64,000 nucleotides of DNA, from NCBI RefSeq assembly GCF_032268605.1, contig NZ_CP130318.1:4035913-4099912 (forward strand), given 5' to 3'. The DNA is from Paenibacillus aurantius (GTDB lineage: Bacteria; Bacillota; Bacilli; Paenibacillales; NBRC-103111). The notes beneath the pieces were generated by a model, which did no database searches, was not told the DNA's origin, and saw only the letters and a list, made by a program, of their open reading frames with translations. A program made the translations under genes and the position numbers. Shown here piece after piece: positions 1-64,000 of the stretch (positions are counted from its first letter, which is position 1; each line of letters opens with the position of its first letter).

Positions 1-147
1 CCGGGTCAACCATCCGATGTAAGTTTTTTGATACTCCCCTTCCCAATAAACGGCTCGAGGGTCCGCAAAAAAACACCAAGCTCCGTCCTCCGTTAAAGCA
101 GGGAAGCTTTCTCCAGCTAAATCATGGGTCAGGCGGGCCTCTTTCAT
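1..147 (-). CDS. BNR_4-type repeat protein, N-terminal fragment (runs off window)
   Basis: This is the first 49 codons of a minus-strand gene that continues beyond the left edge. The start ATG at 147 has a GGGGGA ribosome site at 155-160. The peptide contains an 'edGaWCfFaDPRAVY' segment followed by 'KTYIGW', which matches the start of BNR_4-type proteins (putative polysaccharide-acting beta-propellers). No signal peptide is visible in this fragment. It lies downstream of the sulfatase/ABC operon in the same direction and probably belongs to the same carbohydrate locus. The family call rests on a short stretch, so it is moderately sure. Confidence 0.6.
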   Translation of the reverse strand, partial: MKEARLTHDLAGESFPALTEDGAWCFFADPRAVYWEGEYQKTYIGWLTR

Positions 148-284
148 GCTCTTATCCCCCTTCTTACTTCAAACGATCATAAGCGGCCTGGGTGATCTTA
201 GCCAGCTCATCCCGATTCCCCTGTATAAGATTTTAAGCTGCTAAGACCATTATACTTCTTAAATCCAGTTAGCGGACGACAGGG

Positions 285-320
285 CAAATAAAAAGCCTCC
301 GGGCTTTTATGCCAGAGGCA
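285..320 (-). terminator. Rho-independent terminator after sulfatase
   Basis: On the minus strand the sequence GCCTC...GAGGC (arms at 315-319 and 295-299) is followed by TTTTTATTT. It sits 8 bases after the sulfatase stop codon, so the operon probably ends here and the BNR_4 gene has its own promoter. Confidence 0.6.
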
Positions 321-327
321 TGAAAAT

Positions 328-1761
328 TTATGGTGTCTGTTCTTCCATGACTTCCGATTCGAAAACGACGCCTTCCTCATTCGCAAAGCAGCTTACGATC
401 GCCTGTCTGGCAAAATCGCCGCTGGCTTCCGACCATTGAAGCAGCATTTCGCGGAGTCTCTCCTTCGGTTCGGCATATCCGGGATCGTGGATTCGGTTCA
501 CCATTTCATCGGGGTCTTGCTCCAGATCGTACAGTTCATCCGTCTCATGGGCCCGGAAGACGTATTTGTAGCGGGCCGTTCTGACGGCGCGTACGCACTG
601 CATGGCCGTGGTGCCATGGTGCTCCACGTACACGGCGTCACGTCCCGTTCCGTCTTTTCCGTAAAGACTGGGAAGAAAGGAAACGCTGTCAAGCTTCCCG
701 TCCGCCTGCCCTCCCGCCACCTCCATAAGGGTATGGAACAAGTCCTGCAAACTGACCAGCTCGTCACGCATTCCCGGAATCAGCCTTCCCTTCCAATAAA
801 CAACCAGCGGGACCCGGATGAGATCGTCCAGCATGATGGCCGTCTTACCTACTAGACCATGACGTCCCATCATCTCGCCGTGATCGGAAGTAAAAATGAT
901 CATGGTATGGTCTATTAAACCGGTCTCCTCCAGCTTTTTTACTATGGAGCCGAACGCGTCGTCAACCATGGTCACCAAACCGAAATACTTGGCCAGTGCT
1001 TTCGCCATGACCGGCCACTGGTTCGGCAGACGGCAAAAATTGATATTGAGGTAATTTTTCCGATACGTCTCCGGTCTGCCTCTCCAATCATCGCGGTAGC
1101 TGGGCCATTCCAGGATCTGCTGAGGATCGTATAGGGACGCGTATGGCTCCGGAACGATCCAAGGAACGTGAGGTTTCCCGCATGAGGCGAAGAGGAAGAA
1201 CGGCTCCTCGTCCTCCTGGTGAGCCTCCAGCCATCCATTCACGGCTTCGGCCAGCCGGAATTCATCGGTTTCGCTGGGGAGAGCATCGCTGCCGCCCGCC
1301 AGCACCTTTTCTCCGGTCCGGTCTTTCAGGACGACCTTGTCGCGGACCCGGCCGCATTCCGGATGATCGTGAGCAGCCCGCTTTTTCAACTCTTCGTCAA
1401 AGCCGTGTTCGGTGGGCAGCGAGCTCCCCACATGCCACTTGCCGGCATATACGGTGCGGTACCCCCTCTCCCGCAGAGTGGTGCCGATCGTTCGCGTTCC
1501 CTCGGACAAACGCTCCTGCAGGGTAAGCGCCGAATGTGCGTTCATCACAAGCCGATGCTCATGCGGGTATAAGCCGGTCATGACGGTTGCTCTGGATGGG
1601 GTGCACATCGGGCAGGCGGTGAAGGCCCGGCTAAACGTAACCCCTTCCTCCATTAGAGCATCCAGATGCGGAGTCCGGCAAACCCCTGCTGGTCCAATCG
1701 TATCCGCGTGCTGCTGATCCGTCATAAAAACGAGAATATGGGGTCGTTCCCTATGGTTCAT
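328..1761 (-). CDS. Sulfatase (type I, formylglycine-dependent)
   Basis: This 477-residue arylsulfatase-type enzyme hydrolyses sulfate esters, probably on an imported sulfated sugar. The N-terminal metal-binding 'FMTDQQ' stretch is at about residue 12-17. The modification motif C-T-P-S-R starts at Cys53, which would be converted to formylglycine. The second metal site is 'TSDHGEMMG'. There is no signal peptide, so it should act in the cytoplasm. The start is the ATG whose ATGA overlaps the stop codon of the upstream sulfatase (four bases), which indicates translational coupling. Longer upstream starts would run into the neighbour. It is the last gene of the permease/binding-protein/permease/sulfatase/sulfatase operon. 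The exact substrate cannot be read from the sequence. Confidence 0.9.
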   Translation of the reverse strand: MNHRERPHILVFMTDQQHADTIGPAGVCRTPHLDALMEEGVTFSRAFTACPMCTPSRATVMTGLYPHEHRLVMNAHSALTLQERLSEGTRTIGTTLRERGYRTVYAGKWHVGSSLPTEHGFDEELKKRAAHDHPECGRVRDKVVLKDRTGEKVLAGGSDALPSETDEFRLAEAVNGWLEAHQEDEEPFFLFASCGKPHVPWIVPEPYASLYDPQQILEWPSYRDDWRGRPETYRKNYLNINFCRLPNQWPVMAKALAKYFGLVTMVDDAFGSIVKKLEETGLIDHTMIIFTSDHGEMMGRHGLVGKTAIMLDDLIRVPLVVYWKGRLIPGMRDELVSLQDLFHTLMEVAGGQADGKLDSVSFLPSLYGKDGTGRDAVYVEHHGTTAMQCVRAVRTARYKYVFRAHETDELYDLEQDPDEMVNRIHDPGYAEPKERLREMLLQWSEASGDFARQAIVSCFANEEGVVFESEVMEEQTP

Positions 1762-3113
1762 TGCCGCTTCCTTTCTTCCCGCTGCTCCCGCCGCAAAGAC
1801 TGGTCGCTTCTTGCCGCCAGATCGACCGCAGCTGTGTCGGCGATTGCGGCCAAGGCATGCTCGAGCTCCGTCCTTGCCGTCTGCCATTCGGGCTCACGGG
1901 AGAGGCTGCGCAACTCCTGCGGATCCTCCTCCAGATGGAAAAGCTCCGGTTCAAAGCCCTCGTAATGCACAAGCTTTAGCGGTCCGCGCCTGATCATAAA
2001 CAAACCCGTCGACGCGCCGTGAGCATGATATTCGCTGAAGACCGCACGCTCCGGATCCGGCTGCTCCATCAGCTTGAGAAGCGAGGTTCCCCGCCACCCG
2101 GACGGTGCCTCGATACCGAACATATCCAGAATGGTCGCACTCAGATCGACAAGCGAAACGGGCGTGTCGTCCACAATCCCCGGTTCAATTGCCGGCCCGG
2201 ATACCAAAAGCGGTACCCCGACGCTTGTCTCGTACATGGAGCCTTTCCACCAAAGCTCGTGATCTCCCAATTGATCGCCATGATCACTCGTATAAACGAT
2301 CAGCGTGTTGTCCGCCTGGCCGGAAGCTTCCAAAGCGGCCATCACCCGGCCCACCTGGTCGTCGATCAAGGTGCACAATCCATAGTAAGCGCTTCTTGCC
2401 CGCCGTACCGTCGACTCGTCCAGATCGGTCATGTTGTAGTACTCCCTCATCTGTTGGACAACAGGATGCCTATCGGCCGCGGGCAAATCGAATGGCATAT
2501 CCACCTTTTCCTCGGGATATAAGCGAGAATAGGGCTCCGGAGCAATGAGCGGAAAATGCGGCGGCAAATAATTGAGCCACAGCACCCATGGCCTGCTCTT
2601 GTGCGGCACTTCATTCATCAGGAAATAAATGGCCTCGGATGTTTCTCTTTCCACCCGTTCCGTCCAGAAGGAGCCGGTGCCGGAGTCGGCAAGCCTCTCC
2701 TTGCCCCTTGCCGCCGGCTTAGGCGGATGGCGATCGAAGGCCCCCCCGCCGGAATGCTCTTTCCGATAAGCGGGAAATCGCGCATCATCAAAACCGTGAT
2801 CGTGGGTTCCGTCAAAATCGAGCTTGCCGATTGTCGTCACGTCTACCCCGTTTTCCTTCAGGAGCCGGCCCCAGGAGACCGGCTGCCCCTTGTAGGGTGC
2901 CGCATTGTCCCAGCACCCGGTTTCGTGCACATAACGTCCGGATGCGAAGCTCGCCCGGCTCGGCACACAAAGCGGGCTCGTGCAATAAGCGGACGTATAA
3001 CGAACGCCCCCCGCCGCCAGCGCATCCAAATGCGGAGTCCGTACGACGGGGTGGCCGGCGCAGCCCATCGCATCCCGTCTATGCTCATCCGCCATAATCA
3101 ATAAAAGATTCAT
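1758..3113 (-). CDS. Sulfatase (type I, formylglycine-dependent)
   Basis: This is a 451-residue sulfatase of the alkaline-phosphatase fold. It starts 'MNLLLIMADEHRRD', supplying the first metal ligand. The catalytic motif C-V-P-S-R is at Cys49, and a 'TSDHGDQLGDH' metal motif lies in the second half. No secretion signal is present. The start ATG has an AGGAG site just upstream. The gene begins 28 bases after the permease stop and overlaps the next sulfatase by ATGA, so the genes form one operon. Two dissimilar sulfatases in tandem suggest that two different sulfate positions of one oligosaccharide are removed in order (inference). Confidence 0.9.
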   Translation of the reverse strand: MNLLLIMADEHRRDAMGCAGHPVVRTPHLDALAAGGVRYTSAYCTSPLCVPSRASFASGRYVHETGCWDNAAPYKGQPVSWGRLLKENGVDVTTIGKLDFDGTHDHGFDDARFPAYRKEHSGGGAFDRHPPKPAARGKERLADSGTGSFWTERVERETSEAIYFLMNEVPHKSRPWVLWLNYLPPHFPLIAPEPYSRLYPEEKVDMPFDLPAADRHPVVQQMREYYNMTDLDESTVRRARSAYYGLCTLIDDQVGRVMAALEASGQADNTLIVYTSDHGDQLGDHELWWKGSMYETSVGVPLLVSGPAIEPGIVDDTPVSLVDLSATILDMFGIEAPSGWRGTSLLKLMEQPDPERAVFSEYHAHGASTGLFMIRRGPLKLVHYEGFEPELFHLEEDPQELRSLSREPEWQTARTELEHALAAIADTAAVDLAARSDQSLRREQREERKRQ

Positions 3114-3141
3114 CGGCAAGCTCCTAGAAATGTAATGGGTT

Positions 3142-4065
3142 CTACCATAATCCCGACCCGCCCATACGGCGCACAATGGTGTTGGTAAGCAGAATAAGAA
3201 CCAGGCTGACGGCCGACTTGAACAGCCCCGCCGCCGCCGCGAGCGGGAAACGGCCCATCGATAATCCGACGCGGTACACGTATGTGTCCAGAATGTCGGC
3301 CACTTGGTAAACCAGCGCATGGTACAGTACAAAAATCTGATCGAAGCCGGCGTTCAGGATATGGCCCATTTTCAAAATAAGCAGGATAAGGATGGTCCCG
3401 CCGATGGAGGGCAGGGTAATTCTGAACATTTCCTGCCAGCGGCTTGCCCCGTCGATCTTAGCCGCCTCGTACAGCTCAGGATTAATTCCCGCGATGGCCG
3501 CCAAATAAATAACGGTTCCCCAGCCCGCTTCTTTCCAAATTTCCGTCGCGACCAGCATGCCGCGGAACATCTCCGGCTGCATCATGGGCGAAACGCTGAT
3601 GCCGATCGCGCTTAATATGCCTGTCGAGGAAGAAAATAAGGCGTGCAGAATTCCCGCAAGGATAACCCAGGACACAAAGTGCGGGAAATAAATGATGGTC
3701 TGGATCCATCGCTTAAATCTCACATTCCATATTTCATTCAAAAACAAGGCGAGGACGATGGGAACCGGGAAGACGAAAAGCAGTTTGTAGCAGCTGATAA
3801 TTAACGTATTGCGCAGAGCGATCCAGAAGTCCTGGGCCGAAAATAGCCGTTCGAACCATTTCAGCCCCGCCCAGGGACTGCCGAAAATGCCGTCGACAAT
3901 TCGATACTCCTTGAACGCAATCACGATTCCGAACATCGGTGCATATTGGAAAACAAGAAAGTAGACCATAGCGGGCAGCAGCAGCAAATAATAATATTTG
4001 TAACGGTCCCACCGGTAATTCCGGCGGGACCTCGTTCGCATCGTTGTCTCTCTTGTCAATTCCAT
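3142..4065 (-). CDS. Sugar ABC transporter permease, LplB type
   Basis: This 307-residue inner-membrane permease has about six hydrophobic segments. The first, 'YYYLLLLPAMVYFLVFQY', is near residue 24. The cytoplasmic loop carries the EAA-type sequence 'EAAKIDGASRWQEMFRITLP' that contacts the ATPase. It resembles LplB/YteP permeases of Firmicute oligosaccharide importers. The chosen ATG overlaps the stop codon of the binding protein (TGATG). An in-frame ATG seven codons upstream lies within the binding-protein gene. It works with the binding lipoprotein and the LplC-type permease. No ATPase gene is present, so a shared MsmX-like ATPase encoded elsewhere is expected from family knowledge. Confidence 0.9.
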   Translation of the reverse strand: MELTRETTMRTRSRRNYRWDRYKYYYLLLLPAMVYFLVFQYAPMFGIVIAFKEYRIVDGIFGSPWAGLKWFERLFSAQDFWIALRNTLIISCYKLLFVFPVPIVLALFLNEIWNVRFKRWIQTIIYFPHFVSWVILAGILHALFSSSTGILSAIGISVSPMMQPEMFRGMLVATEIWKEAGWGTVIYLAAIAGINPELYEAAKIDGASRWQEMFRITLPSIGGTILILLILKMGHILNAGFDQIFVLYHALVYQVADILDTYVYRVGLSMGRFPLAAAAGLFKSAVSLVLILLTNTIVRRMGGSGLW

Positions 4066-5612
4066 CAGCGCTTGCCCTTCTTCCACTCGGCGTTTGCCTC
4101 CTGCTCGATCTCCTTGCCGCCCTGGCTGTAATACTTCTGAACAAATTCATCCCATTTGTCCACCGAAAATTCTCCGGTTACGATCTTGATAAAATACTCT
4201 TCCCACAGCTTGCCGAGGTCGGGATAATCCAGCTGGGCGGGCAGCGTCGTCCACAAAGCGTTTTTCATCGTGTGCTCATTTGTTTTCTGCAGGGCGTCAA
4301 GCGTTACCTGGGGACTCCAGCGCCGGTCCACGACTTTGATGAATTGAACCGGGTTGGATAAGCCGCGGCCCGATAACGCAGTCGCATCCGTCGTTTGGGT
4401 AATGCGGTTGTTCGCCTTGTCGAACGTATAGTCCTTGCCTTCGATTCCGTACGCCGTCAGGAAAAATCCCCCCTCCGGCTGGTCATTGGTAATCCAGTCG
4501 AGCAGCTTGGCCAGGCGATCGGGATCCTTCACCTTGGCGGAAACCGCCTTCAAGCCGCCGCCTCCGGGACTTGCCTCCGGCCAGCCGCTTCCCCCCGGTC
4601 CGGTCGGGGGAACGATGACGCCGAGCTCGGCACCCGGTACCAGCTTCTGCAGGGCTTTGTAGCTTGCGCTGTTGGTCGGCTGAACCAGCCAGGCGTTTTT
4701 GCCGACGATTCCGACCTTCGAGTTCGTCATCTTCTCATCCAGCTGCTTATCCGTTGTGACCGGAAACTCCGGATCGATCAAGCCTTCCTTGTACCATTTC
4801 TGCAAAAGGGTAAGAGCCTGCTTCGTTTCCGGCAGCACCATCCCCATTTTGATCGTGCCGTTTCTTTCGTGCCAGAAGCTGGGCGCCACGCCGAATGCGC
4901 CGAAAATGCCGTCGAAGCCGGAGACAGATCCGAATGCGCCGGGCTTGGTGCCACCCAACCCGTACGTGTCCTTCTTGCCGTTGCCGTCCGGATCGTTCAT
5001 CGTGAACGCTTTCAGGACATCGTACAGCTGATCCAATGTTTTCGGCTCGCCCGCTCCGATTTTTTTCAGCCAGTCGAGCCTTCCGACGAAGCCGTTTACA
5101 TTCTGGCCGTTAAAAGGCTCCGGCCGAATGGCGTCCGGAAAAGCGTAAATTTTGCCGTTGACCATGCCGGCCTGCAAATCCTGCGGCTTGTAGTATTTGC
5201 TGGCATTGGGCATCTTTTTCAGCATGTCGTCCAGCGGCATGATCAAGCCTTCTCCGGCCAGTTTGGTCATCGTCGGCAAATCGACACTGAAGTAATCCGG
5301 AACATCGCCGGAAGCGATCATCAGGTTCAGCTTGGTGAAATATTCCTGGCCGCCCGTGAGCGATACTTTAAAATCGACTCCGCTAATTCCCGCTTTATTC
5401 AAGCCTTCGAGCATCAGCTTCTTGCCTTCCCCGCCGTCCTCCGGGTAATTGACCTCGCCCCGGTTCATATAAATTTTGTACGTCACCGGCTGTTTCGCAT
5501 CCGTGCTCGATGAGGGAGCGGGATTCGAGGATTTGCTTTGGCACCCGGCCGCGAGAACGGGTCCGAGCATCAAGGTAAGCAGAACCGGAACGGTTCTCCG
5601 AACATGCTTCAT
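4065..5612 (-). CDS. Extracellular solute-binding lipoprotein (sugar ABC importer)
   Basis: This is a 515-residue substrate-binding lipoprotein of the LplA-like group. The signal peptide ends in the lipobox L-A-A-G-C with Cys24 as the lipidated residue. It is followed by a Ser/Pro-rich linker and then the mature domain, which includes a 'DPDGNGKKDTYGLGG' segment typical of this family. The ATG has a GGGGG ribosome site; longer in-frame starts have none. It sits 20 bases after the first permease and overlaps the second, so all three are co-translated. It would capture an extracellular oligosaccharide, probably sulfated because of the two sulfatases downstream in the same operon. Confidence 0.9.
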   Translation of the reverse strand: MKHVRRTVPVLLTLMLGPVLAAGCQSKSSNPAPSSSTDAKQPVTYKIYMNRGEVNYPEDGGEGKKLMLEGLNKAGISGVDFKVSLTGGQEYFTKLNLMIASGDVPDYFSVDLPTMTKLAGEGLIMPLDDMLKKMPNASKYYKPQDLQAGMVNGKIYAFPDAIRPEPFNGQNVNGFVGRLDWLKKIGAGEPKTLDQLYDVLKAFTMNDPDGNGKKDTYGLGGTKPGAFGSVSGFDGIFGAFGVAPSFWHERNGTIKMGMVLPETKQALTLLQKWYKEGLIDPEFPVTTDKQLDEKMTNSKVGIVGKNAWLVQPTNSASYKALQKLVPGAELGVIVPPTGPGGSGWPEASPGGGGLKAVSAKVKDPDRLAKLLDWITNDQPEGGFFLTAYGIEGKDYTFDKANNRITQTTDATALSGRGLSNPVQFIKVVDRRWSPQVTLDALQKTNEHTMKNALWTTLPAQLDYPDLGKLWEEYFIKIVTGEFSVDKWDEFVQKYYSQGGKEIEQEANAEWKKGKR

Positions 5613-5632
5613 GTTTCCAATACCCCCGCTAA

Positions 5633-6496
5633 TTAAGATTTGATGGCGCCGATCATGACGCCTTTCGTGAAATACTTCTGCAAGAACGGATAGATGCACA
5701 GAATCGGAAGGATCGTTAGAATCACGGTTGCGGCGATGACCGAATCCGTTGACGTTTTCGAGAATTCGCCGCTTTGCATCGCCGCCTGCTGCCCGTTTAT
5801 GATATCTCTAAGGAGCAGAGGCAGCGTATACAAGCTTTTATCATTCAGGTAAATCAGCGACTGGAGGAAATTGTTCCAGAGCCCCACTGCTTCCCAGAGC
5901 GCGATTGTGGCGAGGACCGGTGTGGACAGCGGCAAAATAATCAGGCAAAACGTCACGATAGGATTGGCCCCGTCCATCATCGCCGATTCCTCCAGCTCGT
6001 AAGGCAGCGTTTCAAAAAAACTGCGCATGACGAGCACGTTGTACGCCGAAATAGCGGATGGAATAATGACCGCCCACAGCGTATTGACCAGTCCCAGGCT
6101 TTTGACAAGCAGGTAGGCGGGAATCATGCCGCCGCTGAATAGCATCGTGAACAAAATGGCGAGAGTAATCGACCGTTTGGCGGGAAGTCCCCGAATGACA
6201 AGCGGGTACGCCGTACAAGCGGTAAGGAACGTGCTAAGGATCGTGCCCGTCATCGTGATAAAGGCGGAGTTCGTGTAGGCCCTCCAAATATACGGGGAAT
6301 CCAGCACCGTCTGATAGGCTTCCCCGTTGATCTCCCTCGGCAAAAAAAAGAATCCTCCTCTTGCCGCGCCTTCCGGAGAGCTTAACGAAACCGAAATCTC
6401 ATGCCAGAGCGGATAAAAAGTCGCCGTGGCGAACAGCAGAAAAAAGATCCCGTTGAACCAATGAAAAAGTCCCCATCTGTGCTTAGCGAAATTCAT
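5633..6496 (-). CDS. Carbohydrate ABC transporter permease, LplC type
   Basis: This 287-residue permease of the LplC/YtcP group is the first gene of the transport/sulfatase operon. It has about six membrane segments and the EAA loop 'LEESAMMDGANPIVTFCLII'. It ends in a 'FTKGVMIGAIKS' tail, which is a common C-terminus in this family. The start ATG at 6496 is preceded by GAGGAGGGG. The in-frame ATG seven codons earlier contains this ribosome site and is rejected. Transcription probably starts in the 160-base gap after the AraC terminator and may be activated by the adjacent AraC proteins. Confidence 0.9.
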   Translation of the reverse strand: MNFAKHRWGLFHWFNGIFFLLFATATFYPLWHEISVSLSSPEGAARGGFFFLPREINGEAYQTVLDSPYIWRAYTNSAFITMTGTILSTFLTACTAYPLVIRGLPAKRSITLAILFTMLFSGGMIPAYLLVKSLGLVNTLWAVIIPSAISAYNVLVMRSFFETLPYELEESAMMDGANPIVTFCLIILPLSTPVLATIALWEAVGLWNNFLQSLIYLNDKSLYTLPLLLRDIINGQQAAMQSGEFSKTSTDSVIAATVILTILPILCIYPFLQKYFTKGVMIGAIKS

Positions 6497-6659
6497 TGCC
6501 CCTCCTCGTAAGTTCAAGCATGTTTTGTTGAATGGACCGGTCTTCCTTCATTATCCGGCCCGGAAGGCTCCTTCTCAATCCGCAATTTCCGTCTTTCCAT
6601 GCGGAAAATCCGCCTAAATCGTCTATCCGGACGGGACTGGTTAGAAATGACACATCCAA

Positions 6660-6696
6660 AACAAAAATCCGCCATTCCATCCGGTAGGCGGATTTG
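6660..6696 (-). terminator. Terminator after membrane AraC regulator
   Basis: On the minus strand AAATCCGCC and GGCGGATTT pair around a 13-base loop and are followed by TTGTTTT. It separates the regulator gene from the ABC operon. Confidence 0.65.
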
Positions 6697-6702
6697 CTTT
6701 TA

Positions 6703-8988
6703 TCAGGGTTTCATCTCCAGCTTGCGGAAGGTACCCGGTGTAACGGACTCGTATTTTTTAAAAAAGCGGATGAAGCTGTGCACGTCGGGGTAGCCAACCT
6801 GCTGGCTGATTTCCTTCAAGGTCAAATGCTTGGAAAAAAGCATCAGTTCTTTCGCCTTGTTAATCCGGTAGCGCGTCAAATAATCAAGCGGCGGCACCCC
6901 CGTCTCCTGCTTGAACAGGCGGCTGATGTAATTCGGGGTAAGCCCGAGCTCGCCGGCCAAATCGGCTATGGTGAGATTGTCCATATAGCGCTGTTCGATA
7001 ATCGCGATGGTCCTCACGACATAGTCGTTCCCCGATTTGGGCGGCTCCTGGGGATTCATCCGATCGATGAGACGTCCGATCCGCGCATGGAGAAAGTTTT
7101 TGAGCTCCTGCCTGTCGCTGCAGTCCTGCCAGAACAAGAATGGAAGATCCTCCATATCCTCCAGGTCGTATCCTTCCTTAAGCAGCTCATTCATGAGGGC
7201 TCCCATCAAGACCATCATGGTTTCCTGCATTTTAGCCGGGGGGAATTTGCCATTATCGATATACTGGGTAAAAAACAGCTCCAAAGTCTCTTCTGCGCCG
7301 CTGCGGTCCCCCTTTAATACATGGCGGACGAGAAGATGCTGCAGGGAGACCGGAAATACGGGATGCTTGCGGCTTGCTTCCACCTCGCTGTCAAACAGGA
7401 CTTCGGCTTTATAATACAGGGCCCGATAATTCAAAAGCCGTCGTGTCGCGGTGTAAGATTGGGAAATTCCGCTTACCTTATCCAGCAAACGGCTGAACGC
7501 GAAACGTACAGTTATGCCCATCTGCTCTTCGAGCATTATGTTAATACGCTGGCATTCGGCCCGGAGCCGGCCGTTCAAATCCTTCTCATCCGTTTCGGTC
7601 CCCACATTAAGAATAAAGGCGTACCGTCCGTCTTCCACCCAGGTCCCAATCGTATAATACAATCCGGCGAAGGCCGTCTCAATAATGCTGAACAAAAGGA
7701 GATTAAGCGATTCCGGCTCCTCATTCGGTTTCAAGTCGCCGGGTTCGTAGGAAGCGACGCCGATCATGTAGCGTTCCTCGGGAAATTCGATACCGTGTGT
7801 TTTGAGCATCTGGGGGATGGAGGAGTCCGAGCCCGCATAGCCGTTCAGCAGATCATAGACCAGCTTGCGCCTTAGCAGGGGTGACATCTGCTCCATGGTC
7901 GTGTAAATCCGGCTGTTCTCCGTCAGCAGACGCCTTACCCCCTCCCCGAACAGTGCGGATTCGTCGTAAATCCTGCTTGGGGACGATGGCATAAAGTGCG
8001 AGCCGTACTGCTTGAAGATGCGGCGCCAAGGGGAATAGACGATAAAGGAGAACAAAAAAGCGAAACCAAACCCGATCAGCAATAGGATCAGGTCCGTCAG
8101 CATAAGGGACTTCCGTTTGGCGGCAAATTCCGACCTATAGGACAGATCAGGTAAGGTTTTCACGAGAAGCCAGGAATCGTTGATGCTGCGGTAAGCGGTA
8201 AAGTGCCGCTCGCCGTTCAGCGTGACGAAATCGCTCATCTTGTGATAACGCTTCCAATTCGTCAGATGCCAGTCGCCATGCTCCCCCGAAAAATCGCCCT
8301 CTTTCAAAAAAACCCGGCCGGTGTTCGTGTCTATCAGAAAATACGAGCCGGAGTCGGACTTATTGACGCTGCGAAGGGCCTTTTCGAACCGGTTCAGGTC
8401 AATATTGATAATCATACGTCCAAGCTTTACCTGACCGGCTAGCGGAAGCTCCTGCTGGAACGTGATGACGGAACTCTCTTCTTTCGTCCGGTTCCCGAAA
8501 TTATCGAAAGCAAGATTCCGGATCTGATAAGAGCCACTGGGCTGATTCTGTTGGATGATGCTCCTATCGAAAAAATCCTGTAACGCATACAGCCCCTCAT
8601 CCGTCGTTATCACTTTGCCGCTTACCCCAAAGTACACATATAGGGATTGTATGAATCCGCCTATCGAAGCTTGGTCCCTCATCGCCGTCTGCAGCTTCAA
8701 ATAGTCGTACATGTTGGCCTTATCGGTGCGCAGCAAAAGATTGTCCAAACTGCTGGAGAAGGTCAGCTGCCACGACAGCCTCTCGATCGGTTTCATTAAA
8801 GCATCCAGCTGATCGGTCAGCCGGTCCGTTTCCATACTTAGTGAGCTGGAATAGCGGGACTGCAGCTCTTGAGAGAAGGTGAACAAATAAATGGAACTGA
8901 TCGTGAGCATGGGGATACAAACCGTAAGGAAGAAAAAGAGCAGCGTTTTTCGAAACCAGAGCATCCTCCATATCTTTGGAATGTCCAT
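6703..8988 (-). CDS. Membrane-anchored AraC-family regulator with extracellular sensor
   Basis: This 761-residue protein has a short cytoplasmic N-terminus. A first membrane helix is near residues 14-36 ('LLFFFLTVCIPMLTISSIYL'). A long extracytoplasmic region of about 230 residues probably has a Cache-like fold. A second helix is 'LILLLIGFGFAFLFSFIVY'. A cytoplasmic linker follows, and a C-terminal AraC/XylS double helix-turn-helix ('YISRLFKQETGVPPLDYLTR', then 'ISQQVGYPDVHSFIRFFKKY'). Such YesN/AraC proteins of Paenibacillus regulate adjacent sugar ABC operons; here the ABC operon lies directly downstream. The ATG at 8988 has a GGTGGTGGGAA site. The ligand is unknown. Confidence 0.88.
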   Translation of the reverse strand: MDIPKIWRMLWFRKTLLFFFLTVCIPMLTISSIYLFTFSQELQSRYSSSLSMETDRLTDQLDALMKPIERLSWQLTFSSSLDNLLLRTDKANMYDYLKLQTAMRDQASIGGFIQSLYVYFGVSGKVITTDEGLYALQDFFDRSIIQQNQPSGSYQIRNLAFDNFGNRTKEESSVITFQQELPLAGQVKLGRMIINIDLNRFEKALRSVNKSDSGSYFLIDTNTGRVFLKEGDFSGEHGDWHLTNWKRYHKMSDFVTLNGERHFTAYRSINDSWLLVKTLPDLSYRSEFAAKRKSLMLTDLILLLIGFGFAFLFSFIVYSPWRRIFKQYGSHFMPSSPSRIYDESALFGEGVRRLLTENSRIYTTMEQMSPLLRRKLVYDLLNGYAGSDSSIPQMLKTHGIEFPEERYMIGVASYEPGDLKPNEEPESLNLLLFSIIETAFAGLYYTIGTWVEDGRYAFILNVGTETDEKDLNGRLRAECQRINIMLEEQMGITVRFAFSRLLDKVSGISQSYTATRRLLNYRALYYKAEVLFDSEVEASRKHPVFPVSLQHLLVRHVLKGDRSGAEETLELFFTQYIDNGKFPPAKMQETMMVLMGALMNELLKEGYDLEDMEDLPFLFWQDCSDRQELKNFLHARIGRLIDRMNPQEPPKSGNDYVVRTIAIIEQRYMDNLTIADLAGELGLTPNYISRLFKQETGVPPLDYLTRYRINKAKELMLFSKHLTLKEISQQVGYPDVHSFIRFFKKYESVTPGTFRKLEMKP

Positions 8989-9076
8989 TTCCCACCACCT
9001 TACTGCTTTCTTGAAGCTAGAGTATAGCATACTTGAATCGGTTTTTGGTAAAATATACAAATTCTTATCATAAGGA

Positions 9077-9925
9077 TCAATCGCGGTATTCGCTTGGCGA
9101 GATGCCGTAATGCCGCTTAAACGCCCTTGAAAAAGCAAACAGCTCCGGGTATCCCGTAGAAAGAGCCACTTCGGTAACGGACAATTTCGTCGTTTTTAGC
9201 AGCTGCACCCCCATTTCCATACGCAGATGCCGCAAATATTGGGCGGGAGACAATCCGGTCCGTTCCTTGAAGGCTGTTGAAAAGTAAGAGCGTTGAATGC
9301 CGGCCATTTGGGCCAGCTGCTCCACAGATAAGGGTTCGGTAAAATGCTGTTCCATATATTCCATTGACCGGGAAACCCAATCATGGCGCGAGGAGGAGCA
9401 GGCCGGTTCAAAAGATTTGGTGGAGGTAAGCTTGTCCAGCAGCAGAAACAGCAGACTTTGGAGCATAAACGAATAGGCTTCGCTCTTAGAGATCTGGGCG
9501 AGCAGCTGTTTAAGTACCGCCCTGATCTCGGGCACGACAACGCCCTTCAAGTAAGTCTTGTTTCGTTTCAAGCCAAGAGCCTCTAGAATTTGAGGCACCT
9601 GGGGTCCATTTATAGCCAGCCAATTGAGCTGCAGGGCACGGTCGCCGGAGACGGAGCTGTATCTATAGGTTTTTTCGGGAAAAAGACAAAAGAGGTCCCC
9701 GCCCTCCAGTTCAACCTCCTCTTCCTCGCCTGGTTTCAGCTTCAACTTTCCTTCCAATATAAAATGAAGACTATAGCACTCAATCCTTTTCGGTCCGATC
9801 CGGTAATGGGGCTTCGCCTGGTTCCGGCCCGCTCTCACGATCCAACAGCCGCCTGCCTGCTGCAGGGAGGATGGCTCCATGAACCACATATTCGCATACT
9901 CAAACTGGTATTCCCGCATCCTCAT
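9077..9925 (-). CDS. AraC-family regulator with cupin-like sensor domain
   Basis: This cytoplasmic regulator of about 282 residues has an N-terminal AraC-binding/cupin half ('YSLHFILEGKLKLKPGEEEE'). The C-terminal AraC helix-turn-helix is 'QLAQMAGIQRSYFSTAFKER' with second helix 'VALSTGYPELFAFSRAFKRH'. ATG 9925 is used. A GTG at 9937 and an ATG at 9919 are also possible, since several purine-rich sites lie close together. It is 88 bases upstream of the membrane AraC gene in the same direction and divergent from the sulfatase at 10097. It may therefore control both sides of the locus (inference). Confidence 0.85.
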   Translation of the reverse strand: MRMREYQFEYANMWFMEPSSLQQAGGCWIVRAGRNQAKPHYRIGPKRIECYSLHFILEGKLKLKPGEEEEVELEGGDLFCLFPEKTYRYSSVSGDRALQLNWLAINGPQVPQILEALGLKRNKTYLKGVVVPEIRAVLKQLLAQISKSEAYSFMLQSLLFLLLDKLTSTKSFEPACSSSRHDWVSRSMEYMEQHFTEPLSVEQLAQMAGIQRSYFSTAFKERTGLSPAQYLRHLRMEMGVQLLKTTKLSVTEVALSTGYPELFAFSRAFKRHYGISPSEYRD

Positions 9926-10096
9926 CCGCCTTTCCACCCAACATTATGCCAAACCAACACTTCGTTATTCCCACCAGTTCCCTCAGTCTTTATCATTAGT
10001 TCTAAGGCACGCCGACGCGCGCTGGCAACCTGAATATATTTCTTCGCTTTCCAAGCTCGAATTCCTATCCATGAAGAAGCAAAGGAGTACATAAAG

Positions 10097-11458
10097 ATGA
10101 AGAAAAACGACAGGGAACAGCCAAATGTGATTGTCTTTTTTACAGACCAGCAGCGATGGGACACGACGGGCGTACATGGAAACCCGCTCGGCTTAACCCC
10201 AACCTTTGACCGGATGGCGCGGGAAGGAACGCATTTGTACCATACCTTTACTTGTCAGCCGGTTTGCGGCCCGGCCCGTTCCTGTCTTCAGACCGGGATG
10301 TACGCCACGACAACCGGCTGCTTTAAAAATGCCATTCCTCTGCCGAGAGAAAGACGAACACTGGCTCATTATTTTAAACAAGCCGGATACGCGACCGGAT
10401 ATATCGGAAAATGGCACCTTTCGGAGAAAGAACCCGTGCCTGCCGAAGACCGGGGCGGTTATGAGTATTGGCTGGCGGCCAATCTTCTCGAGTTTTCTTC
10501 GGACGCCTACAGCACCGTGTTATATGACAACGACGGCAAGGAAGTGAAGCTGCCCGGCTACCGGGTCGATGCCCAGACGGACGCGGCCATTCGTTATATC
10601 GATCGTAACCAAACCCATCCGTTCTTCCTGTTCCTGTCCTATTTGGAACCGCATCACCAGAACCATACGGACAACTACCCGGCTCCGGACGGCTATGAGG
10701 AGATGTACACCGACCGGTGGACCCCGCCGGATCTGAAAGCGCTGGGCGGCACCGCACCTCAGCACCTCGGCGGTTATTACGGAATGGTAAAGCGGCTGGA
10801 CGAAGCGCTCGGACGGCTGATGGATGCGCTGAAAAGCTTGGATTTGACCCGAAAAACTATCGTTTTGTTCACATCGGATCATGGATGCCACTTTAAAACA
10901 CGCAACGGGGAATACAAACGAAGTGCGCATGAGAGCTCGATCCGGATTCCTGCGGCGATTTATGGCCCGGGTTTTATGCAGGGAGGCCAGGTCCGGCAGC
11001 TGGTCAGCCTGCTGGACATCCCCCCCACGCTGCTTGACGCGGCCGGCATTCCCGTCCCTTCCGACATGCAGGGCCGTTCGGTTCTTCCTTTGGTAAGAAG
11101 AGAACCGGTCGAATGGCCGGAGGAGGTGCTGGTGCAGATCAGCGAATCCCAGGTGGGAAGAGCCATTCGAACCGGCCGCTGGAAATACGGTGTAACCGCT
11201 CCCGATCTCGACGGCTGGTCCGAATCGCATGCGGAGAGCTATGTGGAAGAACTGCTGTATGACTTACAGGCCGACCCTTATGAGTTAACCAATCTTGCCG
11301 GATGGGATTCCTACCGGAGCGTGGCCGATGAACTCCAGAGGAAGCTCATCTCCCGCATGGCCGAGGCCGGCGAGCCTGTACCTGAAATTGTCCCTGCACA
11401 GTCCAGGCCGGCTGGGAAACGGAGGGTTTCGATCGAAGAGCTGCGCCTAAAGCTGTGA
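10097..11458 (+). CDS. Sulfatase (type I, formylglycine-dependent)
   Basis: This 453-residue sulfatase starts at an ATG preceded by AAAGGAG. 'FFTDQQRWDT' provides the first metal ligands. The active-site motif is C-G-P-A-R at Cys57, the C-x-P-x-R form with Ala in place of Ser. 'FTSDHGCHF' is the distal metal site. No signal peptide is present. The gene is transcribed alone, divergently from the AraC regulator, and ends at a bidirectional hairpin shared with the IclR gene. It is a third, sequence-divergent sulfatase in the locus, which suggests a different linkage specificity. Confidence 0.9.
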   Translation: MKKNDREQPNVIVFFTDQQRWDTTGVHGNPLGLTPTFDRMAREGTHLYHTFTCQPVCGPARSCLQTGMYATTTGCFKNAIPLPRERRTLAHYFKQAGYATGYIGKWHLSEKEPVPAEDRGGYEYWLAANLLEFSSDAYSTVLYDNDGKEVKLPGYRVDAQTDAAIRYIDRNQTHPFFLFLSYLEPHHQNHTDNYPAPDGYEEMYTDRWTPPDLKALGGTAPQHLGGYYGMVKRLDEALGRLMDALKSLDLTRKTIVLFTSDHGCHFKTRNGEYKRSAHESSIRIPAAIYGPGFMQGGQVRQLVSLLDIPPTLLDAAGIPVPSDMQGRSVLPLVRREPVEWPEEVLVQISESQVGRAIRTGRWKYGVTAPDLDGWSESHAESYVEELLYDLQADPYELTNLAGWDSYRSVADELQRKLISRMAEAGEPVPEIVPAQSRPAGKRRVSIEELRLKL

Positions 11459-11477
11459 AGTGTGACAGCTCCCCTAT

Positions 11478-11535
11478 AAAAAAATCGCCCGACTCCGCTA
11501 ATTTTTCCGATTGGCGGCGCAGGCGATTTTTTTTT
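11478..11535. terminator. Bidirectional terminator, copy 1 of a repeated hairpin
   Basis: AAATCGCC and GGCGATTT arms enclose an inner CCGC/GCGG stem, with A-tracts and T-tracts on either side. It can end both the plus-strand sulfatase and the minus-strand IclR gene. Nearly the same 50-base sequence recurs at 48251-48303 after another sulfatase. Confidence 0.75.
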
Positions 11536-11573
11536 GACAAGAGTACCGGCGGGAAGTGGATTTCCATTCCAAC

Positions 11574-12380
11574 TTACGAGCGGGGCACTGGCGAAGAAGA
11601 CGGAACCGCGCCGAGCTTTCGGGAGATGACGGCGGCGGCCGCCATAACGTTTGCCGCGATCTCGGGAACCTTCTCGTCGGTATAACGGTGCATCGGACCG
11701 GAAATGCTGATCGCTCCGTTGATATGTCCATGCAGCCCGAAGATGGGAGCCGCAAGACAACGCGCGCCTTCCACAATCTCCTGATCATCCATGGCGAAGC
11801 CCCTTTTGCGGATTAAGGCAAGCTCCTCGCAGAGCCGCTCCGGGGTTGTAATGGTATTGTCCGTATAACGCTCTAGTCCATAGTCCCGGATTAACACATC
11901 GACTGCCGACTCGCTCATATGCGACGCAATCGCCTTGCCCATCGCCGTCGCATGGAACGGGGACCTGGAGCCGACGGAATCCGTCATTCGCAAAGCATGC
12001 ATGCTTTCGATAATTTCAAGATACAGAATCGCGCCTTCCGTCAAAACACCTAAATTGATCGTATCGCCATACAAGTCCGAGAGCTTCTTCATTTCGGGAA
12101 AGGCGGCCGTCCGAATATTGCTTTGCTCGAGCAAATTTTTGGTCAGAATCAGCTGTTTATAGCCCAGGCAATATTTGCCGTCCACATCGCTGCGGCTTAT
12201 AAATCCGCGATTTTCCAGCGTGAGAACAATGCGGTAAGTCGACGATTTCGGCTGCTGCAAAAGCTCGGTCAGTTCAATCAAGCTGAGTGAGCCTCTTTCA
12301 GAGAGCAGCTCCATCAAATCGAGCGCTTTATCAATCGATTGGATCGTATATCGTTCCTGCCTCTCGTCTGTTTCCTTCAT
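11574..12380 (-). CDS. IclR-family transcriptional regulator
   Basis: This 268-residue regulator has an N-terminal winged helix-turn-helix ('LIELTELLQQPKSSTYRIVL' at about 35-54). A C-terminal IclR effector domain follows, with the typical 'GSRSPFHATAMGKAIASHM' stretch and an 'RGFAMDDQE' motif. The start ATG at 12380 has GGAGGA upstream; the longer frame has no ribosome site. IclR proteins usually control catabolism of sugars or aromatic and acid intermediates. It lies directly downstream of the alcohol dehydrogenase gene, in the same direction, with 133 bases between them. It is therefore a candidate regulator of that gene or of the nearby sulfatase (inference). Confidence 0.9.
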   Translation of the reverse strand: MKETDERQERYTIQSIDKALDLMELLSERGSLSLIELTELLQQPKSSTYRIVLTLENRGFISRSDVDGKYCLGYKQLILTKNLLEQSNIRTAAFPEMKKLSDLYGDTINLGVLTEGAILYLEIIESMHALRMTDSVGSRSPFHATAMGKAIASHMSESAVDVLIRDYGLERYTDNTITTPERLCEELALIRKRGFAMDDQEIVEGARCLAAPIFGLHGHINGAISISGPMHRYTDEKVPEIAANVMAAAAVISRKLGAVPSSSPVPRS

Positions 12381-12513
12381 TATGCTAATCCTCCGTCGGT
12401 TTTGAGCCCAATATAACATCCTGGGTAAAGATCCGGCAAGCTGAAGCAGAGAATAATCGCCTAGTGCCGGCCGGGCAACCGGTCATGGAAGCGGTGTCGG
12501 TTTTCCCTGTGTG

Positions 12514-13692
12514 TTATTCCTTAGCGGGTCCGTCGCAGGCGGCTTTGTAGATGGCGTAAATGTCGTCCCGCCCCAGCGGCATCGGGCTTCGTGCAAGGAG
12601 CCGCGTCTGCTTGCAGGCGTCATCCGCAAGCCCTGCAAGATCTCGTTCCGCAATGTTCCAGGCCTCCAGCCTCTCCGGTAAACCGATGTCCTTAATCAGG
12701 TTGTGCAGCTGTGCGACGAATGGCTCCGGTGCTTCCGCGTCGGGCTGGAACACGGAGCCAGGGTCGAGCGCGTGCCGTAGATCGGTCATCCGTCCTCTGC
12801 AGGACGAAGCGATATGCCGCATCACATAAGGCAACAGCACCGCATTGGCTTCGCCATGCGGAAGGTGAAACTGTCCGCCGAGCGGATAAGCAAGCGCATG
12901 TACCCCCGCCACCCCCGCGTTGAAAAAAGCTAGTCCCGCCATAAAGCTGGCCTGACTCATCTCCTCCCGAGCCGGGAGGTACGCTCCGTCTTGAACCGCC
13001 CGCCGCAGGGACCGGCCGATCAGCCGCACGGCATGCAGAGCCAGCGCATCCGTCGCAGGTGTGGCGCTCACAGACAAATAGGCCTCGACCGCATGCGTCA
13101 GCGCGTCCATTCCCGTGGCGGCGGTTACCCGCGGTGGAACCGTCAAAGTGAGCTCCGGATCGACGATCGCCGCATCGGCCAGCAAATAATCGTGCACCAC
13201 GACGTCCTTTGTATGGTCAAGCGACAATACCGCAATGTTCGTCACCTCCGAGCCGGTACCGGACGTTGTCGGAATCAGTACCTTGGGAAGTCCCTTATGG
13301 GCGATTCGGCGGCTTGCCGACAAATTCAGATAGTCGGCCGCCTTGCCAACGTTTCCGGAGAGTACGGCAGCCAGCTTAGCCAGATCAAGGGCGCTGCCTC
13401 CCCCCAAGCCGACGACGAAATCGTACTTTCCGCTGCGCGTATGCTCGATCAAGCGCTCGCCAAGCTCCAGGGACGGCTCCGGCGTAACGTCCGCGAACAC
13501 GTCAACGCTGCATGCCGGCCCCTCCACTTGAGCGGCGATGCGTGATGCCGTCCCCAGCTTGACGAGAATCGGATCGGCGATCAGCAGAACGCGTTTGGCG
13601 CCGTGTTTGTTCACTTCATCACTTAACCGGCATACGGCTCCGCAGCCGATGTAACATAACGGCGCGAACGTTAGCTTGGAATGGGTTCCCAT
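12514..13692 (-). CDS. Iron-containing alcohol dehydrogenase
   Basis: This 392-residue group III dehydrogenase has the NAD-binding 'GLGGGSALDLAKL' near residue 95. A 'TTSGTGSEVTN' segment follows, with metal ligands in 'GMDALTHAVEAY' and 'HALAYPLGGQFHLPHGEANA'. It would reduce an aldehyde or oxidise an alcohol with NAD(P)H and Fe2+, in the cytoplasm. A deoxy-sugar aldehyde or lactaldehyde is possible given the polysaccharide context, but nothing in the sequence proves this. The ATG at 13692 follows GAGGAGGT and AAGGAAA. The gene has its own promoter region and is followed by IclR. Confidence 0.88.
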   Translation of the reverse strand: MGTHSKLTFAPLCYIGCGAVCRLSDEVNKHGAKRVLLIADPILVKLGTASRIAAQVEGPACSVDVFADVTPEPSLELGERLIEHTRSGKYDFVVGLGGGSALDLAKLAAVLSGNVGKAADYLNLSASRRIAHKGLPKVLIPTTSGTGSEVTNIAVLSLDHTKDVVVHDYLLADAAIVDPELTLTVPPRVTAATGMDALTHAVEAYLSVSATPATDALALHAVRLIGRSLRRAVQDGAYLPAREEMSQASFMAGLAFFNAGVAGVHALAYPLGGQFHLPHGEANAVLLPYVMRHIASSCRGRMTDLRHALDPGSVFQPDAEAPEPFVAQLHNLIKDIGLPERLEAWNIAERDLAGLADDACKQTRLLARSPMPLGRDDIYAIYKAACDGPAKE

Positions 13693-13904
13693 GATGGTTT
13701 CCTTACCTCCTCGGATTACCGTTTCACTTCTATGACGGCACCGGCGCCACCCCGGCCGACTTCTCCCCTTGTTCCGCCCGGACGCCTACCGCTGCGACCC
13801 ATTCGATCCCCGGGTGCGGATGATAAGAGAAGACGTGACTTTGGGGCACCTTTTTTTTGTGTTACGTAATGCGGCAGCCGGACCTTCTACCTTAAAACTG
13901 CATA

Positions 13905-13933
13905 TTGAACATTCGCCGATCGTTCGTTATAAT
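13905..13933 (+). promoter_or_regulatory. Sigma-A-type promoter with long leader ahead of the BNR gene
   Basis: TTGAAC (13905-13910), a 17-base spacer and TATAAT (13928-13933) form a near-consensus promoter. The BNR gene starts about 350 bases later. The 13693-14289 gap otherwise holds no convincing gene. On the minus strand near 14150-14230 there is a short GTATC...GATAC hairpin of unknown meaning. Confidence 0.55.
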
Positions 13934-14289
13934 GTTTCGCATAACGGCACATATGTTTCACATATTAACACGGATCGTGCTTTTGTCAATGATGCCGTTA
14001 CAAGAAACACCTTTCAGGAAACGAGACTTCTTTAGTCGAAAGGCGGTGACGAAGAATAAGCCTTTACGGAAGTCGATCCTTGCCTCTTCCTACAGCATGA
14101 ACTCCTCTTAGGAATCCGCATGTTCTCCCCCTCTCCAGTCTTACTTCCGGATTGTCGGTACCGCCGTATCTCTTTGCCCGATACCCTGGCTGATTCGTAA
14201 CTTTTTGACCTCGCGAGATCCATCCTTTTGCAAGAGTAGCTTGCCAAATTCCATTAACGGGAAGGATGAATGGATTGAACAGGAACCGA

Positions 14290-15948
14290 ATGGGGAGTTG
14301 CCGCTCCACCCGCCTGATCTGGTCGCTTTGCTTCGTGCTCGCGCTATCCGTTATAGCCGGTCCGGCCGCGAGCGCCGCTCCCGACACGCTGAGCATTTCG
14401 TACGGAGCCGAATTTGCAGTCGAGGACGGCGGAACGGCGACCCGGCATTTGCCCTTTTTGTCATACGTGAATAATAAAGCGATCGTCACCTTCAGCCAGC
14501 ATCCGGATTCCGTCCTGTACCCCACGACCGACGGCATGCGCATCTCGTCCGACGGAGGAGCGACATGGCCGACGTATAAGCAAAATACGGACTTTTACCT
14601 GACGAGCATTATCCGCCTTAACAACGGCGATCTGATGGGAACAAGCTATGTGACGCAGCGGGTCGACGCGCGCAACTCCACCATGTTCTACTGGATTTCC
14701 TCGGACAGCGGAACGACGTGGACGAAGCTTACCGGCAACGTGAATTTCCCGCAGGATCAGGCTGTCAATTCGGCGAACTGGGGAGGCTTCCTGTTTCATC
14801 GCAGCATCCTGGTCATGCCTGACGGGTCCCTGCAGGGCACGATGTACGGGAAGTACACCACCGACTCGAAATATCGAGTGCTTTGGGTCAAATCTACTGA
14901 CGGCGGGGCCAACTGGAGCGTCGTATCTACGGTTGCGTACAGCACGACCGTCGGTAACGAAGGCTTCTGCGAGCCGGTCGCCATTCGCGCCGCAGACAAC
15001 TCCCTCCTAGTCGTCATGAGAACCGGCGGGACATCCGGCGGCGTAAGCTATCCGCTCTACCAGACGCGTTCCACGAACGACGGCCTGACCTGGAGCACGC
15101 CGGTTCCGCTGCCGGGCGTCGACAGTGCCGATGCCTACAGCGTCGATCCGGACTTAACGATGATGACCAACGGTACGCTCGTCCTCAGCTTCGGCCGGCC
15201 GACAACCAAAATGCTGTTCTCGCTGGACGGCAGCGGACAAATGTGGGGAGCTGTGCAGACCGGTACGTTCGGCTCCACCGCGTCCAATTACACGGGTGTC
15301 CGCGAAGTGTCAGCGAATAAGCTCCTGCTCATAAGCGACAACTCCACACGGACCAAAATCATAGGAAAGTATATCGACGTCGTCCGCTCCGCGATCCCGA
15401 TGAACGGCTTCGAGAGCGATACGGCCGGCAGCGCGCCGATCGGCTTTACCGTTGTCGGCGGCAATGCGACCGTCGTCGGCAGTCCGGTATACGCCGGCTC
15501 GAAAGCGCTCCGCATCAACGACACGTCGAGCTCGGTTCTGACGAATGTCGTGAAGACCTCGACCGCCAAATCGTTCAAAACGTTCGAGGCGATGATCCGC
15601 CCCGTCTCCTCCACGAACGGCAATATCATCAGCTTGAATAGCGGAGCCAACGACAACGCCCATAGCGTGTTTCATGTCTGCATCACGGCGGACGGCAGCG
15701 TCAACTGGTATAACGGCAGTGCCTGGACGAATGTTGCCCCGGCGGGGTCTGTCACCTTAGGTGCTTGGAACAAAATCAAGATCGAAGCCGTCTCGACATC
15801 ACGGGCGAACCTGTATATCAACGACGTCTACAAAGGGCGTATGGGCAAATGGAACTCCTTTGCGACCATCGACCGCGTCCGCTTCATGAGCGGATCGACG
15901 ACGGGAACCGGGGACGATTACTACGTCGACAACCTGTATTGGGACTAA
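14290..15948 (+). CDS. Secreted BNR/sialidase-fold protein with C-terminal LamG-like domain
   Basis: This protein has about 552 residues. A signal peptide with an Arg-rich start and a hydrophobic core ('LIWSLCFVLALSVIAG') ends near 'AASA-AP'. The next 330 residues form a six-bladed sialidase-type propeller with four Asp boxes: SSDGGATW, SSDSGTTW, STDGGANW and STNDGLTW. The last 170 residues look like a concanavalin/LamG jelly-roll ('INDVYKGRMGKW'). It is probably an exported glycan hydrolase or binding protein; true sialidase activity is not established. ATG 14290 has AGGA five bases upstream. The ATG at 14266 is also in frame but its GGGAAGG touches the start codon. Confidence 0.82.
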   Translation: MGSCRSTRLIWSLCFVLALSVIAGPAASAAPDTLSISYGAEFAVEDGGTATRHLPFLSYVNNKAIVTFSQHPDSVLYPTTDGMRISSDGGATWPTYKQNTDFYLTSIIRLNNGDLMGTSYVTQRVDARNSTMFYWISSDSGTTWTKLTGNVNFPQDQAVNSANWGGFLFHRSILVMPDGSLQGTMYGKYTTDSKYRVLWVKSTDGGANWSVVSTVAYSTTVGNEGFCEPVAIRAADNSLLVVMRTGGTSGGVSYPLYQTRSTNDGLTWSTPVPLPGVDSADAYSVDPDLTMMTNGTLVLSFGRPTTKMLFSLDGSGQMWGAVQTGTFGSTASNYTGVREVSANKLLLISDNSTRTKIIGKYIDVVRSAIPMNGFESDTAGSAPIGFTVVGGNATVVGSPVYAGSKALRINDTSSSVLTNVVKTSTAKSFKTFEAMIRPVSSTNGNIISLNSGANDNAHSVFHVCITADGSVNWYNGSAWTNVAPAGSVTLGAWNKIKIEAVSTSRANLYINDVYKGRMGKWNSFATIDRVRFMSGSTTGTGDDYYVDNLYWD

Positions 15949-15965
15949 TCCCTCGCGTCCCCAAC

Positions 15966-16000
15966 GAACCGGCCGCCCGTCTTGCGGTCGGTTTTCTTTT
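15966..16000 (+). terminator. Terminator after BNR gene
   Basis: AACCGGCCGC and GCGGTCGGTT arms are followed by TTCTTTT, 18 bases after the stop codon. Confidence 0.75.
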
Positions 16001-16049
16001 GTGCAAGAGGTGAGTAGTAGAGGTGGTCAAAGCAGCGTTAGGTGTAATC

Positions 16050-17015
16050 TTAAAATCGGAAGGTATCATCCGTGATCGGAGTGACCTTGGCCACCGCGTA
16101 AGTCGAACCTTTCTGCGAGAAGAAATCATAGGTCGAGCCTTCGTTCCGGATCCCGTTCATAACGATCGGATTGACCTCCTCCTCCGGGAACATAACCTCG
16201 AAGCCGATATTCATCAGCGCTTTATTCGCATTGTAGCGGACATAGCTTTTGACATCGGGGGTTAGACCTGTCTCAGCATAAAGATCATGGGTGTATTTCA
16301 TCTCGTTGTGGTACAGATCCAGCAAAAACTCATACCCCCATACGGTCAATTTCTCCTTCTGCTCCTGTGTGAAAGGCTTGAAGCGCTGCTGTGCAAAATA
16401 CCCGATCGCCACTCCATGGATGGATTCGTCGCGTAAAATGAGAGAAATGACCTCCGCGCTGTTGCGGAGCACCCCTTGACCGCCCAAGTAGAGCGGGTAG
16501 AAGAAGCCCGAGTAGAACAGAAACGATTCCAGCATGACCGAAGCGAACATCGCCTTCCATAGCGAGACCGGGTCGTCTTCTTCAATCGCTAAATAGATGT
16601 CGCTGATTCGCTTGGCTTTGTACTGCAAGTACTCGTTGCGCTGGACCCAGTCGAACACCGTATCGATCTCGCCATTCGTGCACAAGGTAGTAAAAATGTA
16701 AGAGTACGATTTGGCATGGATCGCTTCGAACGAAGCGAACACGGTGTATAACGCTTTTTCTTGCAAATCGGGCGCATACCGCGCGATCTCGTTCATGCCG
16801 ATATTCGTCTGAATCGTATCAAGCAGCGTCAGACCGCCGAATACTTTCTTATACGTGTCCTGATGGGGAAAGTCCTTCCACTGCTTGATATCTTTACTGA
16901 CTGCCACTTCTTCGGGGAACCAGATTTGCTTCCATTGTTGGTCCCAGAATACTTTGGTGAGCTCCAGCGGATTGCGGTTCCAGTTAACCGCTTCGAACGG
17001 CTTTAGATCGAACAT
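16050..17015 (-). CDS. nrdF: Ribonucleotide reductase class Ib, small subunit NrdF
   Basis: This 321-residue radical-generating subunit has its dimetal ligands and tyrosine at D66, E97, H100 and Y104 (in 'FEAIHAKSYSYIF'), then E163 and E197/H200 ('RDESIHG'). These lie one residue before their E. coli NrdF counterparts. It houses the Mn/Fe-tyrosyl cofactor that activates NrdE to make deoxyribonucleotides. The ATG at 17015 is preceded by GGAGGAG and lies 13 bases inside the nrdE gene, so the two are translationally coupled. It is the last gene of nrdHIEF. Confidence 0.93.
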   Translation of the reverse strand: MFDLKPFEAVNWNRNPLELTKVFWDQQWKQIWFPEEVAVSKDIKQWKDFPHQDTYKKVFGGLTLLDTIQTNIGMNEIARYAPDLQEKALYTVFASFEAIHAKSYSYIFTTLCTNGEIDTVFDWVQRNEYLQYKAKRISDIYLAIEEDDPVSLWKAMFASVMLESFLFYSGFFYPLYLGGQGVLRNSAEVISLILRDESIHGVAIGYFAQQRFKPFTQEQKEKLTVWGYEFLLDLYHNEMKYTHDLYAETGLTPDVKSYVRYNANKALMNIGFEVMFPEEEVNPIVMNGIRNEGSTYDFFSQKGSTYAVAKVTPITDDTFRF

Positions 17016-19096
17016 GCTACACACTCCTCCATGGTCTGCAAGCGCTGGCGTACGTAATACACCGTCTTGATTCCCCTCATCCAGGCGTAAATGTACAGCC
17101 GGGCGAGGTTCTCCGTCGTCCACTGGTCGGTTACATACAAGGTCATCGAGATCCCTTGGTCGATGTGCTTCTGGGCGGCCGCGTAGAGATCAATCATTCG
17201 AAACTGGTCGATCTCGTAGGCCTCCTTGTACAGCGATAGATTGTCATTATTCAAGAACGGCATCGGATAGATGGTGCGGCTGTCGGCGTAATCGCGAATC
17301 TCGACTTTCTCCGTGCAAGGGGCGATGGAAGCTGTACTGTTGCGGATATAGGAGATGCTCCCCGTAGGGGCAATGGCCAACCGGTAGGAGTTAAACAAGC
17401 CGTACGTCATGACTTGTTCCTTCAAGGTTATCCACATCTCCCGGCTAATCAGCGGTACATGCCCTAATGCCTTCGTGACTACGTCGGGCAAGGGCTCCTC
17501 GGATTTGGTGACATACTTGTCAAAGTAGGTTCCGTTCGCATAATCGCTTTGTTCGTATCCTTGGAACGTCTCCCCTCTATCCCGGGCGATCCGCATCGAG
17601 GACTGAAGCGAGAAATAATTGAGTGCCTCCATGAACTTGTCTACGAAGATGATCGACTCCGGCGTTCCATACGCCAGCCCTTGCGACACCAAATGTCCGT
17701 GCAAATTCATGACGCCCAGGCCGACGGAGTGCATACAGCGGTTTGCTTTCGCGACGGACGGCACGTTCTGGATGTTGGTCATTGTCGACACGTTGGTCAG
17801 CAGCCGCATGGCCGTATCGATCAATTGCTCGAATTGCTCGTCCTTCGTTGCTTTATGGATATCGATGGAGCCTAAGTTGCAGGACACATCCAGCCCATAC
17901 TCGTTCTCGGTCCCATGATTGTGAATAACCGATGTCTCTTGTACTTGCAGGATCTCCGTACAGAGATTGGACATCTTCACCCGTCCCAAATGGCGGAGCG
18001 CATGGTTCTCATTCACATTGTCGTCGAACACCTCGAACGGATAGCCCGACTCGAACTGTGCTTTCTTGACTTCCGTGTACAATTTACGCGCGTTAATCCG
18101 TTTGATCTTGCGGATGTTAGGATTATCCAGCAACTCATAATACATGCTGCTGATGCTGATTTCGGACATCCGCTTGCCGTATTCTTTATAGACGTCGTAT
18201 GGACTGAACAGCACCATGTCTTTATCCCGCTTCATTAGCTCGAAAAAAATGCTGGGAACAATAATCCCGGTCGAAAGCGTAGCCAGACGAATCTTCTCGT
18301 CGGCGTTCGGTTTCTTGGAGGAAATGAAATTCTCGATGTCCGCATGGAAAATGTTCAAATAGATCACACCGGAACCATTTCGCTGACCGAGCTGGTTCGA
18401 ATACGAGAACGAGTTCTCGAGCAGCTTGGCTACCGGCATAACGCCGCTGGCGCGGTTAAGAATGCCCTTGATCGGATCGCCTAGCGGACGCAAGTCGGTG
18501 GCATTGACGCCAACTCCGCCTCCCAAGCGGGACAGCTCCAGGCAATAGCCGATATTCTCGGCGATGCTGTTCATGGAATCATCCATGGTCAATTTGAAGC
18601 AGCTGACCAACTCCCCGCGAGCCCGTTTGCCGCTGTTTAGAGCAGTAGGCGTGGCCGGTTGATAAGCCGACATCATCGCCTCAACCGCCCGTTCCGCCAG
18701 CTTCTCCTCCCCTTGAGCCAAATACAAGGCAATGATTACGATTCGATCCTCGTATTTCTCGAGAATTTCCTCGGCGTCCCGGCTTTTCATCGCATAGCTT
18801 TCGTAAAATTTGCTGGCGCTCATGAACGACGGAAAACGAAACTGGTAGGCATAAGCCTTCTCATAAAGCCTTTTAATGAATTCCATCCTGTAGGGCCGGA
18901 GGAAATCGGGGTCATAGTATCCTTCCTCCACAAGGTAGCGGATCTTCTCTTCCGTATCGATAAAGTAGCGCAGCTTCACATTCACATGTTCCAGGAAGTA
19001 GCGGCGCGTTCCCTCCTTGTCTTTGTCGAGATCGAGCTTTCCCGTTCGATTGTAGTGATTCAGAACTTCGTTATTCAGCTTTAAATACGACTTCAT
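17003..19096 (-). CDS. nrdE: Ribonucleotide reductase class Ib, large subunit NrdE
   Basis: This 697-residue catalytic subunit reduces ribonucleoside diphosphates. Visible landmarks are the first active-site Cys in 'GELVSCFKL', the 'GGGVGVNATDLR' loop, 'NLCTEIL' with the radical Cys, and the second redox Cys in 'DVSCNLGS'. The C-terminal C-x-x-C ('EECVACSI') is re-reduced by NrdH. The length and lack of an N-terminal ATP cone are those of class Ib. The start overlaps nrdI by ATGA. It is controlled with its operon by the upstream cobalamin riboswitch. Confidence 0.94.
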   Translation of the reverse strand: MKSYLKLNNEVLNHYNRTGKLDLDKDKEGTRRYFLEHVNVKLRYFIDTEEKIRYLVEEGYYDPDFLRPYRMEFIKRLYEKAYAYQFRFPSFMSASKFYESYAMKSRDAEEILEKYEDRIVIIALYLAQGEEKLAERAVEAMMSAYQPATPTALNSGKRARGELVSCFKLTMDDSMNSIAENIGYCLELSRLGGGVGVNATDLRPLGDPIKGILNRASGVMPVAKLLENSFSYSNQLGQRNGSGVIYLNIFHADIENFISSKKPNADEKIRLATLSTGIIVPSIFFELMKRDKDMVLFSPYDVYKEYGKRMSEISISSMYYELLDNPNIRKIKRINARKLYTEVKKAQFESGYPFEVFDDNVNENHALRHLGRVKMSNLCTEILQVQETSVIHNHGTENEYGLDVSCNLGSIDIHKATKDEQFEQLIDTAMRLLTNVSTMTNIQNVPSVAKANRCMHSVGLGVMNLHGHLVSQGLAYGTPESIIFVDKFMEALNYFSLQSSMRIARDRGETFQGYEQSDYANGTYFDKYVTKSEEPLPDVVTKALGHVPLISREMWITLKEQVMTYGLFNSYRLAIAPTGSISYIRNSTASIAPCTEKVEIRDYADSRTIYPMPFLNNDNLSLYKEAYEIDQFRMIDLYAAAQKHIDQGISMTLYVTDQWTTENLARLYIYAWMRGIKTVYYVRQRLQTMEECVACSI

Positions 19097-19464
19097 CTAA
19101 CTCGCTCCTCTCGAAAACAGCGTTCATAATACTGATGGATCGCCTCATAGTCTTCCGGGAAGCCGCGCATCTCGACTTTGCGCACCAAGGGGATCTGCCA
19201 CTGCTGCGAAATCGCATCGCCGGCCCCCCCGAAGACATGATGGCCAAAATTGCTGTTGCCGCTTACGATGACCCCACGGCAATAAGCTCCATTCGATTCC
19301 AGGAATTGCTTAACCTGATGAGGAATCTCCCCTATTCCATCCGTGTAGGTAATGAGCAGGAACGGTTCCTCCAGCGTGACATCCGCCCCGATCTCAGCGG
19401 CGGGCAGCCCCAGCCGGCTTACGATATAACGAACATTTCCCGTTCTGCTGGCGTAAGCGATCAT
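19093..19464 (-). CDS. nrdI: NrdI flavodoxin, cofactor maturation protein
   Basis: This 123-residue flavodoxin-like protein begins 'MIAYASRTGNVRYIV' with the FMN phosphate loop. It contains 'LITYTDGIGEIP' and the glycine-rich 'SGNSNFGHHVFGGAGD' segment typical of NrdI. It supplies the oxidant to assemble the Mn-tyrosyl cofactor in NrdF. It overlaps nrdH and nrdE by four bases each. Confidence 0.92.
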   Translation of the reverse strand: MIAYASRTGNVRYIVSRLGLPAAEIGADVTLEEPFLLITYTDGIGEIPHQVKQFLESNGAYCRGVIVSGNSNFGHHVFGGAGDAISQQWQIPLVRKVEMRGFPEDYEAIHQYYERCFREERVR

Positions 19465-19685
19465 CCGTTCTTCCGCTCCATTCGCTTAATCATCTCATTC
19501 GGATCCACTAGGAATTGGCCGTCGACTTCCATGGCCGGTACGCTCCTAATGCCAGCCTCAGCAAGCCGCTCCTGTGCCGCCGTGTCGTGGTCGAGGTTTA
19601 CGATTTCTACCGCAAGGCCGGAGCGCTGTACCTCTGATTTGATCCACAGGCATTTGGGGCAGACCGTTTTCGTATACAGTTTCAT
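19461..19685 (-). CDS. nrdH: NrdH-type glutaredoxin-like protein
   Basis: This 74-residue thioredoxin-fold protein starts 'MKLYTKTVCPKCLWIK', so its redox motif is C-P-K-C. 'VPAMEVDGQFLVDPNEMI' matches the cis-Pro region. It reduces NrdE. The ATG at 19685 has GGAGGAG upstream; the longer frame runs back through the riboswitch terminator and is rejected. It is the first gene of the operon. Confidence 0.9.
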   Translation of the reverse strand: MKLYTKTVCPKCLWIKSEVQRSGLAVEIVNLDHDTAAQERLAEAGIRSVPAMEVDGQFLVDPNEMIKRMERKNG

Positions 19686-19716
19686 TTTTTCTCCTCCCGT
19701 CCAATAGGTAAATCGG

Positions 19717-19750
19717 AAATAAAAAAACACCCTCAGCTCCGAGGGTGTTT
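19717..19750 (-). terminator. Regulated terminator between riboswitch and nrdH
   Basis: On the minus strand AACACCCTC and GAGGGTGTT pair and are followed by TTTTTTT. It lies between the cobalamin riboswitch and the nrdH start. It is the expected expression platform for transcription termination. Confidence 0.85.
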
Positions 19751-19867
19751 CAAACGAAAGTGTGCTAAAGTACGGCAAACTAACAACGCATTAGCGCCGC
19801 AAAGCTGCCGGGAAGCCCGTCCTGTTCGTTCCATTCCTCAACCCCCGGAGAAATGCAATCGTCGTTT

Positions 19868-20024
19868 CAGTCGGGCAGGTCTCCTGGCTTCGCTTCATTC
19901 TCCCGTTCCCTTCCCATGCCGAAGCACAGTGGGTCCAACGTTCGTCAGCGTTACAGTTGCGGGGACAGCGCTAGTCTTTCACTAGCTTCCCTATTAAACT
20001 ACCGTGTAGTACCTAACCGAAACT
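19868..20024 (-). ncRNA. Cobalamin (AdoCbl) riboswitch upstream of nrdHIEF
   Basis: On the minus strand the conserved core is visible: 'GTCCCCGCAACTGTAA', then 'CCCACTG', 'GGGAAGG' and the B12-box-like 'GCCAGGAGACCTGCC'. Spacing and order match the cobalamin riboswitch family. With the downstream terminator it should switch off the operon when adenosylcobalamin is plentiful. Confidence 0.93.
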
Positions 20025-20046
20025 ATTATGAAATTGGAATAAGGAG

Positions 20047-20075
20047 ATTGTAGCACAACGCGGCCCACATTCCAA
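20047..20075 (-). promoter_or_regulatory. Sigma-A promoter of the riboswitch-nrdHIEF transcript
   Basis: On the minus strand TTGGAA (20070-20075), a 17-base spacer and TACAAT (20047-20052) lie about 25 bases before the riboswitch 5' side. This places the transcript start just ahead of the aptamer. Confidence 0.65.
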
Positions 20076-20229
20076 GATATAGTGAAAAAAAGAGTTTTTC
20101 GTTCGTTTCAACTCAATATCTTGATCCCGCGAAAAGGACGCTTTAATCCGTCTTTGACTGGAAACAAAGGCCTAAACGGCTGCGGGTGATAGAGCTATCG
20201 TAGCCGTTAACTCGAGTGTCCCGTGGTTC

Positions 20230-20964
20230 TTACTGCTTTTCTGCTGATATAATCAAAAACATGGGTCTTCGTAATTCATCCTTCATCCCAGGGATGCTTT
20301 GCAGCATTTCTTCGGAAGGAATGGGTTCTTTCACCGCTTTAATATGGAACCCGGCGTTAAGTAAGCCATTCAAATAAGTGGATAACGTACGATGATATTT
20401 TATCACGTTCTCCGTTAGGAAGGATGTTTCCCGAATCCCCTCCTCCTGGTAATTATCGACCGGCCAGTGCAACCGATTCCCTTGGTTATCATAATACCAA
20501 TCTTGTTCGGCTCTCGAAGTGAATACGGGATGTTCCACCGAAAAGATAAAGACACCATTAGCTTTCAAATAGTGATAGACCTTGTTGCAAATCAGATCAA
20601 AAGACTCCAAATAATGAAAAGCCAATGAGCTGATTACAATGTCAAATTGTCCTTCTGGGAAATGAATGTCTTCAATCGGCTTATGGATATATGAAATGGC
20701 TGGATCGTCTGTGCGTTCTCGAGCCTTTTGAAGCATTCTCTCCGAGATGTCTACGCCGACCACTGAGCTGGCCTGCCGCTCCCTTGCATAACGGCAATGC
20801 CATCCGAATCCGCACCCCAAATCCAGCACGCTCTTGTTTCTGAAGTCCGGTAATAGGGATTGAAATACAGGCCATTCCCCTGCAGCCTCTAACCCTCTTA
20901 CGGAACGCGGCATTTTTTCATACGCCGAATAAAAATTCTCGTCATCATACTTGTTTTGTTTCAT
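20230..20964 (-). CDS. Class I SAM-dependent methyltransferase
   Basis: This 244-residue methyltransferase has motif I 'VLDLGCGFGWHCRYA' near residue 47. The acidic motif II is 'VVGVDISERML', and motif IV is 'FDIVISSLAFHYL'. The ATG at 20964 has AGGAGGT upstream. The substrate is unknown; the layout resembles UbiE/small-molecule methyltransferases. It is a single gene, upstream of the nrd operon and in the same direction, but the nrd promoter lies between them. Confidence 0.85.
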   Translation of the reverse strand: MKQNKYDDENFYSAYEKMPRSVRGLEAAGEWPVFQSLLPDFRNKSVLDLGCGFGWHCRYARERQASSVVGVDISERMLQKARERTDDPAISYIHKPIEDIHFPEGQFDIVISSLAFHYLESFDLICNKVYHYLKANGVFIFSVEHPVFTSRAEQDWYYDNQGNRLHWPVDNYQEEGIRETSFLTENVIKYHRTLSTYLNGLLNAGFHIKAVKEPIPSEEMLQSIPGMKDELRRPMFLIISAEKQ

Positions 20965-21142
20965 ATCACGGACACCTCCTGGCTCATCTTCCATCCTATA
21001 TTTTAATAAATCATCAAGAAATTTTTCCAGTTGAAACACTATTATAACCAAAGTCAACCCCATCCTGTTAATGGTTAATTCTAATAAGGATAACGGTTTT
21101 GAGAAATACTCATTAGGGATAATCCAGGAGGTGAACTTAGCC

Positions 21143-21232
21143 ATGAGTACCAAAACCAAGCCCGATAAAACCAACCCAAAGAGCAGCCCGTCACGCTCTA
21201 ACGACCCGGACGATCAAGGAAAGAAGAGCTAG
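21143..21232 (+). CDS. Small hydrophilic protein, 29 residues (hypothetical)
   Basis: A short ORF with a strong CAGGAGGTG ribosome site (21124-21132) encodes a Lys/Pro/Ser/Asp-rich, disordered-looking peptide starting 'MSTKTKPDKTNPKSS' and ending 'GKKS'. It is followed by a good terminator at 21285-21320. It has no membrane segment or Cys. Small basic peptides like this are common among spore-associated proteins of Bacillales, but no family was recognised. Confidence 0.5.
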   Translation: MSTKTKPDKTNPKSSPSRSNDPDDQGKKS

Positions 21233-21284
21233 AATTCGAAGCAAAGCCGACATGCCCCATCAACTATTAGGAAAACGTAAGGAA

Positions 21285-21320
21285 AAAAGGAACTTCAAAA
21301 TCTATTGAAGTTCCTTTTTA
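21285..21320. terminator. Bidirectional terminator between small ORF and ileS
   Basis: AAAAGGAACTTC and GAAGTTCCTTTTT flank a ten-base loop. It can end the plus-strand 29-codon ORF and the minus-strand ileS gene. Confidence 0.8.
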
Positions 21321-21334
21321 GAAAGCTTTACTCC

Positions 21335-24300
21335 TTATTTCCCTGATTGTACATCAATGAGCATTCGGACAATATTGTCTTCGATCGAAACGGCTTCCAT
21401 GCCTGCTTTATTCTCGTAGGTGATACTCGAAAGCAACACGTTCTCATACAGCACCTTCTCGAACCGCTGCATGGCTTCTTTCGTCTTGCTGTCGACATCA
21501 AGGAAAAGATTCACCCGCTTCTCGATCGGCAGATCCAGTTTCTTACGGTAGTCCTGAATGGCGCGTATGACCTCACGTACAACTCCTTCCTGCCGCAGTT
21601 CCTCTGAAATTACCGTATTCAATGCAACGGTCACTTGGTAACCGGCCGCTGATGCGAACCCTTCTTTTGCCTGTTTTTCTATAAGCAGCTCGTCAAGGGT
21701 TAGATGAAAGTCTTCTTCATCCATGATGATGTCGAAATAACCGTTATGGACTATTTGAGTGGTAACGTGAGAGGTTAGCTCCTTCAAATGTTGTTGAAGA
21801 GGGGCAACAAATTTACCATACTTTTTACCAGCCGCTTTGAGGTTCAATTTGAGCTTGTACTCGACAAACCCCTTATCATTCTTTTCCATCCGTATTTCTT
21901 TAACGTTGATTTCGTCCTTGATGATGGTTTCGAACGGTGCCAGGTTGAATTCTCGGTTTAGCGAGATAACCAATTCGGACAGGGGCTGCCGGGTTTTGAT
22001 CCCGGTTTCGTTACGAATGCTTCGGGCCAGTTCGACTACGTGCCTCGCCGTTTCCATGTCATTTTCCAATGCTTCGTCTATCGCGGATTCATCCGCCTTG
22101 GGGTAATCCGTAAGATGAACGCTTCCCGCGCCATCCAGGTTCAGGTAAATATCTTCAGCAAGGAATGGAGCGTAGGGTGCGATCATCCTTGCAAGGGTCA
22201 ATAACACTTCACGCAGAGTCTGATAAGCGGATAATTTATCTCCTGACATTTCACTGCCCCAGAAACGATCACGCGAGCGGCGGATGTACCAGTTGCTGAG
22301 CTCGTCGATAAAGGCTTCGATTTCTTTAGCCGGGTTCAGGAAATCATTCGCTTCGAGTCCTTTTGTAACTTTTTGAAGCGTACTGTACAGCCGGGACAAT
22401 ATCCAACGATCCAATAGGCTCCTGGCGGCTTGCTTCGGATACTTTTCCGGCTCATATTGATCGATCGCCGCGTACAAGGCATAGAAAGCGTGCACGTTGA
22501 CCAGCGTATCGACTACTTTCGATTTGGCTTCGGCCACGATTTGTTTCGAGAAACGCTTACTGTTCCATGGCGCGCTATCGGACAGCAAGGCCCAGCGAAA
22601 CGCATCTGTCCCATACTCCTCGATGATCTCCCAAGGGTCGATTACGTTGCCTTTGCTCTTGGACATCTTTTGTCCGTTTTCATCCAGTACATGCCCGGTT
22701 GAGAGGACGGCTTTGTACGGTGCTTTACCGTTATAAAGGGTGGAAACGGCCAACAGGCTGAAAAACCAGCCTCTCGTTTGGTCAATTCCTTCGCAAATGA
22801 TATCGGCAGGGTATTGTTCTTTAAAAAGCTTCTCTTCCCCGAAGGGATGGTGGTACTGGGCAAAAGGCATGGAGCCGCTGTCAAACCAGACATCCACCAC
22901 CTCCGGTGTTCTTTGCATCTTACCGCCGCAAGAGCAGTGCAGATAGACTTCATCCACGTAAGGTTTATGCAGCTCCAAGTTGTCTGCAATCGGCTGTACG
23001 GATCTATCCCGGAGATCCTGATGACTACAAGGCGCATACTCGGCCCCGCAATCCTGGCATACCCACACATTAAGCGGCGTTCCCCAATAACGGTTCCGGC
23101 TGATGTTCCAATCGACAAGCTCCTCCAGGAAATGGCCAAACCGTCCTTCCTGAAGATGAGAGGGATACCACTGGATCGTTTTGTTATTTTCGATAAGCTG
23201 TTCTTTAACGGCGGTTGTCCTGATAAACCAGCTATCTGTTGCATAATAAAGTAACGGAGATTTGCATCGCCAACAAAAAGGATAGCTGTGTTCGTAACGT
23301 TCCTTGGCGAACAGCAGACCTCTCTCGGACAGGCTTTTGACAATGTCAACGTCACAATCTTTAACAAAACGTCCCGCGTAATCGGTAATGAGATCGGTAT
23401 AACGTCCGGCCTGGTTAACCACATTCACAAAATCGAGCTGGTGCTGCATGGTGGTACGGTAGTCGTCCTCCCCGTGGGCCGGGGCAAGATGAACGATTCC
23501 CGTCCCGCTCGTGTCGCTTACATAATCGGCATCCACGACGATATGTCCTTTTTTCACTTGGATATAAGGGAAAGGCGGCTCATAAGGAACGCCGACGAAT
23601 TCCGAACCTTTATGCTTGGACAAGATCTCGTAATCGTCCTTAAAGACCTTCTCCGCTAGTTTTTCCGCGATAATGTAGACTTCCCCATTCTTTTTGACCT
23701 TAACGTATTCCAGGTTTGGGTTTACCGCCAAAGCAACATTCGCCGGAAGCGTCCAAGGCGTTGTGGTCCAGGCAAGAAACGTTTCGTTGGTCCGTTTGCT
23801 TCGGAATTTGACGGTAGCACTCAAATCCTTAACATCCTCATACCCCTGTGCGACTTCATGGGAGCTGAGCGTGGTTTGACAGTCCGGGCAATAAGGGCTC
23901 ACCCGATGCCCTTTATAGAGCAGTCCCTTGTTATGAATGACGGACAAAAGGTTCCATACACTCTCGATATAATCGTTCGTCAGGGTGACGTACGGATCAT
24001 CCATGTCCGTCCAGTAAGCGATCGCTTCCGTTAATTCCCGCCACTGCTTTTCGTACTCAAATACACTGTTCTTGCATTGTTCAACGAATTCAGCAATCCC
24101 GTACTCTTCAATCTCTTTCTTGCCGGAGATTCCCAGTTGTTTCTCGACGCCCAGTTCAACAGGGAGTCCGTGGGTATCCCACCCCGCTTTGCGGATGACC
24201 CGATAACCGGACATCGTTTTGTAGCGGCAGATGAAGTCCTTAATCACTCTTCCGAGCACGTGGCCGATATGCGGTTTTCCATTTGCCGTAGGAGGTCCTT

Positions 24301-24430
24301 CATAAAAAACAAAGTTCGGTCTACCCTCGCGGTTTTCAATCGATTTGCTGAACGTGCCGCCTTGTTTCCACTGTCCGAGAACCCGCAGCTCCCGGGTTCT
24401 CGCTTTTTCTTTCCCATCGACTTTTCTCAT
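21335..24430 (-). CDS. ileS: Isoleucine--tRNA ligase, eukaryote-type (IleS2 class)
   Basis: This 1031-residue class I synthetase charges tRNA-Ile. The HIGH motif (His54-His57, in 'NGKPHIGHVLG') and 'KMSKSKGN' are intact. The CP1 editing domain contains 'TTPWTLPANVALAVNP'. The length and long C-terminal extension match the eukaryote-like clade rather than the roughly 920-residue B. subtilis type. In other bacteria this clade is associated with mupirocin resistance (family knowledge). The ATG at 24430 has AAAGG upstream. The gene stands alone and is controlled by an upstream T-box. Confidence 0.93.
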   Translation of the reverse strand: MRKVDGKEKARTRELRVLGQWKQGGTFSKSIENREGRPNFVFYEGPPTANGKPHIGHVLGRVIKDFICRYKTMSGYRVIRKAGWDTHGLPVELGVEKQLGISGKKEIEEYGIAEFVEQCKNSVFEYEKQWRELTEAIAYWTDMDDPYVTLTNDYIESVWNLLSVIHNKGLLYKGHRVSPYCPDCQTTLSSHEVAQGYEDVKDLSATVKFRSKRTNETFLAWTTTPWTLPANVALAVNPNLEYVKVKKNGEVYIIAEKLAEKVFKDDYEILSKHKGSEFVGVPYEPPFPYIQVKKGHIVVDADYVSDTSGTGIVHLAPAHGEDDYRTTMQHQLDFVNVVNQAGRYTDLITDYAGRFVKDCDVDIVKSLSERGLLFAKERYEHSYPFCWRCKSPLLYYATDSWFIRTTAVKEQLIENNKTIQWYPSHLQEGRFGHFLEELVDWNISRNRYWGTPLNVWVCQDCGAEYAPCSHQDLRDRSVQPIADNLELHKPYVDEVYLHCSCGGKMQRTPEVVDVWFDSGSMPFAQYHHPFGEEKLFKEQYPADIICEGIDQTRGWFFSLLAVSTLYNGKAPYKAVLSTGHVLDENGQKMSKSKGNVIDPWEIIEEYGTDAFRWALLSDSAPWNSKRFSKQIVAEAKSKVVDTLVNVHAFYALYAAIDQYEPEKYPKQAARSLLDRWILSRLYSTLQKVTKGLEANDFLNPAKEIEAFIDELSNWYIRRSRDRFWGSEMSGDKLSAYQTLREVLLTLARMIAPYAPFLAEDIYLNLDGAGSVHLTDYPKADESAIDEALENDMETARHVVELARSIRNETGIKTRQPLSELVISLNREFNLAPFETIIKDEINVKEIRMEKNDKGFVEYKLKLNLKAAGKKYGKFVAPLQQHLKELTSHVTTQIVHNGYFDIIMDEEDFHLTLDELLIEKQAKEGFASAAGYQVTVALNTVISEELRQEGVVREVIRAIQDYRKKLDLPIEKRVNLFLDVDSKTKEAMQRFEKVLYENVLLSSITYENKAGMEAVSIEDNIVRMLIDVQSGK

Positions 24431-24472
24431 TTGTCCAACCCTTTCTTTATCCTGTTGGTTGACGAAAAAAAA

Positions 24473-24745
24473 CAAAAAAATCCCGTCCCGAAAGGGACGA
24501 GATTTTACCTCGCGATACCACCCTGGTTCCGTAATGATCATCAAGCAAATAATCACACGGCAGCTCATCCTGCGTACCATCATACGCGTCCTTTGTAACG
24601 GCAGGATCCCGGGTCAGCTTACCTATACCACTTCAGCTTTCCTTCTCGGAGAGGATTTTCAGCTAATTCTTGAACATTGGCTTTCAGCACAAGGCCAACT
24701 CTCTGGGGAACAACGGATTAGCGTACTCGTTCTCGTCAATGAATT
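24473..24745 (-). ncRNA. T-box leader of ileS
   Basis: The minus strand carries the conserved T-box 'AGGGTGGTATCGCG' (24511-24524). It is followed by the terminator/antiterminator stem 'CTCGTCCCTTTCGGGACGGG' with a T-run at 24473-24480. The upstream part contains an AGAGAG-type stem I start. Uncharged tRNA-Ile should stabilise the antiterminator and allow ileS transcription. Confidence 0.9.
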
Positions 24746-24769
24746 TAAATAGGGTATTTAGTTGTTTTA

Positions 24770-24798
24770 TTTTTACACTACTTTCTATAGAATGTCAA
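24770..24798 (-). promoter_or_regulatory. Sigma-A promoter of the T-box/ileS transcript
   Basis: On the minus strand TTGACA (24793-24798), a 17-base spacer and TAAAAA (24770-24775) lie just before the T-box. Confidence 0.6.
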
Positions 24799-24820
24799 CT
24801 TGCACGTCCTGCGTGTCCCC

Positions 24821-25684
24821 TTATAAGGCGAATTCAACAAAGGCAGGGCTTCTGAGCATTCCACTTCGGGTCCAATTCCGGATTTTGACCTTCGCCCTAA
24901 TCCGAGGATCCAGGTGAACGAAATGGTTATCCTCCCCGATCACAAGGTGTTTACAGACCCCATAAAATGCTCTCTTCTGCTCCGGCGTGACGCCAAGCTC
25001 AATGACGCCTGCCGTCCGCATCTGGCCATCGGCCGTTGGAACGGCAGCGAGCCAGCCGAATTCCTTCCTTCGATAGCCCGCTATGTAAACGTCTGCGTAC
25101 TGCCAATTGATAATCTTTACCCACTGGTTGCTGCGCTTGCTGACGTAGATGCTGTCCTTGCGCTTGGCGACGATGCCTTCCATGTTTCGTTCTTGGATCA
25201 GCCGGAACAGTTCGGTGCCGCGGCCATCGACAACCATGCTTTTGCTGAAGTAATGGTTGTCCTCAAGCACTTCGTTCAAGATGACTTTGCGCTCCGCCAG
25301 CGGCAGCCGGCGTAGGTCCCGGCCATTATGGCTTAGGATATCGAAGGCCACAAAATGGACGGGCTGGGTCTTGTAAGCGTATTGAATCTTTGTTTGCTTG
25401 GTCGTTCGGAATCGTTCCATAACCGACTCCAAGCAGATTTCACCGGTATCCGGATCGATGCAGGCGACCTCTCCGTCCAAGATCACATCGTCATTCGTTG
25501 GAACGCGCAGCAGTTCGGGGTACTGGCGGGTGCATTCATTTTGGTACCGGGTGTACAGCTTGGTCTGGCCGTTTCGATGCGAAAGGATCAAGCGGTGGCC
25601 GTCGATCTTCGGTTCAAATAGGTAACGATCATCATTGAAGGGCTGATCGCCTGTTTCAAGCAACATCGGAGAAATAAAGCTCAT
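24821..25684 (-). CDS. ATP-dependent DNA ligase
   Basis: This 287-residue ligase has the adenylation motif I 'FEPKIDGHRL' with its Lys nucleophile near residue 26. Motif III is 'FVAFDILSHNGRDLR', motif IV 'EGIVAKRKDS' and motif V 'WVKIINWQY', followed by an OB-fold C-terminus. It seals nicks using ATP, unlike the replicative NAD ligase. LigD-like ligases in Bacillales usually act in spore end-joining with Ku, but no ku gene is here. The start has AGGAAGAGGTG. The adjacent divergent gene is a spore SASP, which fits a spore role (inference). Confidence 0.88.
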   Translation of the reverse strand: MSFISPMLLETGDQPFNDDRYLFEPKIDGHRLILSHRNGQTKLYTRYQNECTRQYPELLRVPTNDDVILDGEVACIDPDTGEICLESVMERFRTTKQTKIQYAYKTQPVHFVAFDILSHNGRDLRRLPLAERKVILNEVLEDNHYFSKSMVVDGRGTELFRLIQERNMEGIVAKRKDSIYVSKRSNQWVKIINWQYADVYIAGYRRKEFGWLAAVPTADGQMRTAGVIELGVTPEQKRAFYGVCKHLVIGEDNHFVHLDPRIRAKVKIRNWTRSGMLRSPAFVEFAL

Positions 25685-25746
25685 ACCAACACCTCTTCCT
25701 TCTCCGATTGTAGCAAGAACTATTTAACGTTTAACTATGAGAATGT

Positions 25747-25777
25747 TGGATAAGGCGCATAAGATTTCCACATAATA
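25747..25777 (+). promoter_or_regulatory. Candidate sigma-G (forespore) promoter of SASP gene
   Basis: TGGATA (25747-25752), an 18-base spacer and CATAATA (25771-25777) closely resemble the forespore consensus GMATR-N18-CATNNTA, with one -35 mismatch. It lies 28 bases before the SASP start. Confidence 0.5.
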
Positions 25778-25804
25778 CGGGAAACCAGATGGAGGTGGGT
25801 TTTC

Positions 25805-26023
25805 ATGGCAAGAAGACAGGGAGCAGGCAATAACCAAATCGTGATTCCTCAAGCTGCTCAAGGACTCGAACAGTTGAAATACGAAGTGGCTAAGGAACTC
25901 GGTATTGATATTCCGGCCGATGGCTATTATGGCTTCATGGCTACACGTGACACCGGTGCGATCGGCGGACACATGGTTCGCCGCTTGGTTCAGATGGCCG
26001 AACAAACGCTATCTCAACGTTAA
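25805..26023 (+). CDS. Alpha/beta-type small acid-soluble spore protein
   Basis: This 72-residue DNA-binding spore protein coats and protects forespore DNA. It has the two conserved family segments: 'QLKYEVAKELGI', which includes the germination-protease cleavage region, and 'GAIGGHMVRRLVQMAEQ'. GGAGGTGGG precedes the ATG. It is a monocistronic gene with a good terminator. Confidence 0.95.
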   Translation: MARRQGAGNNQIVIPQAAQGLEQLKYEVAKELGIDIPADGYYGFMATRDTGAIGGHMVRRLVQMAEQTLSQR

Positions 26024-26092
26024 CCTTGGTTTTATTCTCAGGGGCCTGCTCACGAAACGGAAATATTCGCACGCTAAGCTTTGTTCGGCATT

Positions 26093-26122
26093 TGAGGCGC
26101 GAAAAGGTTCGCGCCTTTTATC
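26093..26122 (+). terminator. Terminator after SASP gene
   Basis: AGGCGCGAA and TTCGCGCCT arms with a short AAGG loop are followed by TTTAT. Confidence 0.8.
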
Positions 26123-26197
26123 ATGCTGTTTACGGTGCTCTCATATAATCGGTTGCAGATGAAAGTCGAATATCGAGCATAGCGGGTGGTCATAACA

Positions 26198-27259
26198 ATG
26201 CGTTCGCCGGAAAGCAAGCCTTATCTAGTTACGCGAAGATTGATCCCGGAAAATCAAGAGAGCCCCATCCCTTTTATTTCTGCGGCCGTTACTCCAGAGC
26301 AGTACTTTTACCGAAGAAATCATTTTCCCTATCCTGCAATATCCGAGCAATCGTTCAAGCTTTCAGTAGGCGGGGAGATTCTGAGGCCGCTGGTTTTCTC
26401 TTACCAAGACTTACTCCGTTTACCGTCCAAAGAGATCATGGTTGTTTTGGAATGCTCCGGAAACAATAGAAGACATTTTGCTCCGAAGGTTTTTGGTGAA
26501 CAGTGGGAAGGCGGTGCCATGAGCCAGGGCGTCTGGAAAGGAGTGGCTGTAAGAGAGCTGCTTAAGTGGACTGGATTGCAGGCGACAGCAAAAGAAATCT
26601 TGTTTGAAGGATCCGATTACGGAAGCCGTACCGATCTTGAAGGCGAGTTCGTATTTGCAAGAAGTCTTCCTTTGGAAAAAGCATTGCATCCGGATACGTT
26701 AATTGCTTATGCGCTAAACGGGAACCCGATCCCCTACAAGCAAGGGTATCCGCTTCGGCTAATTGTTCCTCAGTGGTATGCGATGGCCTCCGTCAAATGG
26801 CTCCGAAGCATAACGGTAATCCGCACTCCTTTCAACGGGCCTTTTCAAGCTAACGATTACATGTACTATCCGGAAAAAGACAGCGACGCGGGGAAAATGC
26901 CCGTAACTACGATCCATGTCGATTCTATCATTCAGCAACCGATAGACTGGAGCGTGTTGGAAGTTGGGGCGCATCAAATTTACGGATTGGCCTGGACGGG
27001 AACCGGATTCATTACCAAGGTTGAAATCAGCACAGATGGGGGAAACCACTGGGAACCGGCTGCCATTCAAAAAGATCCCGGAAATCCGTATCGTTGGATC
27101 ACTTGGACCTACACCTGGGCCGCCACCCAAAAAGGGGAGTACACCATCATGTCCAGGGCTGCGGACTCGCTCGGATTCGCTCAACCGGCGGAAGCAAGAT
27201 GGAACCGAAAAGGTTATGGGTATAACGCCTATTCCACCGTACGGGTCAAGGTGGAGTAA
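26198..27259 (+). CDS. Sulfite oxidase-like molybdopterin oxidoreductase
   Basis: This 353-residue protein has an N-terminal molybdopterin domain with the Mo-binding Cys in 'VVLECSGNNRRHF' near residue 86. A C-terminal Mo-co dimerisation domain of Ig fold follows ('ISTDGGNHWEPA'). No haem domain and no Tat signal are present, so it is a cytoplasmic, haem-free member like other Firmicute homologs. The electron acceptor is unknown. ATG 26198 with GGGTGG eight bases upstream is preferred to an in-frame GTG at 26186. It is a single gene. Confidence 0.85.
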   Translation: MRSPESKPYLVTRRLIPENQESPIPFISAAVTPEQYFYRRNHFPYPAISEQSFKLSVGGEILRPLVFSYQDLLRLPSKEIMVVLECSGNNRRHFAPKVFGEQWEGGAMSQGVWKGVAVRELLKWTGLQATAKEILFEGSDYGSRTDLEGEFVFARSLPLEKALHPDTLIAYALNGNPIPYKQGYPLRLIVPQWYAMASVKWLRSITVIRTPFNGPFQANDYMYYPEKDSDAGKMPVTTIHVDSIIQQPIDWSVLEVGAHQIYGLAWTGTGFITKVEISTDGGNHWEPAAIQKDPGNPYRWITWTYTWAATQKGEYTIMSRAADSLGFAQPAEARWNRKGYGYNAYSTVRVKVE

Positions 27260-27349
27260 AGGACTCAATTCTCCGGATTAATGCAGCCGCCAGCAAGCTG
27301 TCACGGAGAGCACGTGGAAGCTCCTCCCGTGAACGATCGGTCCTGTAAA

Positions 27350-27375
27350 CAGACCATGCCGAAGCATGGTCTTGT
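27350..27375. terminator. Convergent hairpin between Mo-enzyme and HPP gene
   Basis: GACCATGC and GCATGGTC form a strong stem with a CGAA tetraloop, lying between two convergent genes. The T-tracts are weak on both sides. Confidence 0.5.
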
Positions 27376-27381
27376 ATACGT

Positions 27382-27894
27382 TTAGTACCAGAATGTAGGA
27401 TATTTCCGATGGCGGCTGGCGTTATTCACCAGAAGAGCAAGGATAACCACGAGGACGGAGCCGAGCAGAACCGGGGAAATCAGGTACCACCACCCACTGC
27501 CTGCCAGGATCACCACAATCGGATCGGCACCTGCCGGCGGATGTGTCGTTTTCGTCAGCATCATGGCAGCGGTTGCGGTACCGACCGCCAGCCCCGTTAC
27601 CAGAACGCCTGGGCCGAAGCTGTGATAAAAGATCAGGCCGACAAGAGTGGAAATGAGATGCCCGCCGATGATGTTTCTCGGCTGAGAGAGAGGCGCTTCC
27701 CAGACCCCGAACGCCAACACGCAGCTGGCGCCAAACGGAGCCATAATCCATACGGCCGAGGTCAGATCGGTCAGGGTGGATAATAACCCGATGGTAAACA
27801 GCCCACCCAGGAAGCCCATAAAGGCATTCCAGGGAAGGACTTGCAGAGGGCTTTTTCCCGATCCCTTCATTTTAGAGAAATACGTTTCGCGCAT
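27382..27894 (-). CDS. HPP-family membrane protein
   Basis: This 170-residue protein has four to five hydrophobic segments and the signature 'TKTTHPPAGADPIVVILAG'. HPP proteins are integral membrane proteins; some plant and cyanobacterial members transport nitrite, but the bacterial role is uncertain. The ATG at 27894 follows AGGGAAGG and is 13 bases after the DsrE-type gene, so the two are probably co-transcribed. Confidence 0.85.
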   Translation of the reverse strand: MRETYFSKMKGSGKSPLQVLPWNAFMGFLGGLFTIGLLSTLTDLTSAVWIMAPFGASCVLAFGVWEAPLSQPRNIIGGHLISTLVGLIFYHSFGPGVLVTGLAVGTATAAMMLTKTTHPPAGADPIVVILAGSGWWYLISPVLLGSVLVVILALLVNNASRHRKYPTFWY

Positions 27895-27907
27895 TACGGC
27901 CTTCCCT

Positions 27908-28276
27908 TCAGAGGACAATTGGAAAATACCCGTCTTTGATATACTGGGCAAACGGAAGATGTCCCCCTGTCTCCTCATGGCCAACCAACGGCACCCCCGC
28001 CTCCTGTATCTCATTCTCTACATCGTGAAAGCCCGAGCATGCCTGGCATCCGCCCTTCACAATTCCTGACTTCACCACCTGCTTATATAATCCGTTGAAC
28101 GGATGATTGGCCTTACTTAGCTCGTTTGGCCATTCTGTTCCCGCCCCATCGAAGAGAATATCGACCTCAAAGCCCTGTTCATGCAGCTCCTGCCCGTACA
28201 ATAAGCCATGCACCGCTTTGCCTACGTCGTGGGAATTCGCCTGAATAATGATCACAAATTTCGCTGCTACTGCCAT
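27908..28276 (-). CDS. DsrE-family protein
   Basis: This 122-residue protein has the DsrE fold start 'KFVIIIQANSHDVGKAVHGL'. Three Cys residues include 'GGCQACSGF', where the sulfur-carrying Cys of this family lies. It may act as a small sulfur-relay or sensor protein. A GGAGG site precedes the ATG. It is followed by the HPP gene and preceded by the PNPOx-like gene (40 bases), suggesting a three-gene unit. Confidence 0.8.
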   Translation of the reverse strand: MAVAAKFVIIIQANSHDVGKAVHGLLYGQELHEQGFEVDILFDGAGTEWPNELSKANHPFNGLYKQVVKSGIVKGGCQACSGFHDVENEIQEAGVPLVGHEETGGHLPFAQYIKDGYFPIVL

Positions 28277-28316
28277 TTCTCATACCTCCAATAGGATTAT
28301 TTAATATCGTTCCTTT

Positions 28317-29222
28317 TTATAGGGGGTTCGCAGGAGAATACTCGCAAAATTCCCAATGGATGGGGGTGTTATTTTCGATGTGCAGCAGGTCATCCATTTC
28401 AAAGCGGACGAGCCGCTCCGCCCCCGGGAACCGGGCAGCCTCCGTCTTGTCCCAGACGATCTCGGATCGCCCGGTCAGCTGCAGGGAGTGGCCGCCGTCA
28501 AAATCGAGAAAGAGAAGCCCCGTGCTCGGATTGCTGTAAATATTGCCTAGCGTATTAAACATAGAATTACCGAAATAGTCGGGAAAAAGGAGCGTCCGGT
28601 CGTCCACCACCGTTACAAAACCCGGCGGTCCCCCACGGTGAGAGGCGTCCATTTTTCCTTCCGGGCTGACACTTCCGACAAAAAAAGTATCCGCCTCGCC
28701 GATCCACTCCTGATGCTTTGCCTCGAGTACCCGGCTGTGAAACGCCGTTCGTTCGGTACGACGATAGCCTCCGTTCGGCTGCAGGGATCGTTTCTGTATG
28801 TATTTAGGACAGTTGCCGTATACCTGGTCGGCGGTTACCGTAAGGTTCCGGTCCCCATCCCATTCTCCCTTTCCATTGATTCTCATCCGTATTCTCCTGC
28901 TGAAATCAATCGCCAGAAGGCCGATTTCCGGATTGGCTTTCAAATGGGTACGGAGGGGATCGCTCTCCGGAAGCCGCGATACGATAGTCAATTCCGTTTC
29001 AGACGTGACGTGGAGGAAGCCCGGTTCACCGGTCAGAAACGAGCACCATACCTTACCGTCCTTTCCGGCAGTCGAAGCAATAAGAAGAGATTGGGTCCGC
29101 AGAAAGGCTGCCGCGCCTTTGAAAAGGATGTTCTGGATGTTCCTGCCGTTCTGCTCCGCGACAATCCGTTCTCCCGCCAAAGCTTGCACAGCCAGCTCGC
29201 CGTCATGAAACACATCGTTCAT
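28317..29222 (-). CDS. Pyridoxamine 5'-phosphate oxidase-family flavoprotein
   Basis: This 301-residue protein has two split-barrel-like halves. 'TQSLLIASTAGKDGKVWCSF' starts the first. The second has 'FFVGSVSPEGKMDASHRGG' and 'LLFPDYFGNSMFNTLGNI', which match the FMN-binding region of PNPOx-like proteins. It probably binds FMN or a related flavin and reduces small molecules. The start at 29222 has a perfect AAGGAGGTGG site. It heads the unit with DsrE and HPP. The upstream CGNR gene may be its regulator (inference). Confidence 0.82.
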   Translation of the reverse strand: MNDVFHDGELAVQALAGERIVAEQNGRNIQNILFKGAAAFLRTQSLLIASTAGKDGKVWCSFLTGEPGFLHVTSETELTIVSRLPESDPLRTHLKANPEIGLLAIDFSRRIRMRINGKGEWDGDRNLTVTADQVYGNCPKYIQKRSLQPNGGYRRTERTAFHSRVLEAKHQEWIGEADTFFVGSVSPEGKMDASHRGGPPGFVTVVDDRTLLFPDYFGNSMFNTLGNIYSNPSTGLLFLDFDGGHSLQLTGRSEIVWDKTEAARFPGAERLVRFEMDDLLHIENNTPIHWEFCEYSPANPL

Positions 29223-29324
29223 AGGTCCACCTCCTTTTTTAACCATCTTAACTGGCTTAAGAGTATTATAGTTCAATTTTTTTAACCTGTAAACATCAAT
29301 TTTAGTGGTTAATAAAAAAGAGCA

Positions 29325-29354
29325 GAAAATAGTCCCAGACCTTGGTCTGAGACA
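29325..29354 (-). terminator. Terminator after CGNR gene
   Basis: On the minus strand GTCTCAGACC and GGTCTGGGAC pair, followed by TATTTT. It directly follows the CGNR stop codon. Confidence 0.7.
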
Positions 29355-29363
29355 AGCGATTTT

Positions 29364-29978
29364 TTAGGTTTCCTTAGGTTTGCGCCTTTCCAGATACGCC
29401 GCTACCTTCATACGGTTGCCGCACGTCTTCTGGCTGCACCACCGGCGCGTCCCGTTCTTGCTGTTGTCGTAAAAATGAAGAACGCAATCCGGATTCCCGC
29501 ACTTCCTGACCAATCCAAAATCGACATGGGCGAGCAAGTCAACGCCCGCCTCAGCCACCGGAATGAGCAAATCGCTCGGGTCCCGTACCTCGACCTGCCG
29601 TTCCACGAAGAATCCGCCATCGAGGCGCAGCAATCTTGTCGTCGTAACCTGATCCTTTAGTATCCGGTTAACATGCTCTGTGGCTTCTACGGATCCTTCC
29701 GCTCCCTGTATCGCCTGCTTAACCAACGTTTGCAAGCTCGTTCGGAGCTCGACGGCATCCGCGACTAGTGTTTTGCTTTCTGCAGGCCCCCATTTTTCCT
29801 TCACGGCATGGATTTGCTCTTTTGTAAAGAGCTGACTTAGGGATAACCAATTCAAGATATCCTCCCATGTCCCTAGCAGATCCACCAGCTTGCCATCGCT
29901 TACGACTTCCGTATTTATAAAGTCCAATGCCGGATGGTTTCCTATGAAAAAAAATGATGGGGCGACTTTCTTGGGCAT
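29364..29978 (-). CDS. CGNR zinc-finger (ABATE domain) putative regulator
   Basis: This 204-residue protein has the N-terminal ABATE domain ('FIGNHPALDFINTEV'). A C-terminal zinc finger has 'KCGNPDCVLHFYDNSKNG' followed by 'RRWCSQKTCGNRMKVAAYLE', where the family signature CGNR is seen. It is probably a DNA-binding stress or sugar regulator. AAGGAG lies upstream of the ATG at 29978. It is followed by its own terminator, then the PNPOx-like gene. Confidence 0.87.
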   Translation of the reverse strand: MPKKVAPSFFFIGNHPALDFINTEVVSDGKLVDLLGTWEDILNWLSLSQLFTKEQIHAVKEKWGPAESKTLVADAVELRTSLQTLVKQAIQGAEGSVEATEHVNRILKDQVTTTRLLRLDGGFFVERQVEVRDPSDLLIPVAEAGVDLLAHVDFGLVRKCGNPDCVLHFYDNSKNGTRRWCSQKTCGNRMKVAAYLERRKPKET

Positions 29979-30080
29979 CCTTCCGCACTCCTTACCGCCT
30001 GTTTGCCCTCATTATAGCTCTATCTCTCTCGTTTATTCAAACGACGGAGATTCTTGACCGTCTTGACTTGGGTCCTAAAT

Positions 30081-30108
30081 ATAAAAAGGCCGCTCATCGA
30101 GAGCGGTC
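30081..30108 (-). terminator. Terminator after truncated oxidoreductase
   Basis: On the minus strand GACCGCTC and GAGCGGCC pair, followed by TTTTTAT. Confidence 0.65.
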
Positions 30109-30190
30109 TTCTTCTCTGCCTTATTTTTGAACGTCTCTTCGACGAATGCATTGCCAATGTTGCTGGCGTCACCCGAATTGGAAACATGGA

Positions 30191-30811
30191 TTAATCTGAA
30201 ACATGAAGCACTATACGACCACGTCCGTGTCCTCGTTGGCTCATTTCGTGGGCAAGACCGGCTTCATACAAAGGAAATGTTCCGGCAATGATGGTCTTCA
30301 CGATCCCCTCTTCCATTAATTGAACAATGGCTTTCAAATCTTCACTTGTGGAAAGACGGCTCGGTTTTAATGCCCTGATGCCCAACTCCTGCGCTTTTTC
30401 CAATGACGGTTGTTCCAATAAGGAAATAAGAGTTCCTCCGGATTTTATTACAGCCCATGAGCGTTCAAGCGTTTCCCCTCCCACGGTGTCAAGAACAAGG
30501 TCCACATCCTGCACGACTTGTTCAAACGATGTAGAGGAATAATCGATCACTATATCTGCTCCCAATGACCGTACAAAATCCACATTTGCCGCAGAAGCTG
30601 TCCCAATTACATGCGCACCTTTCCATTTGGCGAATTGGACAGCAAATAATCCGACTCCCCCAGCAGCTCCATGAATCAGGACCCGTTCTCCTGCTTGCAG
30701 CCCTCCATCATGTATTAGTGCCTGCCAAGCGGTTGCTGCACCACCTGATATCGTTGCTGCCTCATCAAAGCTGATGGAATAAGGCTTAAGAGCCACCAAA
30801 TAGAGACCCAT
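30191..30811 (-). pseudogene. Truncated zinc-type quinone oxidoreductase (N-terminus missing)
   Basis: These 206 residues cover only the cofactor-binding half of a quinone-oxidoreductase-type MDR enzyme. They include 'SGGAATAWQALIHDGGL' and the NADPH motif 'VLIHGAAGGVGLFAVQFAKW', then the C-terminal tail. The family has about 310 residues with a GroES-like N-terminal domain, and roughly 100 residues are absent. The upstream sequence is short and abuts a GC-rich foreign-looking gene, and the ATG at 30811 has no clear ribosome site. It is best read as a 5'-deleted remnant, although translation from an internal start cannot be excluded. Confidence 0.7.
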
Positions 30812-30849
30812 TCCAATACCAATTTTGATCTTTCGATAAAGGGAAATAA

Positions 30850-31830
30850 CTACTCAAGTCGGGCATGACGTCGGTCATGCAGCACCAGCAGGATGATTAG
30901 CAACATCATTACACCCAGGACGATGCCGGCCTCTGTGGCAAGTACCCGTGCCAGCGGATACTCCGGGTAGGACGGCGCATCGGGGTGAATGGCGGAAAAG
31001 AGGTTGTAGGAGAACAGCATTCCGGAGGAGATCCATGCCGCCGCCATGGGAGGCAAGAACCTCCTCGACCCGCGGCGGGAGGTCAGCACCAGCAAGCCCC
31101 ACGCCCCCGCTAAGGACCACACCCCGGTACTCAACGTCAGCAGCTGCCACCACACGTCGCGGCCATCCAGCAGGCCCGGGTCGATGCCGAGGGTGCCGCC
31201 CGCCGCCCAGAATACCTTGATGACGCCGAGCAGGATGCAGCCGGCTGCGGCTATCCTTGCCAGGGGGATCTGCAGCTGCCGGGTATGTCCCTGCAGCTTA
31301 CCACTCTCGGTCGAACCGCCCAGTGCCTCCGGCCACCGTGCCTTGGCGTACCCCGCCAAGGCGAGTGGCAGGCATATGCCGACCCCGATCAGTGAAACCA
31401 TGACGAAGATCTGCTCGTAGGCCCAGAAGTCGGCGGCACCTGCCTCCATGTCCCGGTTCATAGCGGCCGGGCCGAGCACTGGTGCTAGCAACAGCAGGGG
31501 AACGAGCAAACCCGTGCCCATCCACACGGGCAGGGCTACCAGCCACGCGGGCAGCCGTTCCCCCCACGGCCGGCAGAACGCCATCGCCAGCAGGATGCCG
31601 ACCGCGGCGATAACCGCGGTTGCTGCGTTGATCGCGCGCCAACTGGCGTCGCCCATTTGCTCGGTCGGAAGGAAAAGGCCGAAAGTCCAGGCGATTTTGA
31701 TCAGCAGATAGGGAGTCACCGCTAAGGCAGCACCATATCCGCAAATTCTTCGCATCTTCATTAATCGGGAGACCTTCCACTCTGCTGTTCCTGTCATGTC
31801 GTCAATGGTCGAGTTTTGTTCGTATTGCAT
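30850..31830 (-). CDS. Multi-pass membrane protein (hypothetical, GC-rich)
   Basis: This 326-residue protein has about eight hydrophobic segments separated by short loops, e.g. 'ALAVTPYLLIKIAWTFGLFL' and 'GIVLGVMMLLIILLVLHDRR'. It has no catalytic motif I recognise. The codons are much richer in G and C than those of the neighbours, and the Ala/Gly/Trp-rich composition resembles actinobacterial membrane proteins, suggesting transfer. An AGGAGG site precedes the ATG. It follows the 115-residue membrane protein and the two-component genes, so it might be their target (inference). Confidence 0.65.
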   Translation of the reverse strand: MQYEQNSTIDDMTGTAEWKVSRLMKMRRICGYGAALAVTPYLLIKIAWTFGLFLPTEQMGDASWRAINAATAVIAAVGILLAMAFCRPWGERLPAWLVALPVWMGTGLLVPLLLLAPVLGPAAMNRDMEAGAADFWAYEQIFVMVSLIGVGICLPLALAGYAKARWPEALGGSTESGKLQGHTRQLQIPLARIAAAGCILLGVIKVFWAAGGTLGIDPGLLDGRDVWWQLLTLSTGVWSLAGAWGLLVLTSRRGSRRFLPPMAAAWISSGMLFSYNLFSAIHPDAPSYPEYPLARVLATEAGIVLGVMMLLIILLVLHDRRHARLE

Positions 31831-31900
31831 GTTCTTACCTCCTAAAATAACTCTACAAGTGCTTTAGAACCTACCCTAGATCTCTGATAGCGGTTTGCCA

Positions 31901-32248
31901 TTAATCGAATTTTGAAGAGAACTGATATCTGATGACAAGTAAGGTTTCCAGAACTAATAAAACAAACAATAAAAGGATATGAGGAGCAAAGGCAAATGTA
32001 AGAAGCAGGGAAACCAAAATCGTTAACAGCGTATTTGCCACATGACATACAACAAAAATTTTTGTCTGCCTTTGCTTTATGTTCATCAGAATATAATTTA
32101 AAAAAGCAACAAAAATCAGGGCTAAACCGGCACTCGCAAACCAAAGGTCATCGATTGTATATCCCTGGTAAGCGATTGGAGTTACAACAATATGCAAGAC
32201 TCCAATAATAAAAATAACGATAGCAATGATTACAATTGATTTTCTCAT
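31901..32248 (-). CDS. Small four-helix membrane protein (hypothetical)
   Basis: These 115 residues are nearly all in four hydrophobic segments ('IVIIAIVIFIIGVLHIVV', 'LALIFVAFLNYILMNI' and two more), with a basic loop 'KQRQTK' between the second and third. An AGGAGGA site precedes the ATG. It sits between the histidine kinase terminator and the GC-rich membrane protein. Function is not recognised. Confidence 0.65.
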   Translation of the reverse strand: MRKSIVIIAIVIFIIGVLHIVVTPIAYQGYTIDDLWFASAGLALIFVAFLNYILMNIKQRQTKIFVVCHVANTLLTILVSLLLTFAFAPHILLLFVLLVLETLLVIRYQFSSKFD

Positions 32249-32321
32249 CTGTAAATCCTCCTATTCAAACTTTAGATTGTGACCACATGGTCCCCGTCGA
32301 CCCATTCCTAACACCTTTCCT

Positions 32322-32374
32322 AAATAAAATCACCTCAAATCCCACTTTACTCGTTAAATGGGAAATTGAGGTGA
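32322..32374 (-). terminator. Terminator after histidine kinase
   Basis: On the minus strand a long stem (CACCTCAA/TTGAGGTG with TCCCA/TGGGA inside) is followed by ATTTTATTT. Confidence 0.75.
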
Positions 32375-32388
32375 CCGGAAGGTTAAAT

Positions 32389-33723
32389 TTAGTTTAAGTT
32401 CTGGCTTAAATAATGGATTATCCCGTTTGAAGAGCTAGATGTCTCCCACTCGATATCCATTTCTTTCGTCATTAAGGAGACGATGGACAGACCAATACCG
32501 GCCCCTTTCGATTCTGTGTCTTGCTTTATTCCTTCTCCTTTATCTTCAATGTACAGGCACATGATGCCATTCCGTTCAACAAAACCAATCCCTATGTATA
32601 GACCGGATTGGGCATATCGGATCACGTTTTGCACCAGGTTATCCAGAATGCATCGCAGCCATAAGGGATCCACATTCCAATTCAGGACTTGGTCCGGTAA
32701 GTCTATCTCCACTCGAAATCCTTCTTTTTCTAAGACAGGGTACCATTCCACAGCGGCATGGTGCATTTCCTCTATAACATCGATAACTTCCCGTTTTATT
32801 GGGTGTTTGCCCGCTGACAGCAAGGTATGGGTAAGCAGGTTTTCGAGTAATTTTCCAACATCATGGAGTTTTTTGATAATGATTTGCATGGACTTCGTTG
32901 CTCCGGGTGAGGATGGATTGCTCTGAACCGTGTAGGCATGCTGTTGAATGATGGTCATGGGTGTGCGGAGATCGTGAGATATGTTGGCGATCCATTGTTT
33001 TCGAAGGTTTTCCTCCTCCTTCTCCCGTGCCCTGCTGATTTTCAATTGGGTCACCATCCGGTTAAAGGCTTTTTCCAACTGTCCAATCTCATCGCTGTTG
33101 TTGACTGCGACTTCATCCGGTATCCCGTTGTTTCCGGTATCAGACATTGCCGTTTGAAGTTTTACAAGCCTTTTGCGAATGCTAACAAAGAACAACAAGG
33201 ATACCATCACGATCGTAACACCTGCGACAATTATAAGGAGGATTAATAAGAGATCTTCATATACCGGCTTAATGGCGAGCGTCGTAGCAGATTTTGGGAT
33301 CTGAAAAACCATAAATCCTTTTTGGTCTTCTGTACCCATCACAGCGGTTACGGTGAATAGGCCTAGTGTCTTCTTCCTATCGAGATAATTGACGAGGTTC
33401 GAGGGGGTCCATTCATCGGGAATTTCTGTGATGCGCTTATGGATCATATGGGTTTTCCCAGCTTTGTCGACCCAAAAGAGCTCGGCTTTCTGATAGTTTT
33501 CTTGTATCTTACCCAGCTTTTCATTGATTGCAAGCTCATCCGCGTCATTTAGTTGTTCAGCTGCATGTTTCCACATTTCTTCTATTTCCAGTGGATCAAG
33601 TATCGCCTTTTGTTTAAGCAAAATGCCGGGCAAATAATAGAGGGCCGGCAAAATAGGCCACATGAGGATAGAGGTGAGGATCAGCAGGACATATTTGGTG
33701 ACGAGCGATCTTCTAATATTCAT
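32389..33723 (-). CDS. Sensor histidine kinase (HAMP, HisKA, HATPase)
   Basis: This 444-residue membrane kinase has a first membrane helix near residues 10-33. An extracellular region of about 120 residues follows, then a second helix 'LLLILLIIVAGVTIVMVSLL' and a HAMP linker. The phosphoacceptor His is in 'IANISHDLRTPMTIIQ'. The N box is 'LDNLVQNVIRYAQ' and the G boxes are 'IEDKGEGI' and 'GAGIGLSIV'. The start overlaps the response regulator by ATGA. It senses an unknown envelope signal and phosphorylates its partner. No efflux ABC genes flank it, unlike BceS-type systems. Confidence 0.92.
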   Translation of the reverse strand: MNIRRSLVTKYVLLILTSILMWPILPALYYLPGILLKQKAILDPLEIEEMWKHAAEQLNDADELAINEKLGKIQENYQKAELFWVDKAGKTHMIHKRITEIPDEWTPSNLVNYLDRKKTLGLFTVTAVMGTEDQKGFMVFQIPKSATTLAIKPVYEDLLLILLIIVAGVTIVMVSLLFFVSIRKRLVKLQTAMSDTGNNGIPDEVAVNNSDEIGQLEKAFNRMVTQLKISRAREKEEENLRKQWIANISHDLRTPMTIIQQHAYTVQSNPSSPGATKSMQIIIKKLHDVGKLLENLLTHTLLSAGKHPIKREVIDVIEEMHHAAVEWYPVLEKEGFRVEIDLPDQVLNWNVDPLWLRCILDNLVQNVIRYAQSGLYIGIGFVERNGIMCLYIEDKGEGIKQDTESKGAGIGLSIVSLMTKEMDIEWETSSSSNGIIHYLSQNLN

Positions 33724-34394
33724 AACTTCAACCTATACCCGATGCCGCGAATCGTCTCGATCAACTTCGGATGACTGGGATCAACCTCTATTTTTTCACG
33801 CAAATGACGGATATGCACCATTAAGGTTCGATCCCCTTTGATATAGAGATCTTCCCACACGGCTTCATATATTTGCCTTTGGGTTAGAATCTGATTGGGG
33901 TGATCGAGAAAATACATAAAAATATGAAATTGTTTACCGGTCAGAACAATTTCCGTATCGGTTTCCGTATTCATAATGAGGTTGACTTTCCGATCTAATT
34001 TCAAATGCCCCAACTGCATAAGATCGACAGAGACAACGCCAGAGCGCCGGAGCAGAATTTGAATCCGCGCCTCTAGTTCGTCGGGATGATACGGCTTTGT
34101 CATATAGTCATCCGCAAAGGAAAGTCCCTGTAGTTTATCCTCCATGGAGGTTCTGGCTGTTAACATCATAATGGGTTTGTCAGGGTACTTTTGTTTAAGA
34201 CGCTGTCCGATGGTATACCCATCTAACCCAGGCAGCATGATGTCTAATAGGACAAGATCGGCTTGCCCCATATGCTCCATTACATTTTGTCCGGAATTTA
34301 ACCATATCACTTCATAACCCCGTCCGGTTAAAAAATCGCTGACCCATGATCCAATTTCCGGATCATCCTCAATATGTAAAATCGTTGAGTTCAT
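33720..34394 (-). CDS. OmpR-family response regulator
   Basis: This 224-residue regulator has a receiver domain with acidic pocket 'EDD' and phosphoacceptor Asp in 'LVLLDIMLPGLDGY', then Thr in 'MMLTART'. A winged-helix DNA-binding domain follows ('TLMVHIRHLREKIEVDPSHP', 'TIRGIGYRL'). The ATG has AAGGAAGGG upstream. It is the first gene of the regulator/kinase pair and is probably autoregulated (inference). Confidence 0.93.
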   Translation of the reverse strand: MNSTILHIEDDPEIGSWVSDFLTGRGYEVIWLNSGQNVMEHMGQADLVLLDIMLPGLDGYTIGQRLKQKYPDKPIMMLTARTSMEDKLQGLSFADDYMTKPYHPDELEARIQILLRRSGVVSVDLMQLGHLKLDRKVNLIMNTETDTEIVLTGKQFHIFMYFLDHPNQILTQRQIYEAVWEDLYIKGDRTLMVHIRHLREKIEVDPSHPKLIETIRGIGYRLKL

Positions 34395-34480
34395 CTCAAA
34401 AGTCCCTTCCTTATAAAGGATGAGTAAAATTTTACACTAAGATAAGGGTTACTCCAAGAGAGCATCCACAATGGGCATCT

Positions 34481-34522
34481 AAAAAAGATCCCGCACACCA
34501 TATTTGTGGCTCAGGATCTTTC
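34481..34522 (-). terminator. Terminator after DUF6509-like gene
   Basis: On the minus strand AAAGATCC and GGATCTTT pair over an internal CACA/TGTG stem, followed by TTTT. Confidence 0.6.
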
Positions 34523-34582
34523 GACATATCTCCAGTATTTGGTTGACTAAGGAAAGATTTTTTTGTTTAGGGCCAAAGTTAT

Positions 34583-34867
34583 CTATTCCGGCAAATGCTC
34601 CTTGCAAAACTCGGCGATCACAGCCTCTTCATCATCCTCCAGGTCAAAATCAAGAATCCGCTCAGTCGACCTCTCCCTGACATCGTGGGTGACGATCCCC
34701 GATACGTCTCCATCCACTCTATACACCACCCGCACATACACTCCTTTATCCGTATGGAGCTCATCATCCTCCGGCACCTCTATGTCAATGATAAACTCAA
34801 ACCGCTTGCCTGAAATAATTTGGAACGGGTCTTTTACCTGCTCCACCCTATAGGAAGTAATATTCAT
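34583..34867 (-). CDS. DUF6509-like small acidic protein
   Basis: This 94-residue acidic protein begins 'MNITSYRVEQVKDPF'. It contains 'GKRFEFIIDIEVPEDDEL' and ends 'LEDDEEAVIAEFCKEHLPE'. This pattern is known to me from small Bacillales proteins of the DUF6509 group; their role is unknown. It has no signal peptide or membrane segment. ATG 34867 is chosen because AAGGTAGGG lies six bases before it; the upstream ATG is too close to that site. Confidence 0.65.
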   Translation of the reverse strand: MNITSYRVEQVKDPFQIISGKRFEFIIDIEVPEDDELHTDKGVYVRVVYRVDGDVSGIVTHDVRERSTERILDFDLEDDEEAVIAEFCKEHLPE

Positions 34868-34949
34868 GACCATCCCTACCTTCGTTTCGTATGAATTAAC
34901 GGCCGACCGGCCGTCCTCTTCATAACAGTATATCCCATAATACAGCTCA

Positions 34950-35095
34950 TCTCACCTTCGGCTTTTACAATAAAGTCGACCCATTAGATGTCTTCTTCCG
35001 TATAAGCCCTGATTCCGCCCCTGTTGCGGTTGACTCCTATTGTCATCACCATGCCGATCACTTCAGCCGCGTTCGCCGCATCCTTCACATGAAGG
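34950..35095 (-). pseudogene. MerR-family regulator remnant
   Basis: On the minus strand a reading frame gives '...VIGMVMTIGVNRNRGG' then 'IRAYTEEDI', a stop codon, then 'WVDFI'. This is the diagnostic wing and start of the next helix in MerR-family DNA-binding domains, with a stop codon inside. The sequence before and after decays quickly, so only about 40 codons remain. It fills most of the gap between the DUF6509-like and Lrp genes. Confidence 0.5.
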
Positions 35096-35139
35096 AATGG
35101 AGCTGTTCCCACCGGTTGTCGCATCATCGCGCAAAGTTA

Positions 35140-35547
35140 TTAGGATATGACAATCGACAATTTGTAGTTGGCATGCTTATTCAAGTCCATCAAAAATTCA
35201 TCCAGCCGTTCATTGGATGGAAATCTGCATTCCATGAGATAGCAGCTGTCACCGCTGATTTTATAATTGTGGAGGATGAAGGTCTCCTGCGCTTTGACAA
35301 AGTCGAGGTACGGTTGATGACGGGGATCTTTTGTATAGATATTAAGAAAAGCATGGACAACGAACCCCAGTTTCGCTTGATTGACTTTAACGGTATACCC
35401 CTCAATGACTCCGTTCTCTTCCAACTTCACGACCCGGGATGCGACCGCTTGCCCCGTCAAATGAACCTTCTCTCCCAGTTCCTTCATCGAGATCCTGCTT
35501 TTTTTAGATAACTCCTCCAGGATGCGCTTATCCGTATGGTCCAACAT
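35140..35547 (-). CDS. Lrp/AsnC-family transcriptional regulator
   Basis: This 135-residue regulator has an N-terminal helix-turn-helix ('ISMKELGEKVHLTGQAVASR'). A C-terminal RAM/AsnC ligand-binding domain follows ('LNIYTKDPRHQPYLDFVK', 'SGDSCYLMECRF'). ATG 35547 follows AGAGGG by eight bases; a TTG three codons upstream is rejected. It is divergent from the MBL-fold hydrolase at 35723 and may regulate it. Confidence 0.9.
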   Translation of the reverse strand: MLDHTDKRILEELSKKSRISMKELGEKVHLTGQAVASRVVKLEENGVIEGYTVKVNQAKLGFVVHAFLNIYTKDPRHQPYLDFVKAQETFILHNYKISGDSCYLMECRFPSNERLDEFLMDLNKHANYKLSIVIS

Positions 35548-35722
35548 TAGATCCAACCCTCTTTAATTGTTTTTGTGACCCTGCCATCTATCCCTTTATC
35601 CAAAATAAACACCATCCTTTCAAAATTCAAGTCAAACACGAAAAAGACTTGATTTCATCCCTGTAACCTCGTATGGCGTATGGCGTAAACTTTACTCATC
35701 AAAAAGAAAAGGAGCTATAAAG

Positions 35723-36481
35723 ATGAAAGTTATCCTCATTCGAAACGCAACCCTGGTTGTGGAATATGCGGGAAATACGTTTCTGATCGATCCGTTTTTG
35801 GCCGATAAAGGCGCATATCCTCCTTTCCCCAATTCCGTAAGGCAGGATCAATTCAACCCTTTGGTCGGTTTGCCGGCTTCCCTTGACGATATCATTAAAG
35901 TGGACGCCGTTATTCTGACTCATTTGCACTTGGATCACTTTGACGACACGGCCAAAGAAGCATTGCCCAAGGATATCCAAATGTTCGTGCAGAACGAGGA
36001 AGACGCATTGGCAGTCAGAAACGATGGTTTCCGAAATGTTCAGGTATTAGGAGAAGATACGGCCTTTGAGGGGATCCGGGTCCAGAAAACCAAAGGCGAG
36101 CACGGAAGGGGGGAGATCCTGAAGCGGACCGGTGAAATATGCGGCGTCGTCTTCAAGCACCCCGATGAGAAAACGTTATATGTAGCCGGAGATACGGTAT
36201 GGTACGAAGCCGTTCGGGAAACGATCGAGTCCCACCGCCCGGAAATTATCGTGGTTAACGGCGGAGACAATCAATTCCTGCAAGGCGGTTCCCTGGTCAT
36301 GGGGAAAGAAGATATCCATGAGGTGTATAAGGCAGCTCCTAACGCAACCATCATCTCCGTCCATATGGAAGCTGTAAACCACTGGACTTTATCCAGGAAA
36401 GAATTAAAAAGCTTTTTGCGGGAAAAAGGCATCGCTTCCCATGTACTCGTACCGGATGACGGAGAAGCCTATTCCTTCTAA
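35723..36481 (+). CDS. MBL-fold metal-dependent hydrolase (UlaG-like)
   Basis: This 252-residue metallo-beta-lactamase-fold protein has the metal motif 'LTHLHLDHFDDTA' near residue 66. A further ligand is in 'LYVAGDTVWY', and a final His is in 'ISVHMEAVNHW'. It has the short start typical of UlaG-like hydrolases ('NATLVVEYAGNTFLIDPFLA'). AAAGGAG lies before the ATG. The substrate is unknown. It is a single gene with its own terminator, divergent from the Lrp regulator. Confidence 0.88.
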   Translation: MKVILIRNATLVVEYAGNTFLIDPFLADKGAYPPFPNSVRQDQFNPLVGLPASLDDIIKVDAVILTHLHLDHFDDTAKEALPKDIQMFVQNEEDALAVRNDGFRNVQVLGEDTAFEGIRVQKTKGEHGRGEILKRTGEICGVVFKHPDEKTLYVAGDTVWYEAVRETIESHRPEIIVVNGGDNQFLQGGSLVMGKEDIHEVYKAAPNATIISVHMEAVNHWTLSRKELKSFLREKGIASHVLVPDDGEAYSF

Positions 36482-36487
36482 AAAGCA

Positions 36488-36526
36488 CCCACAGACAGGA
36501 GAGGTTTCTTCCTGTCTGTTTTGTAT
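36488..36526 (+). terminator. Terminator after MBL hydrolase
   Basis: ACAGACAGGA and TCCTGTCTGT arms are followed by TTTGT. Confidence 0.75.
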
Positions 36527-36591
36527 TACTCCCCTGTCTAGGCTCCATGAGCGCACGTTGTATGTCCACGTCACTTCATCTTGCAGAGAAC

Positions 36592-37473
36592 TCATTCAAT
36601 GGGATACCTTTCACGTATGAACTCAAGAAAAATATTAGATACAGGGGTAAGTTGTTTAGTTTTTTTCCAAACCATTCCAACCGAAAGCTCGCATGCCGGT
36701 TCATCCACGTTCACCCAAACCAAAGGATGGCTTTGAAGACCTAAAGTCTTTGGCAGCAAAGCGACCCCAAATCCAGCAGATACCAAACCGGCTACCGTAT
36801 CCAATTCATCTGCATGAAATACGGTGTTCGGACGAATCTGCGTTTTTTCGAAAAGGTTATGGATGGTGAAGCTTAATCCGCAAGAGGTTTTTAATCCGAC
36901 GTAAGGCTCCTCCTGAAGCTCGTCCAAGCTTATGCTGCTTTTATTAACCCATTGATGATTAAGAGGGAGTGCCAGGAAAAGTTCCGATTTCCCTATTAAA
37001 TGCCAATATAAAGTGTCATTCACAAACTCCGGTGTGGTTATGCCGAAATCACAATCATTGTTTGAAATCAGCTTCATTAGCTCGTCATTGGAACTCTGAT
37101 GCAGCTCGAATCGGATGTCAGCGTATCGATCCCGGAACGAACCAAGCAAGGACGGAATTAATTGAGCTCCAAGCATATGAAGGAAACTAAGAGAGATTAC
37201 TCCCCCATAAGGATTGATTTGATCCGCAATCTCCTGTTTGGCCTTCTCCATTTCCATTAAAGCGAGCTTGGCCCTCTTCAGAAAGAGGCGTCCATACCGA
37301 TTCAAAACCAAGTTGCGGCCGCTGCGTTCAAATAAAGCCACGCCTAGCTCCTTTTCCAGAGCGGCGATGGAACGACTTAATGCGGGTTGAGTGAGGGAGA
37401 GCTCTTTCGCTGCCTTTGTCATATGCTGCAAATTCGCAACTGCGATAAAATATTCAATCTGCTGCCACTCCAT
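36592..37473 (-). CDS. LysR-family transcriptional regulator
   Basis: This 293-residue regulator has its N-terminal winged helix-turn-helix at residues 1-60 ('MTKAAKELSLTQPALSRSIA'). A periplasmic-binding-protein-like effector domain follows ('GVISLSFLHMLGAQLIPSLL'). The ATG has GAGGAGGG upstream. It is divergent from an alpha/beta hydrolase, the usual arrangement for LysR control of the adjacent gene. The 109-base gap contains a TCAT...ATGA inverted repeat. Confidence 0.92.
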   Translation of the reverse strand: MEWQQIEYFIAVANLQHMTKAAKELSLTQPALSRSIAALEKELGVALFERSGRNLVLNRYGRLFLKRAKLALMEMEKAKQEIADQINPYGGVISLSFLHMLGAQLIPSLLGSFRDRYADIRFELHQSSNDELMKLISNNDCDFGITTPEFVNDTLYWHLIGKSELFLALPLNHQWVNKSSISLDELQEEPYVGLKTSCGLSFTIHNLFEKTQIRPNTVFHADELDTVAGLVSAGFGVALLPKTLGLQSHPLVWVNVDEPACELSVGMVWKKTKQLTPVSNIFLEFIRERYPIE

Positions 37474-37503
37474 CCAATGCCCTCCTCAAATGATTACAAA
37501 AAC

Positions 37504-37518
37504 TCATGATTCTTATGA
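37504..37518. promoter_or_regulatory. Candidate LysR operator
   Basis: TCATGATTCTTATGA is an imperfect 15-base inverted repeat in the LysR/hydrolase divergent promoter. Its spacing is close to the T-N11-A rule of LysR sites. Confidence 0.35.
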
Positions 37519-37582
37519 TTAATATAAATTAGACATCATAAAAGAACAATTATACGATTCTAACAATAAGGAGGGATAGGAT

Positions 37583-38452
37583 ATGTCGAGTAATAATCCG
37601 TTACAAAATGAATGGCGAAAACCCACCGTACATTCGGTAACCGGAGGTGGAGGCGTTAAATTGCATGTAGAGGAGTTCGGCAATGTTCATGGCCCCCATA
37701 TCCTGTTTATTCACGGCGGATCGCAGAGCCGGTTATGTTGGAATAAGCAGATTCATTCAGAACTTGCTTCGGATTTTCGATTGGTCACCATGGATTTGCG
37801 CGGACATGGACTTTCCCAGAAACCGAAAGACGGGTATGGAGAAGCACAGTTGTGGGCGGATGATATTCACGCTGTCATCCGAGAACTGAAGTTAATGCAG
37901 CCCGCATTAGTCGGTTGGTCGTTCGCCGGAATTCCCATTCTCGATTATATCCGTATTTATGGGGAGAAGGATATTGGAGGTATCCATTTTGTCGGAGCGA
38001 TAACACGACTCGGCAGGGAAGCGGCTATGGTTGATTTGTCTGGCGCCACGTTGCAATATTCAACAAGCTTTTTTTCGGATGAACCTATGGTACGAATAAA
38101 TGCTCTGGATCAGTGGTTAAAGCAATGTGTTCATCATAAAGAGCTTTCTCAGGAGGAGCATTACTTCTTTCTAGGATGTAATGTAATTGTCCCGGCTTAC
38201 GTTCATCAAGGAATCTTTACCAGGCAAGTGACGAATGATGATTTGTTAGCCTCGCTCACCAAGCCGGTTCTTATCGCGCAAGGATTGCATGATCGAACAG
38301 TCAATCTTGCCGTTGGACAACGAATCGCTGAAATCACTTCTAACTCCAGGTTAGCGCTGTATGAAGAGGCAGGACATGCTGTCTTCTGGGATCAACCGGA
38401 ACGGTTTAATATTGAACTGCGGGAATTTATACAGTCGATTGCATGGAACTAA
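37583..38452 (+). CDS. Alpha/beta-fold hydrolase
   Basis: This 289-residue cytoplasmic hydrolase has the oxyanion-hole 'FIHGGSQSR' near residue 42. The nucleophile elbow is 'LVGWSFAGIPIL' (Ser in G-W-S-F-A). An acid is likely in 'GLHDRTVNLAVG', and the catalytic His is in 'EEAGHAVFWDQPERF'. It resembles peroxidase/haloperoxidase-like esterases; the substrate is unknown. An AAGGAGGG site precedes the ATG. It is probably controlled by the divergent LysR protein. Confidence 0.88.
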   Translation: MSSNNPLQNEWRKPTVHSVTGGGGVKLHVEEFGNVHGPHILFIHGGSQSRLCWNKQIHSELASDFRLVTMDLRGHGLSQKPKDGYGEAQLWADDIHAVIRELKLMQPALVGWSFAGIPILDYIRIYGEKDIGGIHFVGAITRLGREAAMVDLSGATLQYSTSFFSDEPMVRINALDQWLKQCVHHKELSQEEHYFFLGCNVIVPAYVHQGIFTRQVTNDDLLASLTKPVLIAQGLHDRTVNLAVGQRIAEITSNSRLALYEEAGHAVFWDQPERFNIELREFIQSIAWN

Positions 38453-38569
38453 ACGGAGACCGCTCGACAAGTTCAGCTATAAGCGCCTTTCTCCGTGAAA
38501 AATACGCTATGTCAGACTACGGCAGCATCCAGCTCGTAGGCTAACAGGTAGCCCCTAGGTTCAGAATGG

Positions 38570-38605
38570 AAAACAGGCAGCCATTAAGGCAGCCTGTTTT
38601 CTTGT
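38570..38605 (+). terminator. Terminator after hydrolase
   Basis: AAAACAGGC and GCCTGTTTT arms are followed by CTTG. The 118 bases between the hydrolase stop and this stem hold no recognisable gene. Confidence 0.65.
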
Positions 38606-38690
38606 GGAGTTTGATCTTCCAAAGATGACTGCTGATGCTTACAGGGATGACACGGACACAAATAGAGCCTGCGCGAGACTTCTATAAGTC

Positions 38691-38948
38691 TTAGCCTACA
38701 AGGAGTTTGCTTATTTCATTCAAGTTCTCCGCAAAACCGACAAACACCTTGTCGCCGATGACGATGGTTGGGACGACCTGCTTTCCTGTCAGCTCCAAAA
38801 CTTCTTTCGCATATTCGATATTTTCTTCGCAATTGTAGTCAACAAACGGAACTTGATTCTCATTGAAATAGCGCTTGGCAAAGTGGCAGTCGCTGCAGGT
38901 CGGGATCGTATAAATTTTGATTGGTTCTTTCGGATCGATTTTCGGCAT
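38691..38948 (-). CDS. Glutaredoxin-family protein
   Basis: This 85-residue thioredoxin-fold protein has redox motif C-S-D-C in 'IPTCSDCHFAKRYF' and 'QVVPTIVIGDKVFVGF' around the cis-Pro. AAAGGAG lies before the ATG. It is the last gene of the copper operon, 14 bases after the NirB-like gene. It may repair thiols or chaperone Cu(I) during copper stress (inference). Confidence 0.87.
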   Translation of the reverse strand: MPKIDPKEPIKIYTIPTCSDCHFAKRYFNENQVPFVDYNCEENIEYAKEVLELTGKQVVPTIVIGDKVFVGFAENLNEISKLLVG

Positions 38949-38962
38949 GGCCGTTCACTCCT

Positions 38963-39583
38963 TTACGCGACGATTTGTTTTAACTGCTCCATCGTGATCC
39001 GGTCCACGAATTTGCTGAACTTCTCTTTTCCTTTTGCTTGCTGCTTGTAGAAATCAATAAGCGTAGATACCACAAAGACCAGTCGTTCCTCTGTTAGGCC
39101 GGAGACAAGCAGCCGTCCTGTCACCGTTTTGATGCCTTTAGGTTCTCCTCCAACATAAATATCGAACGTATCCCGCATTTTGACGACAGCGATATCCTTC
39201 AGCAGCGGCTCACTTGTGCCCAGCGCACAGCCTGCGTAGCCAATCTTCAGCGGCGTTGGCGTCGCGATGCCGGCGATCGCCCGATTCAAGATGCGAGCCG
39301 TCTCCAGACCGGCTCCTTCCGCGCCTTTGCAGAAGTTGCAGGCGATCAGGCTCTTGGTCGCAAACCCGGCCGGATACACTTCCAAGCCGGCGTGCTCAAG
39401 CTCTTCCTGGATGGCTTCTCGCTTATCAAGAGGCACTTCCAAGTAAAGCTGCTTGAAGGAGGTCATTTCAATTTTGGTGTCCGAACCGGCAACCGTACCA
39501 ATTTTGGCAAGTTGATCCGGCGTAAATAGGCTTCCCCCGACTTGAATCGCAGGCGATACCGCCAGTTTCGTCTTTTCTCCCAT
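38963..39583 (-). CDS. Nitrite/sulfite reductase-like half protein (NirB C-terminal type)
   Basis: This 206-residue protein corresponds to a ferredoxin-like half-domain plus the Fe-S/sirohaem-type half of nitrite and sulfite reductases. 'LYLEVPLDKREAIQEELEHA' is the ferredoxin-like part. 'LIACNFCKGAEGAGLETARI' and 'IGYAGCALGTSEPL' carry the Cys residues expected for the cluster. It lacks the second half of a full siroheme enzyme and the NirB flavin domains, so catalysis is uncertain. ATG 39583 follows AAGGGAG. Its place in the copper operon is unusual. Confidence 0.75.
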   Translation of the reverse strand: MGEKTKLAVSPAIQVGGSLFTPDQLAKIGTVAGSDTKIEMTSFKQLYLEVPLDKREAIQEELEHAGLEVYPAGFATKSLIACNFCKGAEGAGLETARILNRAIAGIATPTPLKIGYAGCALGTSEPLLKDIAVVKMRDTFDIYVGGEPKGIKTVTGRLLVSGLTEERLVFVVSTLIDFYKQQAKGKEKFSKFVDRITMEQLKQIVA

Positions 39584-39606
39584 GATCATCTCCCTTTGCT
39601 CTTCCG

Positions 39607-40521
39607 TTATTTCACATGGACGACAAACGGTACGGTGATTACTTCGCCATTGTGCTGAAATTGTCCCCAAATTTTGAACGTGCCGCTTTGCGGAAAAGAA
39701 GTAGCAAATTTCGCATCGGGCCCGGTTGCTTTCTCATCGATCGGATGAACATGAAGATACTGATTCGCATCTTCCGAAAGAATCACGACGTGGCCGACCG
39801 CGCCTAAATATGGCTGCAGATTATGGATACCCTTTTTCGTCTTCGCGTCGCGTATGTTGAAAGTCAACGTCACGTCTTCTTTCGGTTTGGCGGCACTCAT
39901 AGAGAGCTCAATTTCCTTGCCATTAACTTCTTTCACAAGATTGGCGTCAGCTGCAATCGCGGCATGCTTGCCTTCTTTGCCTTCCACCTTCACCCACTCG
40001 CTGAGCGTAGTATTGGCCCCGCCAGCCGGAATAAAATCCGCAAACACTTTGTACTCCCCGCCAGCCGGGAACGACGTACTCACCGTAAAAGTGCCGTCTC
40101 CCTTAAACTCGGGGTGAATGTGGTTAAAGAAAGACAAATCGTGATTGACGATGATGAGATGAAGCCATTTCTCATGATTGACATCATATTTATTGACCGG
40201 TTTCCCGTCCTTATCCTTCACTTGAATGGTCAATTCCGTTTCTTCATTTGCTTTTGCGGCGCCTGCGGGGAAGGAAAATGATGCTTGAAGATTCTCCGTC
40301 GTAGCCTTCGCATCTGCGCCATGGCCGCCGTGGCCGCCTCCGTGCTCCATATCTTCCGCCCCCTTCTCCAAATGACCTGCGGTGTTCTCTTGCCCACCGC
40401 TTGCCCCATGACCCGCATGGTTATTTCCGCCTGCGGGCTTCTTATCCTCCGCTTTGCCGCATGCGGCCAATACACTGAAAGCGAGAATCGCAGCAGCGAC
40501 GAGGATGATTTTCTTCTTCAT
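39607..40521 (-). CDS. His-rich copper-island lipoprotein (FixH/YtkA-like domains)
   Basis: This 304-residue exported lipoprotein has signal peptide and lipobox L-A-A-C (Cys21). A His/Gly-rich linker ('HGGGHGGHGADA', 'NNHAGHGASGG') follows, then two YtkA/FixH-like beta-sandwich repeats ('FSFPAGAAKANEETELTIQV', then 'SMSAAKPKEDVTLTFNIRDA'). Conserved 'HIHPEF' and 'LHVHPIDE' stretches occur. The His clusters and its position directly after copA suggest extracytoplasmic copper binding. It is 30 bases after copA, with the NirB-like gene 23 bases beyond. The ribosome site is a modest GGAG. Confidence 0.8.
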   Translation of the reverse strand: MKKKIILVAAAILAFSVLAACGKAEDKKPAGGNNHAGHGASGGQENTAGHLEKGAEDMEHGGGHGGHGADAKATTENLQASFSFPAGAAKANEETELTIQVKDKDGKPVNKYDVNHEKWLHLIIVNHDLSFFNHIHPEFKGDGTFTVSTSFPAGGEYKVFADFIPAGGANTTLSEWVKVEGKEGKHAAIAADANLVKEVNGKEIELSMSAAKPKEDVTLTFNIRDAKTKKGIHNLQPYLGAVGHVVILSEDANQYLHVHPIDEKATGPDAKFATSFPQSGTFKIWGQFQHNGEVITVPFVVHVK

Positions 40522-40551
40522 GGTTATAACAACTCCGTTTCATTACGAGTT

Positions 40552-42993
40552 CTAGGATACAGAGCGAACCTTGACACGCTGCAGCCGCAAAGCGTTAAGG
40601 ACGACGGACACCGAACTGAGCGCCATCGCCGCGCCCGCAACCCAAGGGGCCAGCAGTCCAATCGCGGCAATCGGAATACCGAGGGTGTTGTAGCCGAGTG
40701 CCCAGAAGAGGTTTTGGCGGATGTTACTCATCGTCTTGCGGCTCATGTAGATCGCATCCGGTATGCTCGTCAGATCGCCGCGCATCAGGGTGACGTCGGC
40801 AGCCTCCATAGCCACGTCCGTACCGGTACCGATCGCCATGCCGATATCTGCCATCGCCAGCGCGGGGGCGTCATTGATACCGTCGCCGACCATCGCCACC
40901 TTCTTGCCCTGGGCTTGCAGCCTCTTCACTTCTTCCGCTTTGCCTTCCGGAAGCACTTCGGCGCGAACATGATCGATGCCGACTTGCCCCGCAATCGCCC
41001 GTGCGGTGCGTTCGTTGTCACCCGTGATCATGATGACCTCAATACCCATTTCTTTCAGTCGCGTTATAGCCTCTTTCGACGTATCTTTAATCGTATCGGC
41101 TACCGCGACGAGACCCGCATACGCTCCGTCAACCGCAATCAGCATCGCCGTTTTTCCATCTTCTTCAAGCTGCGTCATCCGGTCAAGCTCCTGTTCCACC
41201 GAAACGTCATATTTCGCCATCAGCTTGCGCGTACCGGCCAGAACCTCTTTGCCTTCGACGACGGCACGGATCCCAAACCCTGGAATCGCCTCGAACTGAT
41301 CGGTTGCCGGAAGCTCGATGCCTTTGGCCCGGATTCCGGCAACGATTGCTTCCGCAAGCGGATGCTCGGAGTCCTTCTCGGCAGCGCCAACCAAGCGTAG
41401 AAAGGCATGTTCTTCCGTATGCGCGGAGGCAACATCCGTAAGTTCCGGTTTACCTTTCGTTACGGTGCCGGTTTTGTCGAGAATGATCGTATCGATCTTG
41501 TGCGTGGATTCCAAATGCTCGCCGCCTTTGAACAGCACGCCAAGCTCCGCGGCTCGGCCGGAACCCGCCATAATCGATGTCGGTGTAGCAAGCCCCAGTG
41601 CGCAAGGGCAGGCGATGACCAGGATGGCAATCCCTTTCTCCAGCGCATTTGCGAAATCGCCCGGGGTAACCCAGAAGTACCAAACGAGAAATGCAGCAAC
41701 CGCAATCCCTACGACGATCGGTACGAAGATTCCGGAAATGACATCCGCTACCCGTTGAATAGGCGCTTTCGAGCCTTGCGCTTCTTCCACGACTTTAATG
41801 ATTTGGGCAAGGGCGGTTTCCTTGCCCACTTTGGTCGCTTTCAAGCTCAATCTGCCGTTTTTGTTGACGGTAGCACCGATCACGCTGTCTCCGGCTTTTT
41901 TCTCGACCGGGATGCTTTCGCCGGTTAGCATCGATTCATCGACCGAAGAGCTGCCTTCCAGGACTTCCCCATCTACCGGAATCTTCTCCCCCGGTTTCAC
42001 CACCACGATATCGCCGACAAGTACGTTTTCGACCGGAATCGTCATTTCCTGCCCATTCCGAACAACGAGAGCCGTTTTCGCCTGAAGGCCCATCAGCGTT
42101 TTGATCGCCTCGGATGTACGGCCTTTAGCCAGCGACTCGAAAAGCTTCCCGAGAATAACGAGAGTGATCAGGACCGCGCTCGTTTCGTAGTACATCGATG
42201 GACCGTGATGCGCCATGCTGCCCATTGAGGCCCATTCAATGGTTAAGTATAAGCTGTAGAAATACGCAGCCGACGTTCCGAGCGAGACGAGTACGTCCAT
42301 ATTGGCGCTCTTATTCCGCAACGCTTTGAACGCGCCCACATAGAACTGTTTGCCAATGTAAAATTGAACGGGTGTAGCCAACGCCAATTGAAACCACGGA
42401 TTCATGAAAAGTTCCGGCATCCAGATCCAGGATAAGAACGAAAAGTGACTGACCATGGACCAGAGCAGCGGCAGCGAAAGGACGGCGGAGATCAGCAGCT
42501 TGCGCTTTTGTTGCGAAATGGCTTTCTCGCGATGCTCCGAATGATTGGCTTCGTCTTGCTTCGGTATCGCTTTATAGCCCAGCTTTTCCACGCGCTGCTG
42601 CATATCGGCGATAGATACATCGGCCGCGTTGTATTCGACCCGTGCGGTTTCCATAGCAAAGTTAACGGAAGCGTTCGTGACGCCGGGCAATTTGCCAAGG
42701 CCATTCTCGATCTTATTCGCGCAAGCCGCGCAGGTCATGCCTTCCAGTTTGAAATCGACGACTTTTTTTGCCGTACCGTAGCCGAGTTTCTGAATGCTTT
42801 GTTCCATTTGCGCGAGATTTACTTTTTTCGGATCGTACGTAACCGTCGCCCGTTCCAGGGCAAAGTTCACGTTCGCTTTCGTCACCCCTTCGAGTTTATG
42901 GAGTCCCTTCTCAATCCGGTTTGCGCAAGTGGCGCATGTCATACCGGTTAATTGCAGGGATGTTTGCTCCGTTTCCAGTCTGGCTGCTTCCAT
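40552..42993 (-). CDS. copA: Copper-exporting P-type ATPase CopA
   Basis: This 813-residue P1B-ATPase has two N-terminal heavy-metal domains ('[12 protein letters not shown]' and '[12 protein letters not shown]'). Eight membrane helices surround the Cu(I)-site '[11 protein letters not shown]'. The phosphorylation motif is '[11 protein letters not shown]', with '[10 protein letters not shown]' and '[12 protein letters not shown]'. It pumps Cu(I) out of the cytoplasm. ATG 42993 has GAGG eight bases before; an in-frame GTG three codons earlier is less likely. It is 29 bases after copZ and forms an operon with csoR, copZ and the following lipoprotein. Confidence 0.95.
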
Positions 42994-43022
42994 CACGAAC
43001 ACCTCGATTTTTTTCCGTTTCG

Positions 43023-43223
43023 TTAAACCACGTCGTATCCTTGTTCTTCAATGGCTTCCTTAATGGCAGCGAGCGTCAGTTGGCTTTCATCGTACGCTAC
43101 AGCTACCGTTCCGCCCGAGAGATCGACTTTGCCGCTTGCCCCGATTGTTTTCAAAGCCCCTTCAATCGAATTGACACAGTGTTCGCAAGACATACCTTCA
43201 ACTTTCAACGTTACCTTTTTCAT
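43023..43223 (-). CDS. copZ: Copper chaperone CopZ
   Basis: This 66-residue heavy-metal-associated domain has the Cu-binding C-x-x-C in '[17 protein letters not shown]'. It carries Cu(I) to CopA and to CsoR. It lies between csoR (33 bases) and copA (29 bases) with a GGAG site. Confidence 0.94.
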
Positions 43224-43256
43224 GGATTCATTTCTCCTTTAACTGTTTATTGGTGA

Positions 43257-43586
43257 TTATTTCATCAGCTTTTGAATGGTTTGCAGCAGCTCATCTACGA
43301 CTTCGGCATCGCCTTGTTGGATGCGCTCTACCACACACTCTTTAAGATGTCCTGTCAAAAGAACTTTTCGCACGCTGTTCAGTGCAGCTTGGATGGCAGC
43401 GATCTGATTTAACACCTGATCGCAATAAGTGTCTTTAGCAATGAGACCTTTCACACCGCGAATTTGCCCTTCAAGACGATTTAGGCGAACGGTCAGGTCC
43501 GATTTTACGGCTAGGGAATGGTGACTTCTTCGGCCATTATCGGACGGGCAACATGCTTCTTCAACCTTCACTTCCATAACGTCCAT
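43257..43586 (-). CDS. csoR: Copper-sensing repressor CsoR
   Basis: This 109-residue all-helical repressor has 'RLNRLEGQIRGVKGLIAKDT'. The Cu(I) ligands appear as Cys in 'TYCDQVLNQ' and His/Cys in 'TGHLKECVVERI'. It binds GC-rich operators without a helix-turn-helix and releases when Cu(I) binds. ATG 43586 follows AAGGAGGTG. It is the first gene of csoR-copZ-copA, with candidate operators just upstream. Confidence 0.92.
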   Translation of the reverse strand: MDVMEVKVEEACCPSDNGRRSHHSLAVKSDLTVRLNRLEGQIRGVKGLIAKDTYCDQVLNQIAAIQAALNSVRKVLLTGHLKECVVERIQQGDAEVVDELLQTIQKLMK

Positions 43587-43608
43587 CGTCAGCACCTCCT
43601 TGGTATAT

Positions 43609-43629
43609 AGCATACCCCCCTATACTATT
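43609..43629. promoter_or_regulatory. Candidate CsoR operator at csoR promoter
   Basis: GCATACCCCCCTATACTAT has the central C-run with flanking TA steps seen in CsoR-family sites. It matches the motifs at 44204 and 45756. Confidence 0.55.
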
Positions 43630-43648
43630 TCCGTCAACACATATTTAC

Positions 43649-43668
43649 ATTACCCCCCATCCCTATAT
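43649..43668. promoter_or_regulatory. Second candidate CsoR operator at csoR promoter
   Basis: ATTACCCCCCATCCCTATA repeats the same pattern 40 bases upstream of the first site. Confidence 0.5.
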
Positions 43669-43728
43669 TTGAATCCAAACAAAAGGGATTCTCATGCGCA
43701 GACTAGAAAATTCACCATGAGAAAACTA

Positions 43729-43770
43729 AACGGCCTTAGTCCGATGGAATTCAGGACCAAAGCCGCTTAA
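43729..43770 (-). terminator. Terminator after second CsoR-family gene
   Basis: On the minus strand CGGCTTTGGTCC and GGACTAAGGCCG pair with an 11-base loop, followed by TTTAGTTTT. Confidence 0.7.
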
Positions 43771-43830
43771 CTGACTTTTAATATTTGTACTGTCTACATG
43801 ACGGGGTGCACTTCAAATTCCAGGCAATCC

Positions 43831-44169
43831 TTATTTCATAAGCTTATTAATGGTGACTAGGAGTTCGTCAATCACTTCGTTCTCCCCGTCTTGAATACGC
43901 TCGATCACACAACTCTTCATATGGTGCTCCAAAAGAAGTTTTCCTACACCGTTCAATGCGGACTGGACCGATGAAATTTGATTTAGCACATTGTCGCAGT
44001 AAGTATCCTTCTCAATCAAACCTTTAAGCCCCCGAACCTGACCTTCGATTCGGTTTAGGCGGTTTATCAAATTGTTTTTCGTTTTTTCAGAATGGTGACT
44101 TTGCCGCCCGTTCGTGCAGCACGAATCGTGGGTAGGCGTCTGGGCATTATCTTGCGTAAGTTCCTCCAT
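43831..44169 (-). CDS. Second CsoR/RcnR-family metal-sensing repressor
   Basis: This 112-residue paralog of CsoR has 'NRLNRIEGQVRGLKGLIEKD' and the ligand set Cys ('TYCDNVLNQ') and His/Cys ('LEHHMKSCVIERI'). These are the same C-H-C positions as the copper sensor, so it may also sense Cu(I) or persulfides. ATG 44169 follows AAAGGAG. It is 106 bases downstream of the MFS pump and has its own operator-like site and terminator. It is clearly a duplicate regulator next to csoR. Confidence 0.88.
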   Translation of the reverse strand: MEELTQDNAQTPTHDSCCTNGRQSHHSEKTKNNLINRLNRIEGQVRGLKGLIEKDTYCDNVLNQISSVQSALNGVGKLLLEHHMKSCVIERIQDGENEVIDELLVTINKLMK

Positions 44170-44203
44170 CCAAATCACTCCTTTTTCTCACCTCCTATTA
44201 TAC

Positions 44204-44225
44204 CATAGCCCCCCTACCCTATACA
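44204..44225. promoter_or_regulatory. Candidate CsoR-family operator at second repressor
   Basis: ATAGCCCCCCTACCCTATAC is almost identical to the site at 45756 and similar to those at csoR. The placement supports autoregulation. Confidence 0.6.
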
Positions 44226-44275
44226 AAGAAAACAAAAAGTGACCCAGCCAAGGCTAAATCATCAACGTCGATTTC

Positions 44276-45700
44276 TTATTGCTTCGGTTTCCGCAAGAAA
44301 AGCAGTGCAAGGAGCGCGCCTGCGACTGAAGCGATCGCCGCCCCGATGAACGCCGCATGGAAGCCGGTATTCAGTGCGGCGATTTGCTCTGCCCCTTTTT
44401 CAAGCTGCCCGCCTGTCCAGGAGGCTGCCACTGCAGACATAATGGCAAGACCAATCGCCGAACCGATCTGATAGCTTGTATTGGCGATCCCTGATGCTAG
44501 GCCCGTTTCTTCCGGCTTTGCCCCTGACATCGAAGCAATAGTGCCGGGGATGAAGGCAAGCGCCATTCCCAATGCACCCAGCAAAGACGCTGGAAGTACA
44601 TTCGCCACAAAGCTCCCATGGATCGGCGTATAGCCGGCTAACAGGAACAGAGAGCCTGTCAAAGCAAGAAACCCAATAACCAGAATGCTTTTAAAACCAA
44701 ATCGTCCGACTAAACGCCCCGTTAATCCGATCATGACAACCATGACGAGAACCGTCATGGGGACAAGTGCTACGCCGCCAGCAAATGCTGAGAACCGCAA
44801 TACTTGCTGCAAATACAAATTCAAGAAGAACCATAACGGAATCCATGCACCTGCCAGCAGGCCAAAAGCAAGGTTGCCGGCAAGTAAGTTCGGCGCGGCA
44901 AATATGCCAAGCGGGATAAGAGGCTCTCTTTTTACTTTTTGAATCACAAAGAATACGAGTAACAGCAACGCGGCAATGAGAAGCAAGGTAAGCGTCTGGA
45001 CGGATCCCCATCCAACTTGCTCAGCCGTAACAATAGCATAAACAGCGAGGATAAGCGCCGCTGTGATCGCCAGCGATCCGATAACATCAACGCTCCCCAT
45101 CTGACGTTCTCCGGCTGGAAGGACCCTCATGCTATAAATCAGTGCGAATATCCCTACCGGGATATTGATGAGGAATGTCCAGTTCCAGCTGAGCCATTCG
45201 GTAATGACACCGCCAAGAAACACACCTGCCGTACCGCCAGCTGCCGCTGAGGCTCCCCAATAACCGAGCGCCTTATTCCGTTCTTTCGGGTTATGACTGA
45301 ATAAAATCATCACAATCGTTAGCGCGGCAGGCAAAATGAACGCCGATCCTAGACCCTGCAGGGCTCTACCGGCATTCATCGCTGCCTCCGACCAGGCAAG
45401 ACCGGCCAGCAAAGAAGCCATGGAAAGAATGAAAAATCCCAGCATGAACATTCTTCGCTGGCCAAACAGATCAGATAGGCGTCCGCCAAGGAGCATGAAG
45501 CCCCCCAGGAAGATGACATAGGCGTTGAAAATCCATTGGAGGCTATCTTGAGAATAGCCGAGCGCTTCCTTGATGGCCGGAAGCGCCACCCCAATAATGG
45601 ATGTATCCATAATCACCATGAATTGTGCGAGACAAAGCAAAAATAAGGCTTTCCATCTTCGTGCATCCGGCGCTGCAATTGCATTTGCTTGCGTTGACAT
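44276..45700 (-). CDS. MFS transporter, DHA2 (14-helix) family
   Basis: This 474-residue pump has motif A-like 'GGRLSDLFGQRRMFMLGF'. A motif near helix 1, 'AQFMVIMDTSIIGVALPAIK', is typical of DHA2 drug:H+ antiporters. An AGGGAGGA site precedes ATG 45700; longer starts cross the operator region. Its promoter carries a CsoR-like operator, so it seems to be part of the metal response. Whether it exports copper chelates or drugs is unknown. Confidence 0.85.
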   Translation of the reverse strand: MSTQANAIAAPDARRWKALFLLCLAQFMVIMDTSIIGVALPAIKEALGYSQDSLQWIFNAYVIFLGGFMLLGGRLSDLFGQRRMFMLGFFILSMASLLAGLAWSEAAMNAGRALQGLGSAFILPAALTIVMILFSHNPKERNKALGYWGASAAAGGTAGVFLGGVITEWLSWNWTFLINIPVGIFALIYSMRVLPAGERQMGSVDVIGSLAITAALILAVYAIVTAEQVGWGSVQTLTLLLIAALLLLVFFVIQKVKREPLIPLGIFAAPNLLAGNLAFGLLAGAWIPLWFFLNLYLQQVLRFSAFAGGVALVPMTVLVMVVMIGLTGRLVGRFGFKSILVIGFLALTGSLFLLAGYTPIHGSFVANVLPASLLGALGMALAFIPGTIASMSGAKPEETGLASGIANTSYQIGSAIGLAIMSAVAASWTGGQLEKGAEQIAALNTGFHAAFIGAAIASVAGALLALLFLRKPKQ

Positions 45701-45755
45701 GTTTGATTTCCTCCCTTGCTGAACTATTGAATGGAATTCGACTTCAATAAAAATA

Positions 45756-45776
45756 GTATAGCCCCCTACCCTATAT
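45756..45776. promoter_or_regulatory. Candidate CsoR-family operator at MFS promoter
   Basis: TATAGCCCCCTACCCTATAT matches the site at 44204 in 17 consecutive or near-consecutive bases. It lies about 60 bases before the MFS start. Confidence 0.6.
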
Positions 45777-45833
45777 GTCAAGAAGATTTTTCCATCCATT
45801 TTTGTACGGAGCCAGGTACCTCCAGCAGCAAAA

Positions 45834-45877
45834 TAAAAACGGCTAACCTATTGTTCCGGTTTAGCCGTTTTTATTTT
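45834..45877. terminator. Bidirectional terminator after tetR
   Basis: AAAAACGGCTAACC and GGTTTAGCCGTTTTT flank a ten-base loop. It lies 78 bases after the tetR stop. Confidence 0.75.
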
Positions 45878-45954
45878 GGCTGGCATATCCCTCGTCATGT
45901 CTCTTCTACCTTCGTTATATCCTTAACCATGTCCCGCGAAATGAATACCTTCCG

Positions 45955-46539
45955 TTACCCGCGATGGTTGTCCGGAGCGAGCTGCTTCTCCAAGAGCAGC
46001 TCCGCGGCCTTCCGGAAAGACTCCGGATCATAATCGGTCTTATCCAGGTAACTCTTCATGACGAATCCGTCATACAACATCCTCAGCTGCGCAGCCAGCT
46101 CCTTGGGCTGACGTACCCCGCTTTCCCTTGCAAGCTCTTGAACCCGAGACCAGAAGCTCCTCTGAATGTCCAGCAATTTAACGTGTGCGGGGTGATCCGG
46201 ATCCGGGAATTCGACTGCTGCGTTCAAGAACGGACACCCCCGGTAATCCGGCTTCCCCATCTTTTCGGTCACGTCGTGAATAAGGGTGACGAGCTGTTCC
46301 TTAGGGTCGCCCGGATACAGTTGCCTCAGTTTTTCCAGCTTTTCTACTTTTAGTTCATCTCGGGATTCGAGATAAGCAACCGCCAGATCATCCTTCGTCG
46401 CGAAGTTTCGATAGAAGCTTGCCTTGGCAACGCCGGATTCCTTGATAATCCGATCGATGCCGACCGCCCGTATGCCCTCCATGTAAAACAATTCGGAGGC
46501 GACCCGCAGTATACGATCTCTAGCAGATTCTTTATTCAT
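45955..46539 (-). CDS. TetR/AcrR-family repressor
   Basis: This 194-residue repressor has an N-terminal helix-turn-helix ('GIDRIIKESGVAKASFYRNF' at about 27-46) and a C-terminal ligand domain ('YRGCPFLNAAVEFPDPDHP', the pattern of TetR proteins with a C-terminal YcdC-like fold). GAGGAGGGG lies before the ATG. It is divergent from a DHA2 pump with palindromes between them, so it most likely represses the pump until a drug or electrophile binds. Confidence 0.9.
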   Translation of the reverse strand: MNKESARDRILRVASELFYMEGIRAVGIDRIIKESGVAKASFYRNFATKDDLAVAYLESRDELKVEKLEKLRQLYPGDPKEQLVTLIHDVTEKMGKPDYRGCPFLNAAVEFPDPDHPAHVKLLDIQRSFWSRVQELARESGVRQPKELAAQLRMLYDGFVMKSYLDKTDYDPESFRKAAELLLEKQLAPDNHRG

Positions 46540-46575
46540 CCCCGACCCCTCCTCTATAGGTTGGAAAAAATTGTG

Positions 46576-46604
46576 TTGACGCCAGACAGATCTGTCTGTA
46601 TCAT
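46576..46604 (+). promoter_or_regulatory. MFS promoter with TetR operator filling the spacer
   Basis: TTGACG (46576-46581) and TATCAT (46599-46604) are 17 bases apart. The perfect 16-base palindrome CAGACAGATCTGTCTG (46583-46598) occupies the spacer. Repressor bound there would directly block RNA polymerase. Confidence 0.75.
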
Positions 46605-46615
46605 TTCATCATAAA

Positions 46616-46631
46616 GAGACAGACCTGTCTC
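46616..46631. promoter_or_regulatory. Second TetR operator
   Basis: GAGACAGACCTGTCTC is a near-palindrome sharing the AGACAG/CTGTCT half sites with the first operator. It lies 33 bases downstream, around the start of transcription. Confidence 0.65.
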
Positions 46632-46696
46632 CCCCATTGTATGAAATTCTCTCGCCTCCTGTCAATCGAGCGAGTAATGAGAAAGGGGAACATTCT

Positions 46697-48163
46697 ATGT
46701 CCAATTCACTTTCGGACGCTTCCGCCCAGTTGGTGCGGACTCGCGTCCCCGTCTCCAAAGGAGACGAACGCAGATCGCGTCTGATGCTGCCGGCTCTGCT
46801 TTTGCCTGTATTTATGGCAGTGTCGAACGTGTTTATCGTGAACGTAGCCACGCCTTCGATCCAGAAAGGGCTCGGAGCCAGCTTCGCCGATGTACAATTC
46901 CTGCTTACCGGGTATACTCTGACGTTCGCCGTGCTGTTGATTATCGGTGCCCGGCTGGGCGATCGGTTTGGACGCCGGAAAATGCTGTTCATTGGAGTGG
47001 CCTTATTCACGATCGCTTCTCTGTTATGCGGCCTGTCTGCCCAAGTCCCTATGCTCATTGCGTCGCGCGTCTTGCAGGGCGTCGGCGCCGCTCTGTTTAT
47101 GCCGCAGGTTTTATCCCTCATTCAAGCCAATTATACTCCGGAACGTCGAGGTGCGATCTTCGGCATGTATGGAGCGACCCAGGGAATCGCGGCGACGGCC
47201 GGGCAGATAATCGGCGGGATGCTGCTCCGCATGAATCTGTGGGATCTGGATTGGAGGGCGGTGTTCCTGATCAGTGTCCTGGTCGGGGCTTTAATCCTAA
47301 CCCTGATCCCGTTTATTCCGGAATCCGGCTCGCCGGATCGTGCCGGACAGGATTGGATGGGAGCCGCACTCGCCGCTGCCGGCTTGTTGATGCTCGTCTA
47401 TCCGCTCGTGCAGGGACAGCGTGAAGGATGGCCCGCCGGTCTCGTCGTCAGCTTGCTCTTGTCGGCCCCTGTGTTGGTTTTGTTCGCCTGGTACGAACGG
47501 CGACTGCTGCGCCGCGGCCAGCTCCCCTTTATGAATGTCGATCTCTTTAGACATAAGGTGTTTACGTCCGGCATTCTCATCGTGCTGCTGTTGATGTCGT
47601 CGCAGGGCGCCTTCTTCCTTGTCGCCGCCTACATGCTTCAGCTTGGACTTCATTTCTCGGCTCTGCAGGCAGGTCTTGTAATCGGGTCAATGGGAATGGG
47701 CTATTTCCTCGCATCGCTGTTCTCTTCCCGAGTCGCTGCGAAGCTTGGAGCCCACGTGCTGACCTTCGGTTCCATCTTGACGACAGCCGGTTACCTGCTG
47801 CTTAGCTGGGCGGTCCGAACGACCGGAGTTTCATCCGATATCGGCGTGTGGTTCCCGGCTCTAGCTGCGCTCGGCATCGGTCAAGGCTTCGTCGCCGCGC
47901 CACTGACTAATATCGTTTTGGCGAAAATCCGCACAACGGACATCGGCTCCGCATCCGGTGTCATGACAACCAGCATACAGATCGCCTCTACGGTCGGAAT
48001 CGCCCTGATCGGCATCGTTTGGCTTAGCGCTCTAGAAGCCCGCACCGGTTCGGTCTCCGCCTATCCCGACGCGTTTACCATTTCTCTATATGTGCTTGCC
48101 GCCGCCAGTGCGCTCATCCTGCCGCTCGCCTTGATGCTGGCGGGGCGAAACGGAGCCCGTTGA
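46697..48163 (+). CDS. MFS drug-efflux transporter, DHA2 (14-helix) family
   Basis: This 488-residue pump has 'VSNVFIVNVATPSIQKGLGA' in helix 1 and motif A 'GARLGDRFGRRKMLFIGVAL'. Motif C-like 'LIASRVLQGVGAALFMPQVL' lies in helices 4-5. About 14 hydrophobic segments run to the C-terminus. ATG 46697 follows GAAAGGGG; the longer frame overlaps the operator region. It is divergent from and probably repressed by the TetR protein. Confidence 0.9.
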   Translation: MSNSLSDASAQLVRTRVPVSKGDERRSRLMLPALLLPVFMAVSNVFIVNVATPSIQKGLGASFADVQFLLTGYTLTFAVLLIIGARLGDRFGRRKMLFIGVALFTIASLLCGLSAQVPMLIASRVLQGVGAALFMPQVLSLIQANYTPERRGAIFGMYGATQGIAATAGQIIGGMLLRMNLWDLDWRAVFLISVLVGALILTLIPFIPESGSPDRAGQDWMGAALAAAGLLMLVYPLVQGQREGWPAGLVVSLLLSAPVLVLFAWYERRLLRRGQLPFMNVDLFRHKVFTSGILIVLLLMSSQGAFFLVAAYMLQLGLHFSALQAGLVIGSMGMGYFLASLFSSRVAAKLGAHVLTFGSILTTAGYLLLSWAVRTTGVSSDIGVWFPALAALGIGQGFVAAPLTNIVLAKIRTTDIGSASGVMTTSIQIASTVGIALIGIVWLSALEARTGSVSAYPDAFTISLYVLAAASALILPLALMLAGRNGAR

Positions 48164-48250
48164 TCTTGAAAGAGAATCTTATTAAGAAGATCAAGGAATT
48201 CACCCCAGCCTGGTTACAAGCCAAAGAAGTGAACGAATATATCCCGTAAT

Positions 48251-48303
48251 GAAAAATCGCCTGACACCGCTAATTCGCAATGGGCGGTGCAGGCGATCTT
48301 TAT
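48251..48303 (-). terminator. Terminator, copy 2 of a repeated hairpin
   Basis: ATCGCCTG and CAGGCGAT arms with inner CACCGC/GCGGTG stem. On the minus strand it ends in ATTTTTC after the sulfatase stop. It is about 85% identical by eye to the hairpin at 11478-11535. Confidence 0.7.
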
Positions 48304-48309
48304 GTAAAA

Positions 48310-49755
48310 TTAACACATTCCGGTCTCTCCCGGCCCGTTCGGTCCAATGGGGAGAAAACGGAACATTCCATAGTGAGTTTCACCTAAAGAGTGGTCTCCC
48401 AAGCGATGCACCCGGCTCCACATTCGGCTTACCATTGCTTTCAGTATGGGCTCATACTCCTCCAGGCCGGCAAGGTTGTTCATCTCGTCCGGATCGGCGC
48501 ATAAGTCATAAAGTTCATCAAAGTCGAAGCCGTTGAACACGTATTTATACCGGTCAAACCATACGAGACGCTGGCTGTAGCCGAGCCGCTGGCCGAAAAA
48601 TTCCGCGTATCCCTCCTGCCAATACGCAGACACTTCCTCGTGGCCGATTTCCTCTCGAAGAAGCGGCACAAGAGAGCGCCCCTGGCCATCCATTTCCTGC
48701 AGTTCCGCCGTCTCGATTATCGTCGGGGCAAGATCAACCAGACTGACAACCGCCGATGAGACTCTTCCCGGCGATTTAACGCCGGCTCCGGCTAGGATCA
48801 AGGGAATTCGGTAAACCTCCTCGTAAGGAGTGACTCCCTTTAGAAACAAGCCATGGTCCCCTAACATATCCCCGTGATCCGATGTATAAACAATGAGCGT
48901 GTTCTCAAGCTGGTCCGTTTCCTTCAAAGCCTGTATGATTCTGCCTACCTGTTCGTCGACGAGCGTGCACATCGCATAATAACAAGCTATGGCTTCTTTT
49001 ATTTGATCATCCGAGAGGGGCTCCCATACCGACTGCAATCTTCTCAGGATACGGGGTTTATCCGTTAACGGATCCCGGCGGCTGGACGGAAGTAGAATAT
49101 CCTCTTGTCGATAGGAGTCAAAAAAAGATTTTGCCGCTATATACGGGTCGTGCGGCTCCTTCACGCTGATGACGGCGGCCCAAGGTGCAGACCGGTCTTG
49201 CTGACTTCTTATAAATTCGATTCCCTTGCTGTAGAGAAAATAAGGTTCGGAAGCTTCTGCAGGCTCATCGCAAATACCGTAATGCACGACCGAATGATAT
49301 CCCTGTTTAACAAGAGTATGCTGATGCAGAAGGTGTGGCTTTCTCGGAAGACCCAGCGATTCGCGGTACTTGATATATTCTTCCGATTGACAGGAAAGGG
49401 AGATGTCGAATCCGAAGGCATGAGGGTTATCCGAGCGTTCAATATGCCATTTGCCAAAATAGCCCGTATGATAGCCGGCCTGCTTCAAAACCTGCGACCA
49501 CATCGGAAAGCCGGGCTGAAGGTCTGCGCGGTAGCTGGGCACATTATGCGTCACATCGACCATGCCGTGGCGGCTCGGATAGAGACCTGTCATCAGGCTG
49601 GCCCTTGCTGGCGAACAGATCGGATTAGGAGTGTAAGCGCGAGTAAAACGCACCCCTGATTTTGCTAAAAGATCGAGGTTTGGGGTTCGACATACGGTGC
49701 TTTTCTCAATCGTGTCGGCTCTTTGCTGGTCAGTGATCAAAAGGAGAATATTCAT
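48310..49755 (-). CDS. Sulfatase (type I, formylglycine-dependent)
   Basis: This 481-residue sulfatase has 'LLLITDQQRADTI' at the start and the formylglycine motif C-S-P-A-R at Cys47. 'GYFGKWHIERSD' and the metal motif 'YTSDHGDMLGDHG' follow. It has no signal peptide, so it is cytoplasmic. It lies 32 kb from the sulfatase/ABC locus, alone, but ends at the same repeated hairpin as the sulfatase at 10097. The ATG at 49755 has only a weak GGTGA/GAGAA site. Confidence 0.88.
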   Translation of the reverse strand: MNILLLITDQQRADTIEKSTVCRTPNLDLLAKSGVRFTRAYTPNPICSPARASLMTGLYPSRHGMVDVTHNVPSYRADLQPGFPMWSQVLKQAGYHTGYFGKWHIERSDNPHAFGFDISLSCQSEEYIKYRESLGLPRKPHLLHQHTLVKQGYHSVVHYGICDEPAEASEPYFLYSKGIEFIRSQQDRSAPWAAVISVKEPHDPYIAAKSFFDSYRQEDILLPSSRRDPLTDKPRILRRLQSVWEPLSDDQIKEAIACYYAMCTLVDEQVGRIIQALKETDQLENTLIVYTSDHGDMLGDHGLFLKGVTPYEEVYRIPLILAGAGVKSPGRVSSAVVSLVDLAPTIIETAELQEMDGQGRSLVPLLREEIGHEEVSAYWQEGYAEFFGQRLGYSQRLVWFDRYKYVFNGFDFDELYDLCADPDEMNNLAGLEEYEPILKAMVSRMWSRVHRLGDHSLGETHYGMFRFLPIGPNGPGETGMC

Positions 49756-49981
49756 TGTTCTCGATCACCAGCTAAATCCACCTTTCGGGACCGCTGATTA
49801 CTCCTTTCTCTGATAAAATAAAGCTGGCCAGCTTAAGCGGCGGCTGCGGATAAGACAAGCGGACTTCCGGCCTCGCCGCTGGATGTCGAACCATGGCGTT
49901 CCTGAAAGAATACTTCCATGCTGCTCCTCAAAATCCTTTCTCCGTACAACATCTCAATCTTTTTCCTTTTATTTAAAAGGT

Positions 49982-51004
49982 TTAATGATCCCGATACAAA
50001 TTGATTAGATCTTTCAATGCCGCTGCAGCTGCCCCTCGAGGACTGGAGGAACCCCCCAGCACACAAACTTCCCCCATGGTATCCGTTTGGAAAACGATAC
50101 CTTTATTGGTATCGTCAACGGCGGCCAACAGATGACCGGGACCGATTTCCATAGGAGCGATGCTAATGTGAACGTTCCCCTCCTGTTTATGTGCTCTGGC
50201 AAGAAGCTTGTATTTCATCCCTCTTCCTTTAGCTCCAGCTATTTGCTCTTTGGTTACTTGATCAATCCCCTGGATCGACAGATCCTTCAGCGAATAATGA
50301 GTGCCAAGTAAATCATTAGATAATAAGAGAATTTTACAAGCACTATCGATCCCTTTTACATCCAAATCCGGATTGGTTTCCGCGATGCCCTTCTGCTGGG
50401 CCGTTAGCAAGGCTTCTTCAAAAGAAAGACCATCTTCCTGCATGCGGGTTAAGATATAATTAGTCGTCCCGTTAAGGATCCCTTCGATCCCCACGATTTC
50501 GCTGCCGGCTAAACTGATTTCACCAATATCCTTTGTTGGCAAGGCGGCGGCCGTTGCCCCGCTATATTTTACTCTCACCTTGTTGGCTTTGGCCGCCTCG
50601 AAAACCGTATCATACCGTGCCACAAGCGCACCTTTGGAAATGGCTATAACATCCATCCGATTACGGAATGCTGTCATGATGTGGGTAAAACCCGGCTCGC
50701 CCCTCTCTACATCCGTAGGGGCAGCTTCTACCAATACATCCGCTTTCCCATAACGGGTCGTAAGTGGCATGTGAAAGTTTCGAGCATAATCCGCTAGCGA
50801 TTGGGACCCCGGCCTGGCTTCAGACAGACTATCGAGGCGTAGTCCTTCCTCCGAACCAATAAAACCATCCCGTCCTCCTACCGCTACCAGCCGTAATTCA
50901 AGATTGTAGTTCTCTTTAATCCTTTCGGATTTCTCTTTTATAAGACGAATAAATTCTCGGCCTACGGTGCCAAAACCGGTTAATACAATTCTTATTTGGC
51001 GCAT
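49982..51004 (-). CDS. hom: Homoserine dehydrogenase
   Basis: This 340-residue NAD(P)-dependent enzyme converts aspartate semialdehyde to homoserine. The Rossmann motif is 'IVLTGFGTVGREFIRLI'. The catalytic region includes 'LNGTTNYILTRMQEDGLSFE' and 'GIAETNPDLDVKGIDSACK', with the Lys proton relay. It lacks the C-terminal ACT domain of the usual 430-residue form, so threonine feedback is probably absent. ATG 51004 follows GGGGGA. It is single, not linked to thrBC. The 226-base gap to the sulfatase holds nothing recognisable. Confidence 0.9.
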   Translation of the reverse strand: MRQIRIVLTGFGTVGREFIRLIKEKSERIKENYNLELRLVAVGGRDGFIGSEEGLRLDSLSEARPGSQSLADYARNFHMPLTTRYGKADVLVEAAPTDVERGEPGFTHIMTAFRNRMDVIAISKGALVARYDTVFEAAKANKVRVKYSGATAAALPTKDIGEISLAGSEIVGIEGILNGTTNYILTRMQEDGLSFEEALLTAQQKGIAETNPDLDVKGIDSACKILLLSNDLLGTHYSLKDLSIQGIDQVTKEQIAGAKGRGMKYKLLARAHKQEGNVHISIAPMEIGPGHLLAAVDDTNKGIVFQTDTMGEVCVLGGSSSPRGAAAAALKDLINLYRDH

Positions 51005-51126
51005 GTCCAATCCCCCGTTAGTATGAAACTTTGAAAAATCGATTCCCCTACCTTATCATGGATAAAAATAACATAAAAAAGCTTTGTAGAATATAGAAGT
51101 GACTACGATGGTTTAGGAGGGAAATG

Positions 51127-51234
51127 ATGACTAAAAAACAGATCTTGATTGGGGGAATTGTTCTAACTGCGATTCTGATTCTGTACCAAATTTATTCATG
51201 GTATTCTTTTTTAAAGGACTGGTCAAATTTTTAA
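51127..51234 (+). CDS. Small single-pass membrane protein, 35 residues (hypothetical)
   Basis: The ATG follows AGGAGG by six bases. The peptide is 'MTKKQILIGGIVLTAILILY' followed by a Tyr/Trp-rich tail ending 'KDWSNF': one basic N-terminus and one membrane helix. It is divergent from hom. A longer minus-strand frame overlaps it, so it is uncertain. Confidence 0.45.
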   Translation: MTKKQILIGGIVLTAILILYQIYSWYSFLKDWSNF

Positions 51235-51399
51235 AACCAGCCGAACCCGTCCCAGTCGGATCCCCCGCGAAACTGGCGGCATAATAAGGGCGGGAGCAGT
51301 AGACCTGATGCTTGATGATTGTTGATTGTGATGGCCTAATAGGCTCCATAATTCCACCATTCGAACACAAGCAAAAAAAGAACGCGGCGTACAGCAATG

Positions 51400-51565
51400 T
51401 GTGGCGTCATTATTATTGAGAAAAATGGATTGAAAATCGTTGATTTATCAATCTGCTTTTTCATATTTAATGAGAAGAGAAAAAGTAAATTTGAATAAAA
51501 ATTCGTCCTTTTCATAAATAATGCGAAAAACCGTATTTTAAGTTATGCATTATTTATGCAAAAAA
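51400..51565. repeat. Four direct repeats resembling a transposon end
   Basis: Four 18-base motifs run in the same direction: CATTATTATTGAGAAAAA (51408), CATATTTAATGAGAAGAG (51462), CATAAATAATGCGAAAAA (51513) and CATTATTTATGCAAAAAA (51548). A possible terminus TGTGGCG starts at 51400. Multiple spaced transposase-binding sites with a TGT end are typical of Tn7/Tn552-type elements, and a TniB pseudogene lies next to it. The remaining 51235-51740 sequence is AT-rich without genes. Confidence 0.55.
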
Positions 51566-51740
51566 GTGTATAAAGTTTTTCGCTTACCGCTCACTACCTA
51601 AACAAAAAAATACTTAACTAATGACTCATAAAGTCACAGTTAAGTACTTAAATAATGCAATTACTGAAATTTACTTATAATGCTAGATTAAATAGAATTT
51701 CTTCGACTTTCTTCTAATAAGATGTTGTTCATCTAGCATG

Positions 51741-52590
51741 TCAAAATCTATTTTTAAAATTTTGTGAGCTATTAAGCAAATTACAAGCTTTATTTATGTG
51801 CCACTCTGTAAGTCGGTCCTCTTCAAAAGCCAATATAGTTGCTTTAATTATTATCTCTTTAGTGTAACCTGGGAGTCCGCCCGACGTGAGATACAATTTT
51901 TCGGCTGCTTTTTGATCCGTAAGACATGACTTTTCGGAGAAAGGCAAGCAAGAATCAATTGCTTGAAGAAATATGTCATACTCATCTTCATCTAATGGAG
52001 ACAATGTTACCCTAGATAGAATCCTACTAGCGAATGTTTCATTATGAACTGGTAATTTATTAGAAATTTCTAAACCAGAAAAAATAACTGAAACCTGTAT
52101 AGCGTCAAGTAGAATTCTAAGCCATTCGACGGAATCTCTATGTATTCTTAGAGTAGTAGCATCGAAAAGATGCTCAATATAATCGAGCATAATCATTTCA
52201 ATACCAAGTTGTGTAATTGACTCAACAACTTTGTTTGTCATTGATGATAAAAAGAGAGATTATTACGATAATTAACATCCATTTGTTCTAATAGACTTAT
52301 GGCTAATTGCCTTGGTTTTGCTGAAGTGGCAATTTCAAAAAAAGTATTGGAAAAACTGAATCACTGATACATTTCTCCAAATACTTGTTTTTGTAAAAAG
52401 ACAAAAGAGTTGATTTTCCAGTACCTGCCTGAGGTTCCAGTCAACAAAAGATTGCTAGGACATCCAATTATTGAGGATTCATGGCACTCAGAAATAGCGT
52501 CAAATACTTTCCTAAATTCGAAATAAATCACTTGATATAGCTATCAACGTTTTCCCCGCCTTTATATCGTACTTATTTAGTTCAATTACA
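51741..52590 (-). pseudogene. TniB/TnsC-type transposon ATPase, frameshifted
   Basis: The intact C-terminal part (166 codons from 52241) carries 'MLDYIEHLFD' at the Walker B position, 'LRILLDAIQVSVIFSGLEI' and 'RVTLSPLDEDEYDIFLQAI', as in TniB. Upstream, in other frames, the Walker A 'LLLTGTSGTGKSTLLSFYK' and 'EIATSAKPRQLAISLLEQM' are still readable. At least two frameshifts and an altered Walker B acidic pair show that it is dead. TniA transposase and TniQ are absent. Confidence 0.72.
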
Positions 52591-52929
52591 TCCAAGTGTT
52601 CCCACAAATTAATCTTTTAAACTTGGTTTGCTTTTAAAATGAATATGTAAATTGCCTAATCCTCTGTTTATTTAATTTTCTTGGGGTTATACTTACAGCC
52701 AAATTGTTTTGTTGCCGTGATGGGTAACCTTAATGAATTCATTATTTTTCATGAATAATTGTAACTTAACCCATAAAATTGCCGATTTTGCATACTTATG
52801 CTTCCGATTGACCATGGCAAAATTATGCTTCCAATATTTAAAAAACCTTGATATATAAGCATTTTTAACAAACCACCTCGCACTTTACACCGGGCAGTGA
52901 AGAAATAGGAAAGATCACCAACACTGAAT
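52591..52929. other. AT-rich gap, no recognisable gene
   Basis: Only short unsupported frames occur here. It lies where a transposase gene (tniA) would be expected upstream of tniB, but I see no DDE-type motif on either strand. Confidence 0.5.
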
Positions 52930-53282
52930 AATGAACAGCTCGGCTCCGTTAATGCTAACACGATGACTTCCTAGGTTATAGCCATTAACGCGATGCTGAC
53001 CGTTCGGTCCTGTGGAAAAACTGCCGACCAACTTTTCACCATTGTCGATGGCAAGATCGAATTTAATTCCTGCGGGTCAACCGCTTTTCGAACCTTACAA
53101 GTGAGTTCATCGTCCAAATAACGGATACCACTCCATCCTTTGCATTCACGCAAATCCAACCCGCATTTCCGATCACATATCCAAGTTGATACATTTAGCA
53201 TTATTTCCGGCATCCAATGTCCTCCATGTTGTGGAATAAAAAAGGGAGACTCAAAATGTACATACGTATCCCGTATGTCCAA
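52930..53282 (-). pseudogene. Broken reading frame of unknown origin
   Basis: A minus-strand frame of 103 codons ('GHWMPEIMLNVSTWICDRK'...) loses protein-like character. A second frame then continues as 'GIKFDLAIDNGEKLVGSF' and 'GPNGQHRVNGYNLGSHRV'. This looks like one gene with a single-base shift near 53075. I do not recognise the family. Confidence 0.3.
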
Positions 53283-53363
53283 ATGGTCTCAATGATCAAT
53301 CGTAATTTCAGAAAATTTCCACAAGGGTAGTCAGCCACTCATAGCCGACTGTTGGTGCATCAT

Positions 53364-54170
53364 TTAAGAAATAAAGCAGTTCCCAATATAATGTTGAGTC
53401 ATAAGGTACCTTAAGCCCCTAAAAGTAACGACGATACAATTCTCTTCGACGTTACGTTCTCCACGTAACTGGGCGTATATCTGAGTAGTGGATGCCTTCT
53501 CATGCCCTAGCATCCCCTGAATAAAATCCAATGGTGCACCGTTATCAAGCAAGTGGCAGGCATATGTATGGCGAAACCGATGGGGGTACACGTTAGCAGC
53601 GACCTCTCCGCGACGTGCAAGCTTTTTTAAAGAATATCGTATTGTGGATATGGTCATTCGTCGAACAGGAAGAGAACCAGTCGCAAAGAGAGCTTTGCAT
53701 GAATCCTGTCGGTTCTCAAGGTATCTCTTTAACCAAACCTTGCACTCTGTCGTAAAATAAACTTCTCATTGTTTAGAACCTTTCCCATTCACAATTACGG
53801 AGCAGTTTTCCCAGTTGATATCTTCCACATTTAATCGGTGGACTTCACCAACACGGCAACCCGTACAGTAGAGGAATTCTAATAGTGCATGCTCACGTGG
53901 AGTTTCACAGGTAATTTTAAGAAGAATAACATCTTCCTCTATCAAAAACTTCGGGATCCGTTTATCCACGTTTGGTTCTCTCAGTTTCAAAGTTGGATTT
54001 TTAGCAATGAGCCCTTCCTCAAATGCAAATCGGAAAATGGACCTTACGAACCGAATACGATGCCCCAAACTGCTTGGTTTCAATCTCTCCGACTGTCTCG
54101 CCAGATAATCTTTGAGCAAAGTTAGAGAAACTTCTTCGATTTCAAGGTTTCCAATTTCTCGTATCAGCAC
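53364..54170 (-). pseudogene. Tyrosine recombinase/integrase with in-frame stop
   Basis: The N-terminal SAM-like part starts at 'EVSLTLLKDYLARQSERLKP', and catalytic Arg lies in 'YCTGCRVGEVHRLNVEDIN'. The frame then stops at TGA (53766-53768) after 'NGKGSKQ'. It continues in the same frame as 'EVYFTTECKVWLKRYL' and reaches 'YPHRFRHTYACHLLDNG' and 'LGHEKASTTQIYAQL', with all catalytic R/H/Y residues. One CGA-to-TGA change explains the break. The first 60 or so residues also seem missing. It resembles XerC/XerD-type recombinases. If the stop were read through, a nearly complete enzyme would result. Confidence 0.8.
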
Positions 54171-54445
54171 TTTAAGCTGCCCCCCAATTTATTTATTATC
54201 CTTAGCTTCGCATCATTTAGGAGGGTTTAATCTATTTTGTTTAATTTTGTTGCCAAGTTAGCTTGGCCGTTAGTGGAAAAGGCAATTCAAAATGATTGCT
54301 TAATGCATAGCCAACAAAGAAACCTACCGCCATCAAAATACGGGAATTACGTGGATAATTATTATTTACATGTCTCATTTGCATAGATAATTGCATATAA
54401 ATAAGCACAAATGGATAGACTGGTATCTAATCTTGGAGGTGCAAA

Positions 54446-54934
54446 ATGGATCGGAAAGATAGCTGGACTGTAGAAGACGACTTATTGCTTGCTGAAACAG
54501 TGATTGATCACATTAAAACTGGGAGTACGCAACTAGCTGCATTTGAAGAGGTTGGAGCGCGTTTAGACCGTACAGCAGCGGCTTGTGGATTTCGTTGGAA
54601 CTCTACAGTTAGAAAACAATATGAGGATACCGTTAAAGAAGCGAAGATTCAACGGTCTGCTCAGAAGAAGGTCAAAATAGCTAGTGTTATTCCGATGAGG
54701 AAGGACGACGCAGTAGGAACGGGCGAGAATGTTATCAAGAAGCATATACAAGAAGTAATTCATTACATCGAGAAACTGGAACATACAATCAAACTTCAAC
54801 AAGAAGAGATTGAGGATTTAAATAACAAACTGGCAGAAGAAAAATCCGGGAAAATTGCAAGTGAAGATCTGGATAGTCTCATGCATATAATCCTTCGCGC
54901 AAAAGAAATGGGCACGTTGAATAAGGCTAACTGA
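54446..54934 (+). CDS. RsfA-family prespore transcriptional regulator
   Basis: This 162-residue protein has an N-terminal Myb/SANT-like DNA-binding domain ('[19 protein letters not shown]' to '[19 protein letters not shown]', residues 6-60). A basic linker and a C-terminal coiled coil follow ('[20 protein letters not shown]'). This is the layout of RsfA/YlbO proteins, which fine-tune sigma-F genes in the forespore. GGAGG lies before the ATG, and a strong terminator follows. The 275 bases upstream hold no gene. Confidence 0.88.
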
Positions 54935-54939
54935 ATTTC

Positions 54940-54967
54940 GAGCCATGCTTATGCATGGCTCTTTTTT
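54940..54967 (+). terminator. Terminator after rsfA-like gene
   Basis: GAGCCATGC and GCATGGCTC with a TTAT loop, followed by TTTTTT. Confidence 0.85.
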
Positions 54968-55001
54968 ACTTTCAATTTTCTGTAATAGGCCACGAGTTCT
55001 C

Positions 55002-55092
55002 GTTTCCGGCTAGCTGAGTTTCCGCGCGGAACGCAGTAAAAGCGATGGATCGGTTCCATCGCTGTACTCTCGTACCCGTTAGCGGAATGAAC
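55002..55092 (-). repeat. Interspersed CCCGTTAGC element, copy A
   Basis: The proximal motif is degenerate (CCGGCTAGCTGAGTT, 55006-55020). It is followed by GCAGTAAAAGCGATGG and a GCGATGG/CCATCGC hairpin, then CTCTCGTACCCGTTAGCGGA, with the intact motif CCCGTTAGCGGAATGA at 55075-55090. It lies 3' of the GNAT gene. The middle part matches copy E closely. Confidence 0.6.
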
Positions 55093-55113
55093 CGTTCTCA
55101 AGGCAAGTTTCAT

Positions 55114-55142
55114 AAAAAGTCCATCCCTCATAGGATGGACTT
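55114..55142 (-). terminator. Terminator after GNAT gene
   Basis: On the minus strand AGTCCATCC and GGATGGACT pair, followed by TTTTTAT. Confidence 0.75.
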
Positions 55143-55150
55143 TACTCAAA

Positions 55151-55726
55151 TCATATTTCTGCCTGCTTGTGAAACTGTTCCTTTGTGAGAACATGCAATA
55201 ACTCACCGTTACACTCCTCGTAATCACCTGTCAAACCCATTAGTTCGCGTCCAAACACAAAACCCAGTTTCTTAATTACTCCTATTGACGCAGTATTCTG
55301 TGAATTGGCCTTAGCGAACAATCGGTCTAATCCAATAACATTGAAGGCATAGGCTGTCAACGCGGCGGCTGCTTCAGTTGCATAACCATTACCCCAATAG
55401 TCACGGCCAATTAAATAATACAGTTCTTTATCAGGTGCACTTAAATCAAGTACGCCCACACCACACCAGCCGATGAAATTGCCTGTTGCTTTGCTTCGAA
55501 TCGCAAATGAGTATTTAAATGGCATGTTAAAGGGTGTATTGTAACTGTCGATTAGCCACTTGAATAGTCCTTTATATTCTTCGAACGATAAAACTCCCAT
55601 ATGCATATAAGTGAACAATTCTGGGTTTTGCATCAGCTCAAACGATTCCACCAAATCACTTTCGTTGTAAGGACGAATGATTAGACGCTCTGTTTCCAAT
55701 CGCATCCCAGATAATTCGGTTTTCAT
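55151..55726 (-). CDS. GNAT-family N-acetyltransferase (RimJ/RimL-like)
   Basis: This 191-residue acetyltransferase starts 'GMRLETERLIIRPYNESDL'. The acetyl-CoA loop is 'YLIGRDYWGNGYATEAAAAL' and the C-terminal part is 'ANSQNTASIGVIKKLGFVFG'. These are the marks of RimJ/RimL-type enzymes acting on protein N-termini or small amines. GAGGAG lies before ATG 55726. It is a single gene between repeat copies A and B. Confidence 0.9.
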   Translation of the reverse strand: MKTELSGMRLETERLIIRPYNESDLVESFELMQNPELFTYMHMGVLSFEEYKGLFKWLIDSYNTPFNMPFKYSFAIRSKATGNFIGWCGVGVLDLSAPDKELYYLIGRDYWGNGYATEAAAALTAYAFNVIGLDRLFAKANSQNTASIGVIKKLGFVFGRELMGLTGDYEECNGELLHVLTKEQFHKQAEI

Positions 55727-55910
55727 CTTGTTTCTCCTCTTGTCTATATATTTGTTTTTGATCATGTATCAGACCTAGAGTGCGAAATATGGCATACCCA
55801 CCACTCACTTTCCACGCATTTTATCTATTAACATAATCTGTTTCCCAGGAAAGATACAATGGATAATTTGATTTTAATCGAAGTTACCATCTGGATAATA
55901 CCTTACTCTA

Positions 55911-55990
55911 CTGCCCGTAAGCGGAACAAGCGGCTGATGATGTCGGCCGCTTGTTGTGATTGTGTTATCGTACCCGTTAGCTGAATGGTT
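55911..55990 (-). repeat. Interspersed CCCGTTAGC element, copy B
   Basis: Motif CTGCCCGTAAGCGGAAC (55911-55927), hairpin AACAAGCGGC/GCCGCTTGTT (55925-55955), then motif CCCGTTAGCTGAATGG (55973-55988). The stop codon of the phosphotransferase gene is inside the second motif. Confidence 0.7.
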
Positions 55991-56942
55991 TATTGTTTAG
56001 AATACGTAAGGTCTCAATGGTTTTAATAACAACCTTTGTCTTTTCCTCTTTGGAATTTTTATTGACTTCTAACATGTCTAATATATCCTTGCTCTTCCTA
56101 AGTAACAACACATCAGAGTACATATCGATGCTTTTCTCTTCAATTGAGCTAAGTGGTCTGACTGATTGATAACCGTTTAAGACTGCTTTATATACGATAT
56201 TATCAAAACAAAGCCTTATCACCGCTAAATCATGTATCCTCCATCCATACGCGCAATGATCGAAATCGAAAATTTTAAAACCATGTACTGGACTATAGTG
56301 AACGTTAGACGGGTTTAAGTCTCCATGAATTAAGCCAAATGCCTCATTAGTTGTAGGAAGTTGATTAATCTGCTCATACATGATGTTTGCACGAGTTTTA
56401 AAAAAGGATATATCGGATAAATTTAGGGTTCCGATATACTTTTCCAAAGTTTCTAATGGCTCATTTATCAAATATCCTTGATCAATTTTAATTCGAGAAT
56501 GTTCGCTTTTAAACTCATCGGCTTTCTTATGAAGAGAAGCGACTAATTTCCCGAAGAACATTGCATCGCTGGGATTAATATTTCCTATATGACTACCTTC
56601 AGCATGATCAAATAAGGCTATATATCGAAGCTCATTTTTACAATGTACAGTGTTTAGGGTTTCATTTTTAATACTTCGAATTGGAAAAGCTACAGATACC
56701 CCATTACTGTGTAGATACTCCAGGAAATCCAGTTCAAAACGAATATCTGTAATATTTCTTATGTATCTTTTTTTATTTTTATAAATCCTTAAAATAAATT
56801 TACTTCCATTCGCATCAATGGAGTAATGATCATTAAAACTTCCTCTTAGGAATTTACACTTTATTGGACTTGAAAGACTGTATATCTTATCTAAGGCATC
56901 AAGTAGTAGATCTTCTCCCAGCATCTCGCCGCTAATGATCAT
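55977..56942 (-). CDS. APH-type phosphotransferase
   Basis: This 321-residue kinase-fold protein has the ATP-binding N-lobe ('GSKFILRIYKNKKRYI'). The catalytic Brenner motif is 'LIHGDLNPSNVHYSP', and the metal Asp is in 'IFDFDHCAYGWRIHD'. It resembles aminoglycoside/homoserine-kinase-like phosphotransferases; its substrate is unknown. ATG 56942 has AGGAG four bases upstream, whereas the earlier GTG has no site. The stop lies inside repeat copy B. It is the sole gene between copies B and C and is AT-richer than the left half of the window. Confidence 0.85.
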   Translation of the reverse strand: MIISGEMLGEDLLLDALDKIYSLSSPIKCKFLRGSFNDHYSIDANGSKFILRIYKNKKRYIRNITDIRFELDFLEYLHSNGVSVAFPIRSIKNETLNTVHCKNELRYIALFDHAEGSHIGNINPSDAMFFGKLVASLHKKADEFKSEHSRIKIDQGYLINEPLETLEKYIGTLNLSDISFFKTRANIMYEQINQLPTTNEAFGLIHGDLNPSNVHYSPVHGFKIFDFDHCAYGWRIHDLAVIRLCFDNIVYKAVLNGYQSVRPLSSIEEKSIDMYSDVLLLRKSKDILDMLEVNKNSKEEKTKVVIKTIETLRILNNKPFS

Positions 56943-57000
56943 ATCACTCCTATTTTCATTTTCACTAAATTTTAACACAATATGGAATTAAACTCTTCTT

Positions 57001-57090
57001 CCCCTTAGCGTAAAGAAGCTGCCGATCTTTTCCCGCGGCAGCTTCTTGATGGGTTTATTAAGCTCTTGTACACCCGTTAGCGGAATGAAC
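57001..57090 (-). repeat. Interspersed CCCGTTAGC element, copy C
   Basis: Degenerate motif CCCTTAGCGTAAAGAAG (57002), hairpin AAGAAGCTGCCG/CGGCAGCTTCTT (57013-57047), then CCCGTTAGCGGAATGA (57073-57088). Confidence 0.7.
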
Positions 57091-57208
57091 TCACGTCTTT
57101 CCAGCGTGACCTTGGTTCATCCGCCTTTGGGCTTTTACACATTTTACCGTACATTACTGTCCACGAGTCAAAGGTATGGACGGCCCTTTTCTCACTCATC
57201 TAGGAACC

Positions 57209-57850
57209 TTAGTCTTTGCCTGCGGCTTTCTTGCGGTATTCTTCCCCCGTGTCGACGACCCTCGTCATCCGTTCCAACCGGTAATACTCGACCTCGCCGG
57301 ACTGCTCGCACAAGGCTATTAGATAGACCCCATTCGCTTGGGAATACGTGCGAAAGGGATGCACCACCACCTCATACTCCTCTTCCTCGTCCGTATATGC
57401 AATACGAAGCTTATGGCTCTGCCGGATGGCTTCGTCCACCTCATGCTTCCGGTCGGCAAGTGCGGAATCCGCACGAAATATCGGCAAGTCGCTGTTCTCC
57501 GGTTGATACGGTACGAATCGTTTCAGTGTCTGGACGACGCGGTCGAGACCTTCGACGTATCCTATGGATTTCGCGGCTTCCTCGTATTTGTAGATGAGGA
57601 AGCTCAAGATCCGAAGATCGGTCTCAGACAGAAACACGGAAGGCAAAATGTAAGCTTGATTCGAGTATTCATACCCTCGCTCTTTGGCATTGTAACTCAT
57701 CGGAGCGAGTAGGGAGTTCTGCATATACTCGATGTCCCGACCGGCCTGTCGGACCGAGATCTCGAACCGTTCAGACAGCGACCGGGCATTCGGATAGCGG
57801 CGGCTGCGAATTTGTTCGTCAAACCACAGAATCCGATGCATGTTGCTCAT
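57209..57850 (-). CDS. WYL-domain transcriptional regulator
   Basis: This 213-residue regulator has an N-terminal helix-turn-helix ('YPNARSLSERFEISVRQAGR') and 'DIEYMQNSLLAPMSYNAKER' typical of DeoR-like YafY proteins. A C-terminal WYL domain follows ('HPFRTYSQANGVYLIALCEQ', 'YRLERMTRV'). WYL domains bind nucleotides or other small ligands. It lies six bases after the binding-protein gene and is surely co-transcribed with it. The 120 bases between copy C and this gene hold nothing recognised. Confidence 0.88.
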   Translation of the reverse strand: MSNMHRILWFDEQIRSRRYPNARSLSERFEISVRQAGRDIEYMQNSLLAPMSYNAKERGYEYSNQAYILPSVFLSETDLRILSFLIYKYEEAAKSIGYVEGLDRVVQTLKRFVPYQPENSDLPIFRADSALADRKHEVDEAIRQSHKLRIAYTDEEEEYEVVVHPFRTYSQANGVYLIALCEQSGEVEYYRLERMTRVVDTGEEYRKKAAGKD

Positions 57851-57856
57851 GGGGAA

Positions 57857-59038
57857 TCACCACCATCCCGGGGACTTAAAATCAAAAGGCGTGATCTTGG
57901 GAGTACGGCGAACCGCCTCTTGAAGGACATGTTCCGCATCCTCGGCATGAACAAGCCTGTCGAAGGTCTCGTTGTGATGGAAGGCGGGAATGAAGTTTGG
58001 GTACTGGTACGCGCCATCTTGGCCGTATTGCAGTTCCTTGTAGAAAACGGCATACATAGGGTCCGCCTTGTGGCCGCTCTGATCCGCCGTCTTCCGGTTT
58101 GCCGCCAGGTTTAGAACGGTCCACAGCTTGTCGACGCCTTCCCCCGGAAGAGCAAGTTTGCGGAGAAAAGCCCAGGCAAGTTCGCGATTGCTGCAAGTCG
58201 TAGAGATACCATACCCATACACTTGAAAAATGTTCGATTTAGGATGCTTTTTGCCGCCCGGGAAACCCACGACTCCGAACTTTTCCTTCTGTTCTTTAGA
58301 CATGGGTTTGATCGCCCAGTTCGCATCCAGATACATGGACATTTTCTCATGAATAAAGCAAGCCATCCAAGAATCCTGCCCAACCCCCATTCTCGGCGAC
58401 ACGTCCTCGTCGAACAAGGACAAGTATTGCCGGAACCCTTCTATGGTCGACGGATGGTTCAGATAACCTTCCAGTTCGACGCCGTCTTCCGATATGAAAG
58501 ATCCACCGCAATTCCAGACAACCGGTTCGACGTAGAGCATATATCCGAAGCTCGTAAAGGCACCGTGTCGGATCACGTTCCCGCTCTCATCCCGCATCGT
58601 CAATTTCCTTGCCGTATCTTTGAAGTCCTCCCACGTCCATCCGTCTTGCGGATACGGTAACCCCGCTTCCTCAAAATGCTGCTTGTTGTAGAAGACCCCG
58701 AGCGTCTCAGTCATGACCGGCAACGCCCCGATCCGTCCGTTCGATTCTACGGACTGTGCGATGCGCGGAAAATAGTTGCCCATGTCGACCTTGTCTCGCA
58801 GGATAAATTCCCGCAGATCGGACAAGATCCCGGCATCCAGGCATTGCCCCATGTTGGTGCCTTCCCACTCCACAATGTCCGGGCCTTCACCGCTCGTGAG
58901 CCTACGGATCAACTCTGCCTTGTTCGGCACGAGTTCCAGTACTACGGATACGTCCGGGTTCTCCTTGCGGAATTGCTTGACCGCTTCCTGAATGACCGCC
59001 ATCCGTTGATCGTCATGCGTCGCGATGGTAAGCTTCAT
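57857..59038 (-). CDS. Leaderless extracellular-type solute-binding protein
   Basis: This 393-residue family 1 (sugar type) substrate-binding fold begins directly at the first beta strand, 'MKLTIATHDDQRMAVIQEAV'. It continues with 'PDVSVVLELVPNKAELIRRL', 'GALPVMTETLGVFYNKQHFE' and 'DGWTWEDFKDTARKLT'. It has no signal peptide or lipobox. ATG 59038 has a clear AAGGAGGCGAAAGG site. A longer frame to 59146 has a hydrophobic start but no lipobox Cys. No permease genes are near. With a WYL regulator immediately downstream it may be a cytoplasmic ligand sensor (inference). Confidence 0.82.
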   Translation of the reverse strand: MKLTIATHDDQRMAVIQEAVKQFRKENPDVSVVLELVPNKAELIRRLTSGEGPDIVEWEGTNMGQCLDAGILSDLREFILRDKVDMGNYFPRIAQSVESNGRIGALPVMTETLGVFYNKQHFEEAGLPYPQDGWTWEDFKDTARKLTMRDESGNVIRHGAFTSFGYMLYVEPVVWNCGGSFISEDGVELEGYLNHPSTIEGFRQYLSLFDEDVSPRMGVGQDSWMACFIHEKMSMYLDANWAIKPMSKEQKEKFGVVGFPGGKKHPKSNIFQVYGYGISTTCSNRELAWAFLRKLALPGEGVDKLWTVLNLAANRKTADQSGHKADPMYAVFYKELQYGQDGAYQYPNFIPAFHHNETFDRLVHAEDAEHVLQEAVRRTPKITPFDFKSPGWW

Positions 59039-59230
59039 TCCTTTCGCCTCCTTAAGATGTCTTGCCATTCCAGTATAGGAAGGATCCCCTGACATATCGT
59101 GTCCGACCAAGAAAATAAGTGAGTGAAAATTCCTAAGCAGCAACATCTATCTCCATAAGATGAACAAATTCCGTTGTTCAGCTTATTCCAATTCGTTAAG
59201 ATTTCCTTCAAGAAGTGTTTACTACGCAAT

Positions 59231-59323
59231 GCTGCCCGTTAGCTTAACGAGGCTGCCGTACTTATTCGCGGCAGCCTCGTTAATTTCCTTTATTTTACTA
59301 TCGTCTCTCGTTAGCAAAATCAA
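59231..59323 (-). repeat. Interspersed CCCGTTAGC element, copy D
   Basis: Motif GCTGCCCGTTAGCTTAACGA (59231-59250). Perfect hairpin TTAACGAGGCTGCCG/CGGCAGCCTCGTTAA (59244-59283). Second motif CTCGTTAGCAAAATCA (59308-59323), directly abutting the metallophosphoesterase stop codon. Confidence 0.7.
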
Positions 59324-60061
59324 TTACCGGAGTTGATTACCATGAAAAATCTTGAGAATGAAATCACGATCAGGAACCTCTAATTTGGAATAAGATTTTA
59401 GGAACTCTGTATTGTCATACTTAACCTCCTTCAACTCAATCCTTGATTGCCCTTCAGCAATATGTACAAGTGCAAACCGAGCGGCAGGTTTATCGTAACA
59501 ACCAAGTGAACCTGGGTTCAGAAACGTATGATCATGATTCGCAAAGTAATGGCTGGGATGATGATGGCCGAAACAAATTAGGTTTTCTTGACGGTCAGAA
59601 AATAGCTCAACGAGATTGGGTAAGCTGGGTTCAACAACAGAACTAAAGGGGTCTTTACTAATGTGCTCTTTAGATTTTTCTTGATTTATATGGTAATGAA
59701 TCATCAATACGTCTAAGGCTTCCTGCCTAAATTTTATAGCCCTGGGCAGAGTGTTCAGCTTTTGAATAAGTGATTCCTCCAGTCTACTTGCTATCCATTC
59801 ATGATGGCTTCTTACATGCAAATGGCTAATTGGGTATTCGTCTCCGTTAAGAAGTGCTAAAACTGCCTCATCATGGTTACCTGTTATCATAGAAATATCA
59901 TTCCTGGCGAACAGCATGTGTAACACTTCATTACTATCAGGACCGATACCGATCATGTCACCAAGACAAAATATACGGTCAACCCCTGATTCATCAATTG
60001 CTTGAAGAGCAGCTCTCAATGCTGGGTAATTACCGTGTATATCGGTTATAACAGCAAACAT
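59324..60061 (-). CDS. Metallophosphoesterase (YfcE/PrpE-like)
   Basis: This 245-residue calcineurin-like phosphoesterase has the metal motifs 'ITDIHGNYPALRAAL', 'CLGDMIGIGPDS', 'ITGNHDEAV', 'IHYHINQ' and 'CFGHHHPSHYF', in order. It hydrolyses phosphomono- or diesters; the substrate is unknown. AAGGAG lies before the ATG. It is a single gene between copies D and E. Confidence 0.9.
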   Translation of the reverse strand: MFAVITDIHGNYPALRAALQAIDESGVDRIFCLGDMIGIGPDSNEVLHMLFARNDISMITGNHDEAVLALLNGDEYPISHLHVRSHHEWIASRLEESLIQKLNTLPRAIKFRQEALDVLMIHYHINQEKSKEHISKDPFSSVVEPSLPNLVELFSDRQENLICFGHHHPSHYFANHDHTFLNPGSLGCYDKPAARFALVHIAEGQSRIELKEVKYDNTEFLKSYSKLEVPDRDFILKIFHGNQLR

Positions 60062-60117
60062 CTTTTTAGGTCTCCTTTTCAGCCTTTATATATGTAGCTA
60101 TCCAGCCTCATACTTAA

Positions 60118-60188
60118 TGATTGGCCTAGAGGCAATAAAAGCGATGGGATCCACAGCTGCTCTCTCGTACCCGTTTAGCTCAATGATT
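60118..60188 (-). repeat. Interspersed CCCGTTAGC element, copy E
   Basis: GGCAATAAAAGCGATGGGAT then CTCTCGTACCCGTTTAGCTC (motif CCCGTTTAGCTCAATGA, 60170-60186). It shares its central GCAATAAAAGCGATGG block with copy A. It sits 33 bases 3' of the next phosphotransferase. Confidence 0.6.
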
Positions 60189-60219
60189 CATGTTAGCAAT
60201 CAAATACTGAAATCCCACT

Positions 60220-61206
60220 TCATTTATTCGATAACGGCCCGGCTTCCCCGGCCAGCAGCTTCAAATTCTTCTCGATCTCACCGTCAATCGCCGATCCCCA
60301 ACCATCAGGAATTTGCGGTTTATTAATGAGGTGGAGCATAGTGGATATGTCGGCAAGCTTGGACAGCGCGTACCACTCCTCAGGCAAAGGCTCTCTCGCC
60401 TTACGGTTGTAGCCTTCCTGGAAGGCGGCAATGGTATCTGCGCCGATATAGCGCTCGACTTGCGTCCTTGTCCTGAAGAATTTGCCTATGTCATAAAAGA
60501 CAGGCGCCGCGAAACAGTACTCGTAGTCGATGAAACAAGGCTCCAATGAAGGCGTGACCATAATATTGGAGAAAATGAAATCGCCATGCGAGAACACATG
60601 CTTGTCTGCAATCCTCTCTACCAATGCGGCGTGATTCACCAGGAATTGCATGCACTTCTCTTTAGTTGAAGGTTGAATATGGGTTCCTGCAAGGCCGTTT
60701 AGTAAGGTGTAATATTGGCTCGCGAAGGATTCAAGCTGTTCCGCGATCTGCAAATGCTCGTCTAACAGCGCCATATGAGAATATTCGGTTTGATGCAGCA
60801 AGGCAAGCGAGCTGCTGATTCGATGCACGACATCGTCGGGACATCCCTCGTTCTCGGTAATAAAGTCCCCTAGCGTCGAGCCTTCAATAAACACCATGAT
60901 TAGGTAAGAAAAAGGGGTAATCTGCTTGCTATCATCGAAATAGAAAATCTCTGGGGCGCGAATCTTTGCTTTTGCATACTGATAGGCTGCCGCCTCAATC
61001 CCGCTGTGGTCGTTGTTAGCGGGATAAATCCTTAACACATACTTGCTACCGCTGTCTGTCCGTAAGGCATAATTGCTGGTGCTCATGCCTTTCGTCAAGG
61101 GCGAGACTTGGGTAATGCTTGCCTTGGAGTCGAAAGCAGCGAACAGCCTCCTGACCATGTCTTCGTTAACCGTTTGAAAATCAAACAGTCTAGCCGAGTC
61201 TTTCAC
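60220..61206 (-). CDS. APH-type phosphotransferase
   Basis: This 328-residue phosphotransferase is unlike the one at 55977. Its N-lobe is 'GSKYVLRIYPANNDHSGIEA'. The catalytic motif is 'VFSHGDFIFSNIMVTPS', with the metal site 'CFIDYEYCFAAPVFYDIG'. It resembles aminoglycoside phosphotransferases and choline kinases; its substrate is unknown. It uses a GTG start with AGGAAGGG upstream. It is the last gene of the repeat-punctuated series. Confidence 0.85.
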   Translation of the reverse strand: MKDSARLFDFQTVNEDMVRRLFAAFDSKASITQVSPLTKGMSTSNYALRTDSGSKYVLRIYPANNDHSGIEAAAYQYAKAKIRAPEIFYFDDSKQITPFSYLIMVFIEGSTLGDFITENEGCPDDVVHRISSSLALLHQTEYSHMALLDEHLQIAEQLESFASQYYTLLNGLAGTHIQPSTKEKCMQFLVNHAALVERIADKHVFSHGDFIFSNIMVTPSLEPCFIDYEYCFAAPVFYDIGKFFRTRTQVERYIGADTIAAFQEGYNRKAREPLPEEWYALSKLADISTMLHLINKPQIPDGWGSAIDGEIEKNLKLLAGEAGPLSNK

Positions 61207-61405
61207 CGTAGGCCCTTCCTAGTCGAATTCTAGGGTCAAATTCATTAACAAATTCTCTGATGCTAAAAAATCACCCACATATTCCTTGGACAACTTCTTT
61301 TTATTAATAACTACCAACCCCCGATGCAAATATTACTATACTGAATTTAATGGTAACTGCTCCCTGGGACTTTAGTTTAATGATCCTTCATTAAATATTA
61401 ATTCA

Positions 61406-61807
61406 TCATCGTCTGACTATAATAGTCATGAAGTGAGGGTGGCCACACGCTTTTAAACTACTAAATCTCATTCCTCTGACTTTTCCATTGCTTATCCAGA
61501 CACCAGACTTACAAAAGATTGCTGCTAATTGACTAGCAAGTTGAGCTTCTGCAACAGTCAATTCTAGTGATTCCAATATGAATTTTCCTATTCCTTCAAC
61601 TTCTGTACCATTACCAAGTTTGCTTACGTTATTAGCAAGAGGTGTATCTGGATGACTCTTTACAAAATTATGTATTGCAGAAATCAATTCAGCCGAAAAT
61701 GAATATTCGTGAAAGTCCCTTTTGACACTTACATTGTTACTTGAGTCTATGTACCATTCAAATCTCTTTTGCTTGGCTCCCAGAGTATGATTTATAGCGC
61801 TTTTCAT
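61406..61807 (-). CDS. Hypothetical protein, 133 residues
   Basis: ATG 61807 follows GAGGAG. The protein is soluble and moderately hydrophilic, with 'RFEWYIDSSNNVSVKRDFHE' and 'GVWISNGKVRGMRFSSLKAC'. It has no signal peptide, membrane segment or motif I recognise. The C-terminal half looks alpha/beta. It is a single AT-rich gene followed by no obvious terminator. The 200 bases to the phosphotransferase hold nothing I recognise. Confidence 0.55.
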   Translation of the reverse strand: MKSAINHTLGAKQKRFEWYIDSSNNVSVKRDFHEYSFSAELISAIHNFVKSHPDTPLANNVSKLGNGTEVEGIGKFILESLELTVAEAQLASQLAAIFCKSGVWISNGKVRGMRFSSLKACGHPHFMTIIVRR

Positions 61808-61900
61808 ATTTATCTCCTCTATGGACATTAAAAAATAGAAAAAGTCCAGCAGCAGGTAAATGTTACAATGGGAACTCCTTACGGGACAATATCTTGTTAC

Positions 61901-62194
61901 TTACAAAGTCTGAACTTCAAATAGCTCTCTACTACTCTTACCATAAGGAACACAGAGATCATCTAATTTTCCTTTTAAGCATAAATTCCTGGCAAAATGC
62001 TTTCGCCACCGATTACCAGTATCCTCAACATCAACTATAATATGATTCGCTCCAACTTCGATAAGTGCTAATGAAATGAAATCCTGTTTTAGTCCTTTCC
62101 AGTTCGAAGGATCATCAATATAGTGTTCTAGAAAAATTAGTTGTTCTTGGCTAAAGTAAGCACTCTTCTTTTTCAAAGAAAATTTTAGTCTCAC
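61901..62194 (-). CDS. Hypothetical protein, 97 residues
   Basis: GTG start with AGGTGAAGG upstream, six bases after the preceding gene, so the two form an operon. The sequence 'EQLIFLEHYIDDPSNWKGLK' and 'IEVGANHIIVDVEDTGNRWR' suggests a compact alpha/beta protein. Family not recognised. Confidence 0.55.
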   Translation of the reverse strand: MRLKFSLKKKSAYFSQEQLIFLEHYIDDPSNWKGLKQDFISLALIEVGANHIIVDVEDTGNRWRKHFARNLCLKGKLDDLCVPYGKSSRELFEVQTL

Positions 62195-62200
62195 TCACCT

Positions 62201-62593
62201 TCACCTCTTATCACGCAGTTCAATTACCTTTTTCAATCTCTCTTTATAGCGCTCTAGTTTTGGACGCTTGTCTGAGCGCAAATCACTAATCTTCTCGAAA
62301 ACCTTAATAGCTTTTCTAAGCACCCTTATTTCATCATTGATCCTTTTTTGCTTTCTATAGATATCACACAAACTGTCATAAGGGTGACTTCCGTCAAAAC
62401 CCTTTTCTACATTTTTTTCATACAACTCAATAGCAAGTTCAATTTTGCCTTCCTTTTCATACTCAGATCCCTTAAGATTTCTCTCAACCTTCATTTTTTC
62501 TGAGTCCCTAGTCCGTGCCGGTTCAACAACTACTTCTTTTATTTTCTCGACTTGTTTAGGCGAACTCAAAAGCCGCTTCAAAAAAGTGATCAT
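62201..62593 (-). CDS. TPR-like hypothetical protein, 130 residues
   Basis: ATG with GAGGAG upstream. After a basic, charged N-terminus it contains helix pairs like 'GSEYEKEGKIELAIELYEKN' and 'PYDSLCDIYRKQKRINDEIR', the pattern of tetratricopeptide repeats used for protein binding. Very Lys/Glu-rich. First gene of a pair with the 97-residue protein. Confidence 0.6.
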   Translation of the reverse strand: MITFLKRLLSSPKQVEKIKEVVVEPARTRDSEKMKVERNLKGSEYEKEGKIELAIELYEKNVEKGFDGSHPYDSLCDIYRKQKRINDEIRVLRKAIKVFEKISDLRSDKRPKLERYKERLKKVIELRDKR

Positions 62594-62689
62594 TGTTATC
62601 TCCTCAATGAATCTACCGACTTTACAAAACTTGGAACAAGACTATAGTACCACATCAAAAAATAACCAACAATAATAAGGTTGCTTTGC

Positions 62690-63025
62690 TCAGATTAATT
62701 GTATTTCAAGGATATCCTGCAATTTAATCCAAACGAAATCACTATTATGTATGAGTTTGATTTGCTTATTTAATGTGTCTATTTTATCAATGCAGCCGAT
62801 ATGTATATGATCCTCATAATCATCGAAAACCGAAACCTTTACTTCATTGTCTGTGAAAATTGCTTCGGATATCACTCTTACTAGTTCCATAATTCTCTGC
62901 TCGTCCAGGATAGGTTTCTCTTTGATGTTCAAGTCTCGCCTATATGTAATAATGCGATCTCGATGTTCCGGCAGCATCATGCGTGACGCTTCCCAAATCC
63001 CATTCCCTACGAGTTTCTTTCCCAT
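62690..63025 (-). CDS. YolD-like protein (SOS-controlled)
   Basis: This 111-residue protein has 'WEASRMMLPEHRDRIITYRR', the signature of YolD-like proteins. In Bacillales these are usually encoded next to Y-family DNA polymerases (UvrX/YqjW). Here no polymerase gene is adjacent. ATG 63025 follows AGGTGG. A perfect SOS box lies immediately upstream, so it should be induced by DNA damage. Confidence 0.82.
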   Translation of the reverse strand: MGKKLVGNGIWEASRMMLPEHRDRIITYRRDLNIKEKPILDEQRIMELVRVISEAIFTDNEVKVSVFDDYEDHIHIGCIDKIDTLNKQIKLIHNSDFVWIKLQDILEIQLI

Positions 63026-63046
63026 ATTTAATCGCACCACCTATAA

Positions 63047-63058
63047 GAACATTTGTTC
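63047..63058. promoter_or_regulatory. LexA (SOS) box
   Basis: GAACATTTGTTC is a perfect match to the Gram-positive LexA site GAAC-N4-GTTC. It sits between the -10 hexamer and the yolD start. Confidence 0.85.
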
Positions 63059-63060
63059 TT

Positions 63061-63090
63061 ATTATATTCTGGATGGCTTAAGTTATGCAA
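63061..63090 (-). promoter_or_regulatory. yolD promoter
   Basis: On the minus strand TTGCAT (63085-63090), an 18-base spacer and TATAAT (63061-63066), with the LexA box just downstream. Confidence 0.6.
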
Positions 63091-63094
63091 GAAA

Positions 63095-63122
63095 CAAAAA
63101 GACCCATCCTAAGGACAAGTCA
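63095..63122 (-). terminator. Terminator before yolD
   Basis: On the minus strand GACTTGTCC and GGATGGGTC pair with a TTA loop and end in TTTTTG. It follows the small gene at 63132. Confidence 0.7.
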
Positions 63123-63131
63123 ACTTAATTT

Positions 63132-63317
63132 CTATGCGGCTTTATTCTTATCATCTGGGATAATCACTGGCTTTATTTGTTTCATCTTAATTTGATTATC
63201 ACGATACCCATTCCAATAATATATTCGGGGATAACGGAAGATGAGTATATACTCGTTCAACAAACTTACTCCAACAAATCCAATAAGTTTCCAATCAACC
63301 TGAGTTAATATCTTCAA
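63132..63317 (-). CDS. Small hypothetical protein, 61 residues
   Basis: TTG start with GGAGGGG eight bases upstream. The sequence 'WKLIGFVGVSLLNEYILIFR' is partly hydrophobic and is followed by a basic tail ending 'DDKNKAA'. Possibly membrane-associated. Not recognised; bounded by a terminator. Confidence 0.45.
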   Translation of the reverse strand: MKILTQVDWKLIGFVGVSLLNEYILIFRYPRIYYWNGYRDNQIKMKQIKPVIIPDDKNKAA

Positions 63318-63341
63318 TTTTCATCCCCTCCATATTATATT

Positions 63342-63605
63342 TTATTCAAGGATAAGTTCGTCCAATTCAATATGCAGCAAACAAAAAGACCCATCGTTAA
63401 GATGAGTCCCTTTATTTGTAGCATATTTTTTAATGTCAATGTATCCTATTAGTAACACATGCGAGTTACCGTTCTTCGCCGCAAGACGCAAACCTTCGCG
63501 GATATGCGCTCCCCCAACACCTTGTTTCTGATGGCTGGGTTTAACTGCAAACGCATAACACACGATGTAACCTGCAGGTCCATCGATCCACGTTCCACCA
63601 AAGCT
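63342..63605 (-). pseudogene. GNAT acetyltransferase remnant
   Basis: 'GGTWIDGPAGYIVCYAFAVK' followed by 'PSHQKQGVGGAHIREGLRLA' and 'GNSHVLLIG' is the acetyl-CoA-binding core of a GNAT enzyme. Upstream the frame degenerates, and downstream it reads through a terminator hairpin ('THLNDGSF'). Both ends of the gene are therefore lost. Confidence 0.6.
63382..63408 (-). terminator. Terminator inside the GNAT remnant frame
   Basis: On the minus strand GACTCATC and GATGGGTC pair with a TTAAC loop, followed by TTTTTG. It closely resembles the terminator at 63095. Confidence 0.65.
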
Positions 63606-63701
63606 TGAGATGCTCGTGGCGGACCGAGAGGACTTGCCCCCCGACGAGTGAATGCTCTGTTATCGGAAGTATCATTCTTCCCCGTATCCACCTTTAAGTT
63701 C

Positions 63702-64000
63702 TTACTCTAACTTCAAGTCATTATCAATTAGTCCTCTTTCCTTCAGGCTTTTAACGATTTCATTTATATCAATACTTCCATTAACATTTTTTTGAAAAAG
63801 GTTCAAGTCCACCTTCCCATTGTGATCTAAATAACCCTTTGCAACTAGCGCATCAGAAATGTAATTACGTGCAGCAACATACACGTCATATGCATCATAA
63901 GCTTCATTCCCAGTAACATAAGTCCTACCTTGATGGACAATCTGATTTCGCAAGTTATAAAGTATTTCATACCAATTTTTTATAGGCCCTAGAGTGTTAA
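63702..64000 (-). CDS. C-terminal part of a possible HEPN-domain protein (runs off window)
   Basis: The frame stays open to the right edge. It reads 'IKNWYEILYNLRNQIVHQGR' and then 'AARNYISDALVAKGYLDHNG'. The R-N-Q-I-V-H segment fits the R-x4-H motif of HEPN ribonuclease domains, followed by a helix as in DUF4145-like HEPN proteins. The last 40 residues are acidic and helical. Only about 98 codons are visible, so the call is tentative. Confidence 0.4.
   Translation of the reverse strand, partial: NTLGPIKNWYEILYNLRNQIVHQGRTYVTGNEAYDAYDVYVAARNYISDALVAKGYLDHNGKVDLNLFQKNVNGSIDINEIVKSLKERGLIDNDLKLE

Follow-up and report, generated by a model that had tools for sequence, protein, structure and literature searches.

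Five related elements (copies A to E) accompany a run of minus-strand genes in the window, the 64,000-nt stretch of DNA that was analysed (genome positions 4,035,913-4,099,912), and the question is whether these elements are recombination sites of gene cassettes and, if so, to what kind of system they belong. A sequence-only reading had guessed at a cassette system distinct from strict integrons, with a dispersed repeat as the alternative, and the cassette view held, given exchange footprints in the site spacer, blocks of units that differ between strains, and a cognate recombinase family. We consider it very likely that the locus is an integron-like cassette array built by site-specific recombination, in which each 28-bp dyad would be the core site of a dedicated Xer-type recombinase.

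Exact copies of the motif CCCGTTAGC are found at 55075, 55973, 57073, and 59235, each on the + strand, where 0.37 copies are expected by chance in the 64-kb window and at least four copies were seen in 0 of 100 shuffles; copy E carries CCCGTTTAGC (60170-60179), with one T more. The motif is not the unit of recombination, being only the right part of a 28-bp dyad. We built a weight matrix of this site on the array and refined it on 36 segments (1.44 Mb in total) drawn from ten Paenibacillaceae genomes, in which the matrix found 549 sites versus 0 in the reversed control; within a segment, nearly all sites lie on the same strand. The consensus is ATTRAACTATC-STRCCC-GTTAGYTTAAT, with 11-bp inverted arms around a 6-bp spacer (11-6-11), and the spacers are of two types, with CTGCCC making a site L and GTACCC, GTTTCC, or GTATCC making it R. 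L and R sites often lie 46-75 bp apart with a variable hairpin between them, the motif-hairpin-motif form that had been described for copies B, C, and D; copies A and E have it as well, with a degenerate left partner found by eye.

All five copies in the window are on the + strand. Copy A (55061-55088) is an R-type site with spacer GTACCC (PWM score 34.6) and a degenerate left partner at about 55002-55030, and the element matches 4,152,425-4,152,491 of the genome at 90%. Copy B (55900-55986) consists of an L site (55900-55927, CTGCCC, PWM 20.3), a hairpin, and an R site (55959-55986, GTACCC, PWM 34.7). Copy C (56987-57087; PWM 24.1) likewise has an L site (56987-57014, CTTCCC), a hairpin, and an R site (57059-57087) whose spacer is one base longer. 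In copy D (59221-59320; PWM 33.0), the L site (59221-59248, CTGCCC) and the R site (about 59293-59320) enclose a 15-bp stem that is a perfect inverted repeat. Copy E (60097-60184) has its degenerate L site at about 60097-60124, a hairpin, and an R site at about 60156-60184 with one inserted T; it matches an element at 4,106,372 at 83%.

Strong structure is seen in the hairpin segments (mean z -3.6 versus shuffles, 70 reduced units), similar hairpins recur across genomes, and isolated sites also exist, all of which could be expected of a dispersed palindromic repeat (MITE/REP-like) or of a terminator family marking gene ends. Few copies have a T-tract following the stem, whichever strand is considered, and on this ground we rejected the terminator family. 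A search of Rfam gave no match inside the array. Dispersed repeats inserted at random would not be expected to form single-strand arrays of more than 30 kb, and the exchange boundaries described below also speak against them.

The genes between the elements are all on the minus strand, and Pfam confirmed the types that had been assigned to them: a GNAT acetyltransferase (55151-55765; PF13302, 1.9e-29), an APH-family phosphotransferase (55977-56978; PF01636, 9.1e-15), a WYL-domain regulator with an extracellular solute-binding protein (57209-59146; PF13280, 3.5e-12, and PF01547, 2.3e-32), a metallophosphoesterase (59324-60061; PF12850, 1.4e-20), and a second, APH/choline-kinase-like phosphotransferase (60220-61206; PF01636, 7.3e-20). 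The stop codons of two genes were said to touch the motif or lie in it, and that of the first APH gene (TAA, the complement of 55977-55979) lies within the motif, inside the R site of copy B. The description of these genes as stand-alone transcription units found no backing, since promoter-like matches were as frequent as in shuffles (11 vs 12.6). As cargo, Pfam identified GNAT (3), APH (3), metallophosphoesterase, WYL with binding protein, amidase, DinB, methyltransferase, signal peptidase II, PlsY-like acyltransferase, FAD oxidoreductase, kinase, GrpB, and histidine phosphatase; most cassette genes are encoded on the leading strand, opposite to that of the sites.

The extent first given to the array (55002-61206) proved far too small, since the array is many times larger and reaches about 4.16 Mb, the window holding its left edge only. 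About 45 element copies lie on one strand between 4.091 and 4.160 Mb of the genome, versus one per about 150 kb elsewhere; among the 56 exact copies of CCCGTTAGC in the 6.30-Mb genome, 19 are on one strand within 4,090,987-4,159,726, that is, in 1.1% of the genome (binomial 1.5e-23). The array is cargo brought in by a Tn7-like island of about 90.4 kb (genome 4,087,310-4,177,693; its left part is at 51398-64000 of the window). This island is missing from the same-species strain G023, in which 4,087,309 joins 4,177,697 at an empty site; it ends in TGTGTGGCGTCAT and ATGACACCACACA (TGTGTGG..CCACACA) and is flanked by a 5-bp target duplication (AGCAA). Genes for two TniQ proteins, a TnsA-like protein, and TniB/TnsC lie at its right end, together with a TnsB candidate (4,172,651-4,174,723) that has no Pfam match and is assigned by position only. 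The Tns/TniQ genes, the TGT..ACA ends, and the 5-bp duplication are those of Tn7-like transposons. Tn7 itself carries class 2 integrons.

Homologous units at different places carry footprints of exchange. We found 17 pairs with both ends at sites, and the combinations LL, RR, LR, and RL all occur; for example, 4,114,861-4,116,741 and 4,119,262-4,121,142 are 99.5% identical and end at sites, and self-comparison showed the whole metallophosphoesterase unit to be duplicated at 4,111,500-4,112,489 (89%), with sites at both ends. Identity switches to non-identity inside the 6-bp spacer (columns 11-16), with footprints at columns 11-14: among the informative boundaries (7-8 on each side), identity is kept to column 12-13 or beyond at right boundaries, and begins at column 11 or earlier, twice at 14, at left boundaries. 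Some boundaries leave spacers of 7-8 nt, which strict double-strand exchange would not predict. Shared segments that do not end at sites make up 240 of 318 HSPs, and include IS elements and plain homology.

A strain comparison had been set beforehand as the test of the cassette interpretation, on the understanding that a dispersed repeat would never show clean gain or loss at the motif. The array at 5.47 Mb of this genome (G000) is orthologous to that at 1.08 Mb of G023, and two blocks are cut exactly at sites. The G000 array contains a 59-bp hairpin unit where G023 has a single site; hairpin segments can move alone. For this unit, the parental bases point to an exchange more to the right (columns 22-23) than in the other cases. 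Conversely, a 10.66-kb block of several cassettes is present in G023 at a position taken in G000 by one R site; the left half of this site agrees with the block's left end, and the right half with its right end. The two arrays show gain or loss of units exactly at sites between strains, and the test did not refute the cassette interpretation. A dispersed repeat or terminator family would account neither for flank identity that switches inside the spacer nor for multi-gene blocks between sites that come and go, and we regard this explanation as extremely improbable.

The left edge of the array holds a candidate for the enzyme, a broken tyrosine recombinase gene at 53445-54188 (reverse strand), matched by the family model with E 2e-147 over positions 27-274, with one internal TGA. 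It sits just left of the region to which the sequence-only reading had confined the array. Its ORF pieces are 53766-54170 and 53364-53657; the N-terminal piece reaches 88% identity with intact copies from other genomes, and the gene is the only copy of the family in this genome. The family members are about 280 aa long, and mostly 70-88% identical to the piece in the window. Of 104 genomes from the bacterial family, 45 have the recombinase, as do 68 of the 298 genomes sampled from the order; it also occurs in records named as Paenibacillus, Cohnella, Brevibacillus, and, in some cases, Bacillus. Residues R138, K162, H229, R232, H255, and Y264, the catalytic set, are invariant, and 67 aa separate the catalytic Lys from HxxR. 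The family scores below every Xer equivalog cut-off, and is multi-copy and patchy. The predicted recombinase structure is poor (pLDDT 54.6), and no conclusion rests on it. A phage origin was considered and rejected: phage relatives are distant, about 35% identical at most among the matches listed, and viral contigs gave at most 49%, over a short piece.

The sites follow this recombinase family. Strict motifs average 7.9 in recombinase-positive genomes (control 1.5) and 1.8 in negative ones (control 1.5; p = 5e-8), with six genomes having at least five matches despite no recombinase; G023, too, has arrays and no recombinase of the family. A site lies within 150 nt past the stop codon in 33 of 62 intact recombinase genes, nearly always of the L type and mostly at 10-57 nt, and an R-like site is conserved upstream of the gene (56 intact loci), so that, between L and R, the recombinase gene stands where the hairpin otherwise would. 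The upstream R-like site is followed by a leader hairpin, CCCTCCCAA...TTGGGAGGG, which covers the ribosome-binding site and may have a role there. In the window, a degenerate R-like site (54252-54279, + strand; PWM 7.9, weak) lies directly upstream of the broken gene, at the position of the conserved site in the 56 intact loci. In addition, large plasmids, among them those of Peribacillus, Sporosarcina, and Cytobacillus, encode relatives that are 48-54% identical, and sites flank the recombinase in three of the four plasmid regions examined, the Peribacillus region having none by this matrix. The plasmid filed as Arthrobacter citreus NEB 577 contains a 51% identical recombinase and about 22 sites, whose spacers are CTGCCA (L) and GCATCA (R), with the hairpin GGACTGCCGAAGCAGCCC between them in the same L-hairpin-R plan. 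Recombinase and site sequence have changed jointly there, and the plan is unaltered.

The sites are also oriented with respect to replication. Taking dnaA as the origin and the opposite point as the assumed terminus in eight chromosomes, we found that 140 of 146 strict motifs point in the same direction relative to the replication fork (clusters agreeing, 30 of 34; p = 6e-6), and five of the six exceptions lie close to the assumed terminus (within 4%). The same co-orientation is seen in sedentary integrons (PMC11023631). Skew at 4-fold sites did not separate replication from gene direction as the cause; the bias may come from selection for gene direction or from a replication-dependent mechanism.

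Besides this co-orientation, gene-plus-element units in one orientation and hairpin elements of about 90-100 nt with two dyad core sites are what a true chromosomal integron or CALIN would present, with an integrase of the IntI type and attC sites that fold from a single strand, both diverged in sequence. The recombinase, however, lacks the IntI insertion: the family scores about 190 bits with XerC/XerD and 88 bits with the integron integrase model TIGR02249 (cut-off 265), whose alignment skips profile positions of about 180-240, the IntI insertion region, and its closest relative of solved structure is XerD, with IntI4 far behind. The sites differ as well. An attC has two simple sites in opposite orientation, RYYYAAC...GTTRRRY (PMC3053210), whereas L and R are direct repeats (STRCCC in both) and GTTAGC breaks GTTRRRY. 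Within units, the L and R arms show no covariation (z -0.8 and -0.6), and the whole element is therefore unsupported as a single attC-like fold. Beside the recombinase, where the conserved upstream site is present, we identified no distinct attI or cassette promoter. We rejected the true integron on recombinase type and site form, and its probability appears quite low.

The site layout itself, 28 bp as 11-6-11 with a 6-bp spacer, is identical to that of the Acinetobacter pdif sites (PMC13141974), and the units could in principle be dif-like modules moved by the host XerCD, the nearby recombinase being incidental. Neighboring pdif sites alternate in orientation, whereas the sites here are all direct repeats, and we rejected pdif modules for this reason. 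Moreover, site abundance follows the extra recombinase and not the universal XerCD, and the plasmid relative has changed sites beside its diverged recombinase; the reading as host XerCD modules with an incidental recombinase appears highly improbable.

We return to the dedicated Xer-type recombinase and propose that the 28-bp dyad is its core site: recombination between two direct-repeat sites would excise the DNA between them, and the excised circle would re-insert at another site, with exchange in the spacer. A unit would be any stretch between two sites, whether a gene, a gene with its hairpin, a bare 59-bp hairpin, or several cassettes; the recombinase gene, lying between L and R, is also a possible unit. 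The comparisons of sequence show that units are mobile. This recombinase presumably performs the exchange, probably on double-stranded sites and with circles as the likely intermediate. The array in the window is probably static unless helped in trans, since its sole recombinase copy is broken.

Integrons, the textbook platform for gene capture, are reported to be nearly missing from Firmicutes, in which IntegronFinder 2.0 found one complete integron, in Limnochorda (PMC9024848). The system described here would give a widespread Bacillota lineage a cassette platform of similar scale, and integron software, whose search targets are IntI and attC, is expected to miss it. An active system would help explain the rapid gene turnover in Paenibacillus, and would offer a second test of how a cassette array interacts with replication, and a new recombinase with short, defined sites. 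We found no earlier description of this system in the open-licence papers that our search covered. Tentatively, it may form a third class of cassette system, separate from both integrons and dif modules. Such a class would consist of a self-mobile Xer-type recombinase cassette whose 28-bp sites are co-oriented; it would be widespread in Paenibacillales as well as on Bacillaceae plasmids, with insertion or retention locked to fork direction and arrays over hundreds of kilobases.

Among known systems, Tn7-like transposons resemble the island in TniQ, TnsA-like, and TnsC/TniB proteins, TGT..ACA ends, and 5-bp duplication, but here they are the carrier only, and the cassette mechanism is separate. 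The Xer recombinases (XerC, XerD, XerA) are the best family match, and are alike in size and catalytic residues; the recombinase here is linked to cassette sites, not to a single dif. Acinetobacter Xer-dif (pdif) plasmid modules are likewise bounded by 28-bp 11-6-11 sites, whereas the sites here are co-oriented, in long and mostly chromosomal arrays, with a dedicated recombinase family. Integrons, especially the sedentary chromosomal ones, share these features: arrays of mostly small single-gene units in one orientation, a recombination element after each gene, a recombinase near a site, co-orientation with replication (PMC11023631), and carriage on a Tn7-like transposon. The differences are an Xer-like recombinase without the IntI insertion, 28-bp direct-repeat dyads in place of inverted simple sites, boundaries at any site (LL, RR, LR, RL), a recombinase that itself lies between two sites, and several arrays per genome. 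The system works like an integron and is not one, since neither of the two defining traits that we looked for, the IntI insertion and the opposed simple sites of attC, was found.

A hairpin of conserved sequence (CCCTCCCAA...TTGGGAGGG, followed by TTTTATTATG) lies directly 5′ of the gene for the Xer-like recombinase that accompanies the cassette sites, at loci L060, L067, and L073 as well as at other recombinase loci; this leader hairpin would mask the ribosome-binding site of the recombinase. In the window, Rfam places two RNA leaders on the reverse strand: a cobalamin riboswitch (19857-20031) and a T-box leader (24490-24748).

The array itself has received an insertion: an IS3-like element (G000:C1:4,100,768-4,102,044; L032) interrupts the hairpin of an L-R element, and a second copy, 98.7% identical, is located at 4,133,354-4,134,630. 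In addition, a sequence beginning CATCCATGC recurs after the GTTAGC half-site in several places (loci in genomes G017 and G103, with the sequence GTTAGCCATCCATGC), and is perhaps another element that targets cassette sites.

The left end of the Tn7-like island holds a fragment (51741-52241, reverse strand) that, judged by eye from its sequence, resembles a TnsC/TniB-type ATPase; Pfam gave no match for it. Also within the island, a gene for an RsfA-like (Myb-type) regulator (54446-54934, forward strand; a weak match to PF13921 only) is flanked by the broken recombinase on one side and the copy A site on the other.

A recombinase with a cassette array of the Bacillaceae kind is also carried by plasmid CP053689.1 (L238), filed as Arthrobacter citreus NEB 577, a species label that looks doubtful.
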